Shown here one piece after another: positions 1-64,000 of a DNA stretch of 64,000 nt. The translations under genes were made by a program, and so were the position numbers. This stretch comes from Actinomyces timonensis DSM 23838. Lineage in GTDB: Bacteria > Actinomycetota > Actinomycetes > Actinomycetales > Actinomycetaceae. The notes below the pieces were generated by a model. That model had not been told where the DNA came from and did not search any database. It saw only the letters and a program-made list of their open reading frames with translations. Numbering within the stretch: the first letter of the stretch is position 1; each line of letters opens with the position of its first letter. Where the stretch lies: NCBI RefSeq assembly GCF_000295095.1, contig NZ_JH806634.1:163897-227896 (forward strand), given 5' to 3'.

Positions 1-1
1 G

Positions 2-775
2 GCGCTCCAGATCGGCTGCAACCTCGCCAATGACTACTCCGATGGCGTGCGCGGCACGGACGATGAGCGCTCCGGCCCCCCGCGCCTGACCGCCTCGGGG
101 CAGGTGGCGCCCCGCAGCGTCAAGCTCGCCGCCTTCGCCTGCTTCGGGATCGCCTCCGCGCTCGGACTCGTGCTCGTGGTGCTGACCGGCCAGTGGTGGC
201 TCATCGGCGTCGGCGCCGCGGCGGTGGCCGCCGCCTGGTTCTACACCGGCGGCTCGCGCCCCTACGGCTACGCGGGCCTGGGGGAGGTCTTCGTCTTCGT
301 GTTCTTCGGGCTCGTCGCCACCTGCGGCACCGCCTATGTCCAGGGCGGGGCCGTGCCAGGCTGGCTCTGGCTCGCCGCCAGTGGGATCGGCCTCATCGCC
401 TGCTCCCTGCTCATGGTCAACAACCTGCGCGACATCGCCACCGATCCAGCCCACGGGAAGATGACGCTGGCCGTGCGCCTCGGGGATTCCCGCGCCCGGA
501 CCGCCTACACGATCATGGTCTTCCTGCCGATCCTCATCGCCGCGGGATCGCTCCTGTGGGCCCACACCGCCTCCGGCGGTGACCAGGGGGTCGTGGTCCT
601 CATCGACCTCCTGGCCCCCGTCATCCTCATCTCCACCTTCGCATGGCGCGCCGCAGCCGCTGTCAGCGCCGGTGCCACGGGACGCGAGCTCATCGCCTCC
701 CTGCGCAACGCGGGCCTTTACGAGCTCGTCTACGGCGTCGTCGTCGGCCTGGCCTTCCTCATCGTGGGGACCTGA
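2..775 (+). CDS. menA: 1,4-dihydroxy-2-naphthoate polyprenyltransferase (MenA), 5' end missing
   Basis: Membrane prenyltransferase that attaches the polyprenyl tail to 1,4-dihydroxy-2-naphthoate, giving demethylmenaquinone. The frame is open from base 2, so the true start lies left of the window. The first visible residues contain NLANDYSDGVRGTD, the Asp-rich prenyl-diphosphate/Mg site of the UbiA/MenA family. A second Asp-containing segment, NNLRDIATD, lies about 125 residues later, followed by hydrophobic helices to the C-terminus. Only the part from the first Asp motif onward is present. The function fits the menB, menC, menD, menF and menG genes nearby. Confidence 0.93.
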   Translation, partial: ALQIGCNLANDYSDGVRGTDDERSGPPRLTASGQVAPRSVKLAAFACFGIASALGLVLVVLTGQWWLIGVGAAAVAAAWFYTGGSRPYGYAGLGEVFVFVFFGLVATCGTAYVQGGAVPGWLWLAASGIGLIACSLLMVNNLRDIATDPAHGKMTLAVRLGDSRARTAYTIMVFLPILIAAGSLLWAHTASGGDQGVVVLIDLLAPVILISTFAWRAAAAVSAGATGRELIASLRNAGLYELVYGVVVGLAFLIVGT

Positions 776-781
776 GGACTC

Positions 782-809
782 GCAGGCGCGACAGCGCCCC
801 GGCGCCTGC
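782..809 (+). terminator. Hairpin after menA
   Basis: GCAGGCGC and GCGCCTGC form a perfect 8-bp inverted repeat 6 nt after the menA stop. It lies between menA and the convergent lipoprotein gene. There is no T-tract, which is common in high-GC actinobacteria. Its role as terminator is inferred. Confidence 0.5.
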
Positions 810-851
810 CTCGAGGAACGGGGCGGGGCGTCGGGGCGCTGCTCGTGGGGC

Positions 852-1205
852 TCAGTTGCCGTCGCTGTCCGAGTCCATGGAGTCACCGCTCATGGAGTCG
901 GTGGGCGCCTCGGACGCGCCCCCGCCCATGGTGTCGTCGTCGCTGCCCATGGTGGATCCGCCGTTCATGGAGTCGGCCGGCTCGGTGGAGTCCCCGCCCA
1001 TCTTGTTGTCGTCACCCATGGTGGGGCCATCCTTCATCGAGTCGGTGGGCTCGGAGGAGGAGTCAGCGCCCTTGGTGGTCGCCGGCGCTGTAGTGGCGGC
1101 GGGGGTCGTGTTCTTGGAGTCCCCGGAGTCCGAGGATCCGCAGGCGGCGACGCCGAGAGCGGCGACGGCGATGAGTGCGGCGGCCATAGTGGTGCGGATG
1201 CGCAT
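852..1205 (-). CDS. Met/Asp-rich repeat lipoprotein, MxKDx-like (paralogue 1)
   Basis: Small exported lipoprotein of 117 aa. The N-terminus is a signal peptide beginning MRIRTTMAAALIAV and ending in a lipobox AAC, so lipidation at about Cys22 is predicted. The mature part is low complexity, rich in Ser, Asp, Gly, Met and Thr, with repeated units such as DSMxxGxTMG. The sequence resembles the small secreted penta-repeat MxKDx proteins, whose function is unknown. The N-terminus closely matches that of the neighbour at 1536-1781, so the two are paralogues. Start supported by AGGAGAAGCAC before ATG. A redox or metal-related envelope role is only suggested by the DipZ/SigK context. Confidence 0.6.
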   Translation of the reverse strand: MRIRTTMAAALIAVAALGVAACGSSDSGDSKNTTPAATTAPATTKGADSSSEPTDSMKDGPTMGDDNKMGGDSTEPADSMNGGSTMGSDDDTMGGGASEAPTDSMSGDSMDSDSDGN

Positions 1206-1535
1206 GTGCTTCTCCTAGTGATGGGGTGATGCGAGCGCACACGAGACGTGCGTCGTCGCGGTCGGTTCGCGGCACCATAACGAATAGATCACGGCAGATT
1301 CTGTGGTGTACCTCATAATCGCTGGTGATCGTTGGTGGCTGCTCATGCTTGCCCGACCGCCGCTCGGCGCGGAATCGCGCGGCGATCCATTCCGCTGGCG
1401 CCCTCTCGTATCCGTGGGGATCTCTTGGCGCCCGTCTCACGGAGCGTGCGCGAGCACGACGAGCCCTCGGCGCGGCCCTCTCCCCAACTCAGAGGCCGCG
1501 CCGAGGGAGCTTCTACTCCGCGATGATCGCGGGGG
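1206..1535. other. 330-nt gap between two paralogous lipoprotein genes
   Basis: No gene seen. It holds the leader and presumably the promoter of the lipoprotein at 852-1205 (AT-richer stretch around 1270-1330) and the terminator of the lipoprotein at 1536-1781. Confidence 0.5.
1464..1507 (-). terminator. Strong hairpin after lipoprotein 2
   Basis: CCCTCGGCGCGGCC (1464-1477) and GGCCGCGCCGAGGG (1494-1507) are perfect 14-bp arms with a 16-nt loop. It lies 28 nt downstream of the stop of the minus-strand gene 1536-1781, so a factor-independent-type terminator is likely. Confidence 0.65.
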
Positions 1536-1781
1536 TCACTTCGCGCCGTCGGTCATCTTCCCGTCGGACATCTTGTCGTCCTTGCCGTCGGTCATCTTCC
1601 CGTCGGACATCTTGTCGTCACTCATCTTGCCGTCATCCATCTTGTCGGCGGTGGCGGTCGCGGCGGGCTTCGTGTCCTTCATGTCCTTCGAGTCGCTGGA
1701 CGAGCCGCAGGCGGCGATGCCGACGGCGGAGACGGCGATGAGGCCGGCGGCCAGGGCGGTGCGAGCGGTGCGAATGCGCAT
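1536..1781 (-). CDS. Met/Lys/Asp pentapeptide-repeat lipoprotein, MxKDx-like (paralogue 2)
   Basis: 81-aa exported protein. The signal peptide begins MRIRTARTALAAGLIAV and ends in a lipobox IAAC (Cys25). The mature part is built from KMSDG/KMTDG-type units, about seven in tandem, which fits the penta-repeat MxKDx family of unknown function. A much longer reading frame covers the same strand, but the start at 1781 has the SD AGGAGA just upstream and gives the typical length with a signal peptide at residue 1. It is transcribed divergently from dipZ. It shares its N-terminal pattern with the paralogue at 852-1205. Confidence 0.65.
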   Translation of the reverse strand: MRIRTARTALAAGLIAVSAVGIAACGSSSDSKDMKDTKPAATATADKMDDGKMSDDKMSDGKMTDGKDDKMSDGKMTDGAK

Positions 1782-1982
1782 GGGATCTCTCCTGTACGAG
1801 GTGTCGTGGTCGGGCCCGCCTCGTGGCGAGCCATCACCCCTCGTTCGGGGCCGGGGCCCCGCCGGATCGGATCCATTCCTGTGACGCTCGCCATAGCTTC
1901 TTGATCCCGTTTCCACCGATCCGCCCACCGCCCGGCGCCGAACCACGGGTGAATCCATCCCACCGACACACGAGGAGCCCAG

Positions 1983-3674
1983 ATGCTCATCAGTCTTGTC
2001 CTCATCGGCTTCTTCGGAGGCCTCATCACCGGCATATCGCCATGCATCCTGCCGGTCCTGCCCGTCATCCTCCTGTCCGGGGGCGCCCAGGGCGCCAAGG
2101 GGGAGGGGGAGAAGGCGCCCTCGCGCCTGCACCCCTACCTCGTCGTCGGCGGCCTCGTCCTGAGCTTCACCACCTTCACGCTCATCGGCTCCACGCTGCT
2201 CAACCTGCTCAACCTCGCGCAGGACGCGATCCGCTGGGCCGGTGTCATCCTCCTGGCCCTCATCGGCATCGCGATGATCATCCCGAAGGTCATGGAGATC
2301 ATCGAGCGCCCCTTCGCGCGCTTCCAGAGCGCTGGCGGCGGCAAGACGCCGAGCAACGGCTTCCTCCTCGGCCTCGTGCTCGGAACCGCCTACGTCCCCT
2401 GCGCCGGTCCCGTCCTCGCTGCCGTCTCCGTTGCGGGCTCCACCGGCAAGATCGGGGCGGACACCGTGGCCCTGGCCGTCTCCTTCGGACTGGGCACCGC
2501 TATCCCCTTGCTCGCCTTCGCGCTCGCGGGCCGCGGCATCACCGAGCGCCTCAAGGCCTTCCGCACCCGCCAGAAGGGCATCCGGATCGCCGCCGGTGCC
2601 ATGATGATCCTGCTGTCCGTCGCCCTGGTCACCGACCTGCCCGCCGCCGTCCAGCGCGCCCTGCCGGACTACACCGCCTCCCTCCAGGCCAAGACCGATG
2701 AGGCCCTGGCCGCCACCCGCAGGGTCCCCGAGGGCCGCGGGGCCTGCGTCGACGGCGCCGACCACCTGGCCGACTGCGGCACCGTCCCCGAGCTGACCGG
2801 TATCAAGGCCTGGTTCAACACTCCCGGCGAGCAGCCGCTCACCGCCGCCGACCGCGAGGGCAAGGTCCACCTTTACGACTTCTGGGCCTACTCCTGCATC
2901 AACTGCCAGCGCTCCATCCCCGGCATCGAGAAGCTCCACGAGACCTACCGTGACTCCGGCCTGCAGGTCGTCGGCATCCACTCCCCGGAGTACGCCTTCG
3001 AGAAGGAGGTCGACAACGTCCGCGCCGGCGCCGAGAAGCTCGGGATCACCTACCCCGTCGCCGTGGACTCCGACCTGGCCACATGGACCGCCTTCGACAA
3101 CCACTACTGGCCCGCCCACTACCTCGTCGACGCCACCGGGCAGCTGCGCCAGGTGAAGTTCGGCGAGGGCGGCGAGGAGACCACTGAGAAGCTCGTCCGC
3201 GAGCTCCTCACGCAGGCCAACCCCTCCGTTGCCCTCCCCGAGCCGGTCTTCACCGAGGCGGACAACGCCCCTGACGTCTCCGCCGCGCGCAGCCCTGAGA
3301 CCTACCTCGGCTCCGACCGCGCCCAGTACTTCGCAGGAGGTGTCCTCAAGCCAGGATCCGGCACGTTCAGCTTCCCCGCCGAGCAGAAGGAGAGCGGCTT
3401 CTCCCTCGACGGCGCTTGGAACGTCGAGGGCCAGAAGATCAACCCCGACGGCGCCCCAGGCAAGCTGCGCCTGTCCTGGAAGGGCAAGCATGTCTACCTC
3501 GTCGCCTCAGGGGAGGGGAACGTCACCTGGAAGGACGGTGGCCAGGAGAAGAGCATCCACATCTCCGGCACGCCCAACACCAATGAGCTTGTGAGCCTCG
3601 CCGAGCCCTCCTCAGGGCAGCTTGAGCTCACGGTCGACCCGGGGGTCTCCCTGTACTCCTTCACCTTCGGGTGA
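1983..3674 (+). CDS. dipZ: DipZ: CcdA/DsbD-type membrane domain fused to thioredoxin-like domain
   Basis: Envelope thiol-disulfide reductase of 563 aa. Residues 1-225 form a CcdA-like membrane domain with the two electron-shuttling cysteines in SPCILPVLP (Cys21) and YVPCAGPVL (Cys140). After a linker comes a periplasmic-side thioredoxin/TlpA fold with [11 protein letters not shown] (Cys305-x-x-Cys308). The C-terminal 150 residues (from about [10 protein letters not shown]) form the beta-rich extra domain known in mycobacterial DipZ. Reducing power should pass from cytosolic thioredoxin through the membrane cysteines to exported targets. SD CGAGGAG precedes ATG. It is followed directly by sigK/rskA; in mycobacteria dipZ belongs to the SigK regulon. 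Confidence 0.9.
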
Positions 3675-3743
3675 GAGAGGCAGTCCCCGGCTGCGAATGA
3701 GAAGAGAGGAGGAGTCGAATGAGGAGGCGCCCCGTCGGGCCCG

Positions 3744-3749
3744 TACCAT
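3744..3749 (+). promoter_or_regulatory. -10 box TACCAT, leaderless start of sigK
   Basis: TACCAT ends 7 nt before GTG 3757 and there is no SD before that codon. The arrangement equals that at many other genes in this window and decides the sigK start. Confidence 0.5.
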
Positions 3750-3756
3750 GCGCGGT

Positions 3757-4323
3757 GTGGATAAGCAGCGGTACACCGAGCGCGGCGATCAGGCTGATGC
3801 TCTCCTGGAGCGCGTTGCCCAGGGGGACGAGCAGGCCTTCGCCGAGTTGTACGACGCCTGGGCGGGGCGCCTCCTCGCCCTCATCATCCGCATCGTCGTC
3901 GATCGCGCCCAGAGCGAGGAGGTCCTCCAGGAGGTCATGCTCGAAGCCTGGCGCAGGGCTCCCTCCTTCGACCCCGCGCGGGGGACGGGGCGGGCCTGGC
4001 TCGTCACCATGGCCCGCCATCGGGCCATCGACAGGGTCCGCGCGGCCCAGGCCGCGCGCGACCGCGAGGACGCCTGGCAGGGCTACCTGCCCGACACCGA
4101 CGTCACCGTCGCCGAGGTGGAGGATCGCATGGAGGCCAGCAGGGTCCGCCAGGCCCTCGACGCCGTCGGGGAGCCCCATCGGACCACGATCGCCCTGGCC
4201 TACTTCACCGGCCTCACCCACACCGAGATCGCCCAGCGCATGGGAGTGCCGCTGGGCACCGTCAAGAGCCGCATCCGGGACGGCATGGCCAAGATGAGAA
4301 CACATCTAGGAGGACAGCGATGA
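3757..4323 (+). CDS. sigK: ECF RNA polymerase sigma factor, SigK-like
   Basis: 188-aa ECF sigma factor. Region 2 (AFAELYDAWAGRLLALI through GRAWLVTMARHRAIDRVR) binds core enzyme and the -10 element. Region 4 (LAYFTGLTHTEIAQRMGVP with GTVKSRIRDGM) is the -35-binding helix-turn-helix. The frame is open further upstream, with ATGs at 3697 and 3748. GTG 3757 is preferred because a TACCAT box lies 7 nt before it, no SD serves the others, and the length then matches mycobacterial SigK. Its stop overlaps the start of the anti-sigma gene (ATGA). SigK rather than another ECF class is inferred from the RskA partner and adjacent dipZ. Confidence 0.82.
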   Translation: MDKQRYTERGDQADALLERVAQGDEQAFAELYDAWAGRLLALIIRIVVDRAQSEEVLQEVMLEAWRRAPSFDPARGTGRAWLVTMARHRAIDRVRAAQAARDREDAWQGYLPDTDVTVAEVEDRMEASRVRQALDAVGEPHRTTIALAYFTGLTHTEIAQRMGVPLGTVKSRIRDGMAKMRTHLGGQR

Positions 4324-5204
4324 GCAGGGAAGGAGACGACATGACTGACGCGACGCGCGCCGACGGCGAGGAGCTGGACTCGCTCCTCGACGGCGAGACC
4401 GGAGCGCTCCTCGGAGCCTCCCTGCGCCCCGTCGATCCGCCCGCGCCGATGCGCGCCGCCCTCCTGGAGCAGATCAGGGGGATCGAGCAGGAGCGGCCCG
4501 CGCAGGCGGCTGAGGTCGGCGCGGCCCCAGAGCCCGGGCAGGCCGGCGAGGGCGGGAAGGCTGGCAAGGCTATGCCCGCGGATGACGGCCTCGCCCCCGT
4601 CATCCCGCTGCGGCGCCGTCGCGCCTGGCGCTACACCGCCCAGGCGGCGGCCGCCGTCGTGCTCATCGCCGCTGGCTTCGGCGCCGGATTCCACTCCGGC
4701 TACGGCTCGGGCTACGGCGGCGGGCACGACACCGCCGTGGAGCACATGACCCCGATGGTCGACTACGCCCACCTCAACGAGGCCCAGGACGTGCGCCGGG
4801 TGACGGACACGATGCCCGACGGGCACGTCGCCACGCTGACCTGGAGCGAGGGCATGTCCATGACGGCCCTGTCCCTGCCCCAGGAGATGCGCTCCTCCGC
4901 CAGCGGGGCCAGCCTGCAGGTGTGGCTGGAGGACCCGGCCTCGGGCATCACCTCGCTCGGCGTCTACTCGCCCGACGGGGACGCGACCTTCGCCTTCCTG
5001 CCCGCGATGCCGCGCCCCGGCCAGCGCGTCCTCATCACCGCTGAGCCCACCGGGGGTTCCTCCCAGCCGACGACGGCGCCACTCGTCGTCCTCGCCGTCG
5101 GCGGGCAGGGGGCAGGGGCGAGCGCGCCGGCGCCCCCGAGCGGCCCCGTCGCTGGGCCGGCCTCCACGCCGTCGTCCGCTCCCGCGGGCACCAGCCACGC
5201 TTGA
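4320..5204 (+). CDS. rskA: Anti-sigma-K factor, RskA family
   Basis: 294-aa single-pass membrane anti-sigma factor. The N-terminal ~100 residues are cytosolic and begin with a short anti-sigma helix region. A transmembrane helix (TAQAAAAVVLIAAGFGAGF, about residues 103-122) is followed by the extracytoplasmic RskA domain, with the recognisable HVATLTWSEGMSMTAL and LQVWLEDPASG segments. A Pro/Ala/Ser-rich tail ends the protein. SD AGGAGGACAGCG precedes ATG 4320, which overlaps the sigK stop, so the pair is translationally coupled. It should hold SigK inactive until a periplasmic-side signal triggers its proteolysis. Confidence 0.85.
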   Translation: MSREGDDMTDATRADGEELDSLLDGETGALLGASLRPVDPPAPMRAALLEQIRGIEQERPAQAAEVGAAPEPGQAGEGGKAGKAMPADDGLAPVIPLRRRRAWRYTAQAAAAVVLIAAGFGAGFHSGYGSGYGGGHDTAVEHMTPMVDYAHLNEAQDVRRVTDTMPDGHVATLTWSEGMSMTALSLPQEMRSSASGASLQVWLEDPASGITSLGVYSPDGDATFAFLPAMPRPGQRVLITAEPTGGSSQPTTAPLVVLAVGGQGAGASAPAPPSGPVAGPASTPSSAPAGTSHA

Positions 5205-5226
5205 GGCCACCGGCGCGGCATACAGG

Positions 5227-5262
5227 GCGGCCCCGGCACCGAGCGATCGGTACCGGGGCCGC
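5227..5262. terminator. Bidirectional terminator between rskA and yagU
   Basis: Two 16-nt arms, 15 of 16 paired, around a GCGA loop. The left arm starts GCGGCCCCGG and the right arm ends CCGGGGCCGC. It lies between convergent genes 22 nt after each stop. Confidence 0.7.
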
Positions 5263-5283
5263 ACTATGCGGTGAGAGGGGGCG

Positions 5284-5859
5284 TCAGCGGGCGCCCTCGG
5301 AGAGGGGCACCTCGGCGTCGGGCTCATGCGTGATCCGGTTGCGGATATCGCGGCGCACCACCTCGATGCTCCACAGCCAGATGATGTGCCCGAAGAACTC
5401 CGAGAAGTGCTCGGACCAGGTCTGCGCGCCAGCCACCCACGGGAAGGGATTCGGCGCCCAGCCAAGCAGCGGCATGACGACGACGTGAGCGCCGACGTAC
5501 ACGAAGACACCGAAGGCGGCGCCCTGCCACAGCTTGATGGCGGGGTAGTACTCGGCGATGACGCAGTAGATGAGGGCGAACACGATCGCGAAGGTGAAGT
5601 GCACGCAGAAGGACATGATCGGCGCCGGGTTGTTGTTGAAGGTGACCATGGTGTGCGAGGTGTCGTGGGACATCCCGAACCACTCCAGCATCGACTGCGG
5701 GGGATTGGTCTCCGAGCGGATGCCCGGGGTGCGGGGCGGGAAGGGGACCTCCCAGCCGAACTTCACGATCGCGGAGAAGAAGCCGCCGATGAGGCCGACG
5801 ATGATCGCGGGGCCGATGCGGCGCCGGGCCGGATCTGTCTTGGTGAGCAATGCGGACAC
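5284..5859 (-). CDS. yagU: YagU family inner-membrane protein
   Basis: 191-aa membrane protein with four predicted helices. The characteristic family pieces are all present: the N-terminal RRRIGPAIIVGLIGG followed by EVPFPPRTP, the AEYYPAIKLWQG segment, the FFGHIIWLWSIEVVRRDIRN block and the C-terminal RITHEPDAEVPL. These match E. coli YagU, which has been linked to acid resistance; its mechanism is unknown. GTG start at 5859 with SD AAGGAGG 8 nt upstream. It is a single gene between a terminator and the menB end. Confidence 0.88.
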   Translation of the reverse strand: MSALLTKTDPARRRIGPAIIVGLIGGFFSAIVKFGWEVPFPPRTPGIRSETNPPQSMLEWFGMSHDTSHTMVTFNNNPAPIMSFCVHFTFAIVFALIYCVIAEYYPAIKLWQGAAFGVFVYVGAHVVVMPLLGWAPNPFPWVAGAQTWSEHFSEFFGHIIWLWSIEVVRRDIRNRITHEPDAEVPLSEGAR

Positions 5860-6009
5860 GAGGAGACCTCCTTGGACGGCGACAGCGTGCCGCCGGGTCG
5901 TGGACCTCGACGCTGATCGCGCCTGGTGCCGGTCAGCCTGGCACGGCGCGCTCGCGGGTGTCCACGGTTCTGGGATGACCTTTGTGCGTGGCCGCGCGCA
6001 GAGGCCGGC

Positions 6010-7155
6010 TCAGAAGTAGTAGGGGAACGGCGACCAGTCCGGCTCGCGGCGCGCCAGGAAGGCGTCGCGTCCCTCGACGGCCTCATCGGTCATGTAGGCC
6101 AGGCGCGTGGCCTCCCCGGCGAAGACCTGCTGGCCCGCCAGCCCATCATCGGCCAGGTTGAAGGCGTATTTGAGCATGCGGATCGCCTGCGGGGACTTCG
6201 AGGCCACGATGGCCGCGTACTCCAGGGCGCGCTCCTCCAGCTCGGCGTGGGGCACTGCCTCGTTGACCACGCCCCAGCGCTCGGCGGTGGCGGCGTCATA
6301 GGGGCGGGCCAGGAAGAAGATCTCGCGGGCGCGCTTGTCCCCGCACTGGCGGGCCAGCAGCGCCGAGCCATAACCGGCGTCGAAAGAGCCCACATTCGCA
6401 TCGGTCTGCTTGAAGAGCGCGTGTTCGATGGAGGCCAGCGACAGGTCGCAGATGACGTTGAGGGAGTGCCCACCGCCAGCGGCCCACCCGCTCACGGCGG
6501 CGATGACGACCTTGGGCATCATGCGGATGAGCCTCTGGACCTCCAGGATGTGCAGGCGCCCGGCGCGGGCCGCGTCTGTGCGGGCCCTGGCCGCCGCGAC
6601 ATCCGCCTCATGGGAGTAGGGCTCCGATGGCGCTGCGCCCGACCCGCCCTCCGCGCTGGCGCCGCTGGATGTGGGGCCGCCAGCGCCGCTAGCGTCGTCG
6701 TCGGTCTCGTAGAGATAGCCGTCCCGGCCCCGGATCCGCTGGTCGCCACCCGAGGAGAAGGCCCAGCCTCCATCGCGCGGCGAGGGACCGTTGCCGGTGA
6801 GGATGACGGCGCCGACGTCGCCGCTCATCCGCGCGTGGTCGAGCACGGCGGCGAGCTCGTCCACGGTGCGGGGCCGGAAGGCGTTGCGCACCTCGGGGCG
6901 GTCGATCGCCACGCGGACCACCGGGAGGTCGCGCAGCCAGGCGCCGTCGGCGTCCCGCTCGCAGCCGCGGTGGTAGGTGACATCGGTGAGTTCGCCCTCG
7001 CCGAAGCCCTCGACCTCCCGCCAGCGCAGGGGATCGAAGATCTCCGAGACGCGGCGGGGCAGGGGATGCGCCGCGCCGGGAGCGGCGGAGTACCACCCGG
7101 ACGCGGGCGTGGGCGGCCCGGACGGGGCAGGGGCTGATGAGGGTGATGCGGCCAT
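6010..7155 (-). CDS. menB: 1,4-dihydroxy-2-naphthoyl-CoA synthase (MenB)
   Basis: Crotonase-fold enzyme that closes the second ring of o-succinylbenzoyl-CoA in menaquinone synthesis. Diagnostic elements are SGGDQRIRGRDGYLY around residue 160, WAAGGGHSLNVICDLSLAS, TDANVGSFDAGYGS and the C-terminal EPDWSPFPYYF. At 381 aa it is longer than usual, because of an N-terminal Ala/Pro/Ser extension and a Gly/Ser/Ala insertion after DGYLYETDDD. The start at 7155 is chosen because TACCCT lies 7 nt upstream and neither in-frame ATG (7155 or 7161) has an SD. Divergent from arcA. Confidence 0.93.
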   Translation of the reverse strand: MAASPSSAPAPSGPPTPASGWYSAAPGAAHPLPRRVSEIFDPLRWREVEGFGEGELTDVTYHRGCERDADGAWLRDLPVVRVAIDRPEVRNAFRPRTVDELAAVLDHARMSGDVGAVILTGNGPSPRDGGWAFSSGGDQRIRGRDGYLYETDDDASGAGGPTSSGASAEGGSGAAPSEPYSHEADVAAARARTDAARAGRLHILEVQRLIRMMPKVVIAAVSGWAAGGGHSLNVICDLSLASIEHALFKQTDANVGSFDAGYGSALLARQCGDKRAREIFFLARPYDAATAERWGVVNEAVPHAELEERALEYAAIVASKSPQAIRMLKYAFNLADDGLAGQQVFAGEATRLAYMTDEAVEGRDAFLARREPDWSPFPYYF

Positions 7156-7162
7156 GGACATC

Positions 7163-7201
7163 AGGGTAAGCGAGTGGCGTGGGACGCAGCGCCGCTACGC
7201 T
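7163..7201. promoter_or_regulatory. Divergent -10 boxes for menB and arcA
   Basis: TACCCT on the minus strand (7163-7168) is 7 nt before the menB ATG. TACGCT on the plus strand (7196-7201) is 7 nt before the arcA ATG. Both fit leaderless transcription; no clear -35 boxes are visible. Confidence 0.5.
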
Positions 7202-7208
7202 GGGAGGC

Positions 7209-8606
7209 ATGAACGAGTCCCAGGCCGGCGCCGCGCCCCGCACAGCTCTGAACGCAGCGCCGAACACTGTGCCCACCGTCACCAGCGCGCCGACGGCGAG
7301 CCCCGCCCACCAGCGCGAGACCATCCCCGCCGCCCAGGGCGGGGGGCGGATCGACTCCGAGGTCGGCCGCCTGCGCGAGGTCGTCGTCCACCGCCCCGGC
7401 GCGGAGGTCGCCCGCCTGACCCCGATCAACGCCAATAGACTCCTGTTCGACGACGCCCTCGACATCTCCCTCGCCCAGGCCGAGCACGACACCCTCACCG
7501 CGATCCTGCGGGAGCACGGCGTCATCGTCCACGACTTCCGCGACCTGCTCGCCGAGTCCCTCGCCGTGCCCGAGGCCCGGGCGCTCGTCCTGGAGCAGGC
7601 GGTGGGCCCCGAGGCGGTCGGCCTGTCCACCTCCGAGGTGCTCACCGCCTACCTGTCCGGCCTGCCCGACGCCGAGCTCGCCGACATCCTCCTGGCGGGC
7701 CTCACCCGCGCCGAGCTGCACGACCGCCTCGACGCCTCCGACTCCAAGACCCTGTTCGCCACGACCTTCCTGTCCACCCTCGAAGGGCAGTTCGTCATCA
7801 CCCCCCTTCCCAACCACCTGTTCACGCGCGACGCCTCGTCGTGGATGTACGGCGCCTGCCATCTCAACCCGATGGCGCTGGCCCCCCGTCGCCGCGAGAC
7901 CGCCAACTACGAGGCGGTGTACCGCTACCACCCGGCCTTCGCCGACCGGGCGGCCCTCTGGGCGGCCCCGCACCACGCCACGCGCGCCACCGTCGAGGGC
8001 GGCGACATCCAGGTGATGGGCAACCGGACGCTCGTCGTGGGGCTCTCGCACCGCTCCACCGCCGCGGGCGTCGAGCGCCTGGCCTCCCGCCTCTTCGCCG
8101 ACGGGGCGGCGGACCGCGTCATCGGCGTCCACATGCCCGACCGCGCCTTCTACACCGAGCTCGACGCCGTCATGCACCTGGACACCCTCATGTCGATGGT
8201 CGCCCCGGACACCTACCTGCGCTTCGCCGGCTTCGACGACGTCACCACCGTGGAGATCGAGCCCGGCCCCGCCCACGGCTCCCAAGCCCCAGGGCTGAGC
8301 GTCACGATCCATGACGGCGCCGAGATGGACCAGGTCCTGGCCCGGGCGGCCGGCATCGACTCCTTCCGCATCATCAGCCCCGATATGACCGACGAGGCCG
8401 AGGCCCTGCGGGAGCTGGCGCGGGACTCCTGCAACGTCGTCGCCCTCGCCCCGAACCTCGTCATCGGCTACGCCCACAACCGGCGGGCCAATGAGGCGCT
8501 GCGCGCCGCGGGCGTCGAGGTGATCGAGACCCCCGGTGTCGAGCTCGTCCGCGGCCGCGGCGGCGGCCACTGCATGACCTGCCCCATTACCCGCGACGCC
8601 GTGTGA
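7209..8606 (+). CDS. arcA: Arginine deiminase
   Basis: 465-aa cytosolic enzyme hydrolysing arginine to citrulline and ammonia. Family motifs are present in order: [11 protein letters not shown] near the N-terminus, [32 protein letters not shown] and the C-terminal [10 protein letters not shown], whose first Cys (Cys455) is the predicted nucleophile. ATG 7209 has GGGAGG only 1 nt away, too close for an SD, but TACGCT sits 7 nt upstream, so a leaderless mRNA is likely. No ornithine carbamoyltransferase, carbamate kinase or antiporter gene is nearby, so the rest of the ADI pathway must be elsewhere or absent. Confidence 0.95.
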
Positions 8607-8638
8607 GCGATCTGTGACCGGGGTTGATCGCCGATCCT

Positions 8639-8668
8639 TTGACAGTCACGATGCGCCCGGTCTAGCAT
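8639..8668 (+). promoter_or_regulatory. Sigma-70-type promoter of the DUF3800 gene
   Basis: TTGACA (8639-8644) and TAGCAT (8663-8668) are separated by 18 nt. This is the best-matching canonical promoter in the window. It places the RNA start near 8675 and leaves a leader of about 90 nt before the ATG at 8765. Confidence 0.7.
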
Positions 8669-8674
8669 CGGACT

Positions 8675-8764
8675 AGCAGCTAGGGATGAAATAGTTCCCC
8701 GAGCACTGATCCGTCGAGGCCCTGCACCTGAGTGCAGGGCCTCTTCGCGTGAACGAGGGGACTC
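8675..8764 (+). ncRNA. Structured leader RNA upstream of DUF3800, candidate DUF3800-type RNA motif
   Basis: The leader contains a weak stem (GGGA/TCCC near 8683-8698) and a perfect 12-bp stem, GAGGCCCTGCAC (8716-8727) with GTGCAGGGCCTC (8732-8743), closed by the tetraloop CTGA. SD GAGGGG follows at 8755-8760. Several conserved RNA motifs have been described upstream of DUF3800 genes; whether this is one of them needs a covariance-model search. It could also be a terminator for arcA read-through, but it lacks a T-tract and lies inside the expected transcript. Confidence 0.45.
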
Positions 8765-9682
8765 ATGCTTCTGGCGTACATCGATGAGACTGGCGAGCCT
8801 GGCGCCTACGTCTCTCCTCATCATGATCGGTACAAGACGAGCCCAGCCTTCGGCTATGCCGGATTCGTTATTCCGGAGACCTCAGTGTGGGACTTCGCTT
8901 CGAGTTTCCAGCGCAAGAAGAGGGAAGTCTTCGCCTCGGAGGTCGAGGGCGTCGAGAATCCGGGTCGATGGGAGCGCAAGGGCGCGAGTATCTTCCGCCA
9001 GAAGACGTTGCTGAGCCATCCGCAACAGTTCCGCGTCTTCTCTGGGCTCGTCAAAGAGCTTCGCAGGAGAGACGGGAGTCTGTTCTATTACGCTGATGAG
9101 AAGCCTTTGGGTACTCCGAAGCAGACGCTCTTGGATCCCGAGGAGAGAGAAGCCAACGCGATGAGGGAGGCTCTCAATCGCCTCGCTAGATACGCCGATC
9201 ACCGTGGCGAGAACATTCTTGTGATGATCGATCAGATCAACGAGAAGACGCGAGTCGAGCGTGTCGCCCGCATGTATGGCCATGTCTTCAATCGTGTGAA
9301 GGATTATCCGGAGATACGAAGGCTGGTTGAGCCGCCGATGCACATTGATTCCAAGCTGAGCGCATCCGTTCAATTCGCCGACTGGGTTGCCGCATGGGTG
9401 ACTCGGGCGATCGACTACCAGCTTGTGCGGGACTCGAGGCATCGATGGGTGGTCGATGCCGAACCGCTCAATGATCTCAAAGGGGTGTTCACTTACGAAT
9501 CAAAGCTGCATCTCCATGAGCGCACTGTCGAGGATATTAACAACTCGGAGATACTTGCCCGTTTCCGACCGATCTATCCTGTTCCTCACGGGCATCTCAT
9601 TGGTGCCAGTGTCGACCCCGATGTCGCAAGGAAGATGAGAGGAATCGCGGAGGCCTCTCGGCGTCGACGGCGACAAGAATGA
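8765..9682 (+). CDS. DUF3800 domain-containing protein
   Basis: 305-aa protein beginning LLAYIDETGEPG, the conserved acidic N-terminal motif of DUF3800. Further conserved pieces are AFGYAGFVIPE, the ILVMIDQIN strand and SVQFADWVAAWV (SxxLQxADxxA-like). The family is thought to have an RNase H-like fold but has no firmly established function; members often lie in mobile or defence contexts. Base composition and codon use are clearly less GC-rich than the flanking genes, which suggests recent acquisition. It stands alone, with its own promoter and structured leader, inserted between arcA and the menC-side genes. Confidence 0.8.
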   Translation: MLLAYIDETGEPGAYVSPHHDRYKTSPAFGYAGFVIPETSVWDFASSFQRKKREVFASEVEGVENPGRWERKGASIFRQKTLLSHPQQFRVFSGLVKELRRRDGSLFYYADEKPLGTPKQTLLDPEEREANAMREALNRLARYADHRGENILVMIDQINEKTRVERVARMYGHVFNRVKDYPEIRRLVEPPMHIDSKLSASVQFADWVAAWVTRAIDYQLVRDSRHRWVVDAEPLNDLKGVFTYESKLHLHERTVEDINNSEILARFRPIYPVPHGHLIGASVDPDVARKMRGIAEASRRRRRQE

Positions 9683-9704
9683 GGTGGAGCGCTCCGCCCG
9701 GGGG

Positions 9705-11063
9705 TCAGGCGGCGGGCTTGGGCCGGTAGGCCGTCAGCTTCCCCGTGTTGTCGTAGCCGATCAGCAGGTCGCCGTCATGGAAGTACCTCCACGAATCGAT
9801 GTCCCCGATCAGGATCGCGCCCGATTCCCCGCTCGAGCCGGGGTCGACGAGGCGCAGATAAAGGTTGTGATCGCGCACCTCGCGGACCTCGGCAAGAGGC
9901 CCGAACCCGCTGAGTCCGATGTAATTGATCGTCGCCGGTGTGCAGTCTTTGTCGCTTTTGCTGCCGGCCTTGCGGACAACGGAGTTGACATCAGCCAGCG
10001 AGAGAGTGGAGCCTCCGTGCTCGAGTTTGTTGAGGCAATCCGCGCCCGTCAGCGAGATCGACATCGTCGACGGCGCCCAGGAGGTGTCGGCGTTCTCGAT
10101 CCAGGCGCGCGCCTGGGCGACGCTCACTTGCGTGGGCGAGTACGGGAATGTGGCGTAGTTCTTGGAAAGGCTCTGGGAGATATCGCCCAATGACGAGCCA
10201 TCAGAGGAGTAAAGGGTGATCCGCGTGCTCCCGGAGCTCTTGTCCGTCGAGGTGACCAGCCAGCCATCAGACAGGTTCACCCAGGTGTCATCCGATGTGA
10301 TCGAGCCCATGGACTGGGCTGATCCATCATCAAGGTCCAATGCGAGCAGCTCCCCATCACTCGCCCCGTTCCCGGGTTTGATCCCACTCGTCACCGCGGC
10401 GTACCTGCCGCCGGACGAGAAACCCAGCCTCACGCGGAGATCAGTGTTCGTCGAGTCGATCGTCGTCCTCCAGCGCTCGTCGTAGCGGGAGGTCCACAGA
10501 GCGCAGTCATGGCCCTCGCAGGCCACGGCGGCGCTCGGCGAGACACTGACCACCGCGTCCGCCGACCACGGGGCGCGAACGCGCTCCTGGGTGTCGATGT
10601 CGATGAGCTGGTCTCGGTCGATCACCCAGTTCTTCCACACCCCGATGCTGCTCAGGGCGTGGTCCAGGGTCTGCTCCCAGACGGCCTCGACGCCGTCGCC
10701 GGTCTGCCGCAGCACCGTGATGACAGTGGAGTCACTCTGGACGACGATGCGGACGAACTTGTCGCCCGCTGGCCGGACCTCGGTCCGCTCGCCTTTGCCG
10801 GGAGCGTCGTAGGTCCATGCCTGCTCGGCGCCGTTGAGCCAGTTCGTGCTCCAAGGGCTGATCGCGCGCAGGGTGAGATCCTCCGGCGCCTGAGGGGATG
10901 ACGCGCCCAGCAGCGCGTACGCCGACGCCCCGCCCGCCAGGAGCAGGCTGACGGCCAGGACGATCGACATGAGCGCGCGCCTCCTGGCGTGGGCGCTCCC
11001 GGGCGGAGCCCCGGCGGCGGACCGCCGCTGAGGATCTGGGGAAGGGGACGGATCTGCGGCCAT
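9705..11063 (-). CDS. Membrane-anchored exported protein with probable beta-propeller fold, unknown function
   Basis: 452 aa. A short cytosolic Pro/Ala-rich N-terminus is followed by one transmembrane or signal-anchor helix (ALMSIVLAVSLLLAGGASAY, about residues 30-50). The rest is extracytoplasmic, with repeated beta-strand patterns typical of PQQ/WD40-like propellers, such as KFVRIVVQSDSTVITVLRQ and DRDQLIDIDTQERV. Two Cys pairs (CEGHDC and CLNK with DCTP) may form disulfides. No enzyme motif recognised. It ends 22 nt from the convergent DUF3800 gene. CATCCT lies 7 nt before the ATG, similar to leaderless starts nearby. Confidence 0.6.
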   Translation of the reverse strand: MAADPSPSPDPQRRSAAGAPPGSAHARRRALMSIVLAVSLLLAGGASAYALLGASSPQAPEDLTLRAISPWSTNWLNGAEQAWTYDAPGKGERTEVRPAGDKFVRIVVQSDSTVITVLRQTGDGVEAVWEQTLDHALSSIGVWKNWVIDRDQLIDIDTQERVRAPWSADAVVSVSPSAAVACEGHDCALWTSRYDERWRTTIDSTNTDLRVRLGFSSGGRYAAVTSGIKPGNGASDGELLALDLDDGSAQSMGSITSDDTWVNLSDGWLVTSTDKSSGSTRITLYSSDGSSLGDISQSLSKNYATFPYSPTQVSVAQARAWIENADTSWAPSTMSISLTGADCLNKLEHGGSTLSLADVNSVVRKAGSKSDKDCTPATINYIGLSGFGPLAEVREVRDHNLYLRLVDPGSSGESGAILIGDIDSWRYFHDGDLLIGYDNTGKLTAYRPKPAA

Positions 11064-11221
11064 GACACCGAGGATGCCACGGATCTCGGCCGCGGGGCAT
11101 GGGCCGGTCGACCCGCCAGCGCCCGTCTCCGCCCCTGATGCGCAACACCTCGGGGCTCACCATGACCTGCGGCTCTGCGCGACCATTGCGACGGCGAGCC
11201 ATGGATACGCCGACCTCTGGC

Positions 11222-11227
11222 TATCCT
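11222..11227 (+). promoter_or_regulatory. -10 box TATCCT, leaderless start of menC
   Basis: TATCCT ends 6 nt before GTG 11234. There is no SD, so the start codon is set by this spacing and by homology. Confidence 0.5.
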
Positions 11228-11233
11228 GGGGGC

Positions 11234-12349
11234 GTGACTCCCATTTCCCATGCGCGGATCCGCGGAGAGCTCGACCTGGGGGCTCTCCGGGAGAAGGACC
11301 GCACCGGCCTCCTGGCTGATATTGACAGGATTGTCGTCTGGGATATCGCCCTGACCAGCCGCTTCCGCGGTTTGACACGCCGCGACGGTATCCTCCTCCA
11401 CGGCCCCGCGGGCTGGGGTGAAGTCGCCCCCTTCTGGGACTACGACGCCGACGTCTCCGCGCCGTGGCTCGCCGCGGCCCTCGAGACGGCCACCGGCATC
11501 GGCCCCGGGGGAGCCCCCGCGCCGCAGCACCCCGTCGTGCGGGCCCACATCCCTGTCAACGTGACCATCCCCGAGGTGGGGGAGCAGCAGGCCCGCGAGA
11601 TGGTGGTCTCCTCGGGCTGCCGCACGGCCAAGGTCAAGGTCGCGGGGCGGCGCGATTCCATGCGCAAGGACATCAAGCGGCTGGAGGCCGTCCGGGACGC
11701 CCTCGGCCCCGAGGGGCGCGTCCGCATCGACGCCAATGGGTGCTGGGACCTCGACGCCGCCGCGCGCCACATCCCCATCCTCGACCGCGCCGCGGGCGGC
11801 CTGGAGTACGTGGAGCAGCCCTGCTCCGATGTCCACGACCTCGCCGCGCTGCGCAAGCGCCTCAGTGTGCCGATCGCGGCGGACGAGTCCATCCGCCTGT
11901 CGGACGACCCCCTCGCCGTCACCCGCCTGCGGGCGGCGGACCTGGCGATCCTCAAGGCCGCCCCCCTGGGAGGGGTGACCCGCGCCCTCGCGATGGCCGA
12001 GCGGCTCGGGCTTCCCACCGTCGTCTCCTCCTCCCTGGACACCACCATCGGCCTGTCCGAAGGGGCCCGCCTCGCGGCAGCGCTGCCGGTGCTCGGGCGC
12101 GCCTGCGGGCTGGGCACGATCCGACTGCTCGCGCGCGACGTCGCCGTGCCCTCGGCCGTCCCCGTCAACGGCTCCCTCGCGGTGCGCAAGCCCCACCTGT
12201 CCAAGGCGATCCTCGGCGCAGTGCTCGCCGGCGAGGAGACCGTCTCCCGGTGGCAGCCCCGATTCACCCATATGCTCGGGGCGCTGGCCGCCCGACGGGA
12301 GCGGGAGGCGCGCGACGCCTCGAGCGCCGTCGGAGGCCTGCCGATCTGA
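11234..12349 (+). CDS. menC: o-Succinylbenzoate synthase (MenC)
   Basis: 371-aa enolase-superfamily enzyme that dehydrates SHCHC to o-succinylbenzoate in menaquinone synthesis. The barrel carries the catalytic Lys pair in TAKVKVAG, the metal ligands in RIDANGCW, EQPCSD and ADESIRL, and the second-side Lys in LAILKAAPLGG. The frame is open upstream, but GTG 11234 (protein MTPISHARIRGELDLG) is the likely start because TATCCT precedes it by 6 nt. menD follows after 35 nt, so the two are probably cotranscribed. Confidence 0.93.
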   Translation: MTPISHARIRGELDLGALREKDRTGLLADIDRIVVWDIALTSRFRGLTRRDGILLHGPAGWGEVAPFWDYDADVSAPWLAAALETATGIGPGGAPAPQHPVVRAHIPVNVTIPEVGEQQAREMVVSSGCRTAKVKVAGRRDSMRKDIKRLEAVRDALGPEGRVRIDANGCWDLDAAARHIPILDRAAGGLEYVEQPCSDVHDLAALRKRLSVPIAADESIRLSDDPLAVTRLRAADLAILKAAPLGGVTRALAMAERLGLPTVVSSSLDTTIGLSEGARLAAALPVLGRACGLGTIRLLARDVAVPSAVPVNGSLAVRKPHLSKAILGAVLAGEETVSRWQPRFTHMLGALAARREREARDASSAVGGLPI

Positions 12350-12384
12350 TCCGCGCCACCCGCGCCCGTAACGAACGAGGACTG

Positions 12385-14205
12385 ATGCAGCCCCCCTCAC
12401 TGACCGCTGCCGCTGCCATCGTGGAGGCCCTCGTGGCCGCGGGCGTGAACTGGGTGGTTCTCAGCCCCGGATCGCGATCCGCCCCCATGGCCTACGCCCT
12501 GGCCGAGGCCGAGGACGCCGGGCTCCTGGGGCTGCGGGTCGTGCTGGACGAGCGCAGCGCGGGCTTCACCGCCCTGGGCATGAGCCGCGCGGCGCTCCTG
12601 GCCGGCCAGCGCGCCCCCGCCGCCGTCGTCACCACCTCGGGCACCGCCGTGGCGAACCTCCACCCGGCGCTCGCCGAGGCCGACGCCGCTGGCATCCCCC
12701 TCCTCGTCGTCTCCACCGACCGCCCCCACGAGCTCGTGGGCACCGGCGCGAACCAGACCACCGAGCAGGCGGGCATCTTCGCCCTCGCCCCGCGCGCGAC
12801 CGCCGACATCCCCGCGGATCTCACCGCCCCCGCCGGTCTGGGGGAGGAGGCCGGGCGGGCCTCCATCGCCGGGCAGGTGCGCAGGGCCGTGCTCGCCGCC
12901 GCCGGGACACTGACCCGGGACCCGGGCCCCGCCCATATCAACGCCCGATTCCGCCCGCCGCTCGCGCCAGTGGACGGGCCGATCCTGGGCGACTCGCCGG
13001 GGCAGGGCGCGAGCGCCCCGAGCGCCCTGATGTCCCCGAGCGCCCAAGGCTTCCAGGGCGCCTGGGGCGCCTGGGGCGTGCCCGACGACGCCGAGGCCCA
13101 GGTCCCCGCGCCACGGATCATCTGGGAGGCTCCCGCCCCGCCCTCAGGCGCCGCGGATGAGCCGGGCCGGGCCCGCGGGCTCGTCGTCGCGGGCGACTGC
13201 CCGGACCCGGCCCTCGGCGACATCGCCGCGAGGGTGGCTGAGCGCCTCGGATGGCCCCTCCTGGCCGAGCCGACCTCCGGGGCCCGCCACGGAGCCACCG
13301 CCCAGCCCCGCTATGCCGAACTGCTCGCCACCAGCGCGGGGCGGGACCTCGCGGCGCGGGCGAGCCACATTCTCGTCGCCGGCCACCCCAGCCTCAGCAG
13401 GCCCATCAGCGCCCTCCTGGCGCGCGAGGACGCGCGGATCAGCGTCCTGGCCGATCGGGCCAGGATCACCGACGTCGCCGGGACCGCCGGGCGCGTCATC
13501 GCCGTCGATCCCGCCCCCACGACCACTGGCCGCGCCGACCAGGCGGAGCGGATCGCGGGCCTCCTCGGGGCCGCGGTGCCGTCCTGGGGCGCCGAGTGGA
13601 GGAGCGCCGTCGCCGCCCTCGAACCACCCTCGGTGGCAGGGAGCGATGCCGCCCTCGACGCTGACGACGCCGCCGTCGCCGTCTGGGAGTCCTGCGCCCC
13701 CACTGGCCAGGATGGCGAGGCGCCCCTGCTCGTCGTCGGCTCGTCCATGACGATCCGACGACTCGACCGGCTGGCGCCCGGGGGCGCGCCCGCGCCCGCC
13801 GCCGTCGCCAATCGGGGCCTGGCCGGGATCGACGGGACGATCGCCACCGCCACCGGGCTCGCGCTCGCCTCCGGGCGGCCGGTGCGAGCGATCATGGGGG
13901 ACCTGGCCTTCATCCACGACGCCATGTCGCTCGGGCGCGGCCGGCTTGAGCGCGAGCCCGACCTCCAGGTCATCGTCCTCGACGACGCCGGCGGGGCCAT
14001 CTTCAACGGCCTGGAGTACGCGCGCGTGCCGGGGGCTGGGAGATTCCGCCGCCTGTTCTCCACCCCGCAGCACGCGGATGTGGCCAATATCGCGCGGGGG
14101 ATGGGCATCGAAGCGGTCGACGCCCCTGATCGGGACACCCTCCTGCGCCTCCTCGCCCAGCCCGTGCGCGGAACGAGCGTGGTCAGGGTCCCCTTACTCT
14201 CCTGA
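12385..14205 (+). CDS. menD: SEPHCHC synthase, ThDP-dependent (MenD)
   Basis: 606-aa thiamine-diphosphate enzyme joining isochorismate and 2-oxoglutarate, the first committed step of menaquinone synthesis. N-terminal family signatures are VLSPGSRSAP, VVLDERSAGFTALG and TTSGTAVANLHPA, then STDRPHEL and ANQTTEQAGIF. The C-terminal cofactor domain has GDLAFIHD and DDAGGAIFNGLE. A low-complexity Ala/Ser/Pro/Gly stretch with the repeat GAWGAWG lies at about residues 205-250, between the Pyr and middle domains. Start ATG 12385 has SD GAGG. A long overlapping frame upstream is a shadow of menC. Confidence 0.93.
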   Translation: MQPPSLTAAAAIVEALVAAGVNWVVLSPGSRSAPMAYALAEAEDAGLLGLRVVLDERSAGFTALGMSRAALLAGQRAPAAVVTTSGTAVANLHPALAEADAAGIPLLVVSTDRPHELVGTGANQTTEQAGIFALAPRATADIPADLTAPAGLGEEAGRASIAGQVRRAVLAAAGTLTRDPGPAHINARFRPPLAPVDGPILGDSPGQGASAPSALMSPSAQGFQGAWGAWGVPDDAEAQVPAPRIIWEAPAPPSGAADEPGRARGLVVAGDCPDPALGDIAARVAERLGWPLLAEPTSGARHGATAQPRYAELLATSAGRDLAARASHILVAGHPSLSRPISALLAREDARISVLADRARITDVAGTAGRVIAVDPAPTTTGRADQAERIAGLLGAAVPSWGAEWRSAVAALEPPSVAGSDAALDADDAAVAVWESCAPTGQDGEAPLLVVGSSMTIRRLDRLAPGGAPAPAAVANRGLAGIDGTIATATGLALASGRPVRAIMGDLAFIHDAMSLGRGRLEREPDLQVIVLDDAGGAIFNGLEYARVPGAGRFRRLFSTPQHADVANIARGMGIEAVDAPDRDTLLRLLAQPVRGTSVVRVPLLS

Positions 14206-14453
14206 GGGCGGCGCTGGGGCGAGGAGCCGGGCGAGTGGACGCCCGAGCGACCTGTGCCTCGCTCACTGGTCGACCTGGCGCGATGCCATATGATGCGACG
14301 GCTCGCTAGTCGGTGGTCGCCTGCCCCGTCCACGGCCCCGCACGAGGATCCCCTCGCACAGGCTGGTCACAGGTAGCGAGAAGGGACGGCACGGCCTTGT
14401 TGGCTTGTCTGGCTTCCGCACAGGATGAAGGGGCGAGCCCCGAGGAGGAGAAC
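14206..14453 (+). other. Intergenic region before htrA
   Basis: 248 nt with no gene. It should carry the htrA promoter; the CATATGATG around 14287-14295 is the only AT-rich core, but no convincing -35 partner is visible. Confidence 0.35.
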
Positions 14454-15932
14454 ATGAGCACCTACGACGAGTCGAACGGCCAGCCCATCGGCCAGGACGG
14501 CGCCACGGGCCCGACCGCGCCGACGGCGCCGACCGAGACCTACGCCTCCGCTCCCGCCGCCCCCGCTGGCTACAACTTCGATCACGGCGCCCAGGCCGGT
14601 CCCTACGCCCCCACGGACACGTTCGGCGGGCCCGTTGCCACGGGCGGCGCGGGCGGCGTCGACGGGGCCTTCCCCGCGGCCTCCCCGGCTGCCGCCCCCC
14701 CGAAGGAGAAGCGCGGACCCGGCTGGGGCGCCATGATCTCCATGACCGCGGCTGCCGCGCTCCTCGCCTCCGGGGGCACCTTCGCCGCCGTTCACTACGG
14801 CGGTGACGGCGCCTCCCCGTCGCAGGGCTCCGCCTCCGCGCCCACCGCCGTCGCCACGGGCTCCACCACGCAGACCGTCACCTCCCAGGGCACCACCCCG
14901 GACTGGCAGGCCGTCACCGCCGCCGTGTCCAACTCGGTCGTCTCGATCACGGTCCAGGTGGGGGACAGCGGCGCCGTCGGCTCGGGCGTCGTCTACGACT
15001 CGCAGGGGCACATCCTCACCAACCAGCACGTCGTCGCGGGCGCCACGAAGATCATGGTGACCCTCGCCGATGGGCGCATCTACGGCGCCGACGTCGCGGG
15101 CACGGACGCCAGTACGGACCTGGCTGTCATCAAGCTCAAGGACGCCCCGAGCGACCTCACCGTGGCGCAGATCGGCGACTCCGACTCCGTCGCGACCGGG
15201 CAGGGCGTCATGGCGATCGGCAACCCGCTCGGCCTGTCCTCCACGGTGACCACCGGCATCGTCTCCGCGCTCGACCGCCCCGTGGTCACCACCCAGGAGA
15301 GCACGGACGGCTCCTCCGGGGGCTCCGACCAGCCCCAGCCCCAGCAGACCCCGCAGCAGGGCGGGCTGGGGGGCCTGCTCAACGGTCTCCTCAACAAGAA
15401 CCGGAAGCCGAGCACGCAGGTCTACACGAACGCCATTCAGATCGACGCCGCCATCAACCCCGGGAACTCCGGCGGGCCGCTTTTCGACGGCAGCGGCAAG
15501 GTCATCGGCATCACCAGCTCGATCGCCTCGACGGGCGGCTCCAGCTCCTCGGGCGAGCAGTCCGGGTCCATCGGCATCGGCTTCGCCATCCCCGCCAAGC
15601 TCGCCCAGAAGGTCGCCGACCAGCTCATCGCCAGCGGCAGCGCCTCGCACGCCTACCTGGGGGTGAGCATCGGCGACGGCGGCGCGGAGGCCGATGGCAC
15701 CCTGCGCGCCGGCGCGGAGGTCGGAAGCGTGGAGCAGGGATCGCCCGCCGCCAACGCCGGCCTCAAGCAGGGCGACGTCATCACCGCGATCAACGGCAAG
15801 ACCACCAGCCAGGCGGCGGCGCTCACCGGCTTCGTGCGCCAGTACTCGGCGGGCGACCAGGTCAAGCTCACCGTCATCCGCGACGGCAAGTCCCAGGAGA
15901 TCGAGGTCACCCTCGCCGAGAAGACCTCCTGA
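14454..15932 (+). CDS. HtrA/DegP-type membrane-anchored serine protease with PDZ domain
   Basis: 492 aa. Residues 1-88 are a cytosolic Ala/Pro/Thr-rich region. One transmembrane helix (about 93-115) anchors the protein, so the protease acts outside the membrane. The trypsin-like domain has the triad His192 (ILTNQHVVAGA), Asp222 (STDLAVIKL) and Ser339 (NPGNSGGPL). A Gln/Pro/Gly-rich loop interrupts it at about 288-320. The C-terminal ~95 residues are a PDZ domain (YLGVSIGD through GLKQGDVITAINGK). ATG 14454 has SD GAGGAGG; the frame extends upstream without an SD. Likely role: envelope protein quality control, as for actinobacterial HtrA/PepD proteins. Confidence 0.9.
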   Translation: MSTYDESNGQPIGQDGATGPTAPTAPTETYASAPAAPAGYNFDHGAQAGPYAPTDTFGGPVATGGAGGVDGAFPAASPAAAPPKEKRGPGWGAMISMTAAAALLASGGTFAAVHYGGDGASPSQGSASAPTAVATGSTTQTVTSQGTTPDWQAVTAAVSNSVVSITVQVGDSGAVGSGVVYDSQGHILTNQHVVAGATKIMVTLADGRIYGADVAGTDASTDLAVIKLKDAPSDLTVAQIGDSDSVATGQGVMAIGNPLGLSSTVTTGIVSALDRPVVTTQESTDGSSGGSDQPQPQQTPQQGGLGGLLNGLLNKNRKPSTQVYTNAIQIDAAINPGNSGGPLFDGSGKVIGITSSIASTGGSSSSGEQSGSIGIGFAIPAKLAQKVADQLIASGSASHAYLGVSIGDGGAEADGTLRAGAEVGSVEQGSPAANAGLKQGDVITAINGKTTSQAAALTGFVRQYSAGDQVKLTVIRDGKSQEIEVTLAEKTS

Positions 15933-15941
15933 CCCCTCCGC

Positions 15942-15985
15942 CGAGACCGGTCGAAGTTAGGAGGCGGGTTCCCGGACCGGTCTCG
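15942..15985. terminator. Bidirectional terminator between htrA and menF
   Basis: CGAGACCGGTC (15942-15952) and GACCGGTCTCG (15975-15985) are perfect 11-bp arms with a 22-nt loop. It lies 9 nt after the htrA stop and 1 nt after the convergent menF stop. Confidence 0.7.
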
Positions 15986-15986
15986 A

Positions 15987-17405
15987 TCAGGGGAGGGCGC
16001 CGAGAGCGCCGAGCATGGGGCGCATCTTCGCCCGGGTCTCGGCGAGCTCGTCGTCGGGATCGGAATCCGGCATGATCCCGCCGCCACCGAAGACCCTCAC
16101 AGGCCCGCCGGGGGCGGTGATGCTCCCGCTGCGAAGCGCGATGCACCACTCGCCCTCGCCGTGCCAATCGACCCAGCCCACGGGCCCCGCGTAGCGCCCG
16201 CGGTCCATGCCCTCGACCTCCTCGATGATCCGCCCCGCCGCCTCGCGCGGGGTCCCGCAGACCGCCGCCGTCGGATGCAGGGCTCCCACGAGGGACAGGG
16301 CGCCGGTGTCCCCGGCCACCACGCCGGTGATATCGCTGGCCAGATGCAGGACATTGGGCAGTTCCAGGAGGAATCGCTCGGGCGCCTCGACCACCGAGCA
16401 CAGCGGGGTGAGCGCCTCGATGGCGGAGGCGCGCGCCAGGGCGTGCTCGCGGTTGTTCTTCTCCGAGCCCTCCAGCCACGCCGCCAACTCGGCCGTCCGC
16501 CGAGGAGTGTCCCCGGGATGGCGCCGGGCCGTCCCCGCCAGCACCCGGCTCGCCAGCCTCCGGCCGGCCAGGCGCAGCAGCATCTCCGGCGAGGCGCCGA
16601 CCATCCCGTCGACGGCGAAGGTCCAGCACGACGGATAGGCGCGTCCCAGGCGCCCCAGGATCGTGCCCGCGGGCAGCGGCTGGCCGGGGGTGACCAGGAC
16701 GTCCCTGGCCAGGACGACCTTGCGGGCCTCGCCGGCGCGCATCCGCTCGCAGGTGGAGGCCACGGCCGCGCACCAGCTCGCATCATCGAGGGAGCCGGTC
16801 TCCACGAGCGCCCCGCTCCCTCCCGCGCTGCCGATCGCCGCGGGGGCCGGCGACGCCGCCTCCAGCAGCCCGGCGAGGATCGCGCCGTGATCGGGGTGCT
16901 CCACGGCCTCCTCGGCTGACGGCCCCGAGTCGTCAGGGCTCCCGGGGCCGCCGTCCCCGGGGGTGGGGACGGCCGTCGTCATCCACGCCCCGGCCTCATC
17001 GAGGCCCACGATCACCTCGGGCACGAGCAGCACCGAGTGGGCCTCCGAGCGATCCGAGAAGGCGATCGTCCCCAGCGCCACTGGCCCGGTGCCGGGCCGC
17101 ACGAGCGGATCGCGCCACCAGGAGGCGTAGACGGTCGCCCGCCAGGCGCGGCGCAGCTCCTCGATGCGGCCGGGACCGCGCGCGCTCAGGACGAGCGCCC
17201 GGCCGAGCCCCACGAGCCCGCGGCCGTGGCGCACCCAGGAGACGACGTCGTCGCGCCCGGTGAGCAGGTCGAGCAGCGGCGTGCCATCGAGGGCGCCGGG
17301 CGGCAGGGCGGTGGTGAGGAAGGACAGGCGCGCGGGGCGCGCGGCCGCCTCGTCCGCGGGCAGGAGCAGCGGCTCGGCGCTCCCGCCCGGCGCAGCGCCG
17401 CTCAC
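15987..17405 (-). CDS. menF: Isochorismate synthase (MenF)
   Basis: 472-aa chorismate-utilising enzyme converting chorismate to isochorismate, the entry step to menaquinone. The C-terminal chorismate-binding domain shows [10 protein letters not shown], the [24 protein letters not shown] region split by short gaps, [20 protein letters not shown] and GRYAGPVGW, and ends with [19 protein letters not shown]. The Glu and Lys residues expected for Mg and general base lie in these blocks. Its GTG start (17405) overlaps the menG stop (GTGA), so it is translated after menG in one transcript. Confidence 0.92.
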
Positions 17406-18100
17406 GGGCGCGGCTTGGTGGCGCGGTGGACGGCGACGATCCCGCCCGACAGGTTCTTGTAGCCCACGCCGCGCCAGCCGGCCTCCTGCATGAGGGCGGC
17501 CAGGGCGCGCTGGTCGGGCCAGGCGAGGATCGACTCGCCCAGGTAGTCGTAGGCCTCGGTGTTCGAGGAGAGCAGACGCGCCATCGCGGGCAGGGCGGTC
17601 CCCAGGTAATAGCGGTAGACGCGGCGCAGCGCGGACCTCTCAGGGGAGGAGAACTCGGCGATGACGATCCGCCCGCCCGGCCGCGTCACCCGTGCCATCT
17701 CGCGCAGGGCCTTCGAAGTGTCCTGCACGTTGCGCAGCCCGTAGGAGATCGTGACGACGTCGAAGGAGTCGCCCTCGAGGGGCAGGTCCATCGCGTCGCC
17801 CTCGACGAACTCGATGCCCGGGTGGCGGCGCCTCCCCTCGGCGACCATCCCGGGGGAGAAGTCGCAGGCGACGACGTCGGCCCCGTCGGCCGCGTAGTCG
17901 ACGGCCGAGGTGCCCGTGCCGGCGGCGAGGTCGAGGACCCGCATCCCGGGAGCGGCGGCGACGGCGGCGCGGGTGACCCTGCGCCACATGCGCACCTGCC
18001 ACAGGCTCATGACGTCATTGGTGAGGTCGTAGCGGTGCGCGACCGCGTCGAACATGCCCGCGACCTCGCGGGGGTCCTTGGAGAGGGAAGCTCGGCTCAT
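17402..18100 (-). CDS. menG: Demethylmenaquinone methyltransferase (MenG/UbiE family)
   Basis: 232-aa SAM-dependent C-methyltransferase performing the last methylation of menaquinone. The family start [19 protein letters not shown] and the SAM-binding motif [16 protein letters not shown] are clear. [29 protein letters not shown] and [10 protein letters not shown] follow. ATG 18100 is preferred over an upstream codon: AATGAT lies 6 nt before it, a weaker version of the leaderless arrangement. First gene of a menG-menF pair, divergent from the menJ-nuo operon. Confidence 0.93.
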
Positions 18101-18449
18101 GGCCCCATCATTCCAGGAACTCGTCGCCGACCTCGCCGCGCTGGCCGGCTCGGGCACTACCGCCATGGGGGACCCAGGTCCTAGGGGGAGGCGTTATTTA
18201 GATACGGTTCCCAGGCGTAAATCACTTGTCTGACAACTTGTCCCCCGTCACAAGGAAGTGCTTGAATCGTTGCGATCGCGCAGGTGGGGCGCTCGGGGTG
18301 GTCAAGGACCGAGACCGAGCTGTCATCTCGGTAGAGTCTTCCCTGGCCCGCCATGCCGGATGGGTCACATGGCCCGCTGCCCGCGCGCCGACACTGCTGT
18401 GGGCTCCCCGCCAGGGCCATGGCATGAGATTCCCGAAGGAGACTGGCCG
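18101..18449. promoter_or_regulatory. Divergent regulatory region between menG and menJ-nuo
   Basis: 349 nt without a gene. It contains an AT-rich patch at 18193-18206, the palindrome TTGTC-T-GACAA (18226-18236), and ACCGAG/CTCGGT arms at 18314-18332 that overlap a possible -10 TAGAGT (18332-18337). These are candidate operator and promoter elements for the large nuo operon; no -35 is convincing, so their function is inferred. Confidence 0.35.
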
Positions 18450-19781
18450 ATGAGGATCGCCCCCACGAGCCGCAGCGCCCCGCTGGCGCAGCAGCCCGCG
18501 CGCGGGAGCGATCTGACCGCCGACGCCGTCGTCGTCGGCGCGGGCCCCGCCGGCTCATCGGCCGCCTACCATCTGGCCACCCTCGGCCTCGACGTGCTCC
18601 TCGTGGAGAAGAACGAGCTCGGCCGGGACAAGGTCTGCGGCGACGGCCTCACCCCCTCGGCAGTGCGCGAGCTCGCCTCCATGGCCGTGGACACCACCGG
18701 CTGGCAGCGCAACGTCGGCCTGCGCGTCATCGGCGGCGGGCACCGCCTCACCTTCCCCTGGCCCGAGCAGGCCTCCTTCCCCTCCTACGGGATGGCCCGC
18801 CCCCGCGCCCAGCTCGACGCCGACCTCGCCGTCCACGCCCAGCGCGCCGGCGCCCGGCTGCTGACCGGCGTGACCGTCACCGGTCCGGCCCTGACCCCCT
18901 CGGGGCGCGTCGTCGGGGTCGACGCCAAGCCCACCGCCCGCGTCGAGGCCCCCGGCATCGAGGCCCCCTCGCGCCTGAGCGCCCCCCTCGTCATCGACGC
19001 CGGCGGCGTCTCCGCCCGCCTGGCCACGGCCGTGGGACGGGCCAAGAACGAGCGCAAGCCCCTGGGCGTGGCCGTGCGCGCCTACTTCCGCTCCCCGCGC
19101 TCCGACGACGAGTGGATGGAGTCCCAGCTGGAGCTGTGGGACGGCAAGCCCGGCGAGTCCGACCTCCTGCCCGGTTACGGCTGGATCTGGCCCGTGGGCG
19201 ACGGCGTCGTCAACGTCGGCCTCGGCTCCGTCTCCTCTCGCGCGGCCACCACGCGCATCGACTACCGCGCCGCCTTCGCCCGCTGGACGGCCAACTGCCC
19301 GGCCGAGTGGGGCTTCACCCGGGACAACCAGGTCGGGCGTCTCGCCTCCGCCGCGCTGCCCATGGCCTTCAACCGCAAGCCCCACTACGCTGACGGGCTC
19401 ATGCTCCTGGGCGACGCCGGCGGCATGGTCTCCCCCTTCAACGGCGAGGGCATCGCCCAGGCCCTCATGTCCGGGCGCCTGGCCGCCCAGGCCGCCGCCC
19501 AGGCGGCCGTGCGCTCCACCCGGGCCGGCCGCGAGCAGGCCCTCGCGCAGTACCCGGCGGCCCTGAGCGCGGAGATGGGCGGCTACTACACGCTCGGGCG
19601 CCTCTTCGTCGCCCTTATCGAGCACCCCGAGGTCATGCGGATCTGCACCCGCTACGGGCTGCCCCGCAAGAACCTCATGAAACTCGTCACCAAGCTCCTG
19701 TCCGACGGCTGGGAGCGCCGCGGCGGCGACGCCATCGACCACTTCATCCAGCTCCTCACAAGGATGGTGCCAGCAGCATGA
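18450..19781 (+). CDS. Geranylgeranyl reductase-family flavoprotein, probable menaquinone reductase (MenJ-like)
   Basis: 443-aa FAD-dependent oxidoreductase. The N-terminus has the dinucleotide fold ADAVVVGAGPAGSSAAYHLA; later come KVCGDGLTPSAV and the FAD signature LMLLGDAGGMVSPFNGEGI. Relatives saturate isoprenoid double bonds; mycobacterial MenJ reduces one isoprene unit of menaquinone. That substrate is inferred here from position: the stop overlaps the nuoA start (ATGA), with menG just upstream and a polyprenyl synthase at the operon end. A lipid geranylgeranyl group is the alternative substrate. SD AAGGAG precedes ATG 18450; upstream in-frame codons lack an SD. Confidence 0.85.
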   Translation: MRIAPTSRSAPLAQQPARGSDLTADAVVVGAGPAGSSAAYHLATLGLDVLLVEKNELGRDKVCGDGLTPSAVRELASMAVDTTGWQRNVGLRVIGGGHRLTFPWPEQASFPSYGMARPRAQLDADLAVHAQRAGARLLTGVTVTGPALTPSGRVVGVDAKPTARVEAPGIEAPSRLSAPLVIDAGGVSARLATAVGRAKNERKPLGVAVRAYFRSPRSDDEWMESQLELWDGKPGESDLLPGYGWIWPVGDGVVNVGLGSVSSRAATTRIDYRAAFARWTANCPAEWGFTRDNQVGRLASAALPMAFNRKPHYADGLMLLGDAGGMVSPFNGEGIAQALMSGRLAAQAAAQAAVRSTRAGREQALAQYPAALSAEMGGYYTLGRLFVALIEHPEVMRICTRYGLPRKNLMKLVTKLLSDGWERRGGDAIDHFIQLLTRMVPAA

Positions 19782-20137
19782 ATCCGTACGTCTCACTGCT
19801 CATCATGGCCGGGGTGGCGCTCGTCGTCGCGCTGGGCGGGCTCGCCCTGTCCGCGATCATCAGCCCGAACAAGACCAACAAGGTCAAGGTCGCCAACTAC
19901 GAGTGCGGGATCGACCCCACCCCCGTCAACACCGAGACCGGGCGCTTCCCCGTCTCCTTCTACCTCGTGGGCATGACCTTCATCATCTTCGACGTCGAGG
20001 TCGTCTTCCTCTACCCCTGGGCCACCGCCTTCGCCCGGCTCGGGTTCTTCGGGCTGTCCGCCGCCCTCGTCTTCATCGCCCTCATCACGGTGCCCTACAT
20101 CCTGGAGTGGCGCCGCGGCGGTCTGGACTGGGACTGA
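19778..20137 (+). CDS. nuoA: NADH-quinone oxidoreductase subunit A
   Basis: 119-aa membrane subunit with three helices. The conserved loop YECGIDP(T)P is followed by [21 protein letters not shown] and a third helix ending [13 protein letters not shown]. It sits in the membrane arm near the quinone site. Its start overlaps the preceding reductase stop, so the nuo operon begins with or includes that gene. Confidence 0.96.
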
Positions 20138-20168
20138 GCGGGACACGACGGAAGAGAGGCACGCAGCG

Positions 20169-20789
20169 ATGAACATGAACCGCTACCGCGACAAGATGAG
20201 GTCCATCCCCTCCAAGCGGGATGACCTGACCGCCCAGGCCATCGAGTCCGTCGAGGGTCCCGGCTTCCTGCTCACCAGTGTCGAGAAGCTCGCCGACCTG
20301 GGGCAGGCCCGCTCCCTGTGGCCCGTCACCATGGGCCTTGCCTGCTGCGCCATCGAGATGATGGCCACCGGCACCCCCCGCTTCGACATGGCCCGCTTCG
20401 GCTGGGAGGTCTTCCGCGCCTCGCCCCGCCATGCGGACGTCATGATCGTCTCGGGCCGCCTCTCCCACAAGATGGCCCCCATCATCCGCAACGTCTACGA
20501 CTCGATGCCCGAGCCCAAGTGGGTCATCTCCATGGGCGCCTGCGCCTCCTCCGGCGGCATCTTCAACAACTACGCCATCGTCCAGGGCTGCGACCACGTG
20601 GTTCCGGTGGACATCTACCTGCCCGGCTGCCCGCCCCGCCCCGAGATGCTCATCAACGCCATGCTCGAGCTCACCCGCCAGATCGAGTCCAAGCCCATGC
20701 TCAAGCACCGCGAGGAGATCGCGCGCGCCGTCGAGGCCGCCGCCCTCGCCGCCACACCCGTGTCCGAGATGAAGGGCCAGCTCGCATGA
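20169..20789 (+). CDS. nuoB: NADH-quinone oxidoreductase subunit B
   Basis: 206-aa peripheral subunit that carries iron-sulfur cluster N2, the electron donor to menaquinone. Cys ligands lie in [23 protein letters not shown] and [11 protein letters not shown] second in-frame ATG lies two codons downstream; the first is used because GAGAGG is upstream at SD distance. The stop overlaps the nuoC ATG. Confidence 0.97.
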
Positions 20790-21564
20790 GTGACACCACC
20801 GCGCCCACCGACGGCGCCCTCTCCGAGGAGCTCCAGGCCCCCGTCCCCGCGGGGCCGGCCGTGCCCGAGATCGCCGGCACCCCCGTGCGCCCCGAGCTGC
20901 GCGTCGAGGTCGTCTCGCGCCACGCCGGGCAGTTCGGCGCCGCCGACTCCGGCGACACCACCGGCTACGGCCTCACCCAGTCCGCCGTCACCCTGGCCCC
21001 CGCCGCCACCCGCCCCTACGGCGGCTGGTTCGACGGCGCCGTCGACGCCCTCATCGAGGACCTGCGTGAGGCCGGCGTCGACCCGGCCGCTGCCATCGAG
21101 AAGGTCGTCATCGAGCACGACGAGCTCACCCTGTTCATCGTCCGCGAGCACCTGCTCGACGTCGTCGCCCCCCTGCGGGACGACCAGGACCTGCGCTTCG
21201 AGCTGTGCCTGGGCGTCAACGGCGTCCACTACCCCCTCATGGCCGGGCGCGAGCTCCACGCCTGCTTCCAGTTCATGAGCCTCACCCACGGCGCGCGGAT
21301 GATCCGCCTGGAGGTCACCTGCCCCGAGTCCGACCCGCACGTGCCCTCCATCGTCTCCCTCTACCCCGGGGACGACTGGCACGAGCGCGAGACCTGGGAC
21401 CTCATGGGCATCATCTTCGACGGGCACCCCCACCTCACCCGATCGGCCATGCCCGACGACTGGGTCGGCCACCCGCAGCGCAAGGACTACCCGCTCGGCG
21501 GCATCCCCGTCGAGTACAAGGGCGCCACCACCCCGCCCGCCGACACCCGGAGGTCGTACCGCTG

Positions 21565-21565
<1 letters not shown>
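20786..21565 (+). CDS. nuoC: NADH-quinone oxidoreductase subunit C
   Basis: 259-aa hydrophilic subunit. A variable Ala/Pro-rich N-terminus of ~60 residues precedes the 30-kDa-subunit core, seen in [34 protein letters not shown] and [11 protein letters not shown]. It joins NuoB and NuoD. ATGA overlap with nuoB and a one-base TGATG overlap with nuoD indicate coupled translation. Confidence 0.95.
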
Positions 21566-22952
<1,387 letters not shown>

Positions 22953-22953
<1 letters not shown>

Positions 22954-23704
22954 TGAGCACGAACCCGACCACCGCGGCGCCCACGGCCGGCCAGGCCGCC
23001 GCCCCCGCCATCCCCGTCATCCCCGCGGCCCTCACCGCCGCCTGGGACGAGGCCACCGCCGCCCAGCTCCTCGCCGACATCGAGGCCATCAAGGGCCGCT
23101 ACCCCGCCGAGCACCAGCGCAGCGCCCTCATCCCCATGCTCCACCTCATCCAGAGCGTCGACGGCTACGTCTCGCCCGCGGGCATCGCCCTGTGCGCCGA
23201 GGAGCTCGGGCTCACCCGCTCCGAGGTGAGCGCCGTGGCCACCTTCTACAGCCAGTTCCGCCGCCACCCCTCGGGCGAGTACCACGTGGGCGTGTGCACC
23301 AATGCCCTGTGCGCCGTCATGGGAGGCGACGAGATCTGGGAGGCCGTCTCCGCCCACACGGGGCTCGGCTCCGATGAGACGAGCGAGAACGGCCGCATCA
23401 GCCTCGAGCGCATCGAGTGCAACGCCGGCTGCGACTACGCCCCCATCGTCATGGTCAACTGGGAGTTCTTCGACAACCAGACGCCGGAGAGCGCCGTCGC
23501 CCTCATCGACGCGCTCGACGCCGGCGAGGGCGCCCGCCCCACCCGCGGGCCGGACACCCTGCCGACCTTCCGCGCCAACGAGCGCGTCCTGGCCGGCTTC
23601 GAGGACGGCCACGCCGACGAGGGCCCCTCGGCCGGCGAGCCCAGCCTCCTCGGCCAGCGCATCGCCGCGGCCAACGGCTGGACCAGCCCGAAGGAGGACA
23701 CGAA

Positions 23705-23708
<4 letters not shown>
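22953..23708 (+). CDS. nuoE: NADH-quinone oxidoreductase subunit E
   Basis: 251-aa 24-kDa-type subunit with a thioredoxin-like [2Fe-2S] domain. Ligands are the Cys residues in VGVCTNALCAVMG and ECNAGCDYAP. The N-terminal helical part has RSALIPMLHLIQ and VATFYSQFR. A ~50-residue C-terminal tail goes beyond the core. ATG overlaps the nuoD stop; the stop overlaps the nuoF GTG. Confidence 0.95.
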
Positions 23709-25057
<1,349 letters not shown>

Positions 25058-25060
25058 GTC

Positions 25061-27823
25061 ATGACTGAGATGGTCAACATCACGATCGACGGCGTGCCCG
25101 TCGAGGTCGCCAAGGGAACGCTGCTCATCCGCGCCGCGGAGCAGATCGGCGTGCGCATCCCGCGCTTCTGCGACCACCCCCTGCTCGGCCCCTCGGCCAA
25201 CTGCCGCCAGTGCCTCGTCGAGGTCGCCATGCCGGACCGCGAGGGCAATGTGCGGCCCATGCCCAAGCCGCAGCCCTCCTGCGCGATGACCGCCACCGAG
25301 GGCATGGAGATCTCCACCCAGGCCACGAGCGCCGTCGCCGCCAAGGCCCAGGCCGGCACCATGGAGTTCCTCCTCATCAACCACCCCCTGGACTGCCCCA
25401 TCTGCGACAAGGCCGGAGAGTGCCCCCTGCAGAACCAGGCGCTGGAGCTCATGGCGACCGGCGGCCAGTCCGTCACCCGCTTCACCGACGTCAAGCGCAC
25501 CTTTCCCAAGCCCCTGCGCCTGACCAGCAACGTCCTGCTCGACCGCGACCGCTGCATCCTGTGCCAGCGCTGCGTGCGCTTCGCCGACCAGATCGCCGGC
25601 GACCCCTTCATCGCCCTCCAGGGGCGCGGCGGCGGGCACCCCGCCACCGACGGGCACTCCGGCGGCCTCTACTCCGAGCAGATCGGCCGCTTCGACTCCA
25701 CCGTCCTCGACTTCCTCGACCCCGAGGCGCCCGCCCCTGGCGCCCAGTCCATCCGCGGCGCGCACGGCCTCACCCCGGCCGAGGGCCTTGCCGGCCCCTC
25801 CGGCGACCCCGGCGCCGCCGACGGCCTCGCCCCCGGGCCGATCGACCCGGGCCGTGGCGACCTCGATGTCTCCGGGCGCCCCTTCGCCTCCTACTTCTCG
25901 GGCAACATCATCCAGATCTGCCCGGTCGGGGCGCTCACCTCGGCGCGCTACCGCTTCCGCGCCCGCCCCGTGGACCTCGTCTCCACCCCCTCGGTCACCG
26001 AGCACGACGCCTCCGGCTCCGCCATCCGCGTCGACATGCGCCGCGGCACCGTCCTGCGGCGCCTGGCCGGCAACGACCCCGAGGTCAACGAGGAGTGGAT
26101 CACCGACAAGGACCGCTTCGCCTTCCAGTGGGCCACCGCTCCCGACCGCCTGACCACGCCGCTCGTGCGCGACGAATCCGGCCAGCTCGTGCCCACCTCC
26201 TGGTCCGACGCCCTCGATGTGGCCGCCCAGGGCCTGGCCCGCGCCACCGCCGACGGCGGGGTCGGGCTCCTGCCCGGCGCGCGCCTCACGCTGGAGGACG
26301 CCTGGGCCTGGTCCCGCTTCGCCCGCGCCGTCCTGGGCACCAACGACATCGACCAGCGCGTGCGCGACCACAGCGCCGAGGAGGACACCTTCCTCGCCGC
26401 CCGCGTGGCCGGCACGGGCCTGGGCGCTGTCACCTACACGAGCCTCGAGACCGCCGGCCAGGTCCTCCTGGTCGGCCTGGAGCCCGAGGACGAGTGCGGC
26501 TCGCTCTTCCTGCGCCTGCGCAAGGGCGTGCGCGCCGGCGGCGTGAGGGTCGCCTCCCTCACCAGCGTGCTCACCCCCGGCCAGGCCAAGATGAGCGCCG
26601 AGTCCATCCTCGTCGCCCCCGGCGACGAGGCCCGCGCCGTCGCCCTCCTGACCCAGACGCACCCGGCGCTCGTCGAGGCCCTCAAGGCCGACGGCGCCAC
26701 GATCCTCGTCGGCGAGCGCGCCGCCGCCACGCCCGGCCTGCTCACCACCATCGACACCCTGGCCACCGCCACCGGCGCGCGCCTGGCCTGGGTGCCGCGC
26801 CGCGCTGGCGAGCGCGGCGGTATCGAGGCCGGCGCCCTGCCCTTCCTCCTTCCCGGGGGACGGCCCGTGGCCGACGCCACCGCCCGCGAGCAGGTCGCCG
26901 CCGCCTGGGGGATCCCCACCACCGGCGAGAACGCGCGTCCGCTTCCCGAGGCGCCCGGCCGCGACACCACCGCGATCCTGACCGCCCTCACCGACGGCGA
27001 GCTCGGCGGCCTGGTCATCGGCGGTGTCGACCTTCGCGACTTCCCCGACCCGGGACTCGCCCGCGCGGCCCTGGCGGCCTCCGCCTTCACCGTCCAGCTG
27101 GAGGTGCGCCGCTCCGAGGCCTCCGAGCACGCCGACGTCGTCCTCCCCGTGGCGCCGCCCGCGGAGAAGAACGGCACCTTCGTCAACTGGGAGGGGCGCG
27201 TGCGCCCCTTCGGGCAGGCCCACGTCTCGCGCACCCGCACCGACCGGCAGGTCCTCGGGATGCTCGCAGCCGAGATGGGCTCGGACCTGGGCGTGGAGCG
27301 CCTCGAGACCCTCCACGCCGAGCTCGCCGGCCTGGGACTGTGGGCGGGCGTGCGCCCCGCCGTCGCCTTCAGCGAGGAGGCCGCCGCGCAGACGGCCGAG
27401 CCCGCAGCGCCGTCGTCGGCCCCCTCGGGCCTGGCCGCGGTGCTCGCCACGCACAAGCCCATGCTCGACGCCGGGCGCCTCCAGGACGGCGAGGCCTTCC
27501 TCGCCGCCACGGCCCTGCGCCCCGTCGCCCGCCTCGGTGCCGACCTCGCCTCCCGCCTGGGCGTCACCGGCGGTCAGACGGTTGAGATCTCCACCGGCAC
27601 AGGCGCGATCCGCCTGCCCGCGGTCATCGGGGGAGTCGCCGACGGCGTCGTCTGGCTCCCCGAGTGCTCCGCCGGATCCACCGTGCGCCAGAGCCTCGGC
27701 GCCCGCCACGGCTCGCCCGTGCGCGTGTCCCTTCCCCTCGGCGCTGAACCCGGGACCCCCGGGCCCGCCGGCATCACCGGCACTGACCAGCCCAACACGT
27801 CCACTGCGGAGGTGGTCCGATGA
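25061..27823 (+). CDS. nuoG: NADH-quinone oxidoreductase subunit G
   Basis: 920-aa 75-kDa-type subunit. The N-terminal domain holds a [2Fe-2S] cluster (RFCDHP and ANCRQCLVEV) and two [4Fe-4S] clusters, with ligands in NHPLDCPICDKAGECPLQ and DRCILCQRCVRFAD. A long acidic Pro/Gly/Ala insertion at about 190-270 interrupts the ferredoxin part before ICPVGALTS. The C-terminal two thirds are molybdopterin-oxidoreductase-like without an active cofactor site expected. Long reading frames on the opposite strand here are shadows. Confidence 0.96.
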   Translation: MTEMVNITIDGVPVEVAKGTLLIRAAEQIGVRIPRFCDHPLLGPSANCRQCLVEVAMPDREGNVRPMPKPQPSCAMTATEGMEISTQATSAVAAKAQAGTMEFLLINHPLDCPICDKAGECPLQNQALELMATGGQSVTRFTDVKRTFPKPLRLTSNVLLDRDRCILCQRCVRFADQIAGDPFIALQGRGGGHPATDGHSGGLYSEQIGRFDSTVLDFLDPEAPAPGAQSIRGAHGLTPAEGLAGPSGDPGAADGLAPGPIDPGRGDLDVSGRPFASYFSGNIIQICPVGALTSARYRFRARPVDLVSTPSVTEHDASGSAIRVDMRRGTVLRRLAGNDPEVNEEWITDKDRFAFQWATAPDRLTTPLVRDESGQLVPTSWSDALDVAAQGLARATADGGVGLLPGARLTLEDAWAWSRFARAVLGTNDIDQRVRDHSAEEDTFLAARVAGTGLGAVTYTSLETAGQVLLVGLEPEDECGSLFLRLRKGVRAGGVRVASLTSVLTPGQAKMSAESILVAPGDEARAVALLTQTHPALVEALKADGATILVGERAAATPGLLTTIDTLATATGARLAWVPRRAGERGGIEAGALPFLLPGGRPVADATAREQVAAAWGIPTTGENARPLPEAPGRDTTAILTALTDGELGGLVIGGVDLRDFPDPGLARAALAASAFTVQLEVRRSEASEHADVVLPVAPPAEKNGTFVNWEGRVRPFGQAHVSRTRTDRQVLGMLAAEMGSDLGVERLETLHAELAGLGLWAGVRPAVAFSEEAAAQTAEPAAPSSAPSGLAAVLATHKPMLDAGRLQDGEAFLAATALRPVARLGADLASRLGVTGGQTVEISTGTGAIRLPAVIGGVADGVVWLPECSAGSTVRQSLGARHGSPVRVSLPLGAEPGTPGPAGITGTDQPNTSTAEVVR

Positions 27824-29250
27824 GCACCGCGTCACTCATCCTCGCCCCGGCGGCGCTGCCCGTCGCCGCGAGCGGGGGCGTCACAGCCGACTTCAGCGGG
27901 GAGACCTGGTGGCTCACGCTGCTCAAGGCCGTCTTCCTGCTGGCCTTCCTCATCCTGTCCGTCATCATGGTCCTGTGGGTGGAGCGCCGCGGCCTGGCCC
28001 GCATGCAGACCCGCCCCGGGCCCAACGTCAACGGCCCCTTCGGGCTCTTCCAGGCCATCGCCGACGCCACGAAGCTCATCCTCAAGGAGGACTTCTGGCT
28101 CGGCGGCGCTGAGAAGCTCCTCTACCTGGCGGCCCCGATCCTCACGGCCTTCACGGCCTTCATGGTCTACGCGATCATCCCCTTCGGCCCCGAGGTCTCC
28201 ATCTTCGGGCACCACACGCCCCTGCAGATGGCCGACTTCCCGGTGGCGATCCTCTACGTCCTAGCCGTCGCCTCCTTCGGCGTCTACGGCATCATCCTGG
28301 GCGGATGGTCCACGCACTCCACCTACCCGCTGCTGGGCGCCGTGCGCAGCGCCGCGCAGGTCATCTCCTACGAGCTGAGCATGAGCCTGTCGATCCTCAC
28401 GGTCTTCCTCGCCTCGGCGACGATGTCCACCTCCGGGATCGTCGCCGCGCAGGAGAGGATGTGGTGGGGCATCGCCATGATCCCCAGCTTCCTCATCTAC
28501 GTCGTCTCCATGGTCGGCGAGGTCAACCGCCTGCCCTTCGACCTTCCCGAGGCCGAGGGCGAGCTCGTCGCCGGCCACATGGTGGAGTACTCCTCGATGA
28601 AGTTCGCCTGGTACTTCCTGGGCGAGTACATCAACATGTTCAACGTCTCCGCCGTGTGCGTCACCCTGTTCCTGGGCGGCTGGCACTCCGGATTCGGCTG
28701 GCTGTGGGCCGGCTCGAACGAGGGCTGGTGGCCGATGCTCTGGTTCATCGGCAAGGTCTGGACCGTCATGTTCTTCATGATCTGGACCCGCGGGACCCTT
28801 GTGCGCATCCGCTACGACCACTTCATGAAGCTCGGCTGGAAGTTCCTCATCCCGGTGTCCCTGGCATGGTTCGTGCTGGTCGCCGTCGTCCAGGGCTACC
28901 GCTCCTTCTCCGGCGGCTCCACGCGGGGCCTGCTCATGGTCCTGGCCGCCGTCTTCCTCGTGGCCATGCTCGTCCTGCTCTTCCTGCCCGCCGGTGACGA
29001 CGACGCCGCTGGCGGTACTGCCCGCGCTGGCCGGGGTGCCGACGGCGACCTCGTCGCCCCCGGGGAGGAGTTCGACGCCTACGCGGGCGGCTACCCCGTC
29101 CCGCCGATGCCCGGCCAGAGCCTGCCGGTGACGCCCAGGGCCCGCCGCGCCGCCGCGATGGCCGCCGGCGCCCTCGCCCCGGCGGGCGCCGCAGCGGGTG
29201 CCGCCCGCCCCCAGTCCGCCGCGACCTCCCAGGAGGGGACCGATGACTGA
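27820..29250 (+). CDS. nuoH: NADH-quinone oxidoreductase subunit H
   Basis: 476-aa membrane subunit linking the quinone chamber to the membrane arm. Core motifs are [48 protein letters not shown] and [21 protein letters not shown] hydrophilic Ala/Gly/Pro tail of ~85 residues follows the last helix. ATGA overlap with nuoG; the end overlaps nuoI by 8 nt. Confidence 0.96.
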
Positions 29251-29935
29251 CCAGACTCCCGCCCCGCGCGCCAGCGCCTCCGCCCACGACCGCTGGCTGC
29301 GCGACGCCCCCGGCCCCCTGGCCCGGGCCTTCGCGCCCGTGGCCGGGTACGGGGTGACGATCTCCTCGATGTTCCGGCCCACGGTCACCGAGCAGTACCC
29401 CTTCGAGCCGGCCAACCTCATGCCGCGCTACCACGGGCGCCACCAGCTCAACCGCTACGACGACGGCCTGGAGAAGTGCATCGGCTGCGAGCTGTGCGCC
29501 TGGGCCTGCCCCGCCGACGCGATCTACGTCGAGGCGGCGGACAACGCCCCCGGCGCGCAGTACTCGCCCGGCGAGCGCTACGGCCGCGTCTACCAGATCA
29601 ACTACCTGCGCTGCATCTTCTGCGGCATGTGCATCGAGGCCTGCCCCACCCGGGCCCTGACGATGACCCACGAGATCGAGGAACTGGTCGGCCCCACCCG
29701 CACCGGCCTCATCTACGAGAAGGCCGACCTCCTCGCCCCCGTCCCCGCCGGCGCCCTGGACGCCCCGCACCCCATGGTCGAGGGCACCGAGGACGGCGAC
29801 TACTACCGCGGCGCCGTCACCGGGCCGACCCAGGCGCAGGCCGACTGGGTGCGCGCCCACCGGCCCGAGGACCCGACCCTCGCCACCGCGAAGGTCGTGG
29901 CGGCCCCCGCGAGGCCGAAGGAGGCCGTGCGATGA
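29243..29935 (+). CDS. nuoI: NADH-quinone oxidoreductase subunit I
   Basis: 230-aa ferredoxin-like subunit passing electrons to NuoB. Two [4Fe-4S] motifs are intact, [12 protein letters not shown] and [12 protein letters not shown], after the [19 protein letters not shown] segment. SD AGGAGG precedes ATG 29243 inside the nuoH end; upstream in-frame codons lack one. The C-terminus carries an extra ~70 residues with [13 protein letters not shown]. Confidence 0.96.
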
Positions 29936-30936
29936 GCTCACCCATCATCCTCCCGCTGGCAGCGGCGCCCGTGGCTCCCACAGCGCCCGCGCTCGCGGCC
30001 CTGAGCAGCACCGGGACGGTGACCCTCGGCGAGACGATCCTCTTCGGCGTCGTCGCCCTGGTGACCATCGCCTGCGGCGTCGGGCTGCTCACCGCGAAGC
30101 GCGCCGTCGCGGCCGCGGTCAACATGATCGTCATCATGATCGGCCTGGCGATCCTCTACATCGCCAACGAGGCCCCCTTCCTGGGCGTCACCCAGGTGGT
30201 GGTCTACACCGGCGCGATCATGACCCTCGTCCTATTCGTCATCATGCTCGTCGGAGTCGGCGGGGAGGAGCCCGTGGGCGCCACCACGTCCCGGGCGCAG
30301 GTCCCGCTTATCGCCCTGACCGGCGCGGCCCTCGCGGGCGCCCTCGGCCTGGCGGTCTGGCAGACCACCCTGCCGCGCCCCGCCGGGCTCGACTCCGGCT
30401 CGGCCGCCGAACCCGCCGAGCTCGCCACCGCCCTGTTCAGCCGCCACGTCGTCACCATGGAGCTCACCGCGATGCTCCTCATCGTGGCGGCCCTGGGGGC
30501 GCTCACCCTCACGCACCGCCAGCGCATCCGCCCCAAGCGCTCCCAGGCGAGGATCGCCCAGGACAAGCTGCGCGACTACGCCGTCAAGGGAACCCACCCC
30601 GGCCAGCGGCCCATGCCCGGCGTCTACGCCGCCACCAACTCCGCGGCCGCCCCCGCCCTGGACGCCGACGGCGCCGCCGTCGAGGAATCCATCCCGCGCG
30701 TCCTGCGCGCCCGGGATCTGGGCTACGAGCTCGCCGAGATCTCTCCCGAGACCGCGGCCGCCGCGAGGGCCGGCCAGATCCGCTCCCGCACGGAGGCGCG
30801 CATCGCCCAGTCCGGCATGGCCTCCATGCCCGGCGCCGCCGCCCCCGCGGTGGTTCAGCCCATGGCCGCCCCGGCCCTGCCCGAGGCCCCGGCCGCCGAC
30901 CCGAGCCTGACCGAGGCGAAGGAGGAGGACAAGTGA
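29932..30936 (+). CDS. nuoJ: NADH-quinone oxidoreductase subunit J with long C-terminal tail
   Basis: 334-aa membrane subunit. The first ~190 residues form the five-helix NuoJ core, with [35 protein letters not shown] and an [10 protein letters not shown] end. About 140 hydrophilic residues rich in Ala/Pro follow, absent from most NuoJ proteins. The tail holds [15 protein letters not shown] and is cytosolic by topology. ATGA overlap with nuoI; the stop overlaps the nuoK GTG. Confidence 0.93.
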
Positions 30937-31232
30937 GCATCGGCCTCTACATCATCCTGGCGATCATCCTGTTCGCCCTCGGCGCGCTCACCGTGCTGCT
31001 GCGCCGCAACGCGATCATCGAGCTCATGGGCGTTGAGCTCATGCTCAACGCCGTCAACCTCGTGCTCGTCACCTTCTCCCGCGTCCACGGCAACCTGACG
31101 GGGCAGATCTTCGCCTTCTTCGTCATCGTCGTGGCCGCCGCGGAGGTCGTCGTGGGGCTGAGCATCGTCGTGTCCATCTTCCGAACCCGCAGGGGAGTGT
31201 CGGTCGACGACATCAACCTGCTCAAGAACTGA
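30933..31232 (+). CDS. nuoK: NADH-quinone oxidoreductase subunit K
   Basis: 99-aa proton-channel subunit with three helices. The conserved Glu pair is in [18 protein letters not shown] and in [13 protein letters not shown]; it ends [13 protein letters not shown] start overlaps the nuoJ stop. Confidence 0.97.
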
Positions 31233-31242
31233 AGGGGCTGAC

Positions 31243-33261
31243 GTGAGCATGATGGGCGCACTTCCCCTCGCACTGGCACCCGCCGTCTCCGCCGGGCACG
31301 CCACCCACGCCGCCACCGGCGCGGCGGAGTTGGCCTGGCTCCTCATCGCGGTGCCGGCCGTCAGCGCCGCGATCCTGCTGATCGCCGGCCGCCGCTCCAA
31401 CTCCTGGGGCCACTGGCTGGGGCTGGCCGCCGCCGTCTTCTCCGCCGTCCTGGGCCTGACGATCATCGCCCAGGTCGCGGGCATGACCGAGGACAAGCGG
31501 ATCATGGGCACCAAGCTGTGGCACTGGTTCAGCGCCGGGGGCCTGAGCATCGACGTCGGCCTGCGCATCGACCCGCTGTCGCTGACCTTTGTCGGCCTGG
31601 TCACCTTCGTCGGCTCCCTCATCCACCTGTACTCGGTGGCCTACATGAGCCACGACCGCGACCGCCGCCGCTTCTTCGCCTACCTCAACCTCTTCATCGC
31701 CGCGATGCTCACCCTCGTGCTCGGCGATTCCTACATCACCCTCTTCGTCGGCTGGGAGGGTGTGGGCCTGGCCTCCTACCTCCTCATCGGCTTCTGGAAC
31801 ACCGCCGACGCCGACGGCCCGCGCGCCGAGCACGACAAGTCCATGGAGAACGCCACCGCGGCCAAGAAGGCCTTCATCATGAACCGCGTGGGGGACATGG
31901 GCCTCCTGGCGGCCATGATGGCGATGGTCTCCCAGGTCCACTCCGTCGCCTTCGACGCCGTCCTGCCCGCCGCCGCCTCGGGCCGCGTGACCACCGGCTG
32001 GCTGACCGCCATCGGCTTCTTCCTCCTCGTGGCCGCCTGCGGCAAGTCCGCCCAGTTCCCGCTCCAGGCCTGGCTGGGCGACGCCATGGCCGGCCCCACG
32101 CCCGTCTCCGCCCTCATCCACGCGGCCACGATGGTCACGGCCGGCGTCTACCTCATGGTGCGCTCGGGCACCATCTACGGCGGCGCCCCCAGCGCCCAGC
32201 TCGCGGTGGCGATCGTCGGCGCCATCACCCTCCTGCTCGGCGCGATCATCGGCTGCGCCAAGGACGACATGAAGAAGGTGCTCGCCGCCTCCACCATGAG
32301 CCAGATCGGCTACATGATGCTCGGCGCGGGCCTGGGCCCCATCGGCTACGCCTTCGCCATCTTCCACCTCCTCACCCACGGCTTCTTCAAGGCCCAGCTC
32401 TTCCTCGGGGCCGGCTCCGTCATGCATGCCATGGGCGACCAGGTCGACATGCGCCGCTTCGGGGCGCTGCGCACCGCCATGACGATCACCTGGGCCACCA
32501 TGGGGATCGGCTGGCTCGCGATCCTCGGGATCCCGCCCTTCAGCGGCTTCTGGTCCAAGGACAAGATCATCGAGGCCGCCTTCATCGGCGAGGGCGCCAA
32601 GCCCTGGATCCTGGGCTCCATCGCCCTCGTGGGCGCCGGCATCACCGCCTTCTACATGTCCCGCCTCTTCTTCATGATCTTCCACGGCAAGGCCCGCTGG
32701 ACCACGGAGAAAGACATCGAGGGCCCCGTCCATCCGCACGAGTCGGGATGGATGATGACCCTCCCGCTGCTCATCCTGTCCGTGTTCTCCATGGGCCTGG
32801 GCGGCGCCCTGGCCGCGGGCGACACCTTCGTCACCTGGCTCGAGCCGGTCACCGGCCACGCCCAGCACGGCGAGCCGGTCCTGCCCGCCACGGTCATCAT
32901 GGGGGCCACCCTCGGCCTCGTCATCGTCGGCGCGCTCGCCGCCTGGCTCATGTACGCGGCCCGCCCCGTGGCCACCGTCGTCCAGCCGGGAGGCGCCCTC
33001 GTCGAGGCGGCGCGCAAGGACATGCACCAGGACGCCATCAACGAGGCCATCGCCATGCGGCCCGGCCAGGGCCTTGTGCTGGCCGCCAACGCCTCCGACC
33101 GCTACGTCGTCGACGGCGCCGTCGAGGGACTGGCCACCGGCACCGCCGCGCTCGGCCGGCTCGTCGGCCGCACCGAGTCCGGGTACGTGCGCTCCTACGC
33201 CGGCTACATGGCCGCCGGCACCGTCCTGGCCCTCATCGCCGTCCTGGCCACCAGGTTCTGA
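31243..33261 (+). CDS. nuoL: NADH-quinone oxidoreductase subunit L
   Basis: 672-aa antiporter-like proton pump subunit. It has the conserved DRDRRRFFAYLNLFIAAM, GWEGVGLASYLLIGFW, a lateral-helix region near the C-terminus, and the channel motifs FPLQAWLGDAMAGPTPVSA and AATMVTAGVYL. GTG 31243 has AAGGGG upstream. The N-terminus is slightly longer than in E. coli. Confidence 0.96.
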   Translation: MSMMGALPLALAPAVSAGHATHAATGAAELAWLLIAVPAVSAAILLIAGRRSNSWGHWLGLAAAVFSAVLGLTIIAQVAGMTEDKRIMGTKLWHWFSAGGLSIDVGLRIDPLSLTFVGLVTFVGSLIHLYSVAYMSHDRDRRRFFAYLNLFIAAMLTLVLGDSYITLFVGWEGVGLASYLLIGFWNTADADGPRAEHDKSMENATAAKKAFIMNRVGDMGLLAAMMAMVSQVHSVAFDAVLPAAASGRVTTGWLTAIGFFLLVAACGKSAQFPLQAWLGDAMAGPTPVSALIHAATMVTAGVYLMVRSGTIYGGAPSAQLAVAIVGAITLLLGAIIGCAKDDMKKVLAASTMSQIGYMMLGAGLGPIGYAFAIFHLLTHGFFKAQLFLGAGSVMHAMGDQVDMRRFGALRTAMTITWATMGIGWLAILGIPPFSGFWSKDKIIEAAFIGEGAKPWILGSIALVGAGITAFYMSRLFFMIFHGKARWTTEKDIEGPVHPHESGWMMTLPLLILSVFSMGLGGALAAGDTFVTWLEPVTGHAQHGEPVLPATVIMGATLGLVIVGALAAWLMYAARPVATVVQPGGALVEAARKDMHQDAINEAIAMRPGQGLVLAANASDRYVVDGAVEGLATGTAALGRLVGRTESGYVRSYAGYMAAGTVLALIAVLATRF

Positions 33262-33275
33262 GAGGACACAGCCAC

Positions 33276-34826
33276 ATGCAGACACTCACCGTCGCCACGG
33301 GCGCCTACCCCGTGCTCTCCGTCATGGTGCTCGTCCCGCTCATCGGGGCCCTGCTCCTGGCCATTCCCGCCCTGCGGGGCCAGGCGCGCGGCCTCGGCCT
33401 CACCATCGCGATCGCCGAGCTCGGCCTGGGCATCTGGGCCGCCATCCTCTTCGACCCCCACGCCGGGACCGTCTACCAGCTCGCCGAGACCCGCCACTGG
33501 ATCCCCGCCATGGGCGTCTCCTGGGCGCTGGGCGTCACCGGCCTCGGCCTGGCGATGCTCCTCCTGGCCGTCTTCCTCGTGCCCATCGTGCTCCTGGCCT
33601 CCTGGGGCGAGATCCCAGCCGATCGCCAGGCCGGCTTCGCCAGCCTCATCCTCGCCCTCGAGGCCTTCATCGTCGTCATCTTCACCGCGCGCGACGTCCT
33701 CCTCTTCTACCTCGTCTTCGAGGCGATGCTCATCCCCGTCTACTTCCTCATCGGCCGCTACGGGGGGCCCGACCGGCGCCGCGCCGCCATCAAGTTCCTC
33801 CTGTACTCCCTGGCCGGCGGGCTCGTCATGCTCATCGGCGTCGTCGCGCTGACGGTGTACGGGCCCGGCGGCGACGAGAACTACCTCATCCAGAACCTGT
33901 CCCAGGGGCTCACCTCCTCCACGGGCGTGACCCGGGGCATCTTCGTCACCTTCCTCATCGCCTTCGCCATCAAGGCCCCGATGGTGCCTCTGCACACCTG
34001 GCTGCCCGACACCGCCGAGCAGGCGACCCCCGGCACCTCCGTGCTGCTCATCGGCGTCCTGGACAAGATCGGCACCTACGGGATGATCGCGATCGTCCTG
34101 CCGCTCTTCCCCGAGGCCTCCCGCTGGGCGGCGCCGGTCATCCTGCCGCTGGCGATCGTCGGCATCATCTACGGCGGGCTGGCCGCCATCGGCCAGGACC
34201 ACCTCTACCGCCTCATCTCCTACACCTCCATCAGCCACTTCGGCTTCATGGTGCTGGGGATCTTCATCGGCAACCAGGTGGCCGCCGTCGGCGCCATGGT
34301 CTACATGGTCGCCCACGGGCTGTCGATCGCCGGCCTCTACCTCATCACCGGGTTCATGGCCCGGCGCACGGGGACGGTGCGCATCAGCGAGCTCGGCGGT
34401 ATCGCCCGGGTCATGCCGCTCATCGCCGGGACCTTCCTCTTCTCCGGCCTGGCGTCCATCGCCCTGCCGGGCCTGTCCGGGTTCATCCCCGAGTGGATGG
34501 TCCTCACCGGCAGCTTCTCCGCCAAGCCCGTCTACGGGATCCTCGCGCTCCTGGGCGTCATCATCGCCGCGGTCTACATGCTCCTGCCCTACCAGAGGGT
34601 CTTCACCGGGGCGCCGGCCGCCGAGCGCGTCGGCAGCCAGGACCTCGACGGCCGTGAGCGCGTCGTCGTCGCCCCCATCATCGTCGCCATGCTGGTCCTC
34701 GGCCTGGCGCCCGCCGCCCTGACCGGCATCCTCGACGGCGTCGGAGCGCAGACCGCCGCCACCATGACCGGGGCGGGTTCTCAGTCCGCCGCCACGGCCC
34801 CCGTCACGGAAGGGAGCAGCAAGTGA
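33276..34826 (+). CDS. nuoM: NADH-quinone oxidoreductase subunit M
   Basis: 516-aa antiporter-like subunit. The key Glu lies in YLVFEAMLIPVYFLIG, and the channel motifs are APMVPLHTWLPDTAEQATPG and LYRLISYTSISHFGFMVLG. SD GAGGACA precedes ATG 33276. The stop overlaps the nuoN GTG. Confidence 0.96.
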   Translation: MQTLTVATGAYPVLSVMVLVPLIGALLLAIPALRGQARGLGLTIAIAELGLGIWAAILFDPHAGTVYQLAETRHWIPAMGVSWALGVTGLGLAMLLLAVFLVPIVLLASWGEIPADRQAGFASLILALEAFIVVIFTARDVLLFYLVFEAMLIPVYFLIGRYGGPDRRRAAIKFLLYSLAGGLVMLIGVVALTVYGPGGDENYLIQNLSQGLTSSTGVTRGIFVTFLIAFAIKAPMVPLHTWLPDTAEQATPGTSVLLIGVLDKIGTYGMIAIVLPLFPEASRWAAPVILPLAIVGIIYGGLAAIGQDHLYRLISYTSISHFGFMVLGIFIGNQVAAVGAMVYMVAHGLSIAGLYLITGFMARRTGTVRISELGGIARVMPLIAGTFLFSGLASIALPGLSGFIPEWMVLTGSFSAKPVYGILALLGVIIAAVYMLLPYQRVFTGAPAAERVGSQDLDGRERVVVAPIIVAMLVLGLAPAALTGILDGVGAQTAATMTGAGSQSAATAPVTEGSSK

Positions 34827-36385
34827 GCTTCACCGCCCCGTCCATCCACTGGGCCGGCCTCGTCCCGGTCCTCATCATCCTGGGAACCGCCATCCTCGGC
34901 GTGCTCGTCGAGGCGCTCATCCCGCGTCGCGCCAGGCACCTCACCCAGACGGCCCTCTCAGTGGCCGCCATCCTCGGCGCGATCGTCGCCCTCGTGTGGC
35001 GGTGGGGAATCGTCGTCGACGGCGCCAAGCCCGACTACGTCGCCACCGGCTTCAACGAGGACAACTTCGGCATCGCCGCCCAGGGCGTCCTGCTCATCAT
35101 CGGCCTGCTGTCCATCCTCGTCATCTCGGACCGCACCGAGCTCGGCGACTCCGCCTTCGCCGCGCAGGCCGCCGACCGCCCCGGCAGCGCCGAGGAGAGC
35201 GAGTCCATCCACGCCGGGTGGGTCGCCACCGAGGTCTTCCCCCTCACGCTGTTCTCACTGGCCGGCATGATGCTCTTCCCGGTCGTCAGCGACCTCATCT
35301 CGCTGTTCGTCATGCTCGAGCTCGTCTCTCTGCCGCTGTACGTCATGGCCGCCATGGCCCGCCACCGCCGCCTGCTCAGCCAGGAGGCCGCCATGAAGTA
35401 CTTCGTCCTGGGGGCCTTCGCCTCCGCCTTCCTCCTCATGGGCTCGGCCCTCCTCTACGGCGCCTCCGGCTCCGTGCTCTACAGCGAACTGGCCGCAGCC
35501 GTGGCCGGCGCCGTCCCGGGCGCCGACTGGCTCGTGCTGGCCGGCGTCACGCTCGTGCTCGTGGGCCTCCTGTTCAAGATCGCCGCCGCCCCCTTCCACG
35601 CCTGGAGCCCGGACGTCTACCAGGGAGCGCCCACCCCGGTCACCGGCTTCATGGCCGCCGGGGTCAAGGCGACCGCCTTCCTCGCGCTCCTGCGTTTCTT
35701 CTTCACCGTCGGCGGGCGGCTGAGCTGGGACCTGGCGCCCGTCCTGTGGACCATCGCCATCGTCACGATGGCGGTCGGCACCGTCGTCGGCATCGTCCAG
35801 CGCGACGTCAAGCGCATGCTCGCCTACTCGGCGATCGCCCACGCCGGCTACATGCTCATCGGCATCATCGCCTACAACAAGGCCGCGGCCCCCGCGATCC
35901 TCTTCTACGCCCTGGCCTACGGCATCGCCACGGTCGGCGCCTTCGGCATCGTGTCGCTCGTGCGCGAGTCCCACGGCGGGGGCGCGGGCGCGGAGGCCAC
36001 GAGCCTCGACGACTACCGGGGCCTCGCCCGGCGCAGCCCCTGGCTGGCCGGTGCCATGACGGTCTTCCTGCTGTCCTTCGCGGGCATCCCGCTCACCGGC
36101 GGGTTCATCGCGAAGTTCCGGCTCTTCGTCGCCGGTGTCGGTGGCGGGGCGACCTGGCTCGTCGTCATCGCGGTCGCGAGCTCGGCGGCCACGGCCTTCT
36201 TCTACCTCAGGCTCGTCGTGCTCATGTACTTCCGCGACCCCGAGGGCGAGGGCGTCGCCGTCGTCGACTCCCAGGGCATGGCGGCCGCCGCGATCACCAT
36301 GGCCGTCCTGGCCACGATCGCCCTCGGCGTCCTGCCCCAGGCCGTGCTCACGACGCTCGACCGCGCGGCTATGCTCATCCCGTGA
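34823..36385 (+). CDS. nuoN: NADH-quinone oxidoreductase subunit N
   Basis: 520-aa antiporter-like subunit, last of the fourteen nuo genes. Motifs are FVMLELVSLPLYVMAAM, AAAPFHAWSPDVYQGAPTPV, DVKRMLAYSAIAHAGYML and GIPLTGGFIAKF. GTG 34823 overlaps the nuoM stop. The stop overlaps the start of the prenyl synthase gene. Confidence 0.96.
   Translation: MSFTAPSIHWAGLVPVLIILGTAILGVLVEALIPRRARHLTQTALSVAAILGAIVALVWRWGIVVDGAKPDYVATGFNEDNFGIAAQGVLLIIGLLSILVISDRTELGDSAFAAQAADRPGSAEESESIHAGWVATEVFPLTLFSLAGMMLFPVVSDLISLFVMLELVSLPLYVMAAMARHRRLLSQEAAMKYFVLGAFASAFLLMGSALLYGASGSVLYSELAAAVAGAVPGADWLVLAGVTLVLVGLLFKIAAAPFHAWSPDVYQGAPTPVTGFMAAGVKATAFLALLRFFFTVGGRLSWDLAPVLWTIAIVTMAVGTVVGIVQRDVKRMLAYSAIAHAGYMLIGIIAYNKAAAPAILFYALAYGIATVGAFGIVSLVRESHGGGAGAEATSLDDYRGLARRSPWLAGAMTVFLLSFAGIPLTGGFIAKFRLFVAGVGGGATWLVVIAVASSAATAFFYLRLVVLMYFRDPEGEGVAVVDSQGMAAAAITMAVLATIALGVLPQAVLTTLDRAAMLIP
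36370..36375 (+). promoter_or_regulatory. -10 box TATGCT, internal leaderless start of the prenyl synthase gene
   Basis: TATGCT ends 6 nt before GTG 36382 and lies inside the nuoN 3' end. It matches the spacing at other leaderless genes here, so the gene may have its own promoter besides nuo read-through. Confidence 0.45.
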
Positions 36386-37488
36386 CCACACCGTTGCCAC
36401 TGAGCGCCCCGGAACTCGAGGGCCGCATGGCCCCCGCCCTTGACGCCGTGGAGGAGCGGCTCATGATGATCGTCAGCAACGCTGACGAGACCATCAACCC
36501 TCCCACCTCCCACCTGGCCAGGGCCGGCGGCAAGCGTCTGCGCCCCACCCTTGTGCTGCTCACCGCCCAGCTCGGGGACCCCGAGCGCGCCACGGGCGAG
36601 GCGGTGAGAGACGCGGGCGTCGCCGTCGAGCTCACGCATATCGCCACGCTCTACCACGACGACGTCATGGACGACGCCCCGCTGCGGCGCGGCGCCCCCA
36701 GCGCCCAGACCGTCTGGGGCAACTCGGCGGCCATCCTCGCGGGCGACATCCTCGTGGCCCGCTCCTCCCAGCTCATCGCCGCTCTCGGGCCCGAGGCGAC
36801 CCTCGCCCACGCGCGGACCTTCGAGCGCCTGTGCACCGGCCAGCTCCACGAGACCCTCGGTCGCCCCGCGGGCACCGACCCCGTTGACCACTACATCCAG
36901 GTGCTCGCGGACAAGACCGGCTCGCTTATCGCCGTCTCCGCCCGCTACGGCGCCATGCTCACCGGTGCGGGCGCCGGGGTCGAGGCCATCGTCGAGGAGT
37001 TCGGCGAGCGCATCGGCATCGCCTTCCAGCTCGCCGACGACGTCATCGACCTCGCCTCCGACTCCCAGACCACCGGCAAGACCCCCGGCACGGACCTCCT
37101 CGAGGGCGTGGACACGATGCCCGTCCTCCTGCTGCGCAAGGCACTGGCCGCGGGCGAGCTCGACGCCGCTGGCCAGTCGATCCTCTCCGACCTGTCCTCC
37201 GCGGACCTGCACGATCCCGCCATGCTCGCCAGGGTCGTCAAGCGCCTGCGCGCCCACCCCGTCCTGCAGCGCACCCGCGAGATGGCGCTGTCCTGGGCCG
37301 ACGACGCCGTCGCCGGCCTGGAGGGCCTGGAGGAGGCGGTCCTCGCAGCGACCCGCGAGCGCCTCGCCGTTGACGGCGTCGCCGGGGAGGACCTGGAGAC
37401 CGCCCTCGCCGGCGCCCGCGAGCGCGCCCGCGTCGTGCGGGGCCTCCTAGAGGACTTCGCCCACCAGCTCGTCGACCGCGCGGCCTGA
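36382..37488 (+). CDS. Polyprenyl (probably menaquinone side-chain) diphosphate synthase
   Basis: 368-aa trans-prenyl synthase making the long isoprenoid tail, here presumably for menaquinone. The first Asp-rich motif LYHDDVMDDAPLRRG (Asp93/94/97) and the second FQLADDVIDLASD bind Mg-diphosphate. GGKRLRP binds isopentenyl diphosphate. Small residues before the first motif (HIATLY) fit a long-chain rather than a farnesyl product, but chain length cannot be fixed from sequence. GTGA overlap with nuoN ties it to the nuo operon. Mycobacterial grcC1 next to menJ is a precedent. Confidence 0.88.
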   Translation: MTTPLPLSAPELEGRMAPALDAVEERLMMIVSNADETINPPTSHLARAGGKRLRPTLVLLTAQLGDPERATGEAVRDAGVAVELTHIATLYHDDVMDDAPLRRGAPSAQTVWGNSAAILAGDILVARSSQLIAALGPEATLAHARTFERLCTGQLHETLGRPAGTDPVDHYIQVLADKTGSLIAVSARYGAMLTGAGAGVEAIVEEFGERIGIAFQLADDVIDLASDSQTTGKTPGTDLLEGVDTMPVLLLRKALAAGELDAAGQSILSDLSSADLHDPAMLARVVKRLRAHPVLQRTREMALSWADDAVAGLEGLEEAVLAATRERLAVDGVAGEDLETALAGARERARVVRGLLEDFAHQLVDRAA

Positions 37489-37744
37489 GAAGGCGTCGGT
37501 CGGAGGGCGGTGGTGCGCCGCGTCCTCGGGCGGTCCCCCGCCACGCGCAACTGAGGCGAGCGGCGCCGAGCTTGCTCGAGTGCCCGAGCCGATGGCGGCG
37601 CGTAGGAGGGGCGAAGCCTCGAATAGACCCGATGCCAGCCCTGCGGACGCGGCGCACCGCCGCCCTCCTAAGCGCACGAAGCGGGCCCCGCGGCTTGTTG
37701 CCGCGGGGCCCGCTGTCAGTTGGGCGCGTGCGCCGGAGAGGCGA
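37489..37744. other. Intergenic region between convergent prenyl synthase and aztD
   Basis: 256 nt, GC-rich, no gene. Apart from the terminator at 37680-37714, nothing else is recognised. Confidence 0.5.
37680..37714. terminator. Strong hairpin terminator downstream of aztD
   Basis: Perfect 15-bp stem, AGCGGGCCCCGCGGC (37680-37694) with GCCGCGGGGCCCGCT (37700-37714), loop TTGTT. It lies 30 nt after the minus-strand aztD stop and could also end the nuo transcript. Confidence 0.75.
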
Positions 37745-39085
37745 TCAGTGCGTGGCCTCGGCGGTGTGCTCGTGGTCGTGCTCCTCGCCCTCGTCGTGGT
37801 GCTCGGAGCCGTCGGCGTGCGTGTGCTTGGCGAAGGCGACCTCGTTGGGGGTCACCGAGTAGGCCTTCGAGGTCTTCTCCCCGTTGGTGAGGTCGACCTT
37901 GTAGACGCTGTTGGTGCTCGGCTCGGTCACCCAGGCGGTCGAGCCGGAGATCTGGAGCGCAGGGTGGGCGTCCTGCCACTTGGCCGGCGGCTCCCAGGCG
38001 GCGATGACCGGGATCGAGTCGGTGAAGGAGCCGGAGGCGACGTCGAGCTTGTGCAGGGCGCCGTCGGTGCCGAGCACCCAGGCGTTGTCGTCGCCGTCGC
38101 GCTTGATGCCGCGCCACGTGTACTCGACGCCGGAGGGCATGTCGACGACCTTGAAGGAGCCCGCGGCCGAGTCGAGCAGGCCCACGCGGTGCAGGTTGAC
38201 GCCCTCGGCGTCGCGGTCGTCCTTGTAGTCGGTGACGGCGATGGGGGAGGAGTCGGTGACGTAGGAGTTGCCCACGCGCCCGTAGTCGGCGTCGGGGCTG
38301 GCGATCTTCGTGAAGGCGCCGCCCTTGTACAGCAGGACGCCGTTCTCGCAGCCGAGCATGGCGGCCTCGTCCTTCATGACGCCCTCTCCGTGGACGCCGG
38401 GGCACTCCTCGTTGCGGGTGATCTCCGTGCCCGAGGCATCCTGCGCCAGGGCGCCCTTGCGGGACTCGGAGTTGCCCAGGGTGCGGATGACAGTCCCGTC
38501 GGAGAGCTTGACGGCCACGCCGTGGTGGGCCTCCTCGGAGGCGATCTTCTCGGTGTCGGGCAGGGCGGTGACGGTCTCATCGGCGTCGTGGCCGAGGGCG
38601 TCGGCCTTGACGAGGGTGATCTCGCCGCTGCCGTCGGCGAACAGGCTGGTCCACTCGCCGTGGGGGACGACGTGCCCGCCCTTGTTCGCCGGGAAGACGA
38701 GGTCGGTGAGCTTGGCCTCGCCGCCGCCGGCGCCGGTGGACAGGACCTGGAATCCGGACTCGGTAGTGACCAGGACGTGCTCGTTGTCGCCGAAGGGGTT
38801 GAGGCGCAGGAAGCCGCTCATGGGGAAGTCGGCGACCTCCTCCAGGGTGGAGCCGTCGACCACCTTGACCCCGCCGTCGTAGGCGAAGACGAAGCGGTCC
38901 GAGCCGTGCTTGTGCTCGTGGGCCTCACCGGAGGCGCTCGCGGAGGCGGCCGTGGTGGCCGAGGAGTCGGTGGACGCCGAGCCGCAGGCGCCCAGGGCAA
39001 GGGCCGTGGCGCTCAGGGCGGCGATGACGGCGGCGCGCCGCGATGCGCCGGCCAGGCGCGGGCGTGACGAGGTGGAGGATGACAT
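37745..39085 (-). CDS. aztD: AztD-like zinc metallochaperone lipoprotein, His-rich beta-propeller
   Basis: 446-aa exported lipoprotein; signal peptide with lipobox ALGACGSAS. Mature sequence starts with a His cluster (EAHEHKHG) and ends with another (HTHADGSEHHDEGEEHDHEH). Between them are the repeated beta-strand units of AztD propellers, such as FVFAYDGGVKVVDGSTLEE, the ECPGVHGEG Cys/His segment and LRLNPFGDNEHVLVTT. AztD-type proteins hold zinc and pass it to the AztC binding protein. Start at 39085 has SD AAAGGA. Last gene of the minus-strand zinc operon, 46 nt after aztC. Confidence 0.85.
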   Translation of the reverse strand: MSSSTSSRPRLAGASRRAAVIAALSATALALGACGSASTDSSATTAASASASGEAHEHKHGSDRFVFAYDGGVKVVDGSTLEEVADFPMSGFLRLNPFGDNEHVLVTTESGFQVLSTGAGGGEAKLTDLVFPANKGGHVVPHGEWTSLFADGSGEITLVKADALGHDADETVTALPDTEKIASEEAHHGVAVKLSDGTVIRTLGNSESRKGALAQDASGTEITRNEECPGVHGEGVMKDEAAMLGCENGVLLYKGGAFTKIASPDADYGRVGNSYVTDSSPIAVTDYKDDRDAEGVNLHRVGLLDSAAGSFKVVDMPSGVEYTWRGIKRDGDDNAWVLGTDGALHKLDVASGSFTDSIPVIAAWEPPAKWQDAHPALQISGSTAWVTEPSTNSVYKVDLTNGEKTSKAYSVTPNEVAFAKHTHADGSEHHDEGEEHDHEHTAEATH

Positions 39086-39131
39086 GAGTGGTCCTTTCTG
39101 GGTGGGTCGCGTCATCGGCAGGGGACGGCGC

Positions 39132-40046
39132 TCACGCGGTGAGGGCCGAGGTGATGCGGTCTGTGTTGACGGAGAGCATGTCCAGGTAGGTGGGGGCCTC
39201 GCCGTCGGGGACGGACAGGGACTCGGTGTACAGGGCGACCACCTGGATGTCCTGCCCGGTGGAGTTCTTGAAGGCGGTGATGAGCTGGTCGGAGTGGGAG
39301 GTGTCGGCGAAGAGCGCGTTCACGCCGGCTTCGCGCACCGCCGTCGAGAGCTCCTCCAGGTCCGAGGCGCTGGGCGCGGCGAGCGTGGAGCCGCCGGGGA
39401 TGACGGCGCCGATGAGGCGGAAGCCGTAGCGGGCCGCCATGTAGCCGAACACGTGGTGGTTGGTGACCAGGGCGCGCTTGTCCTCGGGGATCGTCGCGAA
39501 GCGGGTGGTCATGGTCTGATCGGCCGCGGTGAGCTTGTCCCGGTAGGCCGTGGCCGAGGCGGCCAGGGCGGTGGCGTCGATCCCCGCCACGCCTCCCAGG
39601 GCGCTTTCCAGGCCGTTGACGACGTCGATCATTCTTGTCGGGTCGGTCCAGAAGTGGGGGTCGGGGCCGGAGGCGTCATCGGAGGAGTACTCGATGGGCG
39701 TGAACTGGTCCCCGGCGGTGAACAGGGTGACGCCGTCGCTCTTGGCGCTCTCGATATTGCTGGCCAGCCCCTCCTCCAGACCCAGGCCATTGGTGACGAG
39801 GAGGGCGGCCTCACGCATCGCGAGGGTCTGCTTGGCCGAGACGCCGAAGGAGTGCGGGTCCGCGTTGGGGGCCATGAGGGTGGTGACGCTGGCCTGGTCG
39901 CCGACCACCTGGGTGACGACGTCTCCCAGGATGTTCGTGGTGACGACGATCGAGGGCTTGTCGCCGCCGTCCTTGCGGTCCTCGCAGGCGGCGACGGCGC
40001 CGAGCGGCGTCAGCGCGAGGAGCGCGAGCAGGTCCCGGCGCCTCAT
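39132..40046 (-). CDS. aztC: Zinc ABC transporter substrate-binding protein (AztC-like, ZnuA/TroA family)
   Basis: 304-aa cluster A-I metal-binding protein with a signal peptide ending in AVAAC, so probably a lipoprotein in this Gram-positive. His and Asp ligands are in NADPHSFG, GPDPHFWTDPT, VTNHHVFGYMA and LFADTSHSD, the four-site pattern of Zn/Mn-binding proteins. A longer upstream frame is an artefact; ATG 40046 overlaps the stop of the preceding propeller gene (ATGA). Confidence 0.9.
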   Translation of the reverse strand: MRRRDLLALLALTPLGAVAACEDRKDGGDKPSIVVTTNILGDVVTQVVGDQASVTTLMAPNADPHSFGVSAKQTLAMREAALLVTNGLGLEEGLASNIESAKSDGVTLFTAGDQFTPIEYSSDDASGPDPHFWTDPTRMIDVVNGLESALGGVAGIDATALAASATAYRDKLTAADQTMTTRFATIPEDKRALVTNHHVFGYMAARYGFRLIGAVIPGGSTLAAPSASDLEELSTAVREAGVNALFADTSHSDQLITAFKNSTGQDIQVVALYTESLSVPDGEAPTYLDMLSVNTDRITSALTA

Positions 40047-41362
40047 GCGCCGACCACCTCGAAGGCGACCAGACCCGCCGCGGGGATCGTGCGGGCCACG
40101 CGGGCGGAGTCGGCGGCGTCGATCTCCAGGACGGAGGCGCCATCGGCGCCGGGCAGGTAGGCGCGCCTGGGGGTGACCTGGACCCCGGTGGCCGCGGCGA
40201 GAGTGGGATCGGCGATGGGCTCGGTGACCGTCGCCTCGGCGCCATCGGCCCACACGCGCACGCGACCCTCGGCGTCGACGCCGACGACGCGCTTGTGGGT
40301 ATCATCCATCGCGGACACGGCGACGACGGGCGCCCCGAAGGCCACACGCGTCCAGGACGCGTCCCTCACGCTGAGCAGCCAGGCGCCGCCGGCGTCGTCG
40401 AGGGCCGCCACCTGGGATCGGCGGGCGCGGTTGGACATCGAGACGATCCGCGCCCCCGCGGCCTCATCCGGCAGGGGCGCCCACGTCGGAGCGGGGGGCT
40501 CGGCGGTCGCGGTCGAGGAGGGCTCGGGAGCGATGACGGCCCCGCCCTGGCAGCCGACGACGATGCCCGCCCGGGTGAGGGCGCCGCCCGACGCCGAGGG
40601 ACAGGCGATGCCCTGGCCGACGGCCTGGCCGGAGTCATCGACGATGCTCGCCTGGCCCCCGGCCACCAGCACCGTCCGATCGCCCAGGGGAGCGGCGAAG
40701 GAGCCGGAGTCGATGGTGGCCGTGGCCACGGGGGTCTGGGTGCCCTGCCCGAGGGCCTGGCGGTCCAGGACCGTGGCGGTGGTGCCCGAGGCGATGACGG
40801 TGCGGGCATTGGTGGAGGCCACGCTGGTCGTCCCGCTGACTCCCAGGGGTCCGAGATCCCGGGCCTCGGCGCGGTAGTAGTGCTGGTGGTCGCCGTGGTC
40901 CCAGGTCCACACGCCGGAATCGACGAGGCTCGTCGCCCCGTCCGCCCCGGTGATGGCCACGAAGCGGGAGTCCGACGTCGTGGCGGTGAGCCCCGGCGCC
41001 GAGGCGATGGTGGCGGGGGCGGCGCCGTCGGCGCCGAGGTCGAGGAGGCTCACCTGGCCGTCGGAGGAGGCCATCACGAGGGACAGGGGCGCCTCCTGCA
41101 GCTCGGTGGCGCCGTCGACGTGGCCATGGCCCGCTCCGGTGGCGTCGGCGGAGGCTGTGGCGTCGGACGCGGGGGCGCTCGCGGCGCTGCCAGAGCCGCC
41201 AGCGGGCGAGCCCGACGAGCAGGCGCTCAGGGCGAGGGCGGCGGCCAGGGGGAGGCCGAGGGCGGCCGTGCTGATCCGGCTGGCGCGGCTGGTCCGGCAG
41301 GCGCGCCCGGTGGGGCAGGCACTGCTGGCGCCGATGCGCGGGGAGGTCTGGGGGAGTCTCAC
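40043..41362 (-). CDS. Second AztD-like beta-propeller lipoprotein in the zinc operon
   Basis: 439 aa, GTG start overlapping the aztB stop (GTGA). The signal peptide ends LALSACSSG after an unusually long N-terminus (lipobox near residue 50). The mature part opens with a short His patch (TGAGHGHVDGA), a second patch WDHGDHQHYY follows, and the rest reads as propeller strands (SLVMASSDGQVSLLDLG, RVVGVDAEGRVRVWADG). It resembles AztD at the N-terminus but lacks the long C-terminal His tail. It may be a second zinc carrier for the same transporter. A sensor or structural role cannot be excluded. Confidence 0.65.
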   Translation of the reverse strand: MRLPQTSPRIGASSACPTGRACRTSRASRISTAALGLPLAAALALSACSSGSPAGGSGSAASAPASDATASADATGAGHGHVDGATELQEAPLSLVMASSDGQVSLLDLGADGAAPATIASAPGLTATTSDSRFVAITGADGATSLVDSGVWTWDHGDHQHYYRAEARDLGPLGVSGTTSVASTNARTVIASGTTATVLDRQALGQGTQTPVATATIDSGSFAAPLGDRTVLVAGGQASIVDDSGQAVGQGIACPSASGGALTRAGIVVGCQGGAVIAPEPSSTATAEPPAPTWAPLPDEAAGARIVSMSNRARRSQVAALDDAGGAWLLSVRDASWTRVAFGAPVVAVSAMDDTHKRVVGVDAEGRVRVWADGAEATVTEPIADPTLAAATGVQVTPRRAYLPGADGASVLEIDAADSARVARTIPAAGLVAFEVVGA

Positions 41363-42222
41363 GCGTGCTCCTTCGCGGTTACGGGGGTGGGACGGCCCGA
41401 GCGGCGCCGGGCGCCGATGAGCGCGGCGGCCCCGGAGGCCGCCAGGAAGACGCCCGCGGCGGTGGCGGTGATGGTGGCGCCGCCCGCGGTGTCGGCGTAC
41501 AGCGAGATGTAGAGGCCCACGACGACGCAGGCGCTGGCGATGAGGGAGGCCCAGGCGGTCATCGCGAGGATCGACCTCGACCACAGCGCGGCCGTGGCCG
41601 GCGGGGCGACGAGGAGCGCCACGACGAGCAGGGTTCCCACGGCCCGGTAGGAGGCGACGACGGCGGCGATGATGAGGAGCGTGAGGCCGGCCTGCGCGAG
41701 GGCCGGGCGCATCCCGAGGGTGAGCGCGATACCGGGATCGAGAGACAGCGCCGTCAGTGGCCGGATCATGAGCGCCCCCACGACGAGGACGACGACGAGC
41801 GTGCCGATGAGCACGGTGACCTCGTCGTTCCCGATCCCCAGGATGTCGCCGAAGAGGATCGCGGTGATATCCGTGGCGAAGGAGCGCGACCGGGACACGA
41901 TGATGACACCCAGGGAGAGCATGAGGACGAAGGTGATGCCGATCGCGGTGTCCTGGGAGAGGCGGGCGCGCCGGGACAGGACGGCGACGAGGACGCCCAT
42001 GGCGGTGGCGCTGAGCGCCGCCCCCGCGAGCGTCGGCAGTCCGATGAGCGCGCTGATCGCGACGCCCGGGAGCATCCCGTGGCCGATAGCCTCCCCGAGG
42101 AACCCCATGCCCCGGATGACGACCCAGGTGCCCGCGACCGAGCAGACGAGCGCCGCGAGGACGCCGCCGGCGAGGGCGTTGGTGAAGAACCCGAGGGAGA
42201 GCGGGTCGAGGAGGTAGTGCAC
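41359..42222 (-). CDS. aztB: Zinc ABC transporter permease (AztB-like, ZnuB family)
   Basis: 287-aa membrane protein with about eight helices of the ABC-3 permease family. Recognisable pieces are WVVIRGMGFLGEAIGHGMLPG, SQDTAIGITFVLMLSLGV and VGTLLVVALLVAPPATA. GTG 42222 is chosen over 42258 because TACCCT on the minus strand lies 6 nt before it. It heads the operon aztB, propeller gene, aztC, aztD and faces aztA across a shared regulatory region. Confidence 0.9.
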   Translation of the reverse strand: MHYLLDPLSLGFFTNALAGGVLAALVCSVAGTWVVIRGMGFLGEAIGHGMLPGVAISALIGLPTLAGAALSATAMGVLVAVLSRRARLSQDTAIGITFVLMLSLGVIIVSRSRSFATDITAILFGDILGIGNDEVTVLIGTLVVVLVVGALMIRPLTALSLDPGIALTLGMRPALAQAGLTLLIIAAVVASYRAVGTLLVVALLVAPPATAALWSRSILAMTAWASLIASACVVVGLYISLYADTAGGATITATAAGVFLAASGAAALIGARRRSGRPTPVTAKEHA

Positions 42223-42228
42223 GAGCGC

Positions 42229-42266
42229 AGGGTAACGATAATCGTTCGCACTTGTCACGCTATGCT
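42229..42266. promoter_or_regulatory. Overlapping divergent promoters of aztB and aztA
   Basis: Minus-strand -10 TACCCT (42229-42234) precedes the aztB GTG by 6 nt. Plus-strand -10 TATGCT (42261-42266) precedes the aztA ATG by 6 nt. Both predict leaderless mRNAs. Confidence 0.55.
42234..42246. promoter_or_regulatory. Fur/Zur-like operator palindrome
   Basis: AACGAT-A-ATCGTT is a perfect 13-bp palindrome with the GATAAT core usual for Fur-family sites. It touches the aztB -10 and covers the expected -35 of aztA, so one bound dimer could block both zinc-transport promoters. Zur is the expected regulator; its gene is not in the window. Confidence 0.6.
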
Positions 42267-42272
42267 CCTCGC

Positions 42273-43043
42273 ATGCGTTTCCCCGCCCCCCGACGGGCCC
42301 CCTCGAGCGCCCTCGCCAGCTCCGGCCCCGCCGCCTCGGGGCCGAGCCCCAGCGCCGCGCCCCCTCCGACCGCCACCGATGCAGCGGCCATGGGCGGGCT
42401 CGTTCTGCGCGACGTCGTCGTGCGCCGGGGCGAGGTGCTCGCCCTCGACGGGGTCAGCCTCGACCTGGCCATGGGCGAGGCCGTCTGCCTCTTCGGTCCC
42501 AACGGCTCGGGCAAGTCCACCCTCCTGGCCGCCGTCGCCGGGATCCTGCCGCTTGCGGGCGGCAGCATCGAGCGCCGCCCCACCGACGCGCGAGCGGCCC
42601 TCGTGCCCCAGGCCCCGCCGATCCCCGAGCGCATGCCGCTGACGGTGAGGGCCGCCGTCGCCATGGGCTGCTGGGGCAGCACCGGCCTCCTGCGCCCGCT
42701 CACGCGCGCCCAGAAGGAGCGCGCGGGGGAGGTGATGGAGCTCCTGGGCATCGCCGATCTCGCCGACCGCCAGCTCTCCGCCGTCTCCGGAGGTCAGCGC
42801 CAGCGGGTCCTCGTCGCCCAGGCCGTCGTCAGCAGGCCCGCCATCCTGCTCATGGACGAGCCGACCGCCGCCGCCGACGCCCGCTCCACCCAGATCATCT
42901 ACGACGCCGCGGCCCGGGCAGCCCGGGATGGCGCGCTCGTCCTCCTCGTCAGCCACGACGAGGAGGCCCGCCGGATCGCCGACCGCTGCCTCACCCTCGA
43001 CGCCGGCCGCGTCGTCGGCGACACCCGCGAGGGCCCTCGCTGA
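42273..43043 (+). CDS. aztA: Zinc ABC transporter ATP-binding protein (AztA-like, ZnuC family)
   Basis: 256-aa ATPase. Walker A is FGPNGSGKSTLL, the signature is SAVSGGQRQRV, Walker B is ILLMDEPTAAAD, and the switch His is in LLVSHDEE. The first ~40 residues are an Ala/Pro/Ser-rich extension. ATG 42273 follows TATGCT by 6 nt. Divergent from the aztB operon, with which it should form one zinc importer. Confidence 0.9.
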   Translation: MRFPAPRRAPSSALASSGPAASGPSPSAAPPPTATDAAAMGGLVLRDVVVRRGEVLALDGVSLDLAMGEAVCLFGPNGSGKSTLLAAVAGILPLAGGSIERRPTDARAALVPQAPPIPERMPLTVRAAVAMGCWGSTGLLRPLTRAQKERAGEVMELLGIADLADRQLSAVSGGQRQRVLVAQAVVSRPAILLMDEPTAAADARSTQIIYDAAARAARDGALVLLVSHDEEARRIADRCLTLDAGRVVGDTREGPR

Positions 43044-43079
43044 GGGTGCGGGCCTCGCGCCCGGCCCTCCCCGCAAGCC

Positions 43080-44456
43080 TCAGCGCCAGGCCGTCGCGGC
43101 GTAGAAGACCGCCTTGCCGCGCGGGTCCATCGCCCCGATCCCCTCATGGGTCACCTCCAGCGCCCTCCCCGCGCCCGAGAGCGCGTCGCCGGGCAGGAAG
43201 GCCGTTGCCAGCTCCTCGCCCGTGCGCAGATCGGTGAGCACCACCTCCCCGGGGCGCGAGTCGAAGACCGTGTAGAGGACATCGCCATAGACCGCGAGGC
43301 CGGTGGGGACGGTGCCGTCGGTGTTCGGCCAGGTGAAGGTCGGGGTGGGGGAGCCGAGCTCGCGGAAATCGGCGGCCGACGGGGTGCGCATGATCGAGTA
43401 GCCGCCGGAGCACCAGGCCTCCGGATGATCACCGGCCCGGGGCGGGCCCGCTCCCAGATCCGCCGTCGCCCGGGTTCCCAGGTCCATGGCCCGCCAGGAG
43501 CCCTGGTCCTGGGCGGCCCAGTAGAGCCACCCTTCCAGCAGGTGGGCCTGGCTCGTCGGGGCCTCCTGCAGGACGGAGCCGTCCGTGGTGGACAGGACGC
43601 GGTACGGGGGCGCGGCTGGCGACGAGGCGCTGGACGATGGGGTGCCCACCATGACGGCGTCGCCGGACAGGCCGGCCAGCGCCGCGCTTCCAGCCCCCTG
43701 CGGATTGGTCAGCAGCGTGGAGAGGTCGGCGGTGGCGAGCACCTCGATCCAGCAGGGGCCGACCGGGGAGTCGGGCGGGGGCCCGAGCGCCAGGGCGAGG
43801 CGCGTGGCGTCCGAGGAGACGGCCAGGCGGGCAGCCCCCTTCGCCGTCGGCGCGCTCGCGGGCAGCTCCACGTCCCGGGAGGCGAGGATCCGCCCCGAGA
43901 CCAGCTCGATCTTGAGGACCGTGGCCGACCAGGACCCGGCCTGGGGCGGGCCCATCTGGGTCGCGGTGGTGAGGCTGTAGGCGCAGGCGCCGCGGGGATC
44001 GACGATGGCCGCGGCGTCGGACAGCGCCTGGGTGGCCCCCTGGGGCTCGACCCCGCGACCGAGGTCGTCGGCGGTCGCCTCCGCGAAGCCCAGGGCGGCG
44101 CCGTCGGTGGTGAGGATGCGGATCACCCCCGTGGACAGGTCCTCGTACCACCAGGTGGGGTGATCGCTGTGGAAGACGAAGCGGTCATCCATCGACCACC
44201 CCGTTCCAGCGTCGGCGAGCATGTCGACGCCGAGCCCCGGGATGCCAGCGGTGGAAGAGAAAGCGGTCGGGGCGGGCCGGGAGGAGGAGCCCGACGACGG
44301 GGCCGGGAACGGCCCCGAGAAGGGGGAGGCGGAGGAGGGCGTCGCCCCACCGGGGGGCACTTCGCCGTCGGGGCGCGGGGCGCACGCCGTCAGCCCGGGG
44401 CCCGGCAGCATCGCTGCGGCCCCCAGGGCGGAGAGCAGGAAGGAGCGGCGCTTCAT
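43080..44456 (-). CDS. Exported probable lipoprotein, propeller-like, unknown function
   Basis: 458 aa. Signal peptide KRRSFLLSALGAAAMLPG with a lipobox-like GLTACAP; twin Arg at the start suggests possible Tat export. A Pro/Ser-rich linker precedes a region of beta-strand repeats (VLKIELVSGRILASRD, EVVLTDLRTGEELATAFLPG) that suggests a propeller. No catalytic motif recognised. ATG 44456 has SD GAGAGG; a longer frame upstream lacks one. It ends 36 nt from the convergent aztA end, so a link to zinc uptake is possible but not shown. Confidence 0.55.
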   Translation of the reverse strand: MKRRSFLLSALGAAAMLPGPGLTACAPRPDGEVPPGGATPSSASPFSGPFPAPSSGSSSRPAPTAFSSTAGIPGLGVDMLADAGTGWSMDDRFVFHSDHPTWWYEDLSTGVIRILTTDGAALGFAEATADDLGRGVEPQGATQALSDAAAIVDPRGACAYSLTTATQMGPPQAGSWSATVLKIELVSGRILASRDVELPASAPTAKGAARLAVSSDATRLALALGPPPDSPVGPCWIEVLATADLSTLLTNPQGAGSAALAGLSGDAVMVGTPSSSASSPAAPPYRVLSTTDGSVLQEAPTSQAHLLEGWLYWAAQDQGSWRAMDLGTRATADLGAGPPRAGDHPEAWCSGGYSIMRTPSAADFRELGSPTPTFTWPNTDGTVPTGLAVYGDVLYTVFDSRPGEVVLTDLRTGEELATAFLPGDALSGAGRALEVTHEGIGAMDPRGKAVFYAATAWR

Positions 44457-44702
44457 CGCGGGGCCTCTCAGGGCAGGGGACGGCCGATGCGTTCGCGTTC
44501 CCAACCACCCTAGCGGCGATCCAGGGCGGCCGGAAGGCGCCCCAGCGGAGTCCCAGGAGGTCGATGGGAGGTCCGCCACCTGGGCCATTGCTGGTCAGGC
44601 GCCCCGGAGTATCTAGACTGTGGGCGTCGTCCTCCCAGCCAGCCGTGGCCCGCTGCGCCAGGATCGCCCCCTTCAGCCCCCTCACCCCAGGAGCCAGATC
44701 CA
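44457..44702. other. Divergent intergenic region before fprA
   Basis: 246 nt without a gene. TATCTAGACT at about 44610 is the only -10-like core on the plus strand, with TTGCTG 16 nt upstream as a weak -35; assignment is tentative. Confidence 0.3.
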
Positions 44703-46184
44703 GTGAGTACCCGCCCTCTCTCCGTCGCCGTCATCGGGGCAGGCCCCGCGGGCATCTACGCCTCGGACATCCTGTCCAAGTCGGGACTCGATGTGAACAT
44801 CGACCTCTTCGAACGGCTCCCCGCCCCCTACGGCCTGGTCCGCTACGGCGTCGCCCCGGACCACCCCCGCATCAAGCAGATCATCGTCGCGCTGTACAAG
44901 ATCCTCCAGCGCGGGGACATCCGCCTCATCGGCAACGTCGAGGTCGGCCGCGATATCACCGTCGATGAGCTGCGCGAGCACTACGACGCCCTCATCTTCT
45001 CCACCGGGGCGGACACCGACGCCCCCCTGCGCATCCCCGGGGCCGATGCCTCCGAGTGCTACGGCGGCGCGGACTTCGTCTCCTGGTACGACGGCCACCC
45101 CGACCACCCCCGCACCTGGGACCTGAGCGCCAAGGAGGTCGCCGTCATCGGCGTGGGCAACGTGGGGCTCGACATCGCCCGCGTCCTGGCCAAGCACGCC
45201 GAGGACCTCATGGTCACCGAGGTTCCCGCCAACGTCGCCGAGGAGCTGCGCCGCTCCCCGGTCACCGACGTCCACGTCTTCGGCCGCCGCGGCCCCGCCC
45301 AGGTGAAGTTCACCCCCCTGGAGCTGCGCGAGCTCGGCAAGCAGCCCGACGTCGACGTCCTCGTCGATGAGGAGGACTTCGAGTACGACGAGGGCTCCCA
45401 GGCGGCGCTCGCGGCCTCCAACCAGCAGCGCCAGGTGGTCAAGGCCCTCGAGGGCTACGCCATGGCGGAGCCCGAGGACCTCACCGCCTCCCACCGCATC
45501 CACATCCACCTCTTCTCCGCCCCCAGCGAGGTCCTCACGGACGAGGCTGGTCATGTGCGCGGCCTGCGCGTGGAGCGCACGCGCCTGACGGGCGACGGGA
45601 ACGTCGAGGGCACCGGCGAGTTCCGCGACTTCGACGTCCAGGCCGTCTACCGCGCCATCGGCTACGCGGGCAGCCCCATCGAGGGCCTTCCCTTCGACGC
45701 CGAGCGCCACGTGCTGCCCAACGCCGGCGGCCGAGTCCTGGGCGAGGGCGGCGAGCCGCTGACCGGCATCTACGCCACCGGCTGGATCCGACGCGGCCCA
45801 GTGGGCCTCATCGGCTCCACCAAGTCCGACGCCCAGGAGACCATCTCCAACCTCGTGGCCGACGCGCAGGCGGGTCTGCTCCACGCCACCACCTCTGACG
45901 AGAACCAGGTCGGGCACGACGCCGTCATGCTCCTGCTCAACAAGCGCGGAGTCCCCTTCACCACCTGGGACGGCTGGGAGCTCCTCGATGCCTACGAGCG
46001 GGGGCTCGGCGAGGACTTCGGCGAGGTGACGGTCAGCAGTGGGGAGTCCAAGCCCCGTGAGCGCGTCAAGGTGGTCTCCCGCGAGGCCATGACCGCGGTC
46101 TCACGCGGCACCGAGGTCCCCGCCGACCTCATCGGCGCCCCCGACCCCTCCCGCGTCCCCGAGCGCGTCGCCCACCGGCTCTGA
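44703..46184 (+). CDS. fprA: Ferredoxin-NADP+ reductase, FprA type
   Basis: 493-aa FAD- and NADP-dependent oxidoreductase of the adrenodoxin-reductase class. FAD fold SVAVIGAGPAGIYASDIL, the PAPYGLVRYGVAPDHP motif and NADP fold EVAVIGVGNVGLDIARVL are clear. ATGWIRRGPVGLIGSTKSDA is the family signature for FAD binding near the C-terminus. It moves electrons between NADPH and ferredoxin, and could thereby supply reduced ferredoxin to iron-sulfur enzymes. GTG 44703 has SD AGGAG. About 35 residues longer than the mycobacterial protein. Confidence 0.95.
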   Translation: MSTRPLSVAVIGAGPAGIYASDILSKSGLDVNIDLFERLPAPYGLVRYGVAPDHPRIKQIIVALYKILQRGDIRLIGNVEVGRDITVDELREHYDALIFSTGADTDAPLRIPGADASECYGGADFVSWYDGHPDHPRTWDLSAKEVAVIGVGNVGLDIARVLAKHAEDLMVTEVPANVAEELRRSPVTDVHVFGRRGPAQVKFTPLELRELGKQPDVDVLVDEEDFEYDEGSQAALAASNQQRQVVKALEGYAMAEPEDLTASHRIHIHLFSAPSEVLTDEAGHVRGLRVERTRLTGDGNVEGTGEFRDFDVQAVYRAIGYAGSPIEGLPFDAERHVLPNAGGRVLGEGGEPLTGIYATGWIRRGPVGLIGSTKSDAQETISNLVADAQAGLLHATTSDENQVGHDAVMLLLNKRGVPFTTWDGWELLDAYERGLGEDFGEVTVSSGESKPRERVKVVSREAMTAVSRGTEVPADLIGAPDPSRVPERVAHRL

Positions 46185-46267
46185 GGAAGCGGGGGAGGGG
46201 CGGCCGGGAGTTCCCGGAAGACCGGGCGGACTGGTTCACCGCCCCTCGCCCCGTCGTTGCGCCCTCA

Positions 46268-46335
46268 GCCCGCTCCCGCGCCCTCTGCCCGCTGTTGCGC
46301 CCTCATCCTCGCAGTTTGAGGGCGCGGGAGCGGGC
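46268..46335 (+). terminator. 18-bp inverted repeat, probable fprA terminator
   Basis: GCCCGCTCCCGCGCCCTC (46268-46285) and its exact complement (46318-46335) flank a 32-nt loop. A long stem of this kind after fprA would end transcription; it also marks the left edge of the foreign island. Confidence 0.55.
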
Positions 46336-46716
46336 CGAGACGGTTTCTGCGGGCCGACGGCGCGGGAAGGGGCGGCTACAGCGCGCAGGGACGTTGGGGG
46401 CAGCGCTCCGGCGGTGCTCTCGAGGGTCCAGGGTCGCTCAGGAGCGCCCAGCGCCGCTCTGGACGTCCCACTTGGGTGCGTGCCGGAGGCCAATCCCCGC
46501 CCGCGATCATCCAAGATCGGGCACGACGGGCGGCCAAGTCATATCCGCGCTGCCCACTCGTGGGCCGCGATCGGCGACTGTCTCCGTCCCGGCGCAGATC
46601 CGCTGCTCGCATCATTGCTCCAGGTGAGCCCGGGGCCGCCGAGGCGTCGCAGATGGGCCTCGGCTTGCTGACACAGCCTCCTTGAAGGAGTCGCGACCGT
46701 CATACTTTCGGATGAG

Positions 46717-46745
46717 TTTGGCGATGCCAAAGGGTGATGTAGTAC
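46717..46745 (+). promoter_or_regulatory. Candidate promoter and operator of the epipeptide-like operon
   Basis: TTGGCG (46718-46723) and TAGTAC (46740-46745) are 16 nt apart. The -35 lies within the perfect palindrome TTTGGC-GAT-GCCAAA (46717-46731), which could be an operator. This would leave a leader of roughly 165 nt. Inferred only from sequence. Confidence 0.35.
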
Positions 46746-46919
46746 ACCTAAGTCCGCACGAATGTGCGACACGCGGGGAACTTCCGTATGGTGCGCGATC
46801 CCCTACCCGTGGTACTTCGGAGCGAAATCGATCGTATGGCTGGCGCTGAAGGTGTGAACTGCCTAACGTTGGCGTTGCCAATCGACCGACAATTGACCTC
46901 GATTGAGGGAGGTGAGATC

Positions 46920-47033
46920 ATGCAGGATCTGCTCGATGCGCTTATCGTGGACGACCGAGTCGTCAAGTTGTCTGACAGTGATGACCTTGGTTGGCTTCTT
47001 GTCAGCAACAACTGGGTTGCCGCTGGCTGGTGA
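46920..47033 (+). CDS. YydF/EpeX-like epipeptide precursor peptide
   Basis: 37-aa peptide, too short for routine gene calling. ATG 46920 has a very strong SD, GGGAGGTGA, ending 4 nt upstream, better than almost any other gene here; the longer in-frame alternatives at 46764 and 46836 have none. The N-terminal part is MQDLLDALIVDDRVVKL, and the C-terminal part SDSDDLGWLLVSNNWVAAGW is Trp-rich and aliphatic. From memory, B. subtilis YydF has LLDES near its middle and ends NDLWYF-V-KSKENRW-I-LGSGH, a clearly similar layout. No Cys, Ser/Thr-rich core or GG leader is present, so a lanthipeptide or sactipeptide is unlikely. The radical SAM gene follows. Confidence 0.72.
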   Translation: MQDLLDALIVDDRVVKLSDSDDLGWLLVSNNWVAAGW

Positions 47034-47044
47034 CGGCTGCGAAG

Positions 47045-47078
47045 TGGGTGCGGGCGCCACTGGAGGCGCCCGCACCCA
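47045..47078 (+). terminator. Hairpin between precursor and radical SAM gene
   Basis: Perfect 14-bp stem (TGGGTGCGGGCGCC with GGCGCCCGCACCCA), loop ACTGGA, starting 12 nt after the precursor stop. No T-tract. It may attenuate transcription or protect the precursor mRNA, so that peptide is made in excess over enzymes. Confidence 0.6.
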
Positions 47079-47112
47079 TCGCCCAATTCGATACCACTAT
47101 CAAGGTGTTCTA

Positions 47113-48057
47113 ATGCAACGTGTGATTATCGCTCCGCATATGAAGTGCAATGCAAGATGCGCTCATTGCTGCGTGTCGTCCCATCCAAAGGATGAGAGGC
47201 ACTTAGAGGATGCTACAGTTGTTCGTCTGATCGACGAAGCCATCGCCTCACCGTCGATCAAGATAGTCGCGTTCACTGGTGGAGAGGCGTTGCTGCGCAA
47301 GTCCTTCATACTGGAGCAGATGAGACGTTTGAAACGAGCTGGCAAACGAAGCACGATCGTTTCAAATGGATTCTGGGGGATCACGGAAGCGAGCGCCAGG
47401 GGAGTTCTTCTAGAATTGGCAGACGCTGGCGTCCGAACTATCACGATCAGTGCTGACACCTTTCATCTGCCTTATGTGCCAATCGAGCGAGTGAGGAACA
47501 TCCTCAAGGTGAGGGATGTCGCGCCCGAAATCGAATTCGCTGTCAACATCTGCCAGTCGCGAAGTGAGCCCGCCAGTAAGACGCTGGACCAACTAGAAGG
47601 CCTCCTAGAAGGTGTGCATATCAACAGTTTCAATATTACACCTGTTGGGCAGGCCGAGGGCATCGCATCATGCGAGATAACGTACGATCATGTCTCAACC
47701 GAGAACCTGAAGTGCCCAGGACAGGTTTTGCTGTTCTCGGGTGACGGCCAAGTCTACCCATGCTGTTCGCTGGGTGTCATCAACAGCGCTCTTTCGGTTG
47801 GTGACGCCAATGAACTCACGATCGAGGAGGGGGCGCGTCGCATAGAATGCAACCTTGCATTCAAGATTATGACAGAAGAAGGCCTGGGGTGGTTTGTGGA
47901 AAAGCTCAAGAGGAATGGGGATGAACGATTCGCTGAGCCTTTTCCCGTTGTCGATGCCTGTCATCTGTGCAGCGTGATCTTCGAGAACAAGAGTAGAATC
48001 AGCGAACTGCGGAATGATTTCGAGGAGTACAAGGCTCAATATGTGAGTGAGCGCTGA
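47113..48057 (+). CDS. Radical SAM peptide-modifying enzyme, YydG/EpeE-like
   Basis: 314 aa, close to the ~319 aa of YydG. The radical SAM cluster motif C-x3-C-x2-C is KCNARCAHCC (Cys12/16/19), and TGGEA at 55-59 is the SAM-binding strand. Extra cysteines (201, 217, 218, 283, 286; YPCC and CHLC) suggest a C-terminal auxiliary iron-sulfur cluster. YydG-type enzymes convert L-Val and L-Ile residues of the precursor to D-residues, with a cysteine donating the hydrogen. The epimerase assignment rests on gene order and precursor similarity, so another radical modification is possible. ATG 47113 has AAGGTG upstream. Confidence 0.8.
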   Translation: MQRVIIAPHMKCNARCAHCCVSSHPKDERHLEDATVVRLIDEAIASPSIKIVAFTGGEALLRKSFILEQMRRLKRAGKRSTIVSNGFWGITEASARGVLLELADAGVRTITISADTFHLPYVPIERVRNILKVRDVAPEIEFAVNICQSRSEPASKTLDQLEGLLEGVHINSFNITPVGQAEGIASCEITYDHVSTENLKCPGQVLLFSGDGQVYPCCSLGVINSALSVGDANELTIEEGARRIECNLAFKIMTEEGLGWFVEKLKRNGDERFAEPFPVVDACHLCSVIFENKSRISELRNDFEEYKAQYVSER

Positions 48058-48077
48058 GCCGAGGGGATGGAAGCGTC

Positions 48078-48887
48078 TTGTCAAACCGACTTGATCGACT
48101 CAGTCGACTCAAAGAACGGCCGTCGTGGCAGTCGTGCTGCGAGGACGACATCGAAATCGTCAGGCACGGAGATCGTGTTGTGATACATGATCGCGCTAGC
48201 GATACCTACTTCAAGACGACCTTTGTGGTGATTGGGGAGAGGCCTGTTGCCTGGGTGGACAAGGCTTCTCGCCTGTCGACGCTATGGCTGGGCGTCTACG
48301 TCATGCTGTTTCTCGCGATGTTGATCAATGGGTTGCTATGGCTGCTGGGGTATCTCGCTTCAGACGTGGCTTCAGAAAGGCTCAATGGAGGCGGAGGCCT
48401 CGTCCTGGCGGCGACGTTAGTTGTCAGTAATCTGCTCATCCATGAGGCTGGTCATGTCCTGGCGTTGCGATGGTGCGGAAGGCGTCCTGACAAGGTGGGA
48501 TTCAAGATGAACTATTGGGTCATGCCGGCATTCTTCGTTAGAATGAATCAGGTATCACTTCTCCCTAGAAGGGAAAGGCTGCTCTGCCACTCTGCCGGAC
48601 TCTTCGCTAACTTGATCGCCGTGAACCTGCTCGTATTGTGCCAGGAAGTTCTGGGCCTGGGTGAGGAGGGGAGATATGGAACTGCCTTGGTGATGATCTT
48701 TGTCGCCACCAACTTGTTGCCCTTGTGGAATGCGGATGGTCAACGTATGCTATTGGCGTGCTTCGATCTTGAGGAAGTCGAGGGCTGGTCGGATGCGCCA
48801 AAGCCCATTCTGGTTCTGAGGATTGTCTCGCTCGGGGTATTGGCCTATATTATCATTTTCGTTGTCGTGTCGTTCCTTCGGAGGTGA
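48078..48887 (+). CDS. M50-type membrane zinc protease, YydH/EpeP-like
   Basis: 269-aa membrane protein with about five helices. The zinc site is LLIHEAGHVLALRW (His122, Glu123, His126), and NLLPLWNADGQRML (Asp220) supplies the third ligand, the site-2-protease layout. It is expected to cut the modified precursor inside or next to the membrane. The only good start is TTG 48078, with GAGGGG upstream at a long spacing; an ATG at 48068 is in another frame. Placed between the radical SAM gene and the ABC genes, as in yydFGHIJ. Confidence 0.78.
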   Translation: MSNRLDRLSRLKERPSWQSCCEDDIEIVRHGDRVVIHDRASDTYFKTTFVVIGERPVAWVDKASRLSTLWLGVYVMLFLAMLINGLLWLLGYLASDVASERLNGGGGLVLAATLVVSNLLIHEAGHVLALRWCGRRPDKVGFKMNYWVMPAFFVRMNQVSLLPRRERLLCHSAGLFANLIAVNLLVLCQEVLGLGEEGRYGTALVMIFVATNLLPLWNADGQRMLLACFDLEEVEGWSDAPKPILVLRIVSLGVLAYIIIFVVVSFLRR

Positions 48888-48894
48888 TCTGGAT

Positions 48895-49584
48895 ATGGGT
48901 GATATTGTTGTTGAAGGGATTCGCCTTTCGGTGTCTTACGGCAAGCATCGCGCAGTCTCGGACATGAGTTTTAGAGTAGACGCGGACGATGGTGTTGTCG
49001 GCATGTTTGGCCCGAACGGCGCCGGGAAAACCACGTTGTTCAAGACGGTCTGTGGCGATATTGGGAGATATGACGGTGCGCTGAGGTGCCCCAGTCGAGA
49101 TGAGATCGCCTATCTACCAGATAAGCCGTTCTTGTTCTCCTGGATGACAGTTGGGCAGGCGATTGATCTGTTCAGCGCGAGGCACCAGGATTTTCGCGAT
49201 GATGTCGTGGAAGAGTTTCTCGCTGGGTCCGCGATTAAAAGGTCGGCGCCTGTGGGAAGCCTTTCGAAAGGGATGTCGGAGCGCTTGCATCTGGCTCTGA
49301 TCATGGCGAGGCGGCCAAGACTATATGTCTTGGATGAGCCGTTAGCTGGCGTCGATCCCCTGACTCGTGATCGCTTGATCGAGAACATCATCGAAGTTCG
49401 ATGTCAGGAGGCTCCAATGTTGTTGAGTACCCATCTGATCGAGGGGGTTGAGCGCGTCTTCGACGCTGTCATGATGGTGGTGGACGGGCGGCTGCTCCGC
49501 TCTGGAAAGGTTGCCGATGTTCGGCGGATCGGTGATGGGTCCCTCGAGATGGCATTTAAACGTTTGGTGGCCGCACATGAATGA
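48895..49584 (+). CDS. ABC transporter ATP-binding protein, YydI/EpeA-like
   Basis: 229-aa ATPase. Walker A FGPNGAGKTTLF (39-50), Walker B LYVLDEPLAGVD (Asp147-Glu148) and switch His in LLSTHLIEG are intact. The signature is LSKGMS instead of LSGGQ, as in many peptide-immunity exporters. SD GGAGGTGAT precedes ATG 48895. It overlaps the permease by 8 nt. Likely role: export of, or immunity to, the peptide. Confidence 0.85.
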   Translation: MGDIVVEGIRLSVSYGKHRAVSDMSFRVDADDGVVGMFGPNGAGKTTLFKTVCGDIGRYDGALRCPSRDEIAYLPDKPFLFSWMTVGQAIDLFSARHQDFRDDVVEEFLAGSAIKRSAPVGSLSKGMSERLHLALIMARRPRLYVLDEPLAGVDPLTRDRLIENIIEVRCQEAPMLLSTHLIEGVERVFDAVMMVVDGRLLRSGKVADVRRIGDGSLEMAFKRLVAAHE

Positions 49585-50311
49585 TTTGAGGATGGTCCTG
49601 CGTCGTCATGGACGGTTCTTCCTGCCCATCTTGGTACTCGCGTTGGTCGTTGCTGTCGCAGGGCGGGTGGGATCTGGGCAAATGGTGGCACAGATGCACG
49701 CGCTGGGTGTCATGCTGCTCTCATTCGGAGCGTCATTGTATGCGCTAGATTACTTGGTGCGGCATGTGGCCCTTTGCAGTGAGAGGATCTTCTTCCTCTC
49801 TCCACTGCCGAGATGGAAGATGGCGGGTTTGCACGGTTGTGTTCTCTGGTCGTATTTGATGGTTTTGTACGCCGTCGTTAGCCTTTCGGATTCTGGTCGA
49901 GGCGAGACTAGTTGGAGTGCGGTGCTCCTAGGGCTCATCGCAAAGGGGGTCGCTCTAGCCTGTGGCATGTTGATGATGCTCATAGGCGCTTCTGCTGGCA
50001 AGCGGGTCGCCGGGCCTGGTATGGCGCGCTCGGTCTCATGGGGCATGTTCGTCTTCATGCAGATTCTTGCGTTCGCGACGCTGTATTTCTCCCTCGTCAG
50101 GCGTTTTGCTGATCACTGGGTCGTGGGCGCAGTGACTGGTGATGATTTCTCGTGCTACTATCTCGGAATGATCCCGCTTCAGGGGCAGTACGTGGTGGAT
50201 CCTGAATATCGGATGCTTCAGCTCGTCTGCGCGAACGGCGTGCTCCTGGCGCTTCTGGTCGGGGTGTGTCTCCTCATCGGGAGGACGCGGCAGAATTATC
50301 TGGAGAAGTAG
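49577..50311 (+). CDS. ABC transporter membrane subunit, YydJ/EpeB-like
   Basis: 244-aa protein with about six hydrophobic helices and no other known domain. It starts MNDLRMVLRRHGRFF at 49577 within the ATPase end and finishes LIGRTRQNYLEK. An upstream in-frame ATG exists but would overlap the ATPase gene widely. It partners the preceding ATPase and is the last gene of the cluster; the assignment is by position and topology rather than sequence motif. Confidence 0.7.
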   Translation: MNDLRMVLRRHGRFFLPILVLALVVAVAGRVGSGQMVAQMHALGVMLLSFGASLYALDYLVRHVALCSERIFFLSPLPRWKMAGLHGCVLWSYLMVLYAVVSLSDSGRGETSWSAVLLGLIAKGVALACGMLMMLIGASAGKRVAGPGMARSVSWGMFVFMQILAFATLYFSLVRRFADHWVVGAVTGDDFSCYYLGMIPLQGQYVVDPEYRMLQLVCANGVLLALLVGVCLLIGRTRQNYLEK

Positions 50312-50382
50312 AGCGCGATCAGTCGGTGAATGCTGTCCTGGGACAAGCGGTCGTGTCGTGGTCGCATCGTCGGGTGCCTCCA

Positions 50383-50457
50383 GCACCGGTGGTTGCGCCG
50401 AGCACCTTCGGGTGCGGTGAGAACGCAACCCAAGGTGCCAGGCGCAACCACCGGTGC
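50383..50457 (+). terminator. Long hairpin after the peptide operon
   Basis: GCACCGGTGGTTGCGCC (50383-50399) and its exact complement (50441-50457) are 17-bp arms. Inside, GCACCTT/AAGGTGC (50402-50408, 50432-50438) and GGGTGCG/CGCAACCC extend the fold, so the 75-nt element is almost wholly self-complementary. Probably the operon terminator. Confidence 0.65.
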
Positions 50458-50644
50458 AGAATGTCGCCGCCGGTGCCAGACGCGCCTGACGTCACCGCCT
50501 CTCCAACTGCCGCCCAGTCCGTTCCAGGACGTCTGAGACGCCAACACCGTCCCAGATGCCTTGGCACACCACAATCTCGATCCTGATGTCCACCGGTCGC
50601 GCGCGGGCCCGGCCGTTGCACAGGGCGCGCACAGGTGGCTCCGC

Positions 50645-50650
50645 TACTCT
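50645..50650 (+). promoter_or_regulatory. -10 box TACTCT, leaderless start of htpX
   Basis: TACTCT ends 6 nt before ATG 50657; no SD is present. Confidence 0.5.
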
Positions 50651-50656
50651 GACGGC

Positions 50657-51532
50657 ATGTCGGCGATCTACCGAGGCACCAACCACCACAACGGCCTGAA
50701 GACCACCGCCCTCCTGGGCGGCATGTGGGGCCTGCTCATCCTCATCGGCTACCTGCTCACCCGGGGCACCGGCTCCTCGATCTTCCTGTTCATCATGCCG
50801 CTCATCGGGGTGGCCCAGACCGCGTACACCTACTGGAACTCGGACAAGCTCGCCGTGCGCTCCATGGGCGCCATCGAGGTCACCGCCGCCCAGGAGCCCG
50901 TCATGCACAAGGTGGTCGCTGAGCTGTCGGCGGCCTCGGGCCAGCCCATGCCGCGCCTTTTCATGGCGCCGACGATGAGCCCGAACGCCTTCGCCACCGG
51001 CCGCAACCCCGCCAACGCCGCCGTGTGCTGCACGCGGGGCATCCTCCAGCTCCTCGATGAGCGCGAGCTGCGCGGCGTGCTGGGCCACGAGCTCTCCCAC
51101 GTCTACAACCGCGATATCCTCACCGGCTCCATCGCCGCAGGCATCGCCGGGGTCATCTCCTCGCTGGGCACGATGGCCCTGTGGTTCGGCACTGGCCGCG
51201 ACCGCCGCGAGGGCAACGGCCTGGCCGTCCTCCTCCTGGCGCTCCTCGCCCCGCTGGCCGCCACCGTCACCCAGTTCGCGATCTCGCGCACTCGCGAGTA
51301 CGACGCCGACCACGACGGCGCGGTCCTCACCAACGACCCGCTCGCCCTGGCCAGCGCCCTGCGCAAGCTCGACGGCGGCATCGCGGCCGCGCCCATGGCG
51401 CGCGACCCGCGCATGGAGCCCGTGAGCTCGATGATGATCGCCAACCCCTTCGGGCGCGTCAAGAACCTCTTCGCCACCCACCCCCCGATGGCCGACCGCA
51501 TCCGCCGCCTGGAGCAGATGGCCGGGTACTGA
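50657..51532 (+). CDS. htpX: HtpX-type M48 membrane metalloprotease
   Basis: 291-aa membrane protease for quality control of membrane proteins. Two N-terminal helices precede the zinc site LGHELSHVYNRD (His144, Glu145, His148), and the third ligand is in RTREYDADHDGA. The ending LFATHPPMADRIRRLEQMAG is typical for HtpX. The longer upstream frame lacks a start signal; TACTCT sets the start at 50657. Confidence 0.94.
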   Translation: MSAIYRGTNHHNGLKTTALLGGMWGLLILIGYLLTRGTGSSIFLFIMPLIGVAQTAYTYWNSDKLAVRSMGAIEVTAAQEPVMHKVVAELSAASGQPMPRLFMAPTMSPNAFATGRNPANAAVCCTRGILQLLDERELRGVLGHELSHVYNRDILTGSIAAGIAGVISSLGTMALWFGTGRDRREGNGLAVLLLALLAPLAATVTQFAISRTREYDADHDGAVLTNDPLALASALRKLDGGIAAAPMARDPRMEPVSSMMIANPFGRVKNLFATHPPMADRIRRLEQMAGY

Positions 51533-51666
51533 CAGACCTCCCCGGGCTGTCCAGGCGGGCCACCGCGGACTCCCGGGCACACGCGAGAGGGAGGGACCGT
51601 CACGGTCCCGCCCTCTCGGCGCGCAAGGCCCCGCCCAGCGGCTGCCAGCGAGAGGCCCGACGCGGA

Positions 51667-52569
51667 TCAGGAGCCCTGGTCGCTCAGGCACAGAACGGCG
51701 TCATAGGACGTCGGATTGTCCGTCTGGACACTCGTAAAGCTCGTACCGCCGAGGTTCCAGGAGTAGACCGTGTTGGTGTTGGTCGCACCCGACGCGACGC
51801 ACTGGTCGATGATGTACTGGGTGCGCGTCTCCTCCAGTGTCGGCGCGGGGCCGGGGTTGTTCACATCGATCGTGGGGATCGCGATGACCGGGACGTTGGA
51901 GACCCCCGGCAAGGAGCCCTCCACGCGCAGCGCCCCACTCGTCGAGCAGTCGGCCTTGCGCACGGCTGGATGCGAGGGGTCGGACTCGTCGGCGGTGATG
52001 CAGTCACCGGCCTTGGCGTCGTTGACGGATTCCTCCACGGGGATCCCCGCGCTCAAGTCGTTGTAGCACGTGGCGTCGTCGAAGTAGTCACCACCGGGAG
52101 TGGTCGCGCAGGACTCCTTCGTCGTCGACGTGGCCACCACCTTGAACTTGGCGCTGGCGTTGTCGCAGGAGACGATCGTCGCGCTCGGGTCGGTGAGCGA
52201 GTCGATGCAGTCGCCCACCGCGGCCTTCGAGGCCTTGTCGCCCAGCTTGCCGCCGGACGAGTCAGCCCCCGCGCTCGCCGATGAGCCGCCTGCCGCGGAG
52301 TCGGAAGAGTCGCCGGAGTCCTTGTAGGCGGCGAGGATCCCACCGGTGACGAGGAGGCTGAGGACGGCGAGCCCCGCGATGAGGGCGATGATGCCTTTCC
52401 TCTTGGTCGATGGGGGCGTTGACGGCGCCTGCCCGGGCGCCGGGTACTGCCCGCCCATGCCGTAGGCGGGCGGGCCGCCGGCAGGGGCGCCCATCGGCGT
52501 CGAAGGGCCAGTGGGGGAGGCGGGAGCGGCGCCGTACTGGATATTCGGGTCGTAAGGCCCGGTGCTCAT
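51667..52569 (-). CDS. LppU/SCO3897-like membrane-anchored protein
   Basis: 300 aa. Residues 1-55 are a cytosolic Pro/Gly/Ala/Tyr-rich tail, followed by a transmembrane helix (IIALIAGLAVLSLLVTGGIL). The outside part begins Ser/Gly-rich, then holds two Cys-containing repeats: VGDCIDSL through IVSCDNASAKFKVVA and AGDCITADES through KADCSTSGALRV. This pattern is seen in actinobacterial LppU/SCO3897-type proteins of unknown function, and the Cys residues probably form disulfides. SD GAGGAGATCCT before ATG 52569. Confidence 0.6.
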   Translation of the reverse strand: MSTGPYDPNIQYGAAPASPTGPSTPMGAPAGGPPAYGMGGQYPAPGQAPSTPPSTKRKGIIALIAGLAVLSLLVTGGILAAYKDSGDSSDSAAGGSSASAGADSSGGKLGDKASKAAVGDCIDSLTDPSATIVSCDNASAKFKVVATSTTKESCATTPGGDYFDDATCYNDLSAGIPVEESVNDAKAGDCITADESDPSHPAVRKADCSTSGALRVEGSLPGVSNVPVIAIPTIDVNNPGPAPTLEETRTQYIIDQCVASGATNTNTVYSWNLGGTSFTSVQTDNPTSYDAVLCLSDQGS

Positions 52570-52651
52570 AGGATCTCCTCGGGGATCCAGGGTCACGGTG
52601 AGATCACGATAGCAACGGCGCGCGCTCCGGCGACGCGACCGCCCGCCGGGC

Positions 52652-53149
52652 TCAGCGGTAGTTGACGAACTGCAGGGCGGCGTCGACGTCGAGTCCCTTG
52701 AGCAGGGCGATGACAGCCTGCAGATCATCGCGTGACTTCGAGGAGACCCGGACCTCGTCCCCCTGGATCGTGGCCTTGACGCCCTTGGGGCCCTCGTCCC
52801 GGATCTCCTTGGTGATCCGCTTGGCGATCTCCTGGCTGATGCCCTCCTTGAGGGGGCAGGCCAGGCGGTAGATCTTCCCCGAGGGCTTGGGCTCGCCCTC
52901 CCCCAGGTCGAGCGCCTTGAGGGAGACGCCCCTGCGGAACAGCTTGGACTGCAGCACGTCGAGGATCGCCAGCACGCGCTCGGCGGAGTTGGCCTCCATG
53001 GTGATGACGTCGCCCGCGAGCGAGACGGAGGCGTCGACGCCGCGGAAGTCGTAGCGCTGGGCGATCTCCTTGGCGGTCTGGTTGACGGCGTTGTCGACCT
53101 CCTGGCGGTCGAGCTTGGAGACGACGTCGAAGGAGGAGTCTGATGCCAT
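52652..53149 (-). CDS. yajQ: YajQ family nucleotide/cyclic di-GMP-binding protein
   Basis: 165-aa cytosolic protein of normal family length. It begins [20 protein letters not shown], contains [42 protein letters not shown], and ends ALQFVNYR, all typical of YajQ. Some members bind c-di-GMP and act with transcription factors; the actinobacterial role is not established. SD AAAGG before ATG 53149. Confidence 0.95.
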
Positions 53150-53325
53150 GGCGTTGCCTTTCTGGGCCGTTCTGCGTGCTGGGCGTGCGGGGAGAAGCGC
53201 CGCTCGTGAGCGCCGGGCGCCGCTGCCGGGCGCCGCTGCCCAGCGCCCGGCGGCCCCGCGCCGCCCCCTCCCCGGGACGGCCCCGGGGCCGTGGAAGCCG
53301 TGTGAGCAGGGTCCTAGGGGCGGGA

Positions 53326-53356
53326 TTGGCGCGCTCCGCCGTCGGCTTGTTATTCT
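53326..53356 (+). promoter_or_regulatory. Candidate promoter of the tRNA cluster
   Basis: TTGGCG (53326-53331) and TATTCT (53351-53356), 19-nt spacing, about 40 nt before the tRNA-Tyr 5' end. Plausible but spacing is long. The rest of 53150-53402 is GC-rich with nothing else recognised. Confidence 0.4.
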
Positions 53357-53402
53357 TCCACGGCACCACGCGATGAGTCCTCGGGCTCGGGTTGTGGAGC
53401 AT

Positions 53403-53483
53403 GGCGGGTTGCCCGAGCGGCCAATGGGAGCTGACTGTAAATCAGCCGCGCAAGCTACGGGGGTTCGAATCCCTCACCCGCCA
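53403..53483 (+). tRNA. tRNA-Tyr (GTA)
   Basis: 81 nt with acceptor GGCGGGT/ACCCGCC, anticodon stem GCTGA/TCAGC and loop CTGTAAA giving anticodon GTA, a long class II variable arm, and T-loop GTTCGAATC. The 3' CCA is not encoded. Confidence 0.95.
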
Positions 53484-53492
53484 CGGTGCCCA

Positions 53493-53547
53493 TGGCCCTG
53501 CTGTGGGATGCCATCCCTCCTCGGAGGGAGCCCAGTGAGTAGGGCCA
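53493..53547 (+). terminator. Branched hairpin after tRNA-Tyr
   Basis: Outer arms TGGCCCT/AGGGCCA (53493-53499, 53541-53547) enclose an inner TCCCTCC/GGAGGGA stem (53514-53529). Possible terminator or processing structure. Confidence 0.4.
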
Positions 53548-53599
53548 CGGATGGTCGAGTTGCGAGCGCAGAAGCGATCATCCTAGGATTCCGCTCGTT

Positions 53600-53672
53600 G
53601 CCCCGATAGCTCAGTCGGCAGAGCGTCTCCATGGTAAGGAGAAGGTCAAGGGTTCGATTCCCTTTCGGGGCT
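53600..53672 (+). tRNA. tRNA-Thr (GGT)
   Basis: 73 nt; acceptor GCCCCGA/TCGGGGC, anticodon stem TCTCC/GGAGA with loop ATGGTAA, anticodon GGT, T-arm GGGTTCGATTCCC. No encoded CCA. Confidence 0.95.
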
Positions 53673-53683
53673 CGCTCGCAGCG

Positions 53684-53699
53684 GGGGCCGTCAGGCCCC
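53684..53699 (+). terminator. Short hairpin between tRNA-Thr and tRNA-Met
   Basis: GGGGCC-GTCA-GGCCCC, followed by TT. Could terminate or space the tRNA transcript. Confidence 0.4.
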
Positions 53700-53713
53700 T
53701 TCCGTGTTCATAT

Positions 53714-53787
53714 GGCGAGGTAGCTCAGCTGGTTAGAGCGCACGACTCATAATCGTGAGGTCGAGGGTTCGAGTCCCTCCCCCGCTA
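53714..53787 (+). tRNA. Elongator tRNA-Met (CAT)
   Basis: 74 nt; anticodon stem ACGAC... with loop CTCATAA and anticodon CAT, T-arm GAGGGTTCGAGTCCCTC. Acceptor GGCGAGG/CCCCGCT has an A5-C68 mismatch and a G1-U72 wobble; other actinobacterial elongator tRNA-Met genes usually have G at position 5. tRNA-Ile (CAT) is less likely because the body resembles elongator Met. Confidence 0.88.
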
Positions 53788-53847
53788 CGCAAGGTTCGAG
53801 CACATCGCCGCCCCGGGCTGCTCGAGGATCAATGAGAGGAGAGACAC

Positions 53848-54018
53848 GTGGCTTCCAAGACCGCTGACGTGCGTCCCAAGATCACTCTGGCTTGCTCGGA
53901 GTGCAAGGAGCGCAACTACATCACCAAGAAGAACCGCCGGAACACCCCCGATCGCCTCGCGATCTCCAAGTTCTGCGCGCGTTGCGGCAAGCACACGGAG
54001 CACCGCGAGACCCGCTGA
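53848..54018 (+). CDS. rpmG: 50S ribosomal protein L33
   Basis: 56-aa ribosomal protein, below the usual gene-calling length. GTG start with SD GAGAGGAGAG. Sequence [16 protein letters not shown] through HTEHRETR matches L33. Two CxxC pairs (Cys16/19 and Cys43/46) make it the zinc-binding form. It follows tRNA-Met, the conserved actinobacterial order tRNA-Thr, tRNA-Met, rpmG. Confidence 0.97.
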
Positions 54019-54026
54019 GCCCCGCC

Positions 54027-54045
54027 GCCCGGATACGATCCGGGC
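54027..54045 (+). promoter_or_regulatory. Palindrome with embedded -10 box between rpmG and the next gene
   Basis: GCCCGGAT-ACG-ATCCGGGC has perfect 8-bp arms starting 8 nt after the rpmG stop. It contains TACGAT (54034-54039), which is 6 nt before ATG 54046. It may serve both as rpmG terminator and as the leaderless promoter of the next gene. Confidence 0.45.
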
Positions 54046-54894
54046 ATGAGCGCGCCGAGCCCCACCAGCCCCGAGCAGGTGGGGCTTCGTCATGCCCGGC
54101 AGCCGCTTCAGCGCATTCTCACCCGCTCCGGTATCGACGACGCCGAGGCGTCCGCCCACCGCGGCGCCCGGGCCATGGCCCCGGCACTGGCCGCCCTCGC
54201 CCTGGCCCGCGAGATCGTCGACCCCTGGGATGGCCTCATCCACCGGCGCTGCCGCATCGCCCCCGCTCCCCACAGCTCGGCTCATCCCAGGCCGCCTCGC
54301 CTGAGGAGGACGGCCCGCTCTGGCTGGGAGCTCATCGAGGTGACTGTCGAGTTGAGCGCTGAGGTTGCCGCCGACGGCGCCCCGTCCACCCCGCCCCCGC
54401 AGGCGTGGCCCGTGCTCCAGATCCGCCACGACCTGGCCCGACGCCCCCTCCCGGCCCCTGAGGGAGCCGACCCTCTCAGCACCGCGAGCGCCGTGGGTGC
54501 TGCACCCACCGACGCGACTCGCCCCGCTCACGGCAGCCACGGCAGTCACAACGCCGCCTCCGGCCGTCGGCTCATCCTCACAGGAGACGACCTCGCCGCC
54601 TGGGCCAGCGCCACCGGCGATGACAACCCGATCCACCTCGTTCTAGGCGCGGCCCGGCGCGCCGGCCTCGCAGCCGAGGAGGACGGCGTCGTCGCCCACG
54701 GTCTCCTGCTGGCCGCCCTGAGCCTCGGCCTCGTCCCAGCGGACCCCCGGCATGAGGGCCTCGACCTGCTCTTCCCCGCGGCACTCGCCGTCGGGCGGCC
54801 CGGGGCGGCTCTCATCGTTGATGAGCGCGGCTCGTGCTGGTCGGCTGTGGGGAAGCGGCGTGTGCTGCGGCGGCAGGGCGCGAGCACCCGATGA
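54046..54894 (+). CDS. MaoC/Had-like hotdog-fold protein, divergent
   Basis: 282 aa. The C-terminal third has a MaoC-type hydratase core, LTGDDLAAWASATGDDNPIH and EEDGVVAHGLLLAALSLGL; the Asp and His of the usual D-x4-H pair (DDNPIH) are present. The N-terminal half aligns poorly with known domains and is interrupted by Pro/Ala/His-rich stretches, so it looks like a fused or degenerated second hotdog domain. In mycobacteria rpmG is followed by hadA-hadB-hadC, so this is the positional counterpart. Substrate unknown; an acyl-thioester dehydratase role is inferred. Start set by TACGAT at 6 nt. Confidence 0.6.
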   Translation: MSAPSPTSPEQVGLRHARQPLQRILTRSGIDDAEASAHRGARAMAPALAALALAREIVDPWDGLIHRRCRIAPAPHSSAHPRPPRLRRTARSGWELIEVTVELSAEVAADGAPSTPPPQAWPVLQIRHDLARRPLPAPEGADPLSTASAVGAAPTDATRPAHGSHGSHNAASGRRLILTGDDLAAWASATGDDNPIHLVLGAARRAGLAAEEDGVVAHGLLLAALSLGLVPADPRHEGLDLLFPAALAVGRPGAALIVDERGSCWSAVGKRRVLRRQGASTR

Positions 54895-54944
54895 GGCTCA
54901 CACGGCCGTGGGGCTCGTCATGCTCGCTGGCAATCCTCTCGAGA

Positions 54945-54962
54945 TTGTTCAATACTTAACGA
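54945..54962. promoter_or_regulatory. Candidate MarR operator
   Basis: TTGTTCAATACTTAACGA is an AT-rich, imperfect palindrome (6 of 9 symmetric positions) in otherwise GC-rich sequence, about 90 nt before the MarR gene. Such sites commonly bind the adjacent MarR protein; inferred. Confidence 0.35.
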
Positions 54963-55054
54963 CATCCCGTGGCCCGATCGCTCATTGAGAGGCCACGTCA
55001 CCATCAGCGGCGCCATGGCGCCCCGAATCGTCAGGCAGCGCGGAGAGGAACGAT

Positions 55055-55672
55055 ATGGCAGGGAAGGCCGGACAGGCTCTCGCGGAGCAGGACAAGCCCG
55101 CCTGTGGCCAGGCCTCCGCCCCCGCAGCCCCGTCTTGCGGGCAGGCGCCGGTGGAGGTCACCCCATCCTGCGGCCAGGCCGCTGCTGCCGAGGCCCCTCT
55201 CCTGGCATCGAGCAGTTGCGCGGCCGCGGGATCTCCCAGGCTCGACGCCCTCGAGATGCGCGCCTGGCGCGCCTTCCTCCACACCGCGACCGCCGTCACT
55301 GGCGTGCTCAACCACGAGCTCGAGACGAGCGTCGGGCTCTCCCTGCACGAGTACGAGATCCTCGTGCGCCTCGACGAGGCCCCCGGCAAGGAGCTGCGGA
55401 TGTCGAGCCTGGCGGAGATGATCGGGCACTCCCGCTCCCGCCTCACCCACACGGTCACCCGCCTGGAGAAGGAGGGCTTCGTGGAGCGGCGCTCCTGCCC
55501 CTCCGACAAGCGCGGCGTCAACTGCGCCCTCACGGACGCCGGCCTGGCCTTCCTGCGCTCAGCGGCCCCGCTGCACCTCGACGGCGTCCGCAGGCACGTC
55601 GTCGACCGCCTCGGGCGGAGCGACCTGGAGGCACTCGCCGAGATCATGTCGCGGCTCAACCCCGCCGACTGA
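55055..55672 (+). CDS. MarR family transcriptional regulator with Cys-repeat N-terminus
   Basis: 205 aa. Residues ~65-205 form a normal MarR winged helix: LSLHEYEILVRLDEAPGKEL, MSSLAEMIGHSRSRLTHTV (recognition helix), RLEKEGFVERRSCPSDKRG (wing). The first ~60 residues are an unusual extension with three CGQA units whose cysteines (17, 28, 39) are exactly 11 residues apart. ATG 55055 has AGAGGAA upstream; the next in-frame ATG (about 55256) would remove the extension. Ligand and targets unknown. Confidence 0.85.
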   Translation: MAGKAGQALAEQDKPACGQASAPAAPSCGQAPVEVTPSCGQAAAAEAPLLASSSCAAAGSPRLDALEMRAWRAFLHTATAVTGVLNHELETSVGLSLHEYEILVRLDEAPGKELRMSSLAEMIGHSRSRLTHTVTRLEKEGFVERRSCPSDKRGVNCALTDAGLAFLRSAAPLHLDGVRRHVVDRLGRSDLEALAEIMSRLNPAD

Positions 55673-55695
55673 GGCGGACGGCGCGTCCCGCCAGC

Positions 55696-56376
55696 TCAGC
55701 CCCATAGGTCCGTCCAGCTCACGCCCAGTTCCGCCAGGAGCCGGCGCAGCAGCGGCAGCGAGATGCCGACGACGCCGTGCGGGTCGCCCTCGATCGCCTC
55801 GATGAAGGCGCCGCCCAGCCCGTCAATGGTGAAGGCCCCGGCGCACCACAGCGGCTCCCCGGTGGCGATGTAGGCGTCGATCTCCTCCTCGGTGGGCTCG
55901 CCGAAATGGACGATCGCCGAGGAGACGCCGCTCGCGCTCGCCCCGTCGGCCGGGCGTACGAGCGCATGCCCGGTGTGCAGCTCGCCCGTGCGTCCCCGCA
56001 TCGCCAGCCATCGCTCACGGGCGGCCTCGGGCGTGCGGGGCTTGCCGACGACGGCGCCGTCGATCTCCAGCATTGAGTCGCATCCGACGACGACGGGAGC
56101 GCTGGCTCTCCCGCTCGTGCCGCTCGGCCCGGCGCCCTCGCCAGCGGCGCTGGCGCCCTCCCCGAGAGCGCTGGCGACGTCGAGCGCCTTGGCCGTGGCC
56201 AGCGCGAGCACCTGCTCGGCGGGGGAGGGGGCCTCCTCGCCGGCCTCGGCGCGCCGCTGGGCGAGCGCGGCGAGGATCGCGCCCTCGTCGACCGAGGAGA
56301 CCTCGACCCGGGGCTCGACACCCGCGGCGCGGAGGGTGGCCAGGCGGCCCGTGGACTTCGAGGCGAGGATGATCAC
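55696..56376 (-). CDS. maf: Maf family nucleotide pyrophosphatase
   Basis: 226-aa house-cleaning hydrolase for modified or non-canonical nucleoside triphosphates. It begins with the family motif LASKSTGRLATLRAAGV (normally S/A-x-SPRR, here STGR). VVGCDSMLEIDG and GKPRTPEAARERW contain catalytic Asp/Lys positions, and GVSSAIVHFGEPTEEEIDAYIATGEPL and FIEAIEGDPHGVVGISL follow. An Ala/Gly-rich insertion lies at about 75-95. GTG 56376 is supported by minus-strand TACCCT 6 nt upstream; a longer frame overlapping birA is not used. Confidence 0.88.
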   Translation of the reverse strand: MIILASKSTGRLATLRAAGVEPRVEVSSVDEGAILAALAQRRAEAGEEAPSPAEQVLALATAKALDVASALGEGASAAGEGAGPSGTSGRASAPVVVGCDSMLEIDGAVVGKPRTPEAARERWLAMRGRTGELHTGHALVRPADGASASGVSSAIVHFGEPTEEEIDAYIATGEPLWCAGAFTIDGLGGAFIEAIEGDPHGVVGISLPLLRRLLAELGVSWTDLWG

Positions 56377-56382
56377 CGCCTC

Positions 56383-56388
56383 AGGGTA
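56383..56388 (-). promoter_or_regulatory. -10 box TACCCT, leaderless start of maf
   Basis: Minus-strand TACCCT ends 6 nt before GTG 56376; no SD. Confidence 0.5.
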
Positions 56389-56514
56389 CTCAGTGGCAGG
56401 CGGCAGGACGGGCAGGCCCGGGGGAGGGCCCGCCGTCGGCGCGCTCGTCGCCTCCTGGATCGGCTGGTCCGGCAGTGCCGACTGGCCTGGCGGGGCTCGC
56501 TGGTCGCGCGCGGG

Positions 56515-56520
56515 TAGCCT
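56515..56520 (+). promoter_or_regulatory. -10 box TAGCCT, leaderless start of birA
   Basis: TAGCCT ends 7 nt before ATG 56528; no SD. Confidence 0.5.
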
Positions 56521-56527
56521 GCGCCCT

Positions 56528-57466
56528 ATGAGCGCCACGACTCGGCTGGTGACCGTCGAGGCCACCGGCTCCACTAACGACGACCTCCGCCGCCAGCTCG
56601 CCCCCGGCGGCAGGCCCGATGCCGCCGCCGCGGAGCGCTGGCCCCACGGATCCGCGCTGCGCGCCCTCTCCCAGACCGCCGGGCGCGGCCGGAGCGGGCG
56701 CGACTGGGTGACCCCGCCGGGCAGCGCGCTGACCGTCTCCTTCGTCCTCCGTCCGCTCGTGCCCGCCGAGACCCTCGGCTGGCTCCCGCTGCTCGCCGGG
56801 CTCGCCGTGCGCGACGCCCTCGCCCCCGCCTTGGAGGGCCTGCCCTGGCGCGCCCGCACGAAATGGCCCAACGACGTCGTCGTCGAACCGCTCACCGACG
56901 ATAACAGCAGAGCGAACGGCGCTGGCGGCTCGGGAGGCGGCGAGGCCGAGGTGCCCGGATGGGGGCGCTCCCGGAAGATCGCGGGCATCCTCGCCGAGCT
57001 CATTCCCGCGCCCGGGGGCGCCCCCGGGGCCCGGCCGCCTGCCAGTCGCGAGGCGGCGCCCGTCATCATCGTGGGCATCGGCGTCAACATCGGCCAGTCG
57101 CCGCAGGAGCTGCCCGTGCCCTGGGCCGCCTCGCTGCGGAGCCTGGGAGCGGGGAGTTCTCGGGGCGACTGGTTGGAGCCCGGGATCGTGCTGGAGACCC
57201 TGGCCCCGCGCCTGCTCGGGCTCGTGGAGCAGTGGGAGGCCGCTGGTGGGGACCCGGAGCGCGCCCCGACCGCCGCGGGATCTCTCGGGGACGACCTGCG
57301 CGGGGCCTGCGCGACCCTCGGCAGGCGGGTCCGCGTGAGCGCCCCGGGCGGCGACGTCGTCGGCACCGCCGTCGGCATCGAGCCCGAGCTCCGAGTCCGG
57401 CCCGACGACGGCGACCAGGACATCCTCGTGAGAGCCGGGGACGCGCGACTCCGGGGCTCGGCCTGA
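56528..57466 (+). CDS. birA: Biotin-[acetyl-CoA-carboxylase] ligase (BirA), catalytic type
   Basis: 312-aa enzyme that attaches biotin to carboxylases via biotinyl-AMP. It shows EATGSTNDDLRR, SQTAGRGRSGRDWVTPPGS (ATP/biotin loop), RTKWPNDVVV, RKIAGILAEL and VVGIGVNIGQ-type segments (VIIVGIGVNIGQ). There is no N-terminal DNA-binding domain, so it is not a repressor. The C-terminal SH3-like domain is present (GRRVRVSAPGGDVVGTA). A Gly/Ala linker interrupts it after VVVEPLTDDNS. Divergent from maf. Confidence 0.92.
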   Translation: MSATTRLVTVEATGSTNDDLRRQLAPGGRPDAAAAERWPHGSALRALSQTAGRGRSGRDWVTPPGSALTVSFVLRPLVPAETLGWLPLLAGLAVRDALAPALEGLPWRARTKWPNDVVVEPLTDDNSRANGAGGSGGGEAEVPGWGRSRKIAGILAELIPAPGGAPGARPPASREAAPVIIVGIGVNIGQSPQELPVPWAASLRSLGAGSSRGDWLEPGIVLETLAPRLLGLVEQWEAAGGDPERAPTAAGSLGDDLRGACATLGRRVRVSAPGGDVVGTAVGIEPELRVRPDDGDQDILVRAGDARLRGSA

Positions 57467-57502
57467 CCCGCTGCGGCGCTGCCGCTCGCACGTTTTCTCA
57501 TG

Positions 57503-57533
57503 GATATGTCAGAAACGGGGGACATCTGATATC
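57503..57533. promoter_or_regulatory. Near-palindromic candidate operator upstream of the cyclase
   Basis: GATAT-g-TCAGA (57503-57513) and TCTGATATC (57525-57533) form an inverted repeat with one extra base in the left arm. It stands out as AT-rich and lies just upstream of the cyclase promoter. Confidence 0.35.
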
Positions 57534-57536
57534 GCC

Positions 57537-57566
57537 CTGACGAAATCCTGTGACCTGCGCTACCCT
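57537..57566 (+). promoter_or_regulatory. Promoter of the nucleotide cyclase gene
   Basis: CTGACG (57537-57542), 18-nt spacer, TACCCT (57561-57566), then 6 nt to GTG 57573: a leaderless arrangement with a recognisable -35. Confidence 0.5.
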
Positions 57567-57572
57567 ATCCGC

Positions 57573-58781
57573 GTGAATGAGGTGACGCCGTTCGCGCTAG
57601 GAGGAGTGCTTGGTACGAGAGAGAGCCTCCCCACTCCCCACGAGGGAGGAGAGTCCCCTGCCAAGGCGCCAGAGGACACCGTCTGCATACCCGGGCAGGG
57701 GGCCGGGCCTCGTGCGGCCACGCCCAGTGACGCCGCCGAGTCGGCATGCTGCGGCGCGACGGTCCACGCCCACGCCCGCGTCCTGCTCGGGGGCGACCCC
57801 ACCCTGACACTGCCCCAGCTCGCCGGTGCGGCGCGCGTCTCGCCGCTCTTCGCGCGCGGCTTCTGGCGGGCCATGGGCTTCGCCGATGTCAGCGACGACG
57901 AGCCCCGCTTCACCCATCAGGACGCCGACACGCTGCGGTCCATCGCCGATCTCATCGACTCCGAGGAGGAGCGCCATCCCGGCCCCGACGAGCCCGGTGG
58001 CCTGTCCGCCTCGGCGATCCTCGAGCTGCTCCGGGCCCAGTCCTACACGATGGACCGCCTCGTCCTGTGGCAGCTCGAGACCCTCGTGGCTGATGTCGGG
58101 CAGCGCCTCGGCCTGGACGACACCTCCGCCCGGCTCGTCGTCCTCGACCACATCAACGAGCTCACCGGTCCCCTGACCGACCAGCTCACCTACGTGTGGC
58201 GCCGCCACCTCGCCTCCCTCCTGGACCGCACCGACGCCGAGATCTCCCGGCGGGGCGTCGAGCGCGTCGGCCCCGACTACTACCCGCTCGTGCGGTCCCT
58301 CGGCTTCGTCGACATCGTCTCCTTCACCCAGCGCGCCCAGACGATGAGCCGCATGGAGCTGTCCACCATGCTCGACGATTTCGAGACCACGGCCCGCGAC
58401 GTCATCACCTCCCGGGGGGCGAGGGTCGTCAAGACCATCGGGGACGCCGTCATGTACATCTCCGATGACCTGACTATCGCCGCCGACGTCGTCACGTCCC
58501 TCGTCGACGAGCTCCAGTCCGGCCTCGACGCGATCCTCGTGCGGGCCAGCCTCGTCGAGGGGCGCGTTGTGTCCCGCTCCGGCGACGTCTTCGGCCCGCC
58601 CGTCAACCTCGCCTCCCGCCTCGTCGACACCGCCGAGCCCGGGGGCATCCGCATGGATCAGGCCACCGCCCGCGCCCTCATGGCCAGCCCCGTCGCCGCG
58701 CAGTACCGGGTGCGCCAGTGCCACGACGTCGTCGCCAAGGGCATGGGCAACGTCACCCCGTGGTCGCTTCAGCGCGCCTGA
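57573..58781 (+). CDS. Class III adenylate/guanylate cyclase with N-terminal regulatory domain
   Basis: 402 aa. The C-terminal catalytic domain has the first metal Asp in LGFVDIVSFTQRAQ, the second in VVKTIGDAVMYIS, and FGPPVNLASRLVDTAEPGG with the conserved Asn/Arg. It should make cAMP as a homodimer. Residues ~60-235 are helical and resemble the autoinhibitory N-terminal domain of mycobacterial Rv1264-type pH-sensing cyclases (RVSPLFARGFWRAMGFADV, FTHQDADTL). No transmembrane helix is seen. The first 60 residues are variable and contain a CC pair. Substrate specificity (ATP versus GTP) is inferred. Confidence 0.85.
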   Translation: MNEVTPFALGGVLGTRESLPTPHEGGESPAKAPEDTVCIPGQGAGPRAATPSDAAESACCGATVHAHARVLLGGDPTLTLPQLAGAARVSPLFARGFWRAMGFADVSDDEPRFTHQDADTLRSIADLIDSEEERHPGPDEPGGLSASAILELLRAQSYTMDRLVLWQLETLVADVGQRLGLDDTSARLVVLDHINELTGPLTDQLTYVWRRHLASLLDRTDAEISRRGVERVGPDYYPLVRSLGFVDIVSFTQRAQTMSRMELSTMLDDFETTARDVITSRGARVVKTIGDAVMYISDDLTIAADVVTSLVDELQSGLDAILVRASLVEGRVVSRSGDVFGPPVNLASRLVDTAEPGGIRMDQATARALMASPVAAQYRVRQCHDVVAKGMGNVTPWSLQRA

Positions 58782-58822
58782 GGGTCCGGGCCGGCGGGAG
58801 CGGAGGGCGGCGATCAGGGACC

Positions 58823-58840
58823 TTTCAGCCCGCGTTCAGG
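58823..58840 (+). promoter_or_regulatory. Direct repeat TTCAG, candidate response-regulator site
   Basis: TTTCAG and GTTCAGG place two TTCAG units 11 bp apart (58824-58828 and 58835-58839). This is one helical turn, the usual spacing for OmpR/PhoB-type regulators, and it lies about 110 nt before the response regulator gene. Autoregulation is inferred. Confidence 0.4.
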
Positions 58841-58935
58841 TTCTCATTCCGCGCGATGCCGCGGGAAACGGGGTGAGAGGGCCGGAGCGCGCCCGCGATG
58901 GGGACAGCGCCGCTGCCGCGCCAGGGCAACTCGGC

Positions 58936-58941
58936 TAGTAT
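58936..58941 (+). promoter_or_regulatory. -10 box TAGTAT, leaderless start of the response regulator
   Basis: TAGTAT ends 7 nt before GTG 58949; no SD. Confidence 0.5.
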
Positions 58942-58948
58942 CTGAATC

Positions 58949-59614
58949 GTGACAACTGTGCTTCTCGTCGAGGACGACCCCGCCATCTCCGAGCCCCTCG
59001 CCCGCGCCTTCGGGCGCGAGGGCTACGAGGTCCGCGCCCATGGCACCGGCAAGGGCGCGCTGGAGGAGATCGGCGAGGCGGACATCCTCGTGCTCGACCT
59101 CGGCCTGCCCGACATGGACGGCCTCGACGTCGCGCGGACCGTGCGCGCGCAGGGCCTGACCATCCCGATCCTCATGCTCACCGCTCGCAGCGAGGACACC
59201 GACCACGTCGTCGGCCTCGACGCCGGCGCGGACGACTACGTCACCAAGCCCTTCCGCCTCGCCGAGCTCCTCGCCCGCGTGCGGGCCCAGGTCCGCCGCG
59301 CCTCCGGCGAGGCCGCCGTCGACCAGCTCGCCCATGGCGACATCCGCGTGGACGTCGCCGCGCACCGGGCCTTCGTGGGCAGCCGCGAGCTGCAGTTGAC
59401 CGTCCGCGAGTTCGAGTTCCTGCGCGTGCTCGTGCGCGGCGCGGGCTCCGTGGTGGATAGCGACGACATCCTGCGCGAGGTCTGGGGCGAGGACCCCACC
59501 GGTTCGGAGTCGACCCTTGGCATGCACGCCACCTGGCTGCGCCGCAAGCTCGGCGACGACGTCGACGCCCCCGCGATCCTCCTCGCCGAGGGCGCCGGCT
59601 ACCGCCTCGCCTGA
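58949..59614 (+). CDS. OmpR/PhoB-family response regulator
   Basis: 221 aa. The receiver domain has acidic pocket EDD (8-10), phospho-acceptor Asp50 (ILVLDLGLPDMDG), Thr78 and Lys100 (DDYVTKPF). The C-terminal winged-helix domain shows LTVREFEFLRVLVR and STLGMHATWLRRKLGDD with the usual GAGYRL end. The histidine kinase gene follows after 24 nt, so the two form a two-component system; its signal is unknown. Confidence 0.93.
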   Translation: MTTVLLVEDDPAISEPLARAFGREGYEVRAHGTGKGALEEIGEADILVLDLGLPDMDGLDVARTVRAQGLTIPILMLTARSEDTDHVVGLDAGADDYVTKPFRLAELLARVRAQVRRASGEAAVDQLAHGDIRVDVAAHRAFVGSRELQLTVREFEFLRVLVRGAGSVVDSDDILREVWGEDPTGSESTLGMHATWLRRKLGDDVDAPAILLAEGAGYRLA

Positions 59615-59638
59615 GGCCGCCTCCGCCCAGGGGACCCG

Positions 59639-60718
59639 ATGCGACGCCGCGCCCTTCAGATGACCATGGCGGCGGTGCTCGTCGCCGTCGTCCTGTTGGG
59701 GATCCCCCTGGGCGCGGCGACGATCTTCTACGCGGCCCGCTCCGCGCCGGACGACCTGGAGCGCTGGAGGACGGTGTTCTCCGTCGTCACGGTGGGCACC
59801 GCCCTGGCGATCATCGCCCTGGCCGCCGCGTACATCGTGGCCGCGAAGGTCTCGAGGCGCATCTCCGCCCCACTCATCTACCTGGCGGCCGAGGCCGAGC
59901 AGCTGGGCAGTGGGCAGGTGCGCCCCCGCGTGCGGGTCTCCGGGATCGAGGAGATCGACCTCGTCCAGGCCGAGCTCGTGCGCTCCGCCGAGCGCGTGGC
60001 CGGGCGGCTCGCCGCCGAGCGGCAGTTCGCCTCCGACGCCTCCCACCAGTTGCGAACGCCGCTGACCTCCCTCAGCCTGCGCCTGGAGGAGATCGAGATC
60101 ATCGCCGACGACGAGGAGGTCCGCGCTGGCGCCCACGCCTGCCTGGAGCAGGTGGAGAGGCTCACCGGCGTCGTCGACGACCTCCTCAAGGTCTCCCGGC
60201 GCTCCGGGGGCGGCACCACTGAGGCCCTGCACCTCGCCGATCTCTTCGCCCAGCAGCAAGAGGAGTGGGGGCCGGCCTTCGCCGAGGCCGGGCGCGAGCT
60301 CGTCCTGACCGATGCGATCGGCCAGCCGGTCCTGGCCAGCCCCGGCTCGCTCGCCCAGGTCCTGGCGACTATCATCGAGAACTCCCTGCGCTACGGCGCG
60401 GGCACGACGACCGTCTCCGTGCGCAGCGCCAACGGCGGGCACGGCGTCTTCATCGACATCGCCGACGAGGGCGAGGGCGTCGACGACGAGCTGGCGCCCC
60501 ATATCTTCGAGCGCTCCGTGTCCGGGCACGGCTCGACCGGCGTGGGCCTCGCCCTGGCCAAGGACCTCGTGGAGGCCGACGGCGGCCGCATCGAGCTCAC
60601 CGCGCGCCGCCCACCGGTGTTCTCCGTGCTCCTGGCCGCCGTGCCGCGCTCCCTCGATCCGAACACGGTGCTGCCCAAGGGCGCGATCGTCAGCGTCGGC
60701 CGCCGCCGCCGCTTCTAG
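59639..60718 (+). CDS. Sensor histidine kinase
   Basis: 359-aa membrane kinase. Two helices (about 8-30 and 42-66) border an extracytoplasmic loop of only about a dozen residues, so it probably senses the membrane or a small ligand. HAMP follows (RISAPLIYLAAEAEQL), then the phosphorylated His136 in DASHQLRTPLTSLSLRLEE, and the ATP-binding boxes IIENSLRYG, DEGEGVDD and GSTGVGLALAKDLV. Partner of the response regulator just upstream. Confidence 0.93.
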   Translation: MRRRALQMTMAAVLVAVVLLGIPLGAATIFYAARSAPDDLERWRTVFSVVTVGTALAIIALAAAYIVAAKVSRRISAPLIYLAAEAEQLGSGQVRPRVRVSGIEEIDLVQAELVRSAERVAGRLAAERQFASDASHQLRTPLTSLSLRLEEIEIIADDEEVRAGAHACLEQVERLTGVVDDLLKVSRRSGGGTTEALHLADLFAQQQEEWGPAFAEAGRELVLTDAIGQPVLASPGSLAQVLATIIENSLRYGAGTTTVSVRSANGGHGVFIDIADEGEGVDDELAPHIFERSVSGHGSTGVGLALAKDLVEADGGRIELTARRPPVFSVLLAAVPRSLDPNTVLPKGAIVSVGRRRRF

Positions 60719-60774
60719 CCGCCGGCTCGCCCCGACCCGCCCCGCGCCGTCAATCCATCGCCCCCTCCTATGAA

Positions 60775-60853
60775 CGAGACCGGGCGAACAGCACCGCGAG
60801 ATTGCGATTGACTGGAGAATTCCAGATCTCGCGGTGCTGTTCGCCCGGTCTCG
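60775..60853. terminator. 28-bp perfect inverted repeat between convergent genes
   Basis: Arm one starts CGAGACCGGGCGAACAGCAC (60775) and arm two is its exact complement (60826-60853), 28 bp each. The 23-nt loop has its own CTGGA-GAAT-TCCAG stem. It begins 56 nt after the kinase stop and ends 19 nt before the convergent lysozyme-like gene, so a bidirectional terminator is likely, though far longer than the others here. Confidence 0.65.
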
Positions 60854-60872
60854 ATGGGGAGGTGGGTGGGGG

Positions 60873-61892
60873 TCAGTACCAGCCGGCGCTCTCGGAGTGG
60901 GACCAGGCGGCGCAGGGGCTGCCGTAGCGGCCCTTGATGTAGCCCAGGCCCCAGTCGATCTGCGTGGCGGGGTTGGTCGCCCAATCCGAGCCGGCCGAGG
61001 TCATCTTCGAGCCGGGCAGTGCCTGCGGGATGCCGTAGGCACCTGAGGCGTTGGAGGCCTGGTAGTTCCAGCCGGACTCGCGGTCCCACAGGCCCACGAG
61101 GCAGGAGTACTCATTGGCGTCCCAGCCCCACGCGCTCATCTGGCTGCTGGCGTAGGCCTTCGCGTCGGAGGCGGAGGTGCCGGACGTGCCGCCCGAGCCG
61201 GCTCCCGCCACGGGCTCGCTGGCGGTCATCCGGCCCGATGACGGGTCGAGGTAGTACCAGGTGGAGCCGTCCACGATCCAGCCGGTGAGCATCTGGCCCG
61301 AGCCGTTGAAGTAGTACCAGGCGCCCAGGTGGTTCGCCCAGCCGACGGCCATGCGGCCGCTGTTGCCCATGAAGTACCAGGAGCCGCCGTCGGCGAGCCA
61401 GCCCATCGCGGCCTGGCCGTTGCTGCCCAGGTAGTACCAGGAGCCGCCGATGAGCTTCCAGCCCACGGCCATGGATCCCTCGTCGCCCAGGAAGTACCAG
61501 GCACCGTCGATCCAGTTCCAGTCGGTGGCCATCCGGCCATCGGCGTCGAAGTAGTACCAGGCGCCGCCGACGGTGGCCCAGCCGGTGACGAGCGCGCCGT
61601 CGCCGTCGAGGTAGAACCAGGATCCGCCCGTGTGCAGCCAGCCCGTGATGGCCTGGCCGTCGGCGGGGTTGATGTAGGACCAGGACCCGGCCTGGGACAT
61701 CACCCAGCCGATGCTCCCAGCGGCGTTATCGCCGTCGGTGGCGGCCAGTGCGGGGGCCGCAGCGGCCTGGGCGGCGCTCGCTGTGGCGGGGGCGGCGTCG
61801 GCCGGAGAGGCGAGTGCCGCCGGCGCGGTCAGCGCGAGCCCCGCGAGAAGAGTCGCGGAGCCGAGCGCGGCGATCGGTCGGTGCAGGGTCAT
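60873..61892 (-). CDS. Exported lysozyme-like protein with cell-wall-binding repeats
   Basis: 339 aa. Signal peptide MTLHRPIAALGSATLLAGLAL through ALASPADA is cleaved, so the protein is secreted. Eight or so tandem ~21-residue repeats of the GWxxxxGxWYYLxxxGxM type (about residues 58-235) resemble choline/glucan-binding CW repeats. The C-terminal ~95 residues form a lysozyme/SLT-like fold: CLVGLWDRESGWNYQASN (candidate Glu), GAYGIPQALPGSKM and TQIDWGLGYIKGRYGSPCAAW. It likely binds the envelope or polysaccharide and cuts peptidoglycan. SD GAGG before ATG 61892. Confidence 0.82.
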   Translation of the reverse strand: MTLHRPIAALGSATLLAGLALTAPAALASPADAAPATASAAQAAAAPALAATDGDNAAGSIGWVMSQAGSWSYINPADGQAITGWLHTGGSWFYLDGDGALVTGWATVGGAWYYFDADGRMATDWNWIDGAWYFLGDEGSMAVGWKLIGGSWYYLGSNGQAAMGWLADGGSWYFMGNSGRMAVGWANHLGAWYYFNGSGQMLTGWIVDGSTWYYLDPSSGRMTASEPVAGAGSGGTSGTSASDAKAYASSQMSAWGWDANEYSCLVGLWDRESGWNYQASNASGAYGIPQALPGSKMTSAGSDWATNPATQIDWGLGYIKGRYGSPCAAWSHSESAGWY

Positions 61893-61987
61893 GTGTACCT
61901 CGCGGGTGGTCGTGACCGGGCAGCGGGCGCTGCGGGGTCGTGCGGTGGAAGGGATCTGACCGCCGAGGCGGGCCGATCCGCTCCCGA

Positions 61988-62740
61988 TCAGTGCCCCGGG
62001 CCGGTGCCCGGGGTCGTCTGGGGAACCGGCGTGGCAGCCTCCTTGCCGGTCTTCTTGCGGCGCCCGGATAGGGCGTGCAGGAGCATGGGCACCACGGAGA
62101 CGAAGACGATGACGAGGATCATCGCGTCGATGTTCTTCTGGATCCACTCGATGGAGCCCAGGAAGTAGCCGAGCCATGTGATCCCGAAGGCCCAGAAGGT
62201 GGCGCCGATGACGTTGAAGGTGACGAAATGCCGGTAGTGCATCCGCCCGACGCCGGCCATCACCGGGGTGAAGGTGCGCACGATCGGCACGAACTGCGCC
62301 AGCGTGACGGCCTTGCCGCCGTGGCGCTCGAAGAAGTCTCTCGTGCGCTCGACGTACTCCTGCTTGAACAGCCGGGAGTTCGGACGGTTGAAGATCTTCG
62401 GGCCGGCCTCGCGCCCGATGAGGTAACCGGTCTGGTTCCCGGCGATGGCCGCCAGCAGTACCAGAGGGGCAGCCACCCAGATATGCACACCCACCGCGCC
62501 TGTGGCCACGAAGAGCCCAAGGGTGAACAGGAGGGAGTCCCCGGGGAGGAAGAATCCGATGAGCAGGCCCGTCTCAGCGAAAATGACGAGCATGACGCCG
62601 ACGATCGCCCAGGGGCCGAACCAGGAGACGATCTGGGTGATCATCTCCCCGGCGTCGAGCCACTTCGGGCCGAGGGCGGGCATAGGGGCCGCAGGGACGG
62701 CGGCATTGAGCGCGGCGATAGCCGTGAGGGAAGCAGTCAC
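61988..62740 (-). CDS. DedA family membrane protein
   Basis: 250-aa protein with about five helices of the DedA/VTT family, linked to undecaprenyl-phosphate or lipid flipping. Family pieces are FAETGLLIGFFLPGDSLLF, IGREAGPKIFNRPNSR, FFERHGGKAVTLAQFVPIVR and FTPVMAGVGRMHYRHF with the acidic and Arg residues intact. GTG 62740 follows minus-strand TAGCCT by 6 nt. The tail is Lys/Thr/Pro-rich. Confidence 0.92.
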   Translation of the reverse strand: MTASLTAIAALNAAVPAAPMPALGPKWLDAGEMITQIVSWFGPWAIVGVMLVIFAETGLLIGFFLPGDSLLFTLGLFVATGAVGVHIWVAAPLVLLAAIAGNQTGYLIGREAGPKIFNRPNSRLFKQEYVERTRDFFERHGGKAVTLAQFVPIVRTFTPVMAGVGRMHYRHFVTFNVIGATFWAFGITWLGYFLGSIEWIQKNIDAMILVIVFVSVVPMLLHALSGRRKKTGKEAATPVPQTTPGTGPGH

Positions 62741-62746
62741 GCGGCA

Positions 62747-62752
62747 AGGCTA
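62747..62752 (-). promoter_or_regulatory. -10 box TAGCCT, leaderless start of the dedA gene
   Basis: Minus-strand TAGCCT ends 6 nt before GTG 62740; no SD. Confidence 0.5.
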
Positions 62753-62871
62753 TGGAGAGGAGCGCCCCACTGGCCGTGAGCCTTCCCTCATCCCCGCTGT
62801 GGCATCTGGCACGATCCCGGGCCAGGCGCTCAGCCGCCTCGCAGGAGCGTCACAGCCTTGACACGCCGGAC

Positions 62872-63396
62872 TCAGGAATCGGAGACGCTCGGGCTGCCGG
62901 GGTCCTCGGCGCCGGCCTCATCGCTGGAGCCGGTGAACACGATGTAGTGGTAGAAGAGGAATCGGAACGCGGTGCCCAATCCGAATCCGACGACGTAGGC
63001 GGCGATATTGTCGGCGAGAGGCCCTGTCAGCCCCAGGACGTGGTGGGTGAACAGCAGGCAGAACTGCGTGATGACCAGCCCACCGATATTCGCCAGGGCG
63101 AAGAGGATCCCCTCGTGCCAGGTGTTGTCCCTCGTGCGTCCCCGGTAGGTCCAGTACCGGTTCGCCACCCAGGAGAAGATCGTCGCGATCGTCGCGCTCA
63201 GGACGTTCGCGGAGTTCGGGTGCCCCGACAGGAAACCGGTGGGACCGTGCTGGACGAGATTGAACAGGCCGGAGTCGATGACGTACGCGAGTGCGCCCAC
63301 GATTCCGAACTGCAAGAACTCATGAACCCAGGCGCGGATCCGGCTGCTGAGGCTCATCGGCTCCGCCGTGGCGGTCATGGTCGCGCTATTGCTCAC
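62872..63396 (-). CDS. GtrA family membrane protein
   Basis: 174-aa four-helix protein of the GtrA family, thought to help move lipid-linked sugars across the membrane. Seen: FLQFGIVGALAYVIDSGLFN, SWVANRYWTYRGR, and FGLGTAFRFLFYHYIVF. GTG 63396 is preferred to 63414 because minus-strand TACCAT lies 6 nt before it. It lies 21 nt downstream of the partial membrane gene to its right. Confidence 0.9.
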   Translation of the reverse strand: MSNSATMTATAEPMSLSSRIRAWVHEFLQFGIVGALAYVIDSGLFNLVQHGPTGFLSGHPNSANVLSATIATIFSWVANRYWTYRGRTRDNTWHEGILFALANIGGLVITQFCLLFTHHVLGLTGPLADNIAAYVVGFGLGTAFRFLFYHYIVFTGSSDEAGAEDPGSPSVSDS

Positions 63397-63402
63397 GGGG
63401 CG

Positions 63403-63408
63403 ATGGTA
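63403..63408 (-). promoter_or_regulatory. -10 box TACCAT, leaderless start of the gtrA-like gene
   Basis: Minus-strand TACCAT ends 6 nt before GTG 63396; no SD. Confidence 0.5.
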
Positions 63409-63417
63409 GGCCACTGA

Positions 63418-64000
63418 TCAGGGCACCCAGGTGATTGAGGATGATAGATCCCACACCCAGCTGATCCAGAAGACCTGGGCCATCACCCCCGCGATCACCA
63501 GCGCCCAGCGGCCACGGCGCCCCACGCTCGCGGCGGCGGCCCACGCCAGCGGGGCCAGCGGCAGCAGGATGCGCAGCAGCGACGTCGTCGGGTCGAAGAA
63601 GGCCAGGAGGTAGAGCGCGTAGGCCGCGCACCAGAACCAGGCGGCAGGGCCGAGGGAGCGCGCCGCCCGGGAGGCCAGGCCCAGCGCGGCCAGGGCCAGG
63701 ACGCCGACGACGAGCAGCCAGCCCAGGTGCTCCCCGACCCACCACTGCCCGCGGTCCAGCCACGGGACGAAGGGGGCCAGCTCGCCCCCGCGCCACGAGG
63801 TCTCGGTGGCTGTGTAGGCGTCCATGCGGCCCGTCGCCATCCACGCGGCCACCGGCCATACGAGGGTGCTGACCAGCGCCACCGCGGTCAGGGCCCCCAG
63901 GCCCGCGCGCCTGCGGCCGCCCAGCGGCGCCCATTCCGGCGCCAGGCGCCGCGCCCACGAGGCCTGCGAGGCCCGCGCGCGAGGGCCACTGCCGTCGTCG
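63418..64000 (-). CDS. Multi-pass membrane protein, possible PIG-V-like mannosyltransferase, start outside window
   Basis: The frame stays open to base 64000, so only the C-terminal 193 residues are visible. They contain several hydrophobic helices and the loop MATGRMDAYTATETSWRGG. An acidic/aromatic D-x-Y-x2-T-E-x-x-W pattern like this is familiar from actinobacterial PIG-V-like membrane glycosyltransferases. It ends SISWVWDLSSSITWVP-like. Function is a cautious guess; adjacency to gtrA supports cell-surface sugar transfer. Confidence 0.5.
   Translation of the reverse strand, partial: DDGSGPRARASQASWARRLAPEWAPLGGRRRAGLGALTAVALVSTLVWPVAAWMATGRMDAYTATETSWRGGELAPFVPWLDRGQWWVGEHLGWLLVVGVLALAALGLASRAARSLGPAAWFWCAAYALYLLAFFDPTTSLLRILLPLAPLAWAAAASVGRRGRWALVIAGVMAQVFWISWVWDLSSSITWVP

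Follow-up and report, generated by a model that had tools for sequence, protein, structure and literature searches.

Does a low-GC island of Actinomyces timonensis encode an epipeptide? Epipeptides are among the simplest ribosomally made D-amino-acid antibiotics. Popp et al. are said to have described the locus in 2021 as restricted to Firmicutes, and within the literature consulted these peptides are spoken of only in that phylum. The window analysed here is a stretch of 64,000 nucleotides from A. timonensis DSM 23838, and the island in it (Table 1) is very probably a divergent epipeptide locus of the epeXEPAB type, coding for a 14-residue D-amino-acid peptide with self-immunity.

The island and its relatives

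The five genes lie in an island that is absent from the closest genomes. Its GC content is 0.569 over 4237 bp. The genes have GC contents of 0.52-0.57 and third-position GC of 0.59-0.68; the two neighbors outside the island, of which the left one is presumably fprA-like, have 0.71 and 0.95-0.97. The three nearest genomes by htpX (G004, G033, and G036; 97-99%) have no match to E. The flanking genes are joined at an empty site in G004 and G036, with 7 bp and 26 bp between BLAST ends, while about 1.1 kb of other DNA separates them in G033. All five open reading frames are uninterrupted and on the + strand, in the order X-E-P-A-B. The original prediction of five genes in this order, in a low-GC island of a high-GC genome, is borne out. 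The end that it gave for the cluster (50311) coincides with the end of B, but its start (46690) lies 230 bases before the precursor ORF at 46920.

Table 1. Features of the island and its flanking genes in the window
Feature	Position	Strand	Basis
FAD/NAD(P)-dependent reductase, left flank, outside cluster	44703..46184	+	PF07992, 3.7e-11
Genomic island	46374..50610	.	4237 bp by BLAST ends versus G004; between reductase gene and htpX
epeX-like precursor X, 37 aa, MQDLLDALIVDDRVVKLSDSDDLGWLLVSNNWVAAGW	46920..47033	+	ORF with ATG start; stepwise HMM
Perfect 14-bp hairpin between X and E, possible attenuator	47045..47078	+	Folding
epeE-like radical SAM peptide epimerase (putative), 314 aa	47113..48057	+	TIGR04078; solved YydG chains
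epeP-like M50 intramembrane metalloprotease, HEAGH	48078..48887	+	NF058609; Pfam M50; TTG start
ABC transporter ATPase, epeA position	48895..49584	+	PF00005, 3.3e-19; Walker A, signature, LDEP, STH
Six-TM permease, epeB position	49577..50311	+	Six hydrophobic segments
htpX, right flank, outside cluster	50651..51532	+	NF002839, 2.5e-129, above its cut-off

The cluster is present in ten other named actinobacterial genomes, one of them with a broken E. These are two Curtobacterium, Microbacteriaceae VKM Ac-2855, Cellulosimicrobium, Cellulomonas hominis, Nocardiopsis ganjiahuensis, Boudabousia, Bifidobacterium bohemicum, A. israelii DSM 43320, and Arcanobacterium sp. SUG972; the list leaves aside L061 (a remnant), L063, L069-L071, and all weaker loci. 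The order X-E-P-A is found in all ten. A precursor ORF adjoins E in every one, and it is clearly YydF-like in eight and window-like in A. israelii and Arcanobacterium. The proposed check of genome neighbourhood came out in favor of a conserved cluster. In the E tree the window, A. israelii, and Arcanobacterium form one clade (100/100). The E of A. israelii is 56% and that of Arcanobacterium 52% identical to window E, and their neighboring genes are different. In the eight other loci E is 33-40% identical to window E, A is similar in all eight (tblastn), and B is profile-related in the six compared.

Precursor, radical SAM enzyme and protease

Judged by best family and by full-length match, E is a YydG-family peptide epimerase. 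It matches the YydG model TIGR04078 with 247.6 bits (2e-73) over residues 4-306 of 314, and solved YydG chains with 6.6e-50 over residues 9-306. The next-best family reaches 9.9e-12, about 200 bits below the YydG model. The family search that had been proposed as a check thus gave YydG as the best family, though E misses the NCBI curated equivalog cut-off of 300 bits. This cut-off is reached by two of the nine other actinobacterial E proteins scanned (L043, 304.1; L044, 332.2). In alignments, window E carries the radical-SAM cysteines, the Cys222-Cys223 pair, and a C-terminal CxxC, and the auxiliary-cluster cysteines are in place. We take Cys223 to be the hydrogen-donor residue of YydG. The donor is printed as Cys233 in part of a review, but by sequence the cysteines there are 222 and 223.

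Residue 210 is acidic in 13 of 13 aligned Bacillota rows and is not acidic in window E. The window and A. israelii have Val there, Arcanobacterium has Ser, the two Curtobacterium, VKM Ac-2855, and Bifidobacterium have Gln, and the remaining five actinobacterial rows have Glu. The deposited YydG chains themselves differ at this active-site position (D versus A).

The best family of P is the YydH/LiaK model NF058609 (138 bits, 4e-40), and P misses its curated cut-off of 225 bits. The other eight actinobacterial P proteins tested also score below it (113-185), and the Bacillus control scores 363.5; the P of L043 was judged by tblastn. A match of P to the daptide intramembrane protease model (1.6e-11) would fit a cluster of daptide type or another peptide cluster built around a protease. 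This reading is hardly credible, as the YydH/LiaK match is far better and Bacillus EpeP gives a similarly weak daptide match (1.6e-15). Daptides were rejected because profile searches found none of the other enzymes that we take to define them among the five genes.

The precursor X has a ribosome-binding site, AGGGAGGTGAG, at about 46906-46916 ahead of its ATG, and its relationship to YydF emerges stepwise. The proposed search with the YydF model TIGR04077 failed to detect window X. Three of three Bacillota control precursors score above the cut-off of 35; of the other actinobacterial precursors, all four that were tested give matches beneath it (23.6-34.6), and none of the three from the window clade match. 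With a profile of eight Bacillota YydF peptides, the best match in eight of the 12 actinobacterial loci was the ORF immediately preceding E (E-values 1.9e-11 to 3.8e-5), and the C-terminal end of these eight precursors resembles Bacillota YydF. That profile does not single out window X (E-value 13, second in its locus). When it was extended by the eight actinobacterial precursors, window X, kept out of training, came top of its locus with an E-value of 0.0018. Among 332 ORFs it ranked 12th, behind only 11 other precursors, and the next non-precursor had an E-value of 4.7. Precursors for both profiles were chosen by eye. By stepwise profile X is homologous to YydF, so the resemblance in the original prediction stands with the extended profile and fails with TIGR04077 and the Bacillota-only profile. 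X also looks to be under purifying selection relative to A. israelii (dN 0.24, dS 1.34, dN/dS about 0.18 over 37 codons), and a purifying pattern of change is seen versus Arcanobacterium too.

The missing match of X to the YydF model, the score of E under the equivalog cut-off, and its nonacidic residue 210 would also fit another radical-SAM RiPP class (sactipeptide, ranthipeptide, or cyclophane) with a borrowed YydG-like enzyme. This is very improbable. X has no Cys, so a Cys thioether is impossible, and the sactipeptide reading was rejected on this ground. The Cys223 donor is conserved, the next-best families of E are far worse, the stepwise HMM ties X to YydF, and P is YydH/LiaK-like. A better score of E to an unrelated family, or a precursor not conserved next to E homologues, had been named as evidence against an epipeptide locus; E scores best to YydG and the precursor is conserved, so neither was found. 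Proteusin epimerases of the PoyD type also introduce D-residues into peptides by radical SAM chemistry, but in the part of PMC8326336 consulted they are described as having no significant homology to EpeE and as having a single cluster plus an RRE.

Transporter and predicted product

The transporter departs from the claim that enzyme motifs fit YydG, YydH, YydI, and YydJ. That claim holds for E and P and was overstated for the other two, as the ATPase match of A is generic and no similarity of B to Bacillota EpeB/YydJ could be detected. Comparison of nine actinobacterial with eight Bacillota B proteins as profiles gave a probability of 0.2% and an E-value of 0.38; L045 and L046, whose ORF start is unclear, were left out. 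Six hydrophobic segments are common to both sides. Window B matches B of A. israelii and Arcanobacterium (tblastn), and profile comparison relates it to B in a further six actinobacterial loci.

The closest described system is epeXEPAB (yydFGHIJ) of B. subtilis. The roles of EpeX, EpeE, EpeP, and EpeAB are described in passages of PMC8326336, PMC12871923, PMC7026026, PMC7614699, and PMC10885120. Gene order, a YydG-type radical SAM epimerase with the conserved Cys223 pair, an M50 HExxH protease, and a short precursor with a putative modified core at the C terminus after [ND]DL are common to both. So is a hairpin between X and E, described for B. subtilis as a terminator (PMC12871923, in part). 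In the window the X-E region (47030-47115) folds with -45.7 kcal/mol (z -5.6). A terminator scan was uninformative (3 found versus 3.7 expected), and a promoter scan yielded nothing usable (5 found versus 1.6 expected, with weak matches).

The differences lie in the product, in residue 210, in the permease, and in scores under NCBI cut-offs. The predicted core of X, GWLLVSNNWVAAGW, has 14 residues and is uncharged, while the Bacillus peptide has 17 and a charge of +2. Its calculated masses are 1572.80 for [M+H]+ and 786.90 for [M+2H]2+ in the case of the window core. By alignment Val33 would be the second site (Ile44 of EpeX). The first site (Val36 of EpeX) would be Leu27 by a gapless DDL anchor or Val28 by a WxxV anchor, so the sites would be separated by 5-6 residues versus 8 in Bacillus. 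Across the window clade, it is Leu/Met that lines up with the first site of epimerization. The cores of A. israelii and Arcanobacterium are DDLGWFMVGSNWVVAGW and DDLWWVLASSNWVLAGPR, respectively. In contrast, the cores of the eight other actinobacterial loci keep DD[LM]WYF[VI], a loop, and W[IV]xG (AVIVG in both Curtobacterium).

For epimerization and its positions, cleavage, toxicity, and immunity, we infer the following course. X would be made as a 37-residue precursor. E, with its radical SAM and auxiliary iron-sulfur clusters, would abstract alpha-hydrogens from chosen C-terminal core residues, and its Cys223 equivalent would return hydrogen from the opposite face, giving D-residues at Val33 and at Leu27 or Val28. 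P would remove the leader, most likely after DDL, and release the uncharged hydrophobic 14-residue peptide. This may target the membranes of competitors or of siblings, with A and B as an ABC transporter protecting the producer. Epipeptide clusters tried in E. coli gave no observed modified peptide, according to part of PMC9576775.

A somewhat unlikely alternative is that the peptide serves for signaling or as a self-acting cannibalism factor, and not as a weapon, with A and B as exporter or sensor. The uncharged core fits this, as does the Bacillus peptide, which acts on siblings and sets off a stress response (PMC12871923, PMC7026026, in part). However, none of the genes in the island was recognised as coding for a regulator or receptor, and the four small ORFs searched upstream of X had no Pfam match. 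In addition, the ABC transporter at the equivalent place gives B. subtilis partial immunity according to passages of PMC7614699 and PMC12871923; a passage of PMC7026026 makes it no more than a minor determinant against added peptide.

History and significance of the locus

Transfer of the island between two Actinomyces species is supported, while transfer between phyla, as originally suggested, is not supported by the sequences, least of all as a recent event. The nearest relatives are all actinobacterial, and a recent Firmicutes donor was rejected for this reason. The split between Actinomycetota and Bacillota in the E tree has modest support (83/86; with outgroup, 59/11 for Bacillota), and the actinobacterial side is deep. 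B. spizizenii, whose E is identical to another row, was omitted, and a second tree omitted three outgroup rows. Twelve records of the plasmid collection match E, and two of the four examined, both from Macrococcus, are epe clusters. Matches on Collinsella and Halocatena plasmids were rejected, as their annotation shows neither an M50 protease nor an ABC transporter next to E. The phage collection had no E match, and viral contigs gave none with a single-protein query.

Some copies are damaged. E is broken by an insertion in a sister copy (G045) and by a frame break near its end in A. israelii, indicating that the system is not indispensable. The Cutibacterium modestum copy is a remnant. These copies would fit a decaying, non-expressed relic, which is improbable for the window given its five open genes and the purifying pattern in X.

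Tentatively, the epipeptide may have been rebuilt in the clade of Actinomyces and Arcanobacterium. E would have lost the acidic residue 210 and would act on Leu/Met at the first site (D-Leu/D-Met), the core would be shorter (uncharged in both Actinomyces), and the transporter would be of separate origin. Three genomes of another Actinomycetaceae genus have X-E-P paired with an FtsX-type transporter. If the proposal is true, epipeptides would rest on an ancient X-E-P unit that spans phyla and combines with interchangeable immunity modules.

Where tested, the precursors and most of the enzymes of the scattered actinobacterial branch score below curated cut-offs; the branch supplies about a dozen natural substrate and enzyme variants. 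From alignment, the DD boundary, Cys223, and an aliphatic second site appear fixed across these variants, and spacing, charge, residue 210, and the permease appear variable. The selectivity of the enzyme and the role of each part are therefore open to direct test. Should the peptide prove active, it would be a candidate weapon of some actinobacteria in competition.

The gene cluster and its proteins

The window cluster has the gene order precursor (X), radical SAM enzyme (E), M50 protease (P), ABC ATPase (A) and permease (B), all on the plus strand, so the five genes of the original prediction and their order are confirmed. The top NCBIfam model for E is TIGR04078 (YydG radical SAM peptide epimerase; 247.6 bits, E value 2e-73), and the second-best is at 9.9e-12. 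Residues 9-306 match the solved YydG chains (6.6e-50), and in the alignment the cysteines for both clusters and for hydrogen return form a complete set. The YydG type claimed for E thus stands as the best family, with a score below the curated cut-off of 300 bits. Similarly, YydH/LiaK (NF058609) is the best family for P, as predicted, with a score (138 bits, 4e-40) under the curated 225 bits.

Residue 210 of E is valine in the window; each of the 13 aligned Bacillota rows has an acidic residue there. It is non-acidic in six further actinobacterial rows, suggesting that an acidic residue is not strictly required in actinobacterial E, if those enzymes work. The E proteins of one Curtobacterium locus (L043) and a Microbacteriaceae locus (L044) pass the YydG cut-off of NCBI, so some actinobacterial E may already bear the YydG name from automated annotation. 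Streptococcus sciuri (L054) has a YydG-type E (430 bits) followed by P, A, and B frames; no YydF-like precursor is among the ORFs listed upstream of its E.

The immunity part is less conserved than X-E-P, because B shows no detectable similarity to Bacillota EpeB and some genomes have another transporter. The window A is a canonical ABC ATPase, and actinobacterial and Bacillota A align, as ABC ATPases generally do. The window B has six hydrophobic segments, as in a Bacillus EpeB, and family-model searches gave no credible match. Profiles of the three B proteins from the window, A. israelii, and Arcanobacterium and of B from six other actinobacterial loci align (98.8%, E value 8.5e-17). A profile of nine actinobacterial B, including that of the window, did not find eight Bacillota EpeB (probability 0.2%), and the proposed fit of the permease to YydJ was not borne out. 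In three genomes of another Actinomycetaceae genus (G107, G112, and G113), X-E-P is followed by 456-aa and 247-aa frames in place of A-B. G107 and G113 are the two in which X was read, and in G107 the longer and shorter frames encode, respectively, an FtsX-family permease and an ATPase of the ABC type. The G107 precursor, MSSTTDALKELNLDSELIELTDQDDHWHFITCGIIIGSGGC, has two Cys.

Distribution and phylogeny

The cluster is rare and scattered, since few relatives of E are found in the family, order, and phylum. In the same family, eight of 213 genomes including its own have an E relative at an E value <1e-50 (a match of only 129 residues in G030 was left out), and two of these copies are broken: that of A. 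israelii DSM 43320 (G042), which groups with the window in the genus Actinomyces, and that of G045. An even draw from the phylum gave a full-length match in one of 396 genomes, its own, and partial matches in two, and a draw from the order gave matches at <1e-40 in five of 396, own included. A pattern-based scan of an 84,980-species collection found 163 stretches encoding relatives. Among the best 80 of these, listed as 79 loci, the lower-ranked ones match only part of E and look like general radical SAM proteins.

Ten actinobacterial loci are named here: Arcanobacterium (L041), A. israelii (L042), Curtobacterium (L043 and L045), Microbacteriaceae VKM Ac-2855 (L044), Cellulosimicrobium (L046), Boudabousia (L047), Cellulomonas hominis (L048), Nocardiopsis ganjiahuensis (L051), and Bifidobacterium bohemicum (L056). 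All ten have P and A matches downstream of E by tblastn. The A. israelii E (L042:6001-6941) changes frame at about residue 277, ahead of the C-terminal CxxC, through either a real break or a sequencing error. Cutibacterium modestum M12 has a decayed epeE-like remnant (L061:5463-7711; 52-56% identity, two pieces, broken frame) between the genes for ribosomal proteins S17 and L14 (Pfam), and the fetched stretch has no P, A, or B match.

The window E groups with those of A. israelii and Arcanobacterium in a single clade (100/100). Without an outgroup, one branch splits Actinomycetota from Bacillota (83/86); with an outgroup, Bacillota are grouped at only 59/11, and the actinobacterial rows require two changes. 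With this rooting, branching among Actinomycetota seems no shallower than among Bacillota, an uncertain reading given the long branches. The tree gives neither direction nor date for any exchange between phyla. No report of an actinobacterial epe locus was found in literature titles and abstract openings, where subscription journals are largely outside coverage. In passages of three papers, the locus is said to be distributed or conserved among Firmicutes, or the only hosts named are Firmicutes.

The precursor and its predicted product

A precursor ORF is kept beside the E homologues, directly upstream, in all ten named loci (the start codon is unclear in Boudabousia). Eight of the ten have the ending of Bacillota YydF: DD[LM]WYF[VI], a short loop, then W[IV]xG. 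Both Curtobacterium precursors have AVIVG in place of W[IV]xG. Profiles trained on peptides chosen by eye were scanned against 332 stop-to-stop ORFs of at least 20 aa in the 1.2 kb upstream of E in 12 loci (the ten named, the window, and G107). A profile of eight Bacillota peptides ranked the precursor first in eight of the 12 loci (1.9e-11 to 3.8e-5). The A. israelii, Arcanobacterium, and G107 precursors were also top in their own locus, but at only 0.44-1.4, and window X was second in its locus (E value 13). With those eight actinobacterial peptides added, the four left-out precursors took ranks 9-12 of the 332 ORFs; window X, outside the training set, scored 0.0018, and the next ORF 4.7. 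Actinobacterial peptides alone gave window X 1.4e-4.

The NCBI YydF model found all three Bacillota control precursors, scored the four other actinobacterial precursors tested at 23.6-34.6, under its cut-off of 35 bits, and had no match in the three precursors of the window clade. The predicted resemblance of X to YydF therefore holds by the stepwise profile and not by this model. Weak or absent scores may be the reason such loci carry no YydF name. Between window and A. israelii X, codon changes fall 12/4/17 on the three positions, with dN 0.24 and dS 1.34 (rough values from 37 codons).

Passages of work on B. subtilis report that EpeE epimerizes Val36 and Ile44 of EpeX to D-residues, that a 32-residue leader is removed, and that EpeP is likely the protease and EpeAB confers immunity (PMC8326336, PMC5808125, PMC12871923, PMC7614699, PMC7026026, PMC10885120). 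They also report that epeP deletion does not fully abolish the product (PMC10885120) and that YydIJ is minor against added peptide (PMC7026026). By analogy, we infer cleavage and epimerization of the window peptide. Aligned with EpeX, it would be cut after DDL to give GWLLVSNNWVAAGW, and epimerization site 2 would be Val33. With the ungapped DDL boundary as anchor, site 1 would be Leu27, where A. israelii has Met and Arcanobacterium has Leu; with WxxV as anchor it would be Val28, where they have Val and Ala, respectively. The mature peptide is predicted to lack charged side chains, in contrast to +2 in Bacillus.

The 86-nt stretch with the X-E hairpin folds at -45.7 kcal/mol versus -28.2 in shuffles (z -5.6); the stem is unique within the window and has no T run. 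When single bases are shuffled, a rougher control, six of 12 actinobacterial and four of five Bacillota stretches between X and E reach a z of -2.5 or below, and the other seven show little. For B. subtilis, a terminator and post-transcriptional control between X and E are described in passages of PMC12871923. A common attenuator role is only a suggestion, because the hairpin sequences of different loci are unrelated by eye.

Features in the window
Feature	Position	Strand	Remarks
X precursor ORF	46920-47033	+	ATG preceded by AGGGAGGTGAG; inside the originally predicted range
Hairpin between X and E	47045-47078		perfect 14-bp stem
Imperfect inverted repeat	50364-50476		53-nt, 77%; directly behind B, near right end of island
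DUF3800 gene	8765-9682		7.3e-16; second low-GC spot (9001-10000 bin, GC 0.586)

The island and the standing of the locus

Third-position GC is 0.59-0.68 in the five cluster genes, while the reductase gene and htpX on either side have 0.95-0.97. The cluster is absent from two close relatives, G004 (htpX 99% identical) and G036 (97%), where the flanking genes are 7 bp and 26 bp apart at the junction that holds 4237 bp in the window. In a third, G033 (htpX 98% identical; L122), roughly 1.1 kb of different DNA occupies this junction, which may thus be a variable site. G045 has the same cluster in the same place with 98% DNA identity to the window, versus 86.7% for the reductase gene and 81.2% for htpX (77% for HtpX protein), so the cluster has recently moved between Actinomyces species. 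The G045 E lies in two pieces around a 1.245-kb insert with an IS630-family transposase (NF033545, 2.6e-53). About 2 kb of further differing DNA lies between cluster and htpX in G045 (L022).

Gene order, E, P by best family, and X by the stepwise profile place the locus with the epipeptides, while the curated cut-offs of E and P, the non-acidic residue 210, the lack of a YydF-model match, and the permease do not. Because of this mixture it is not filed as a plain YydF-YydJ member. It is a divergent variant of the epipeptide kind, and we have good confidence that it works like an epipeptide locus.
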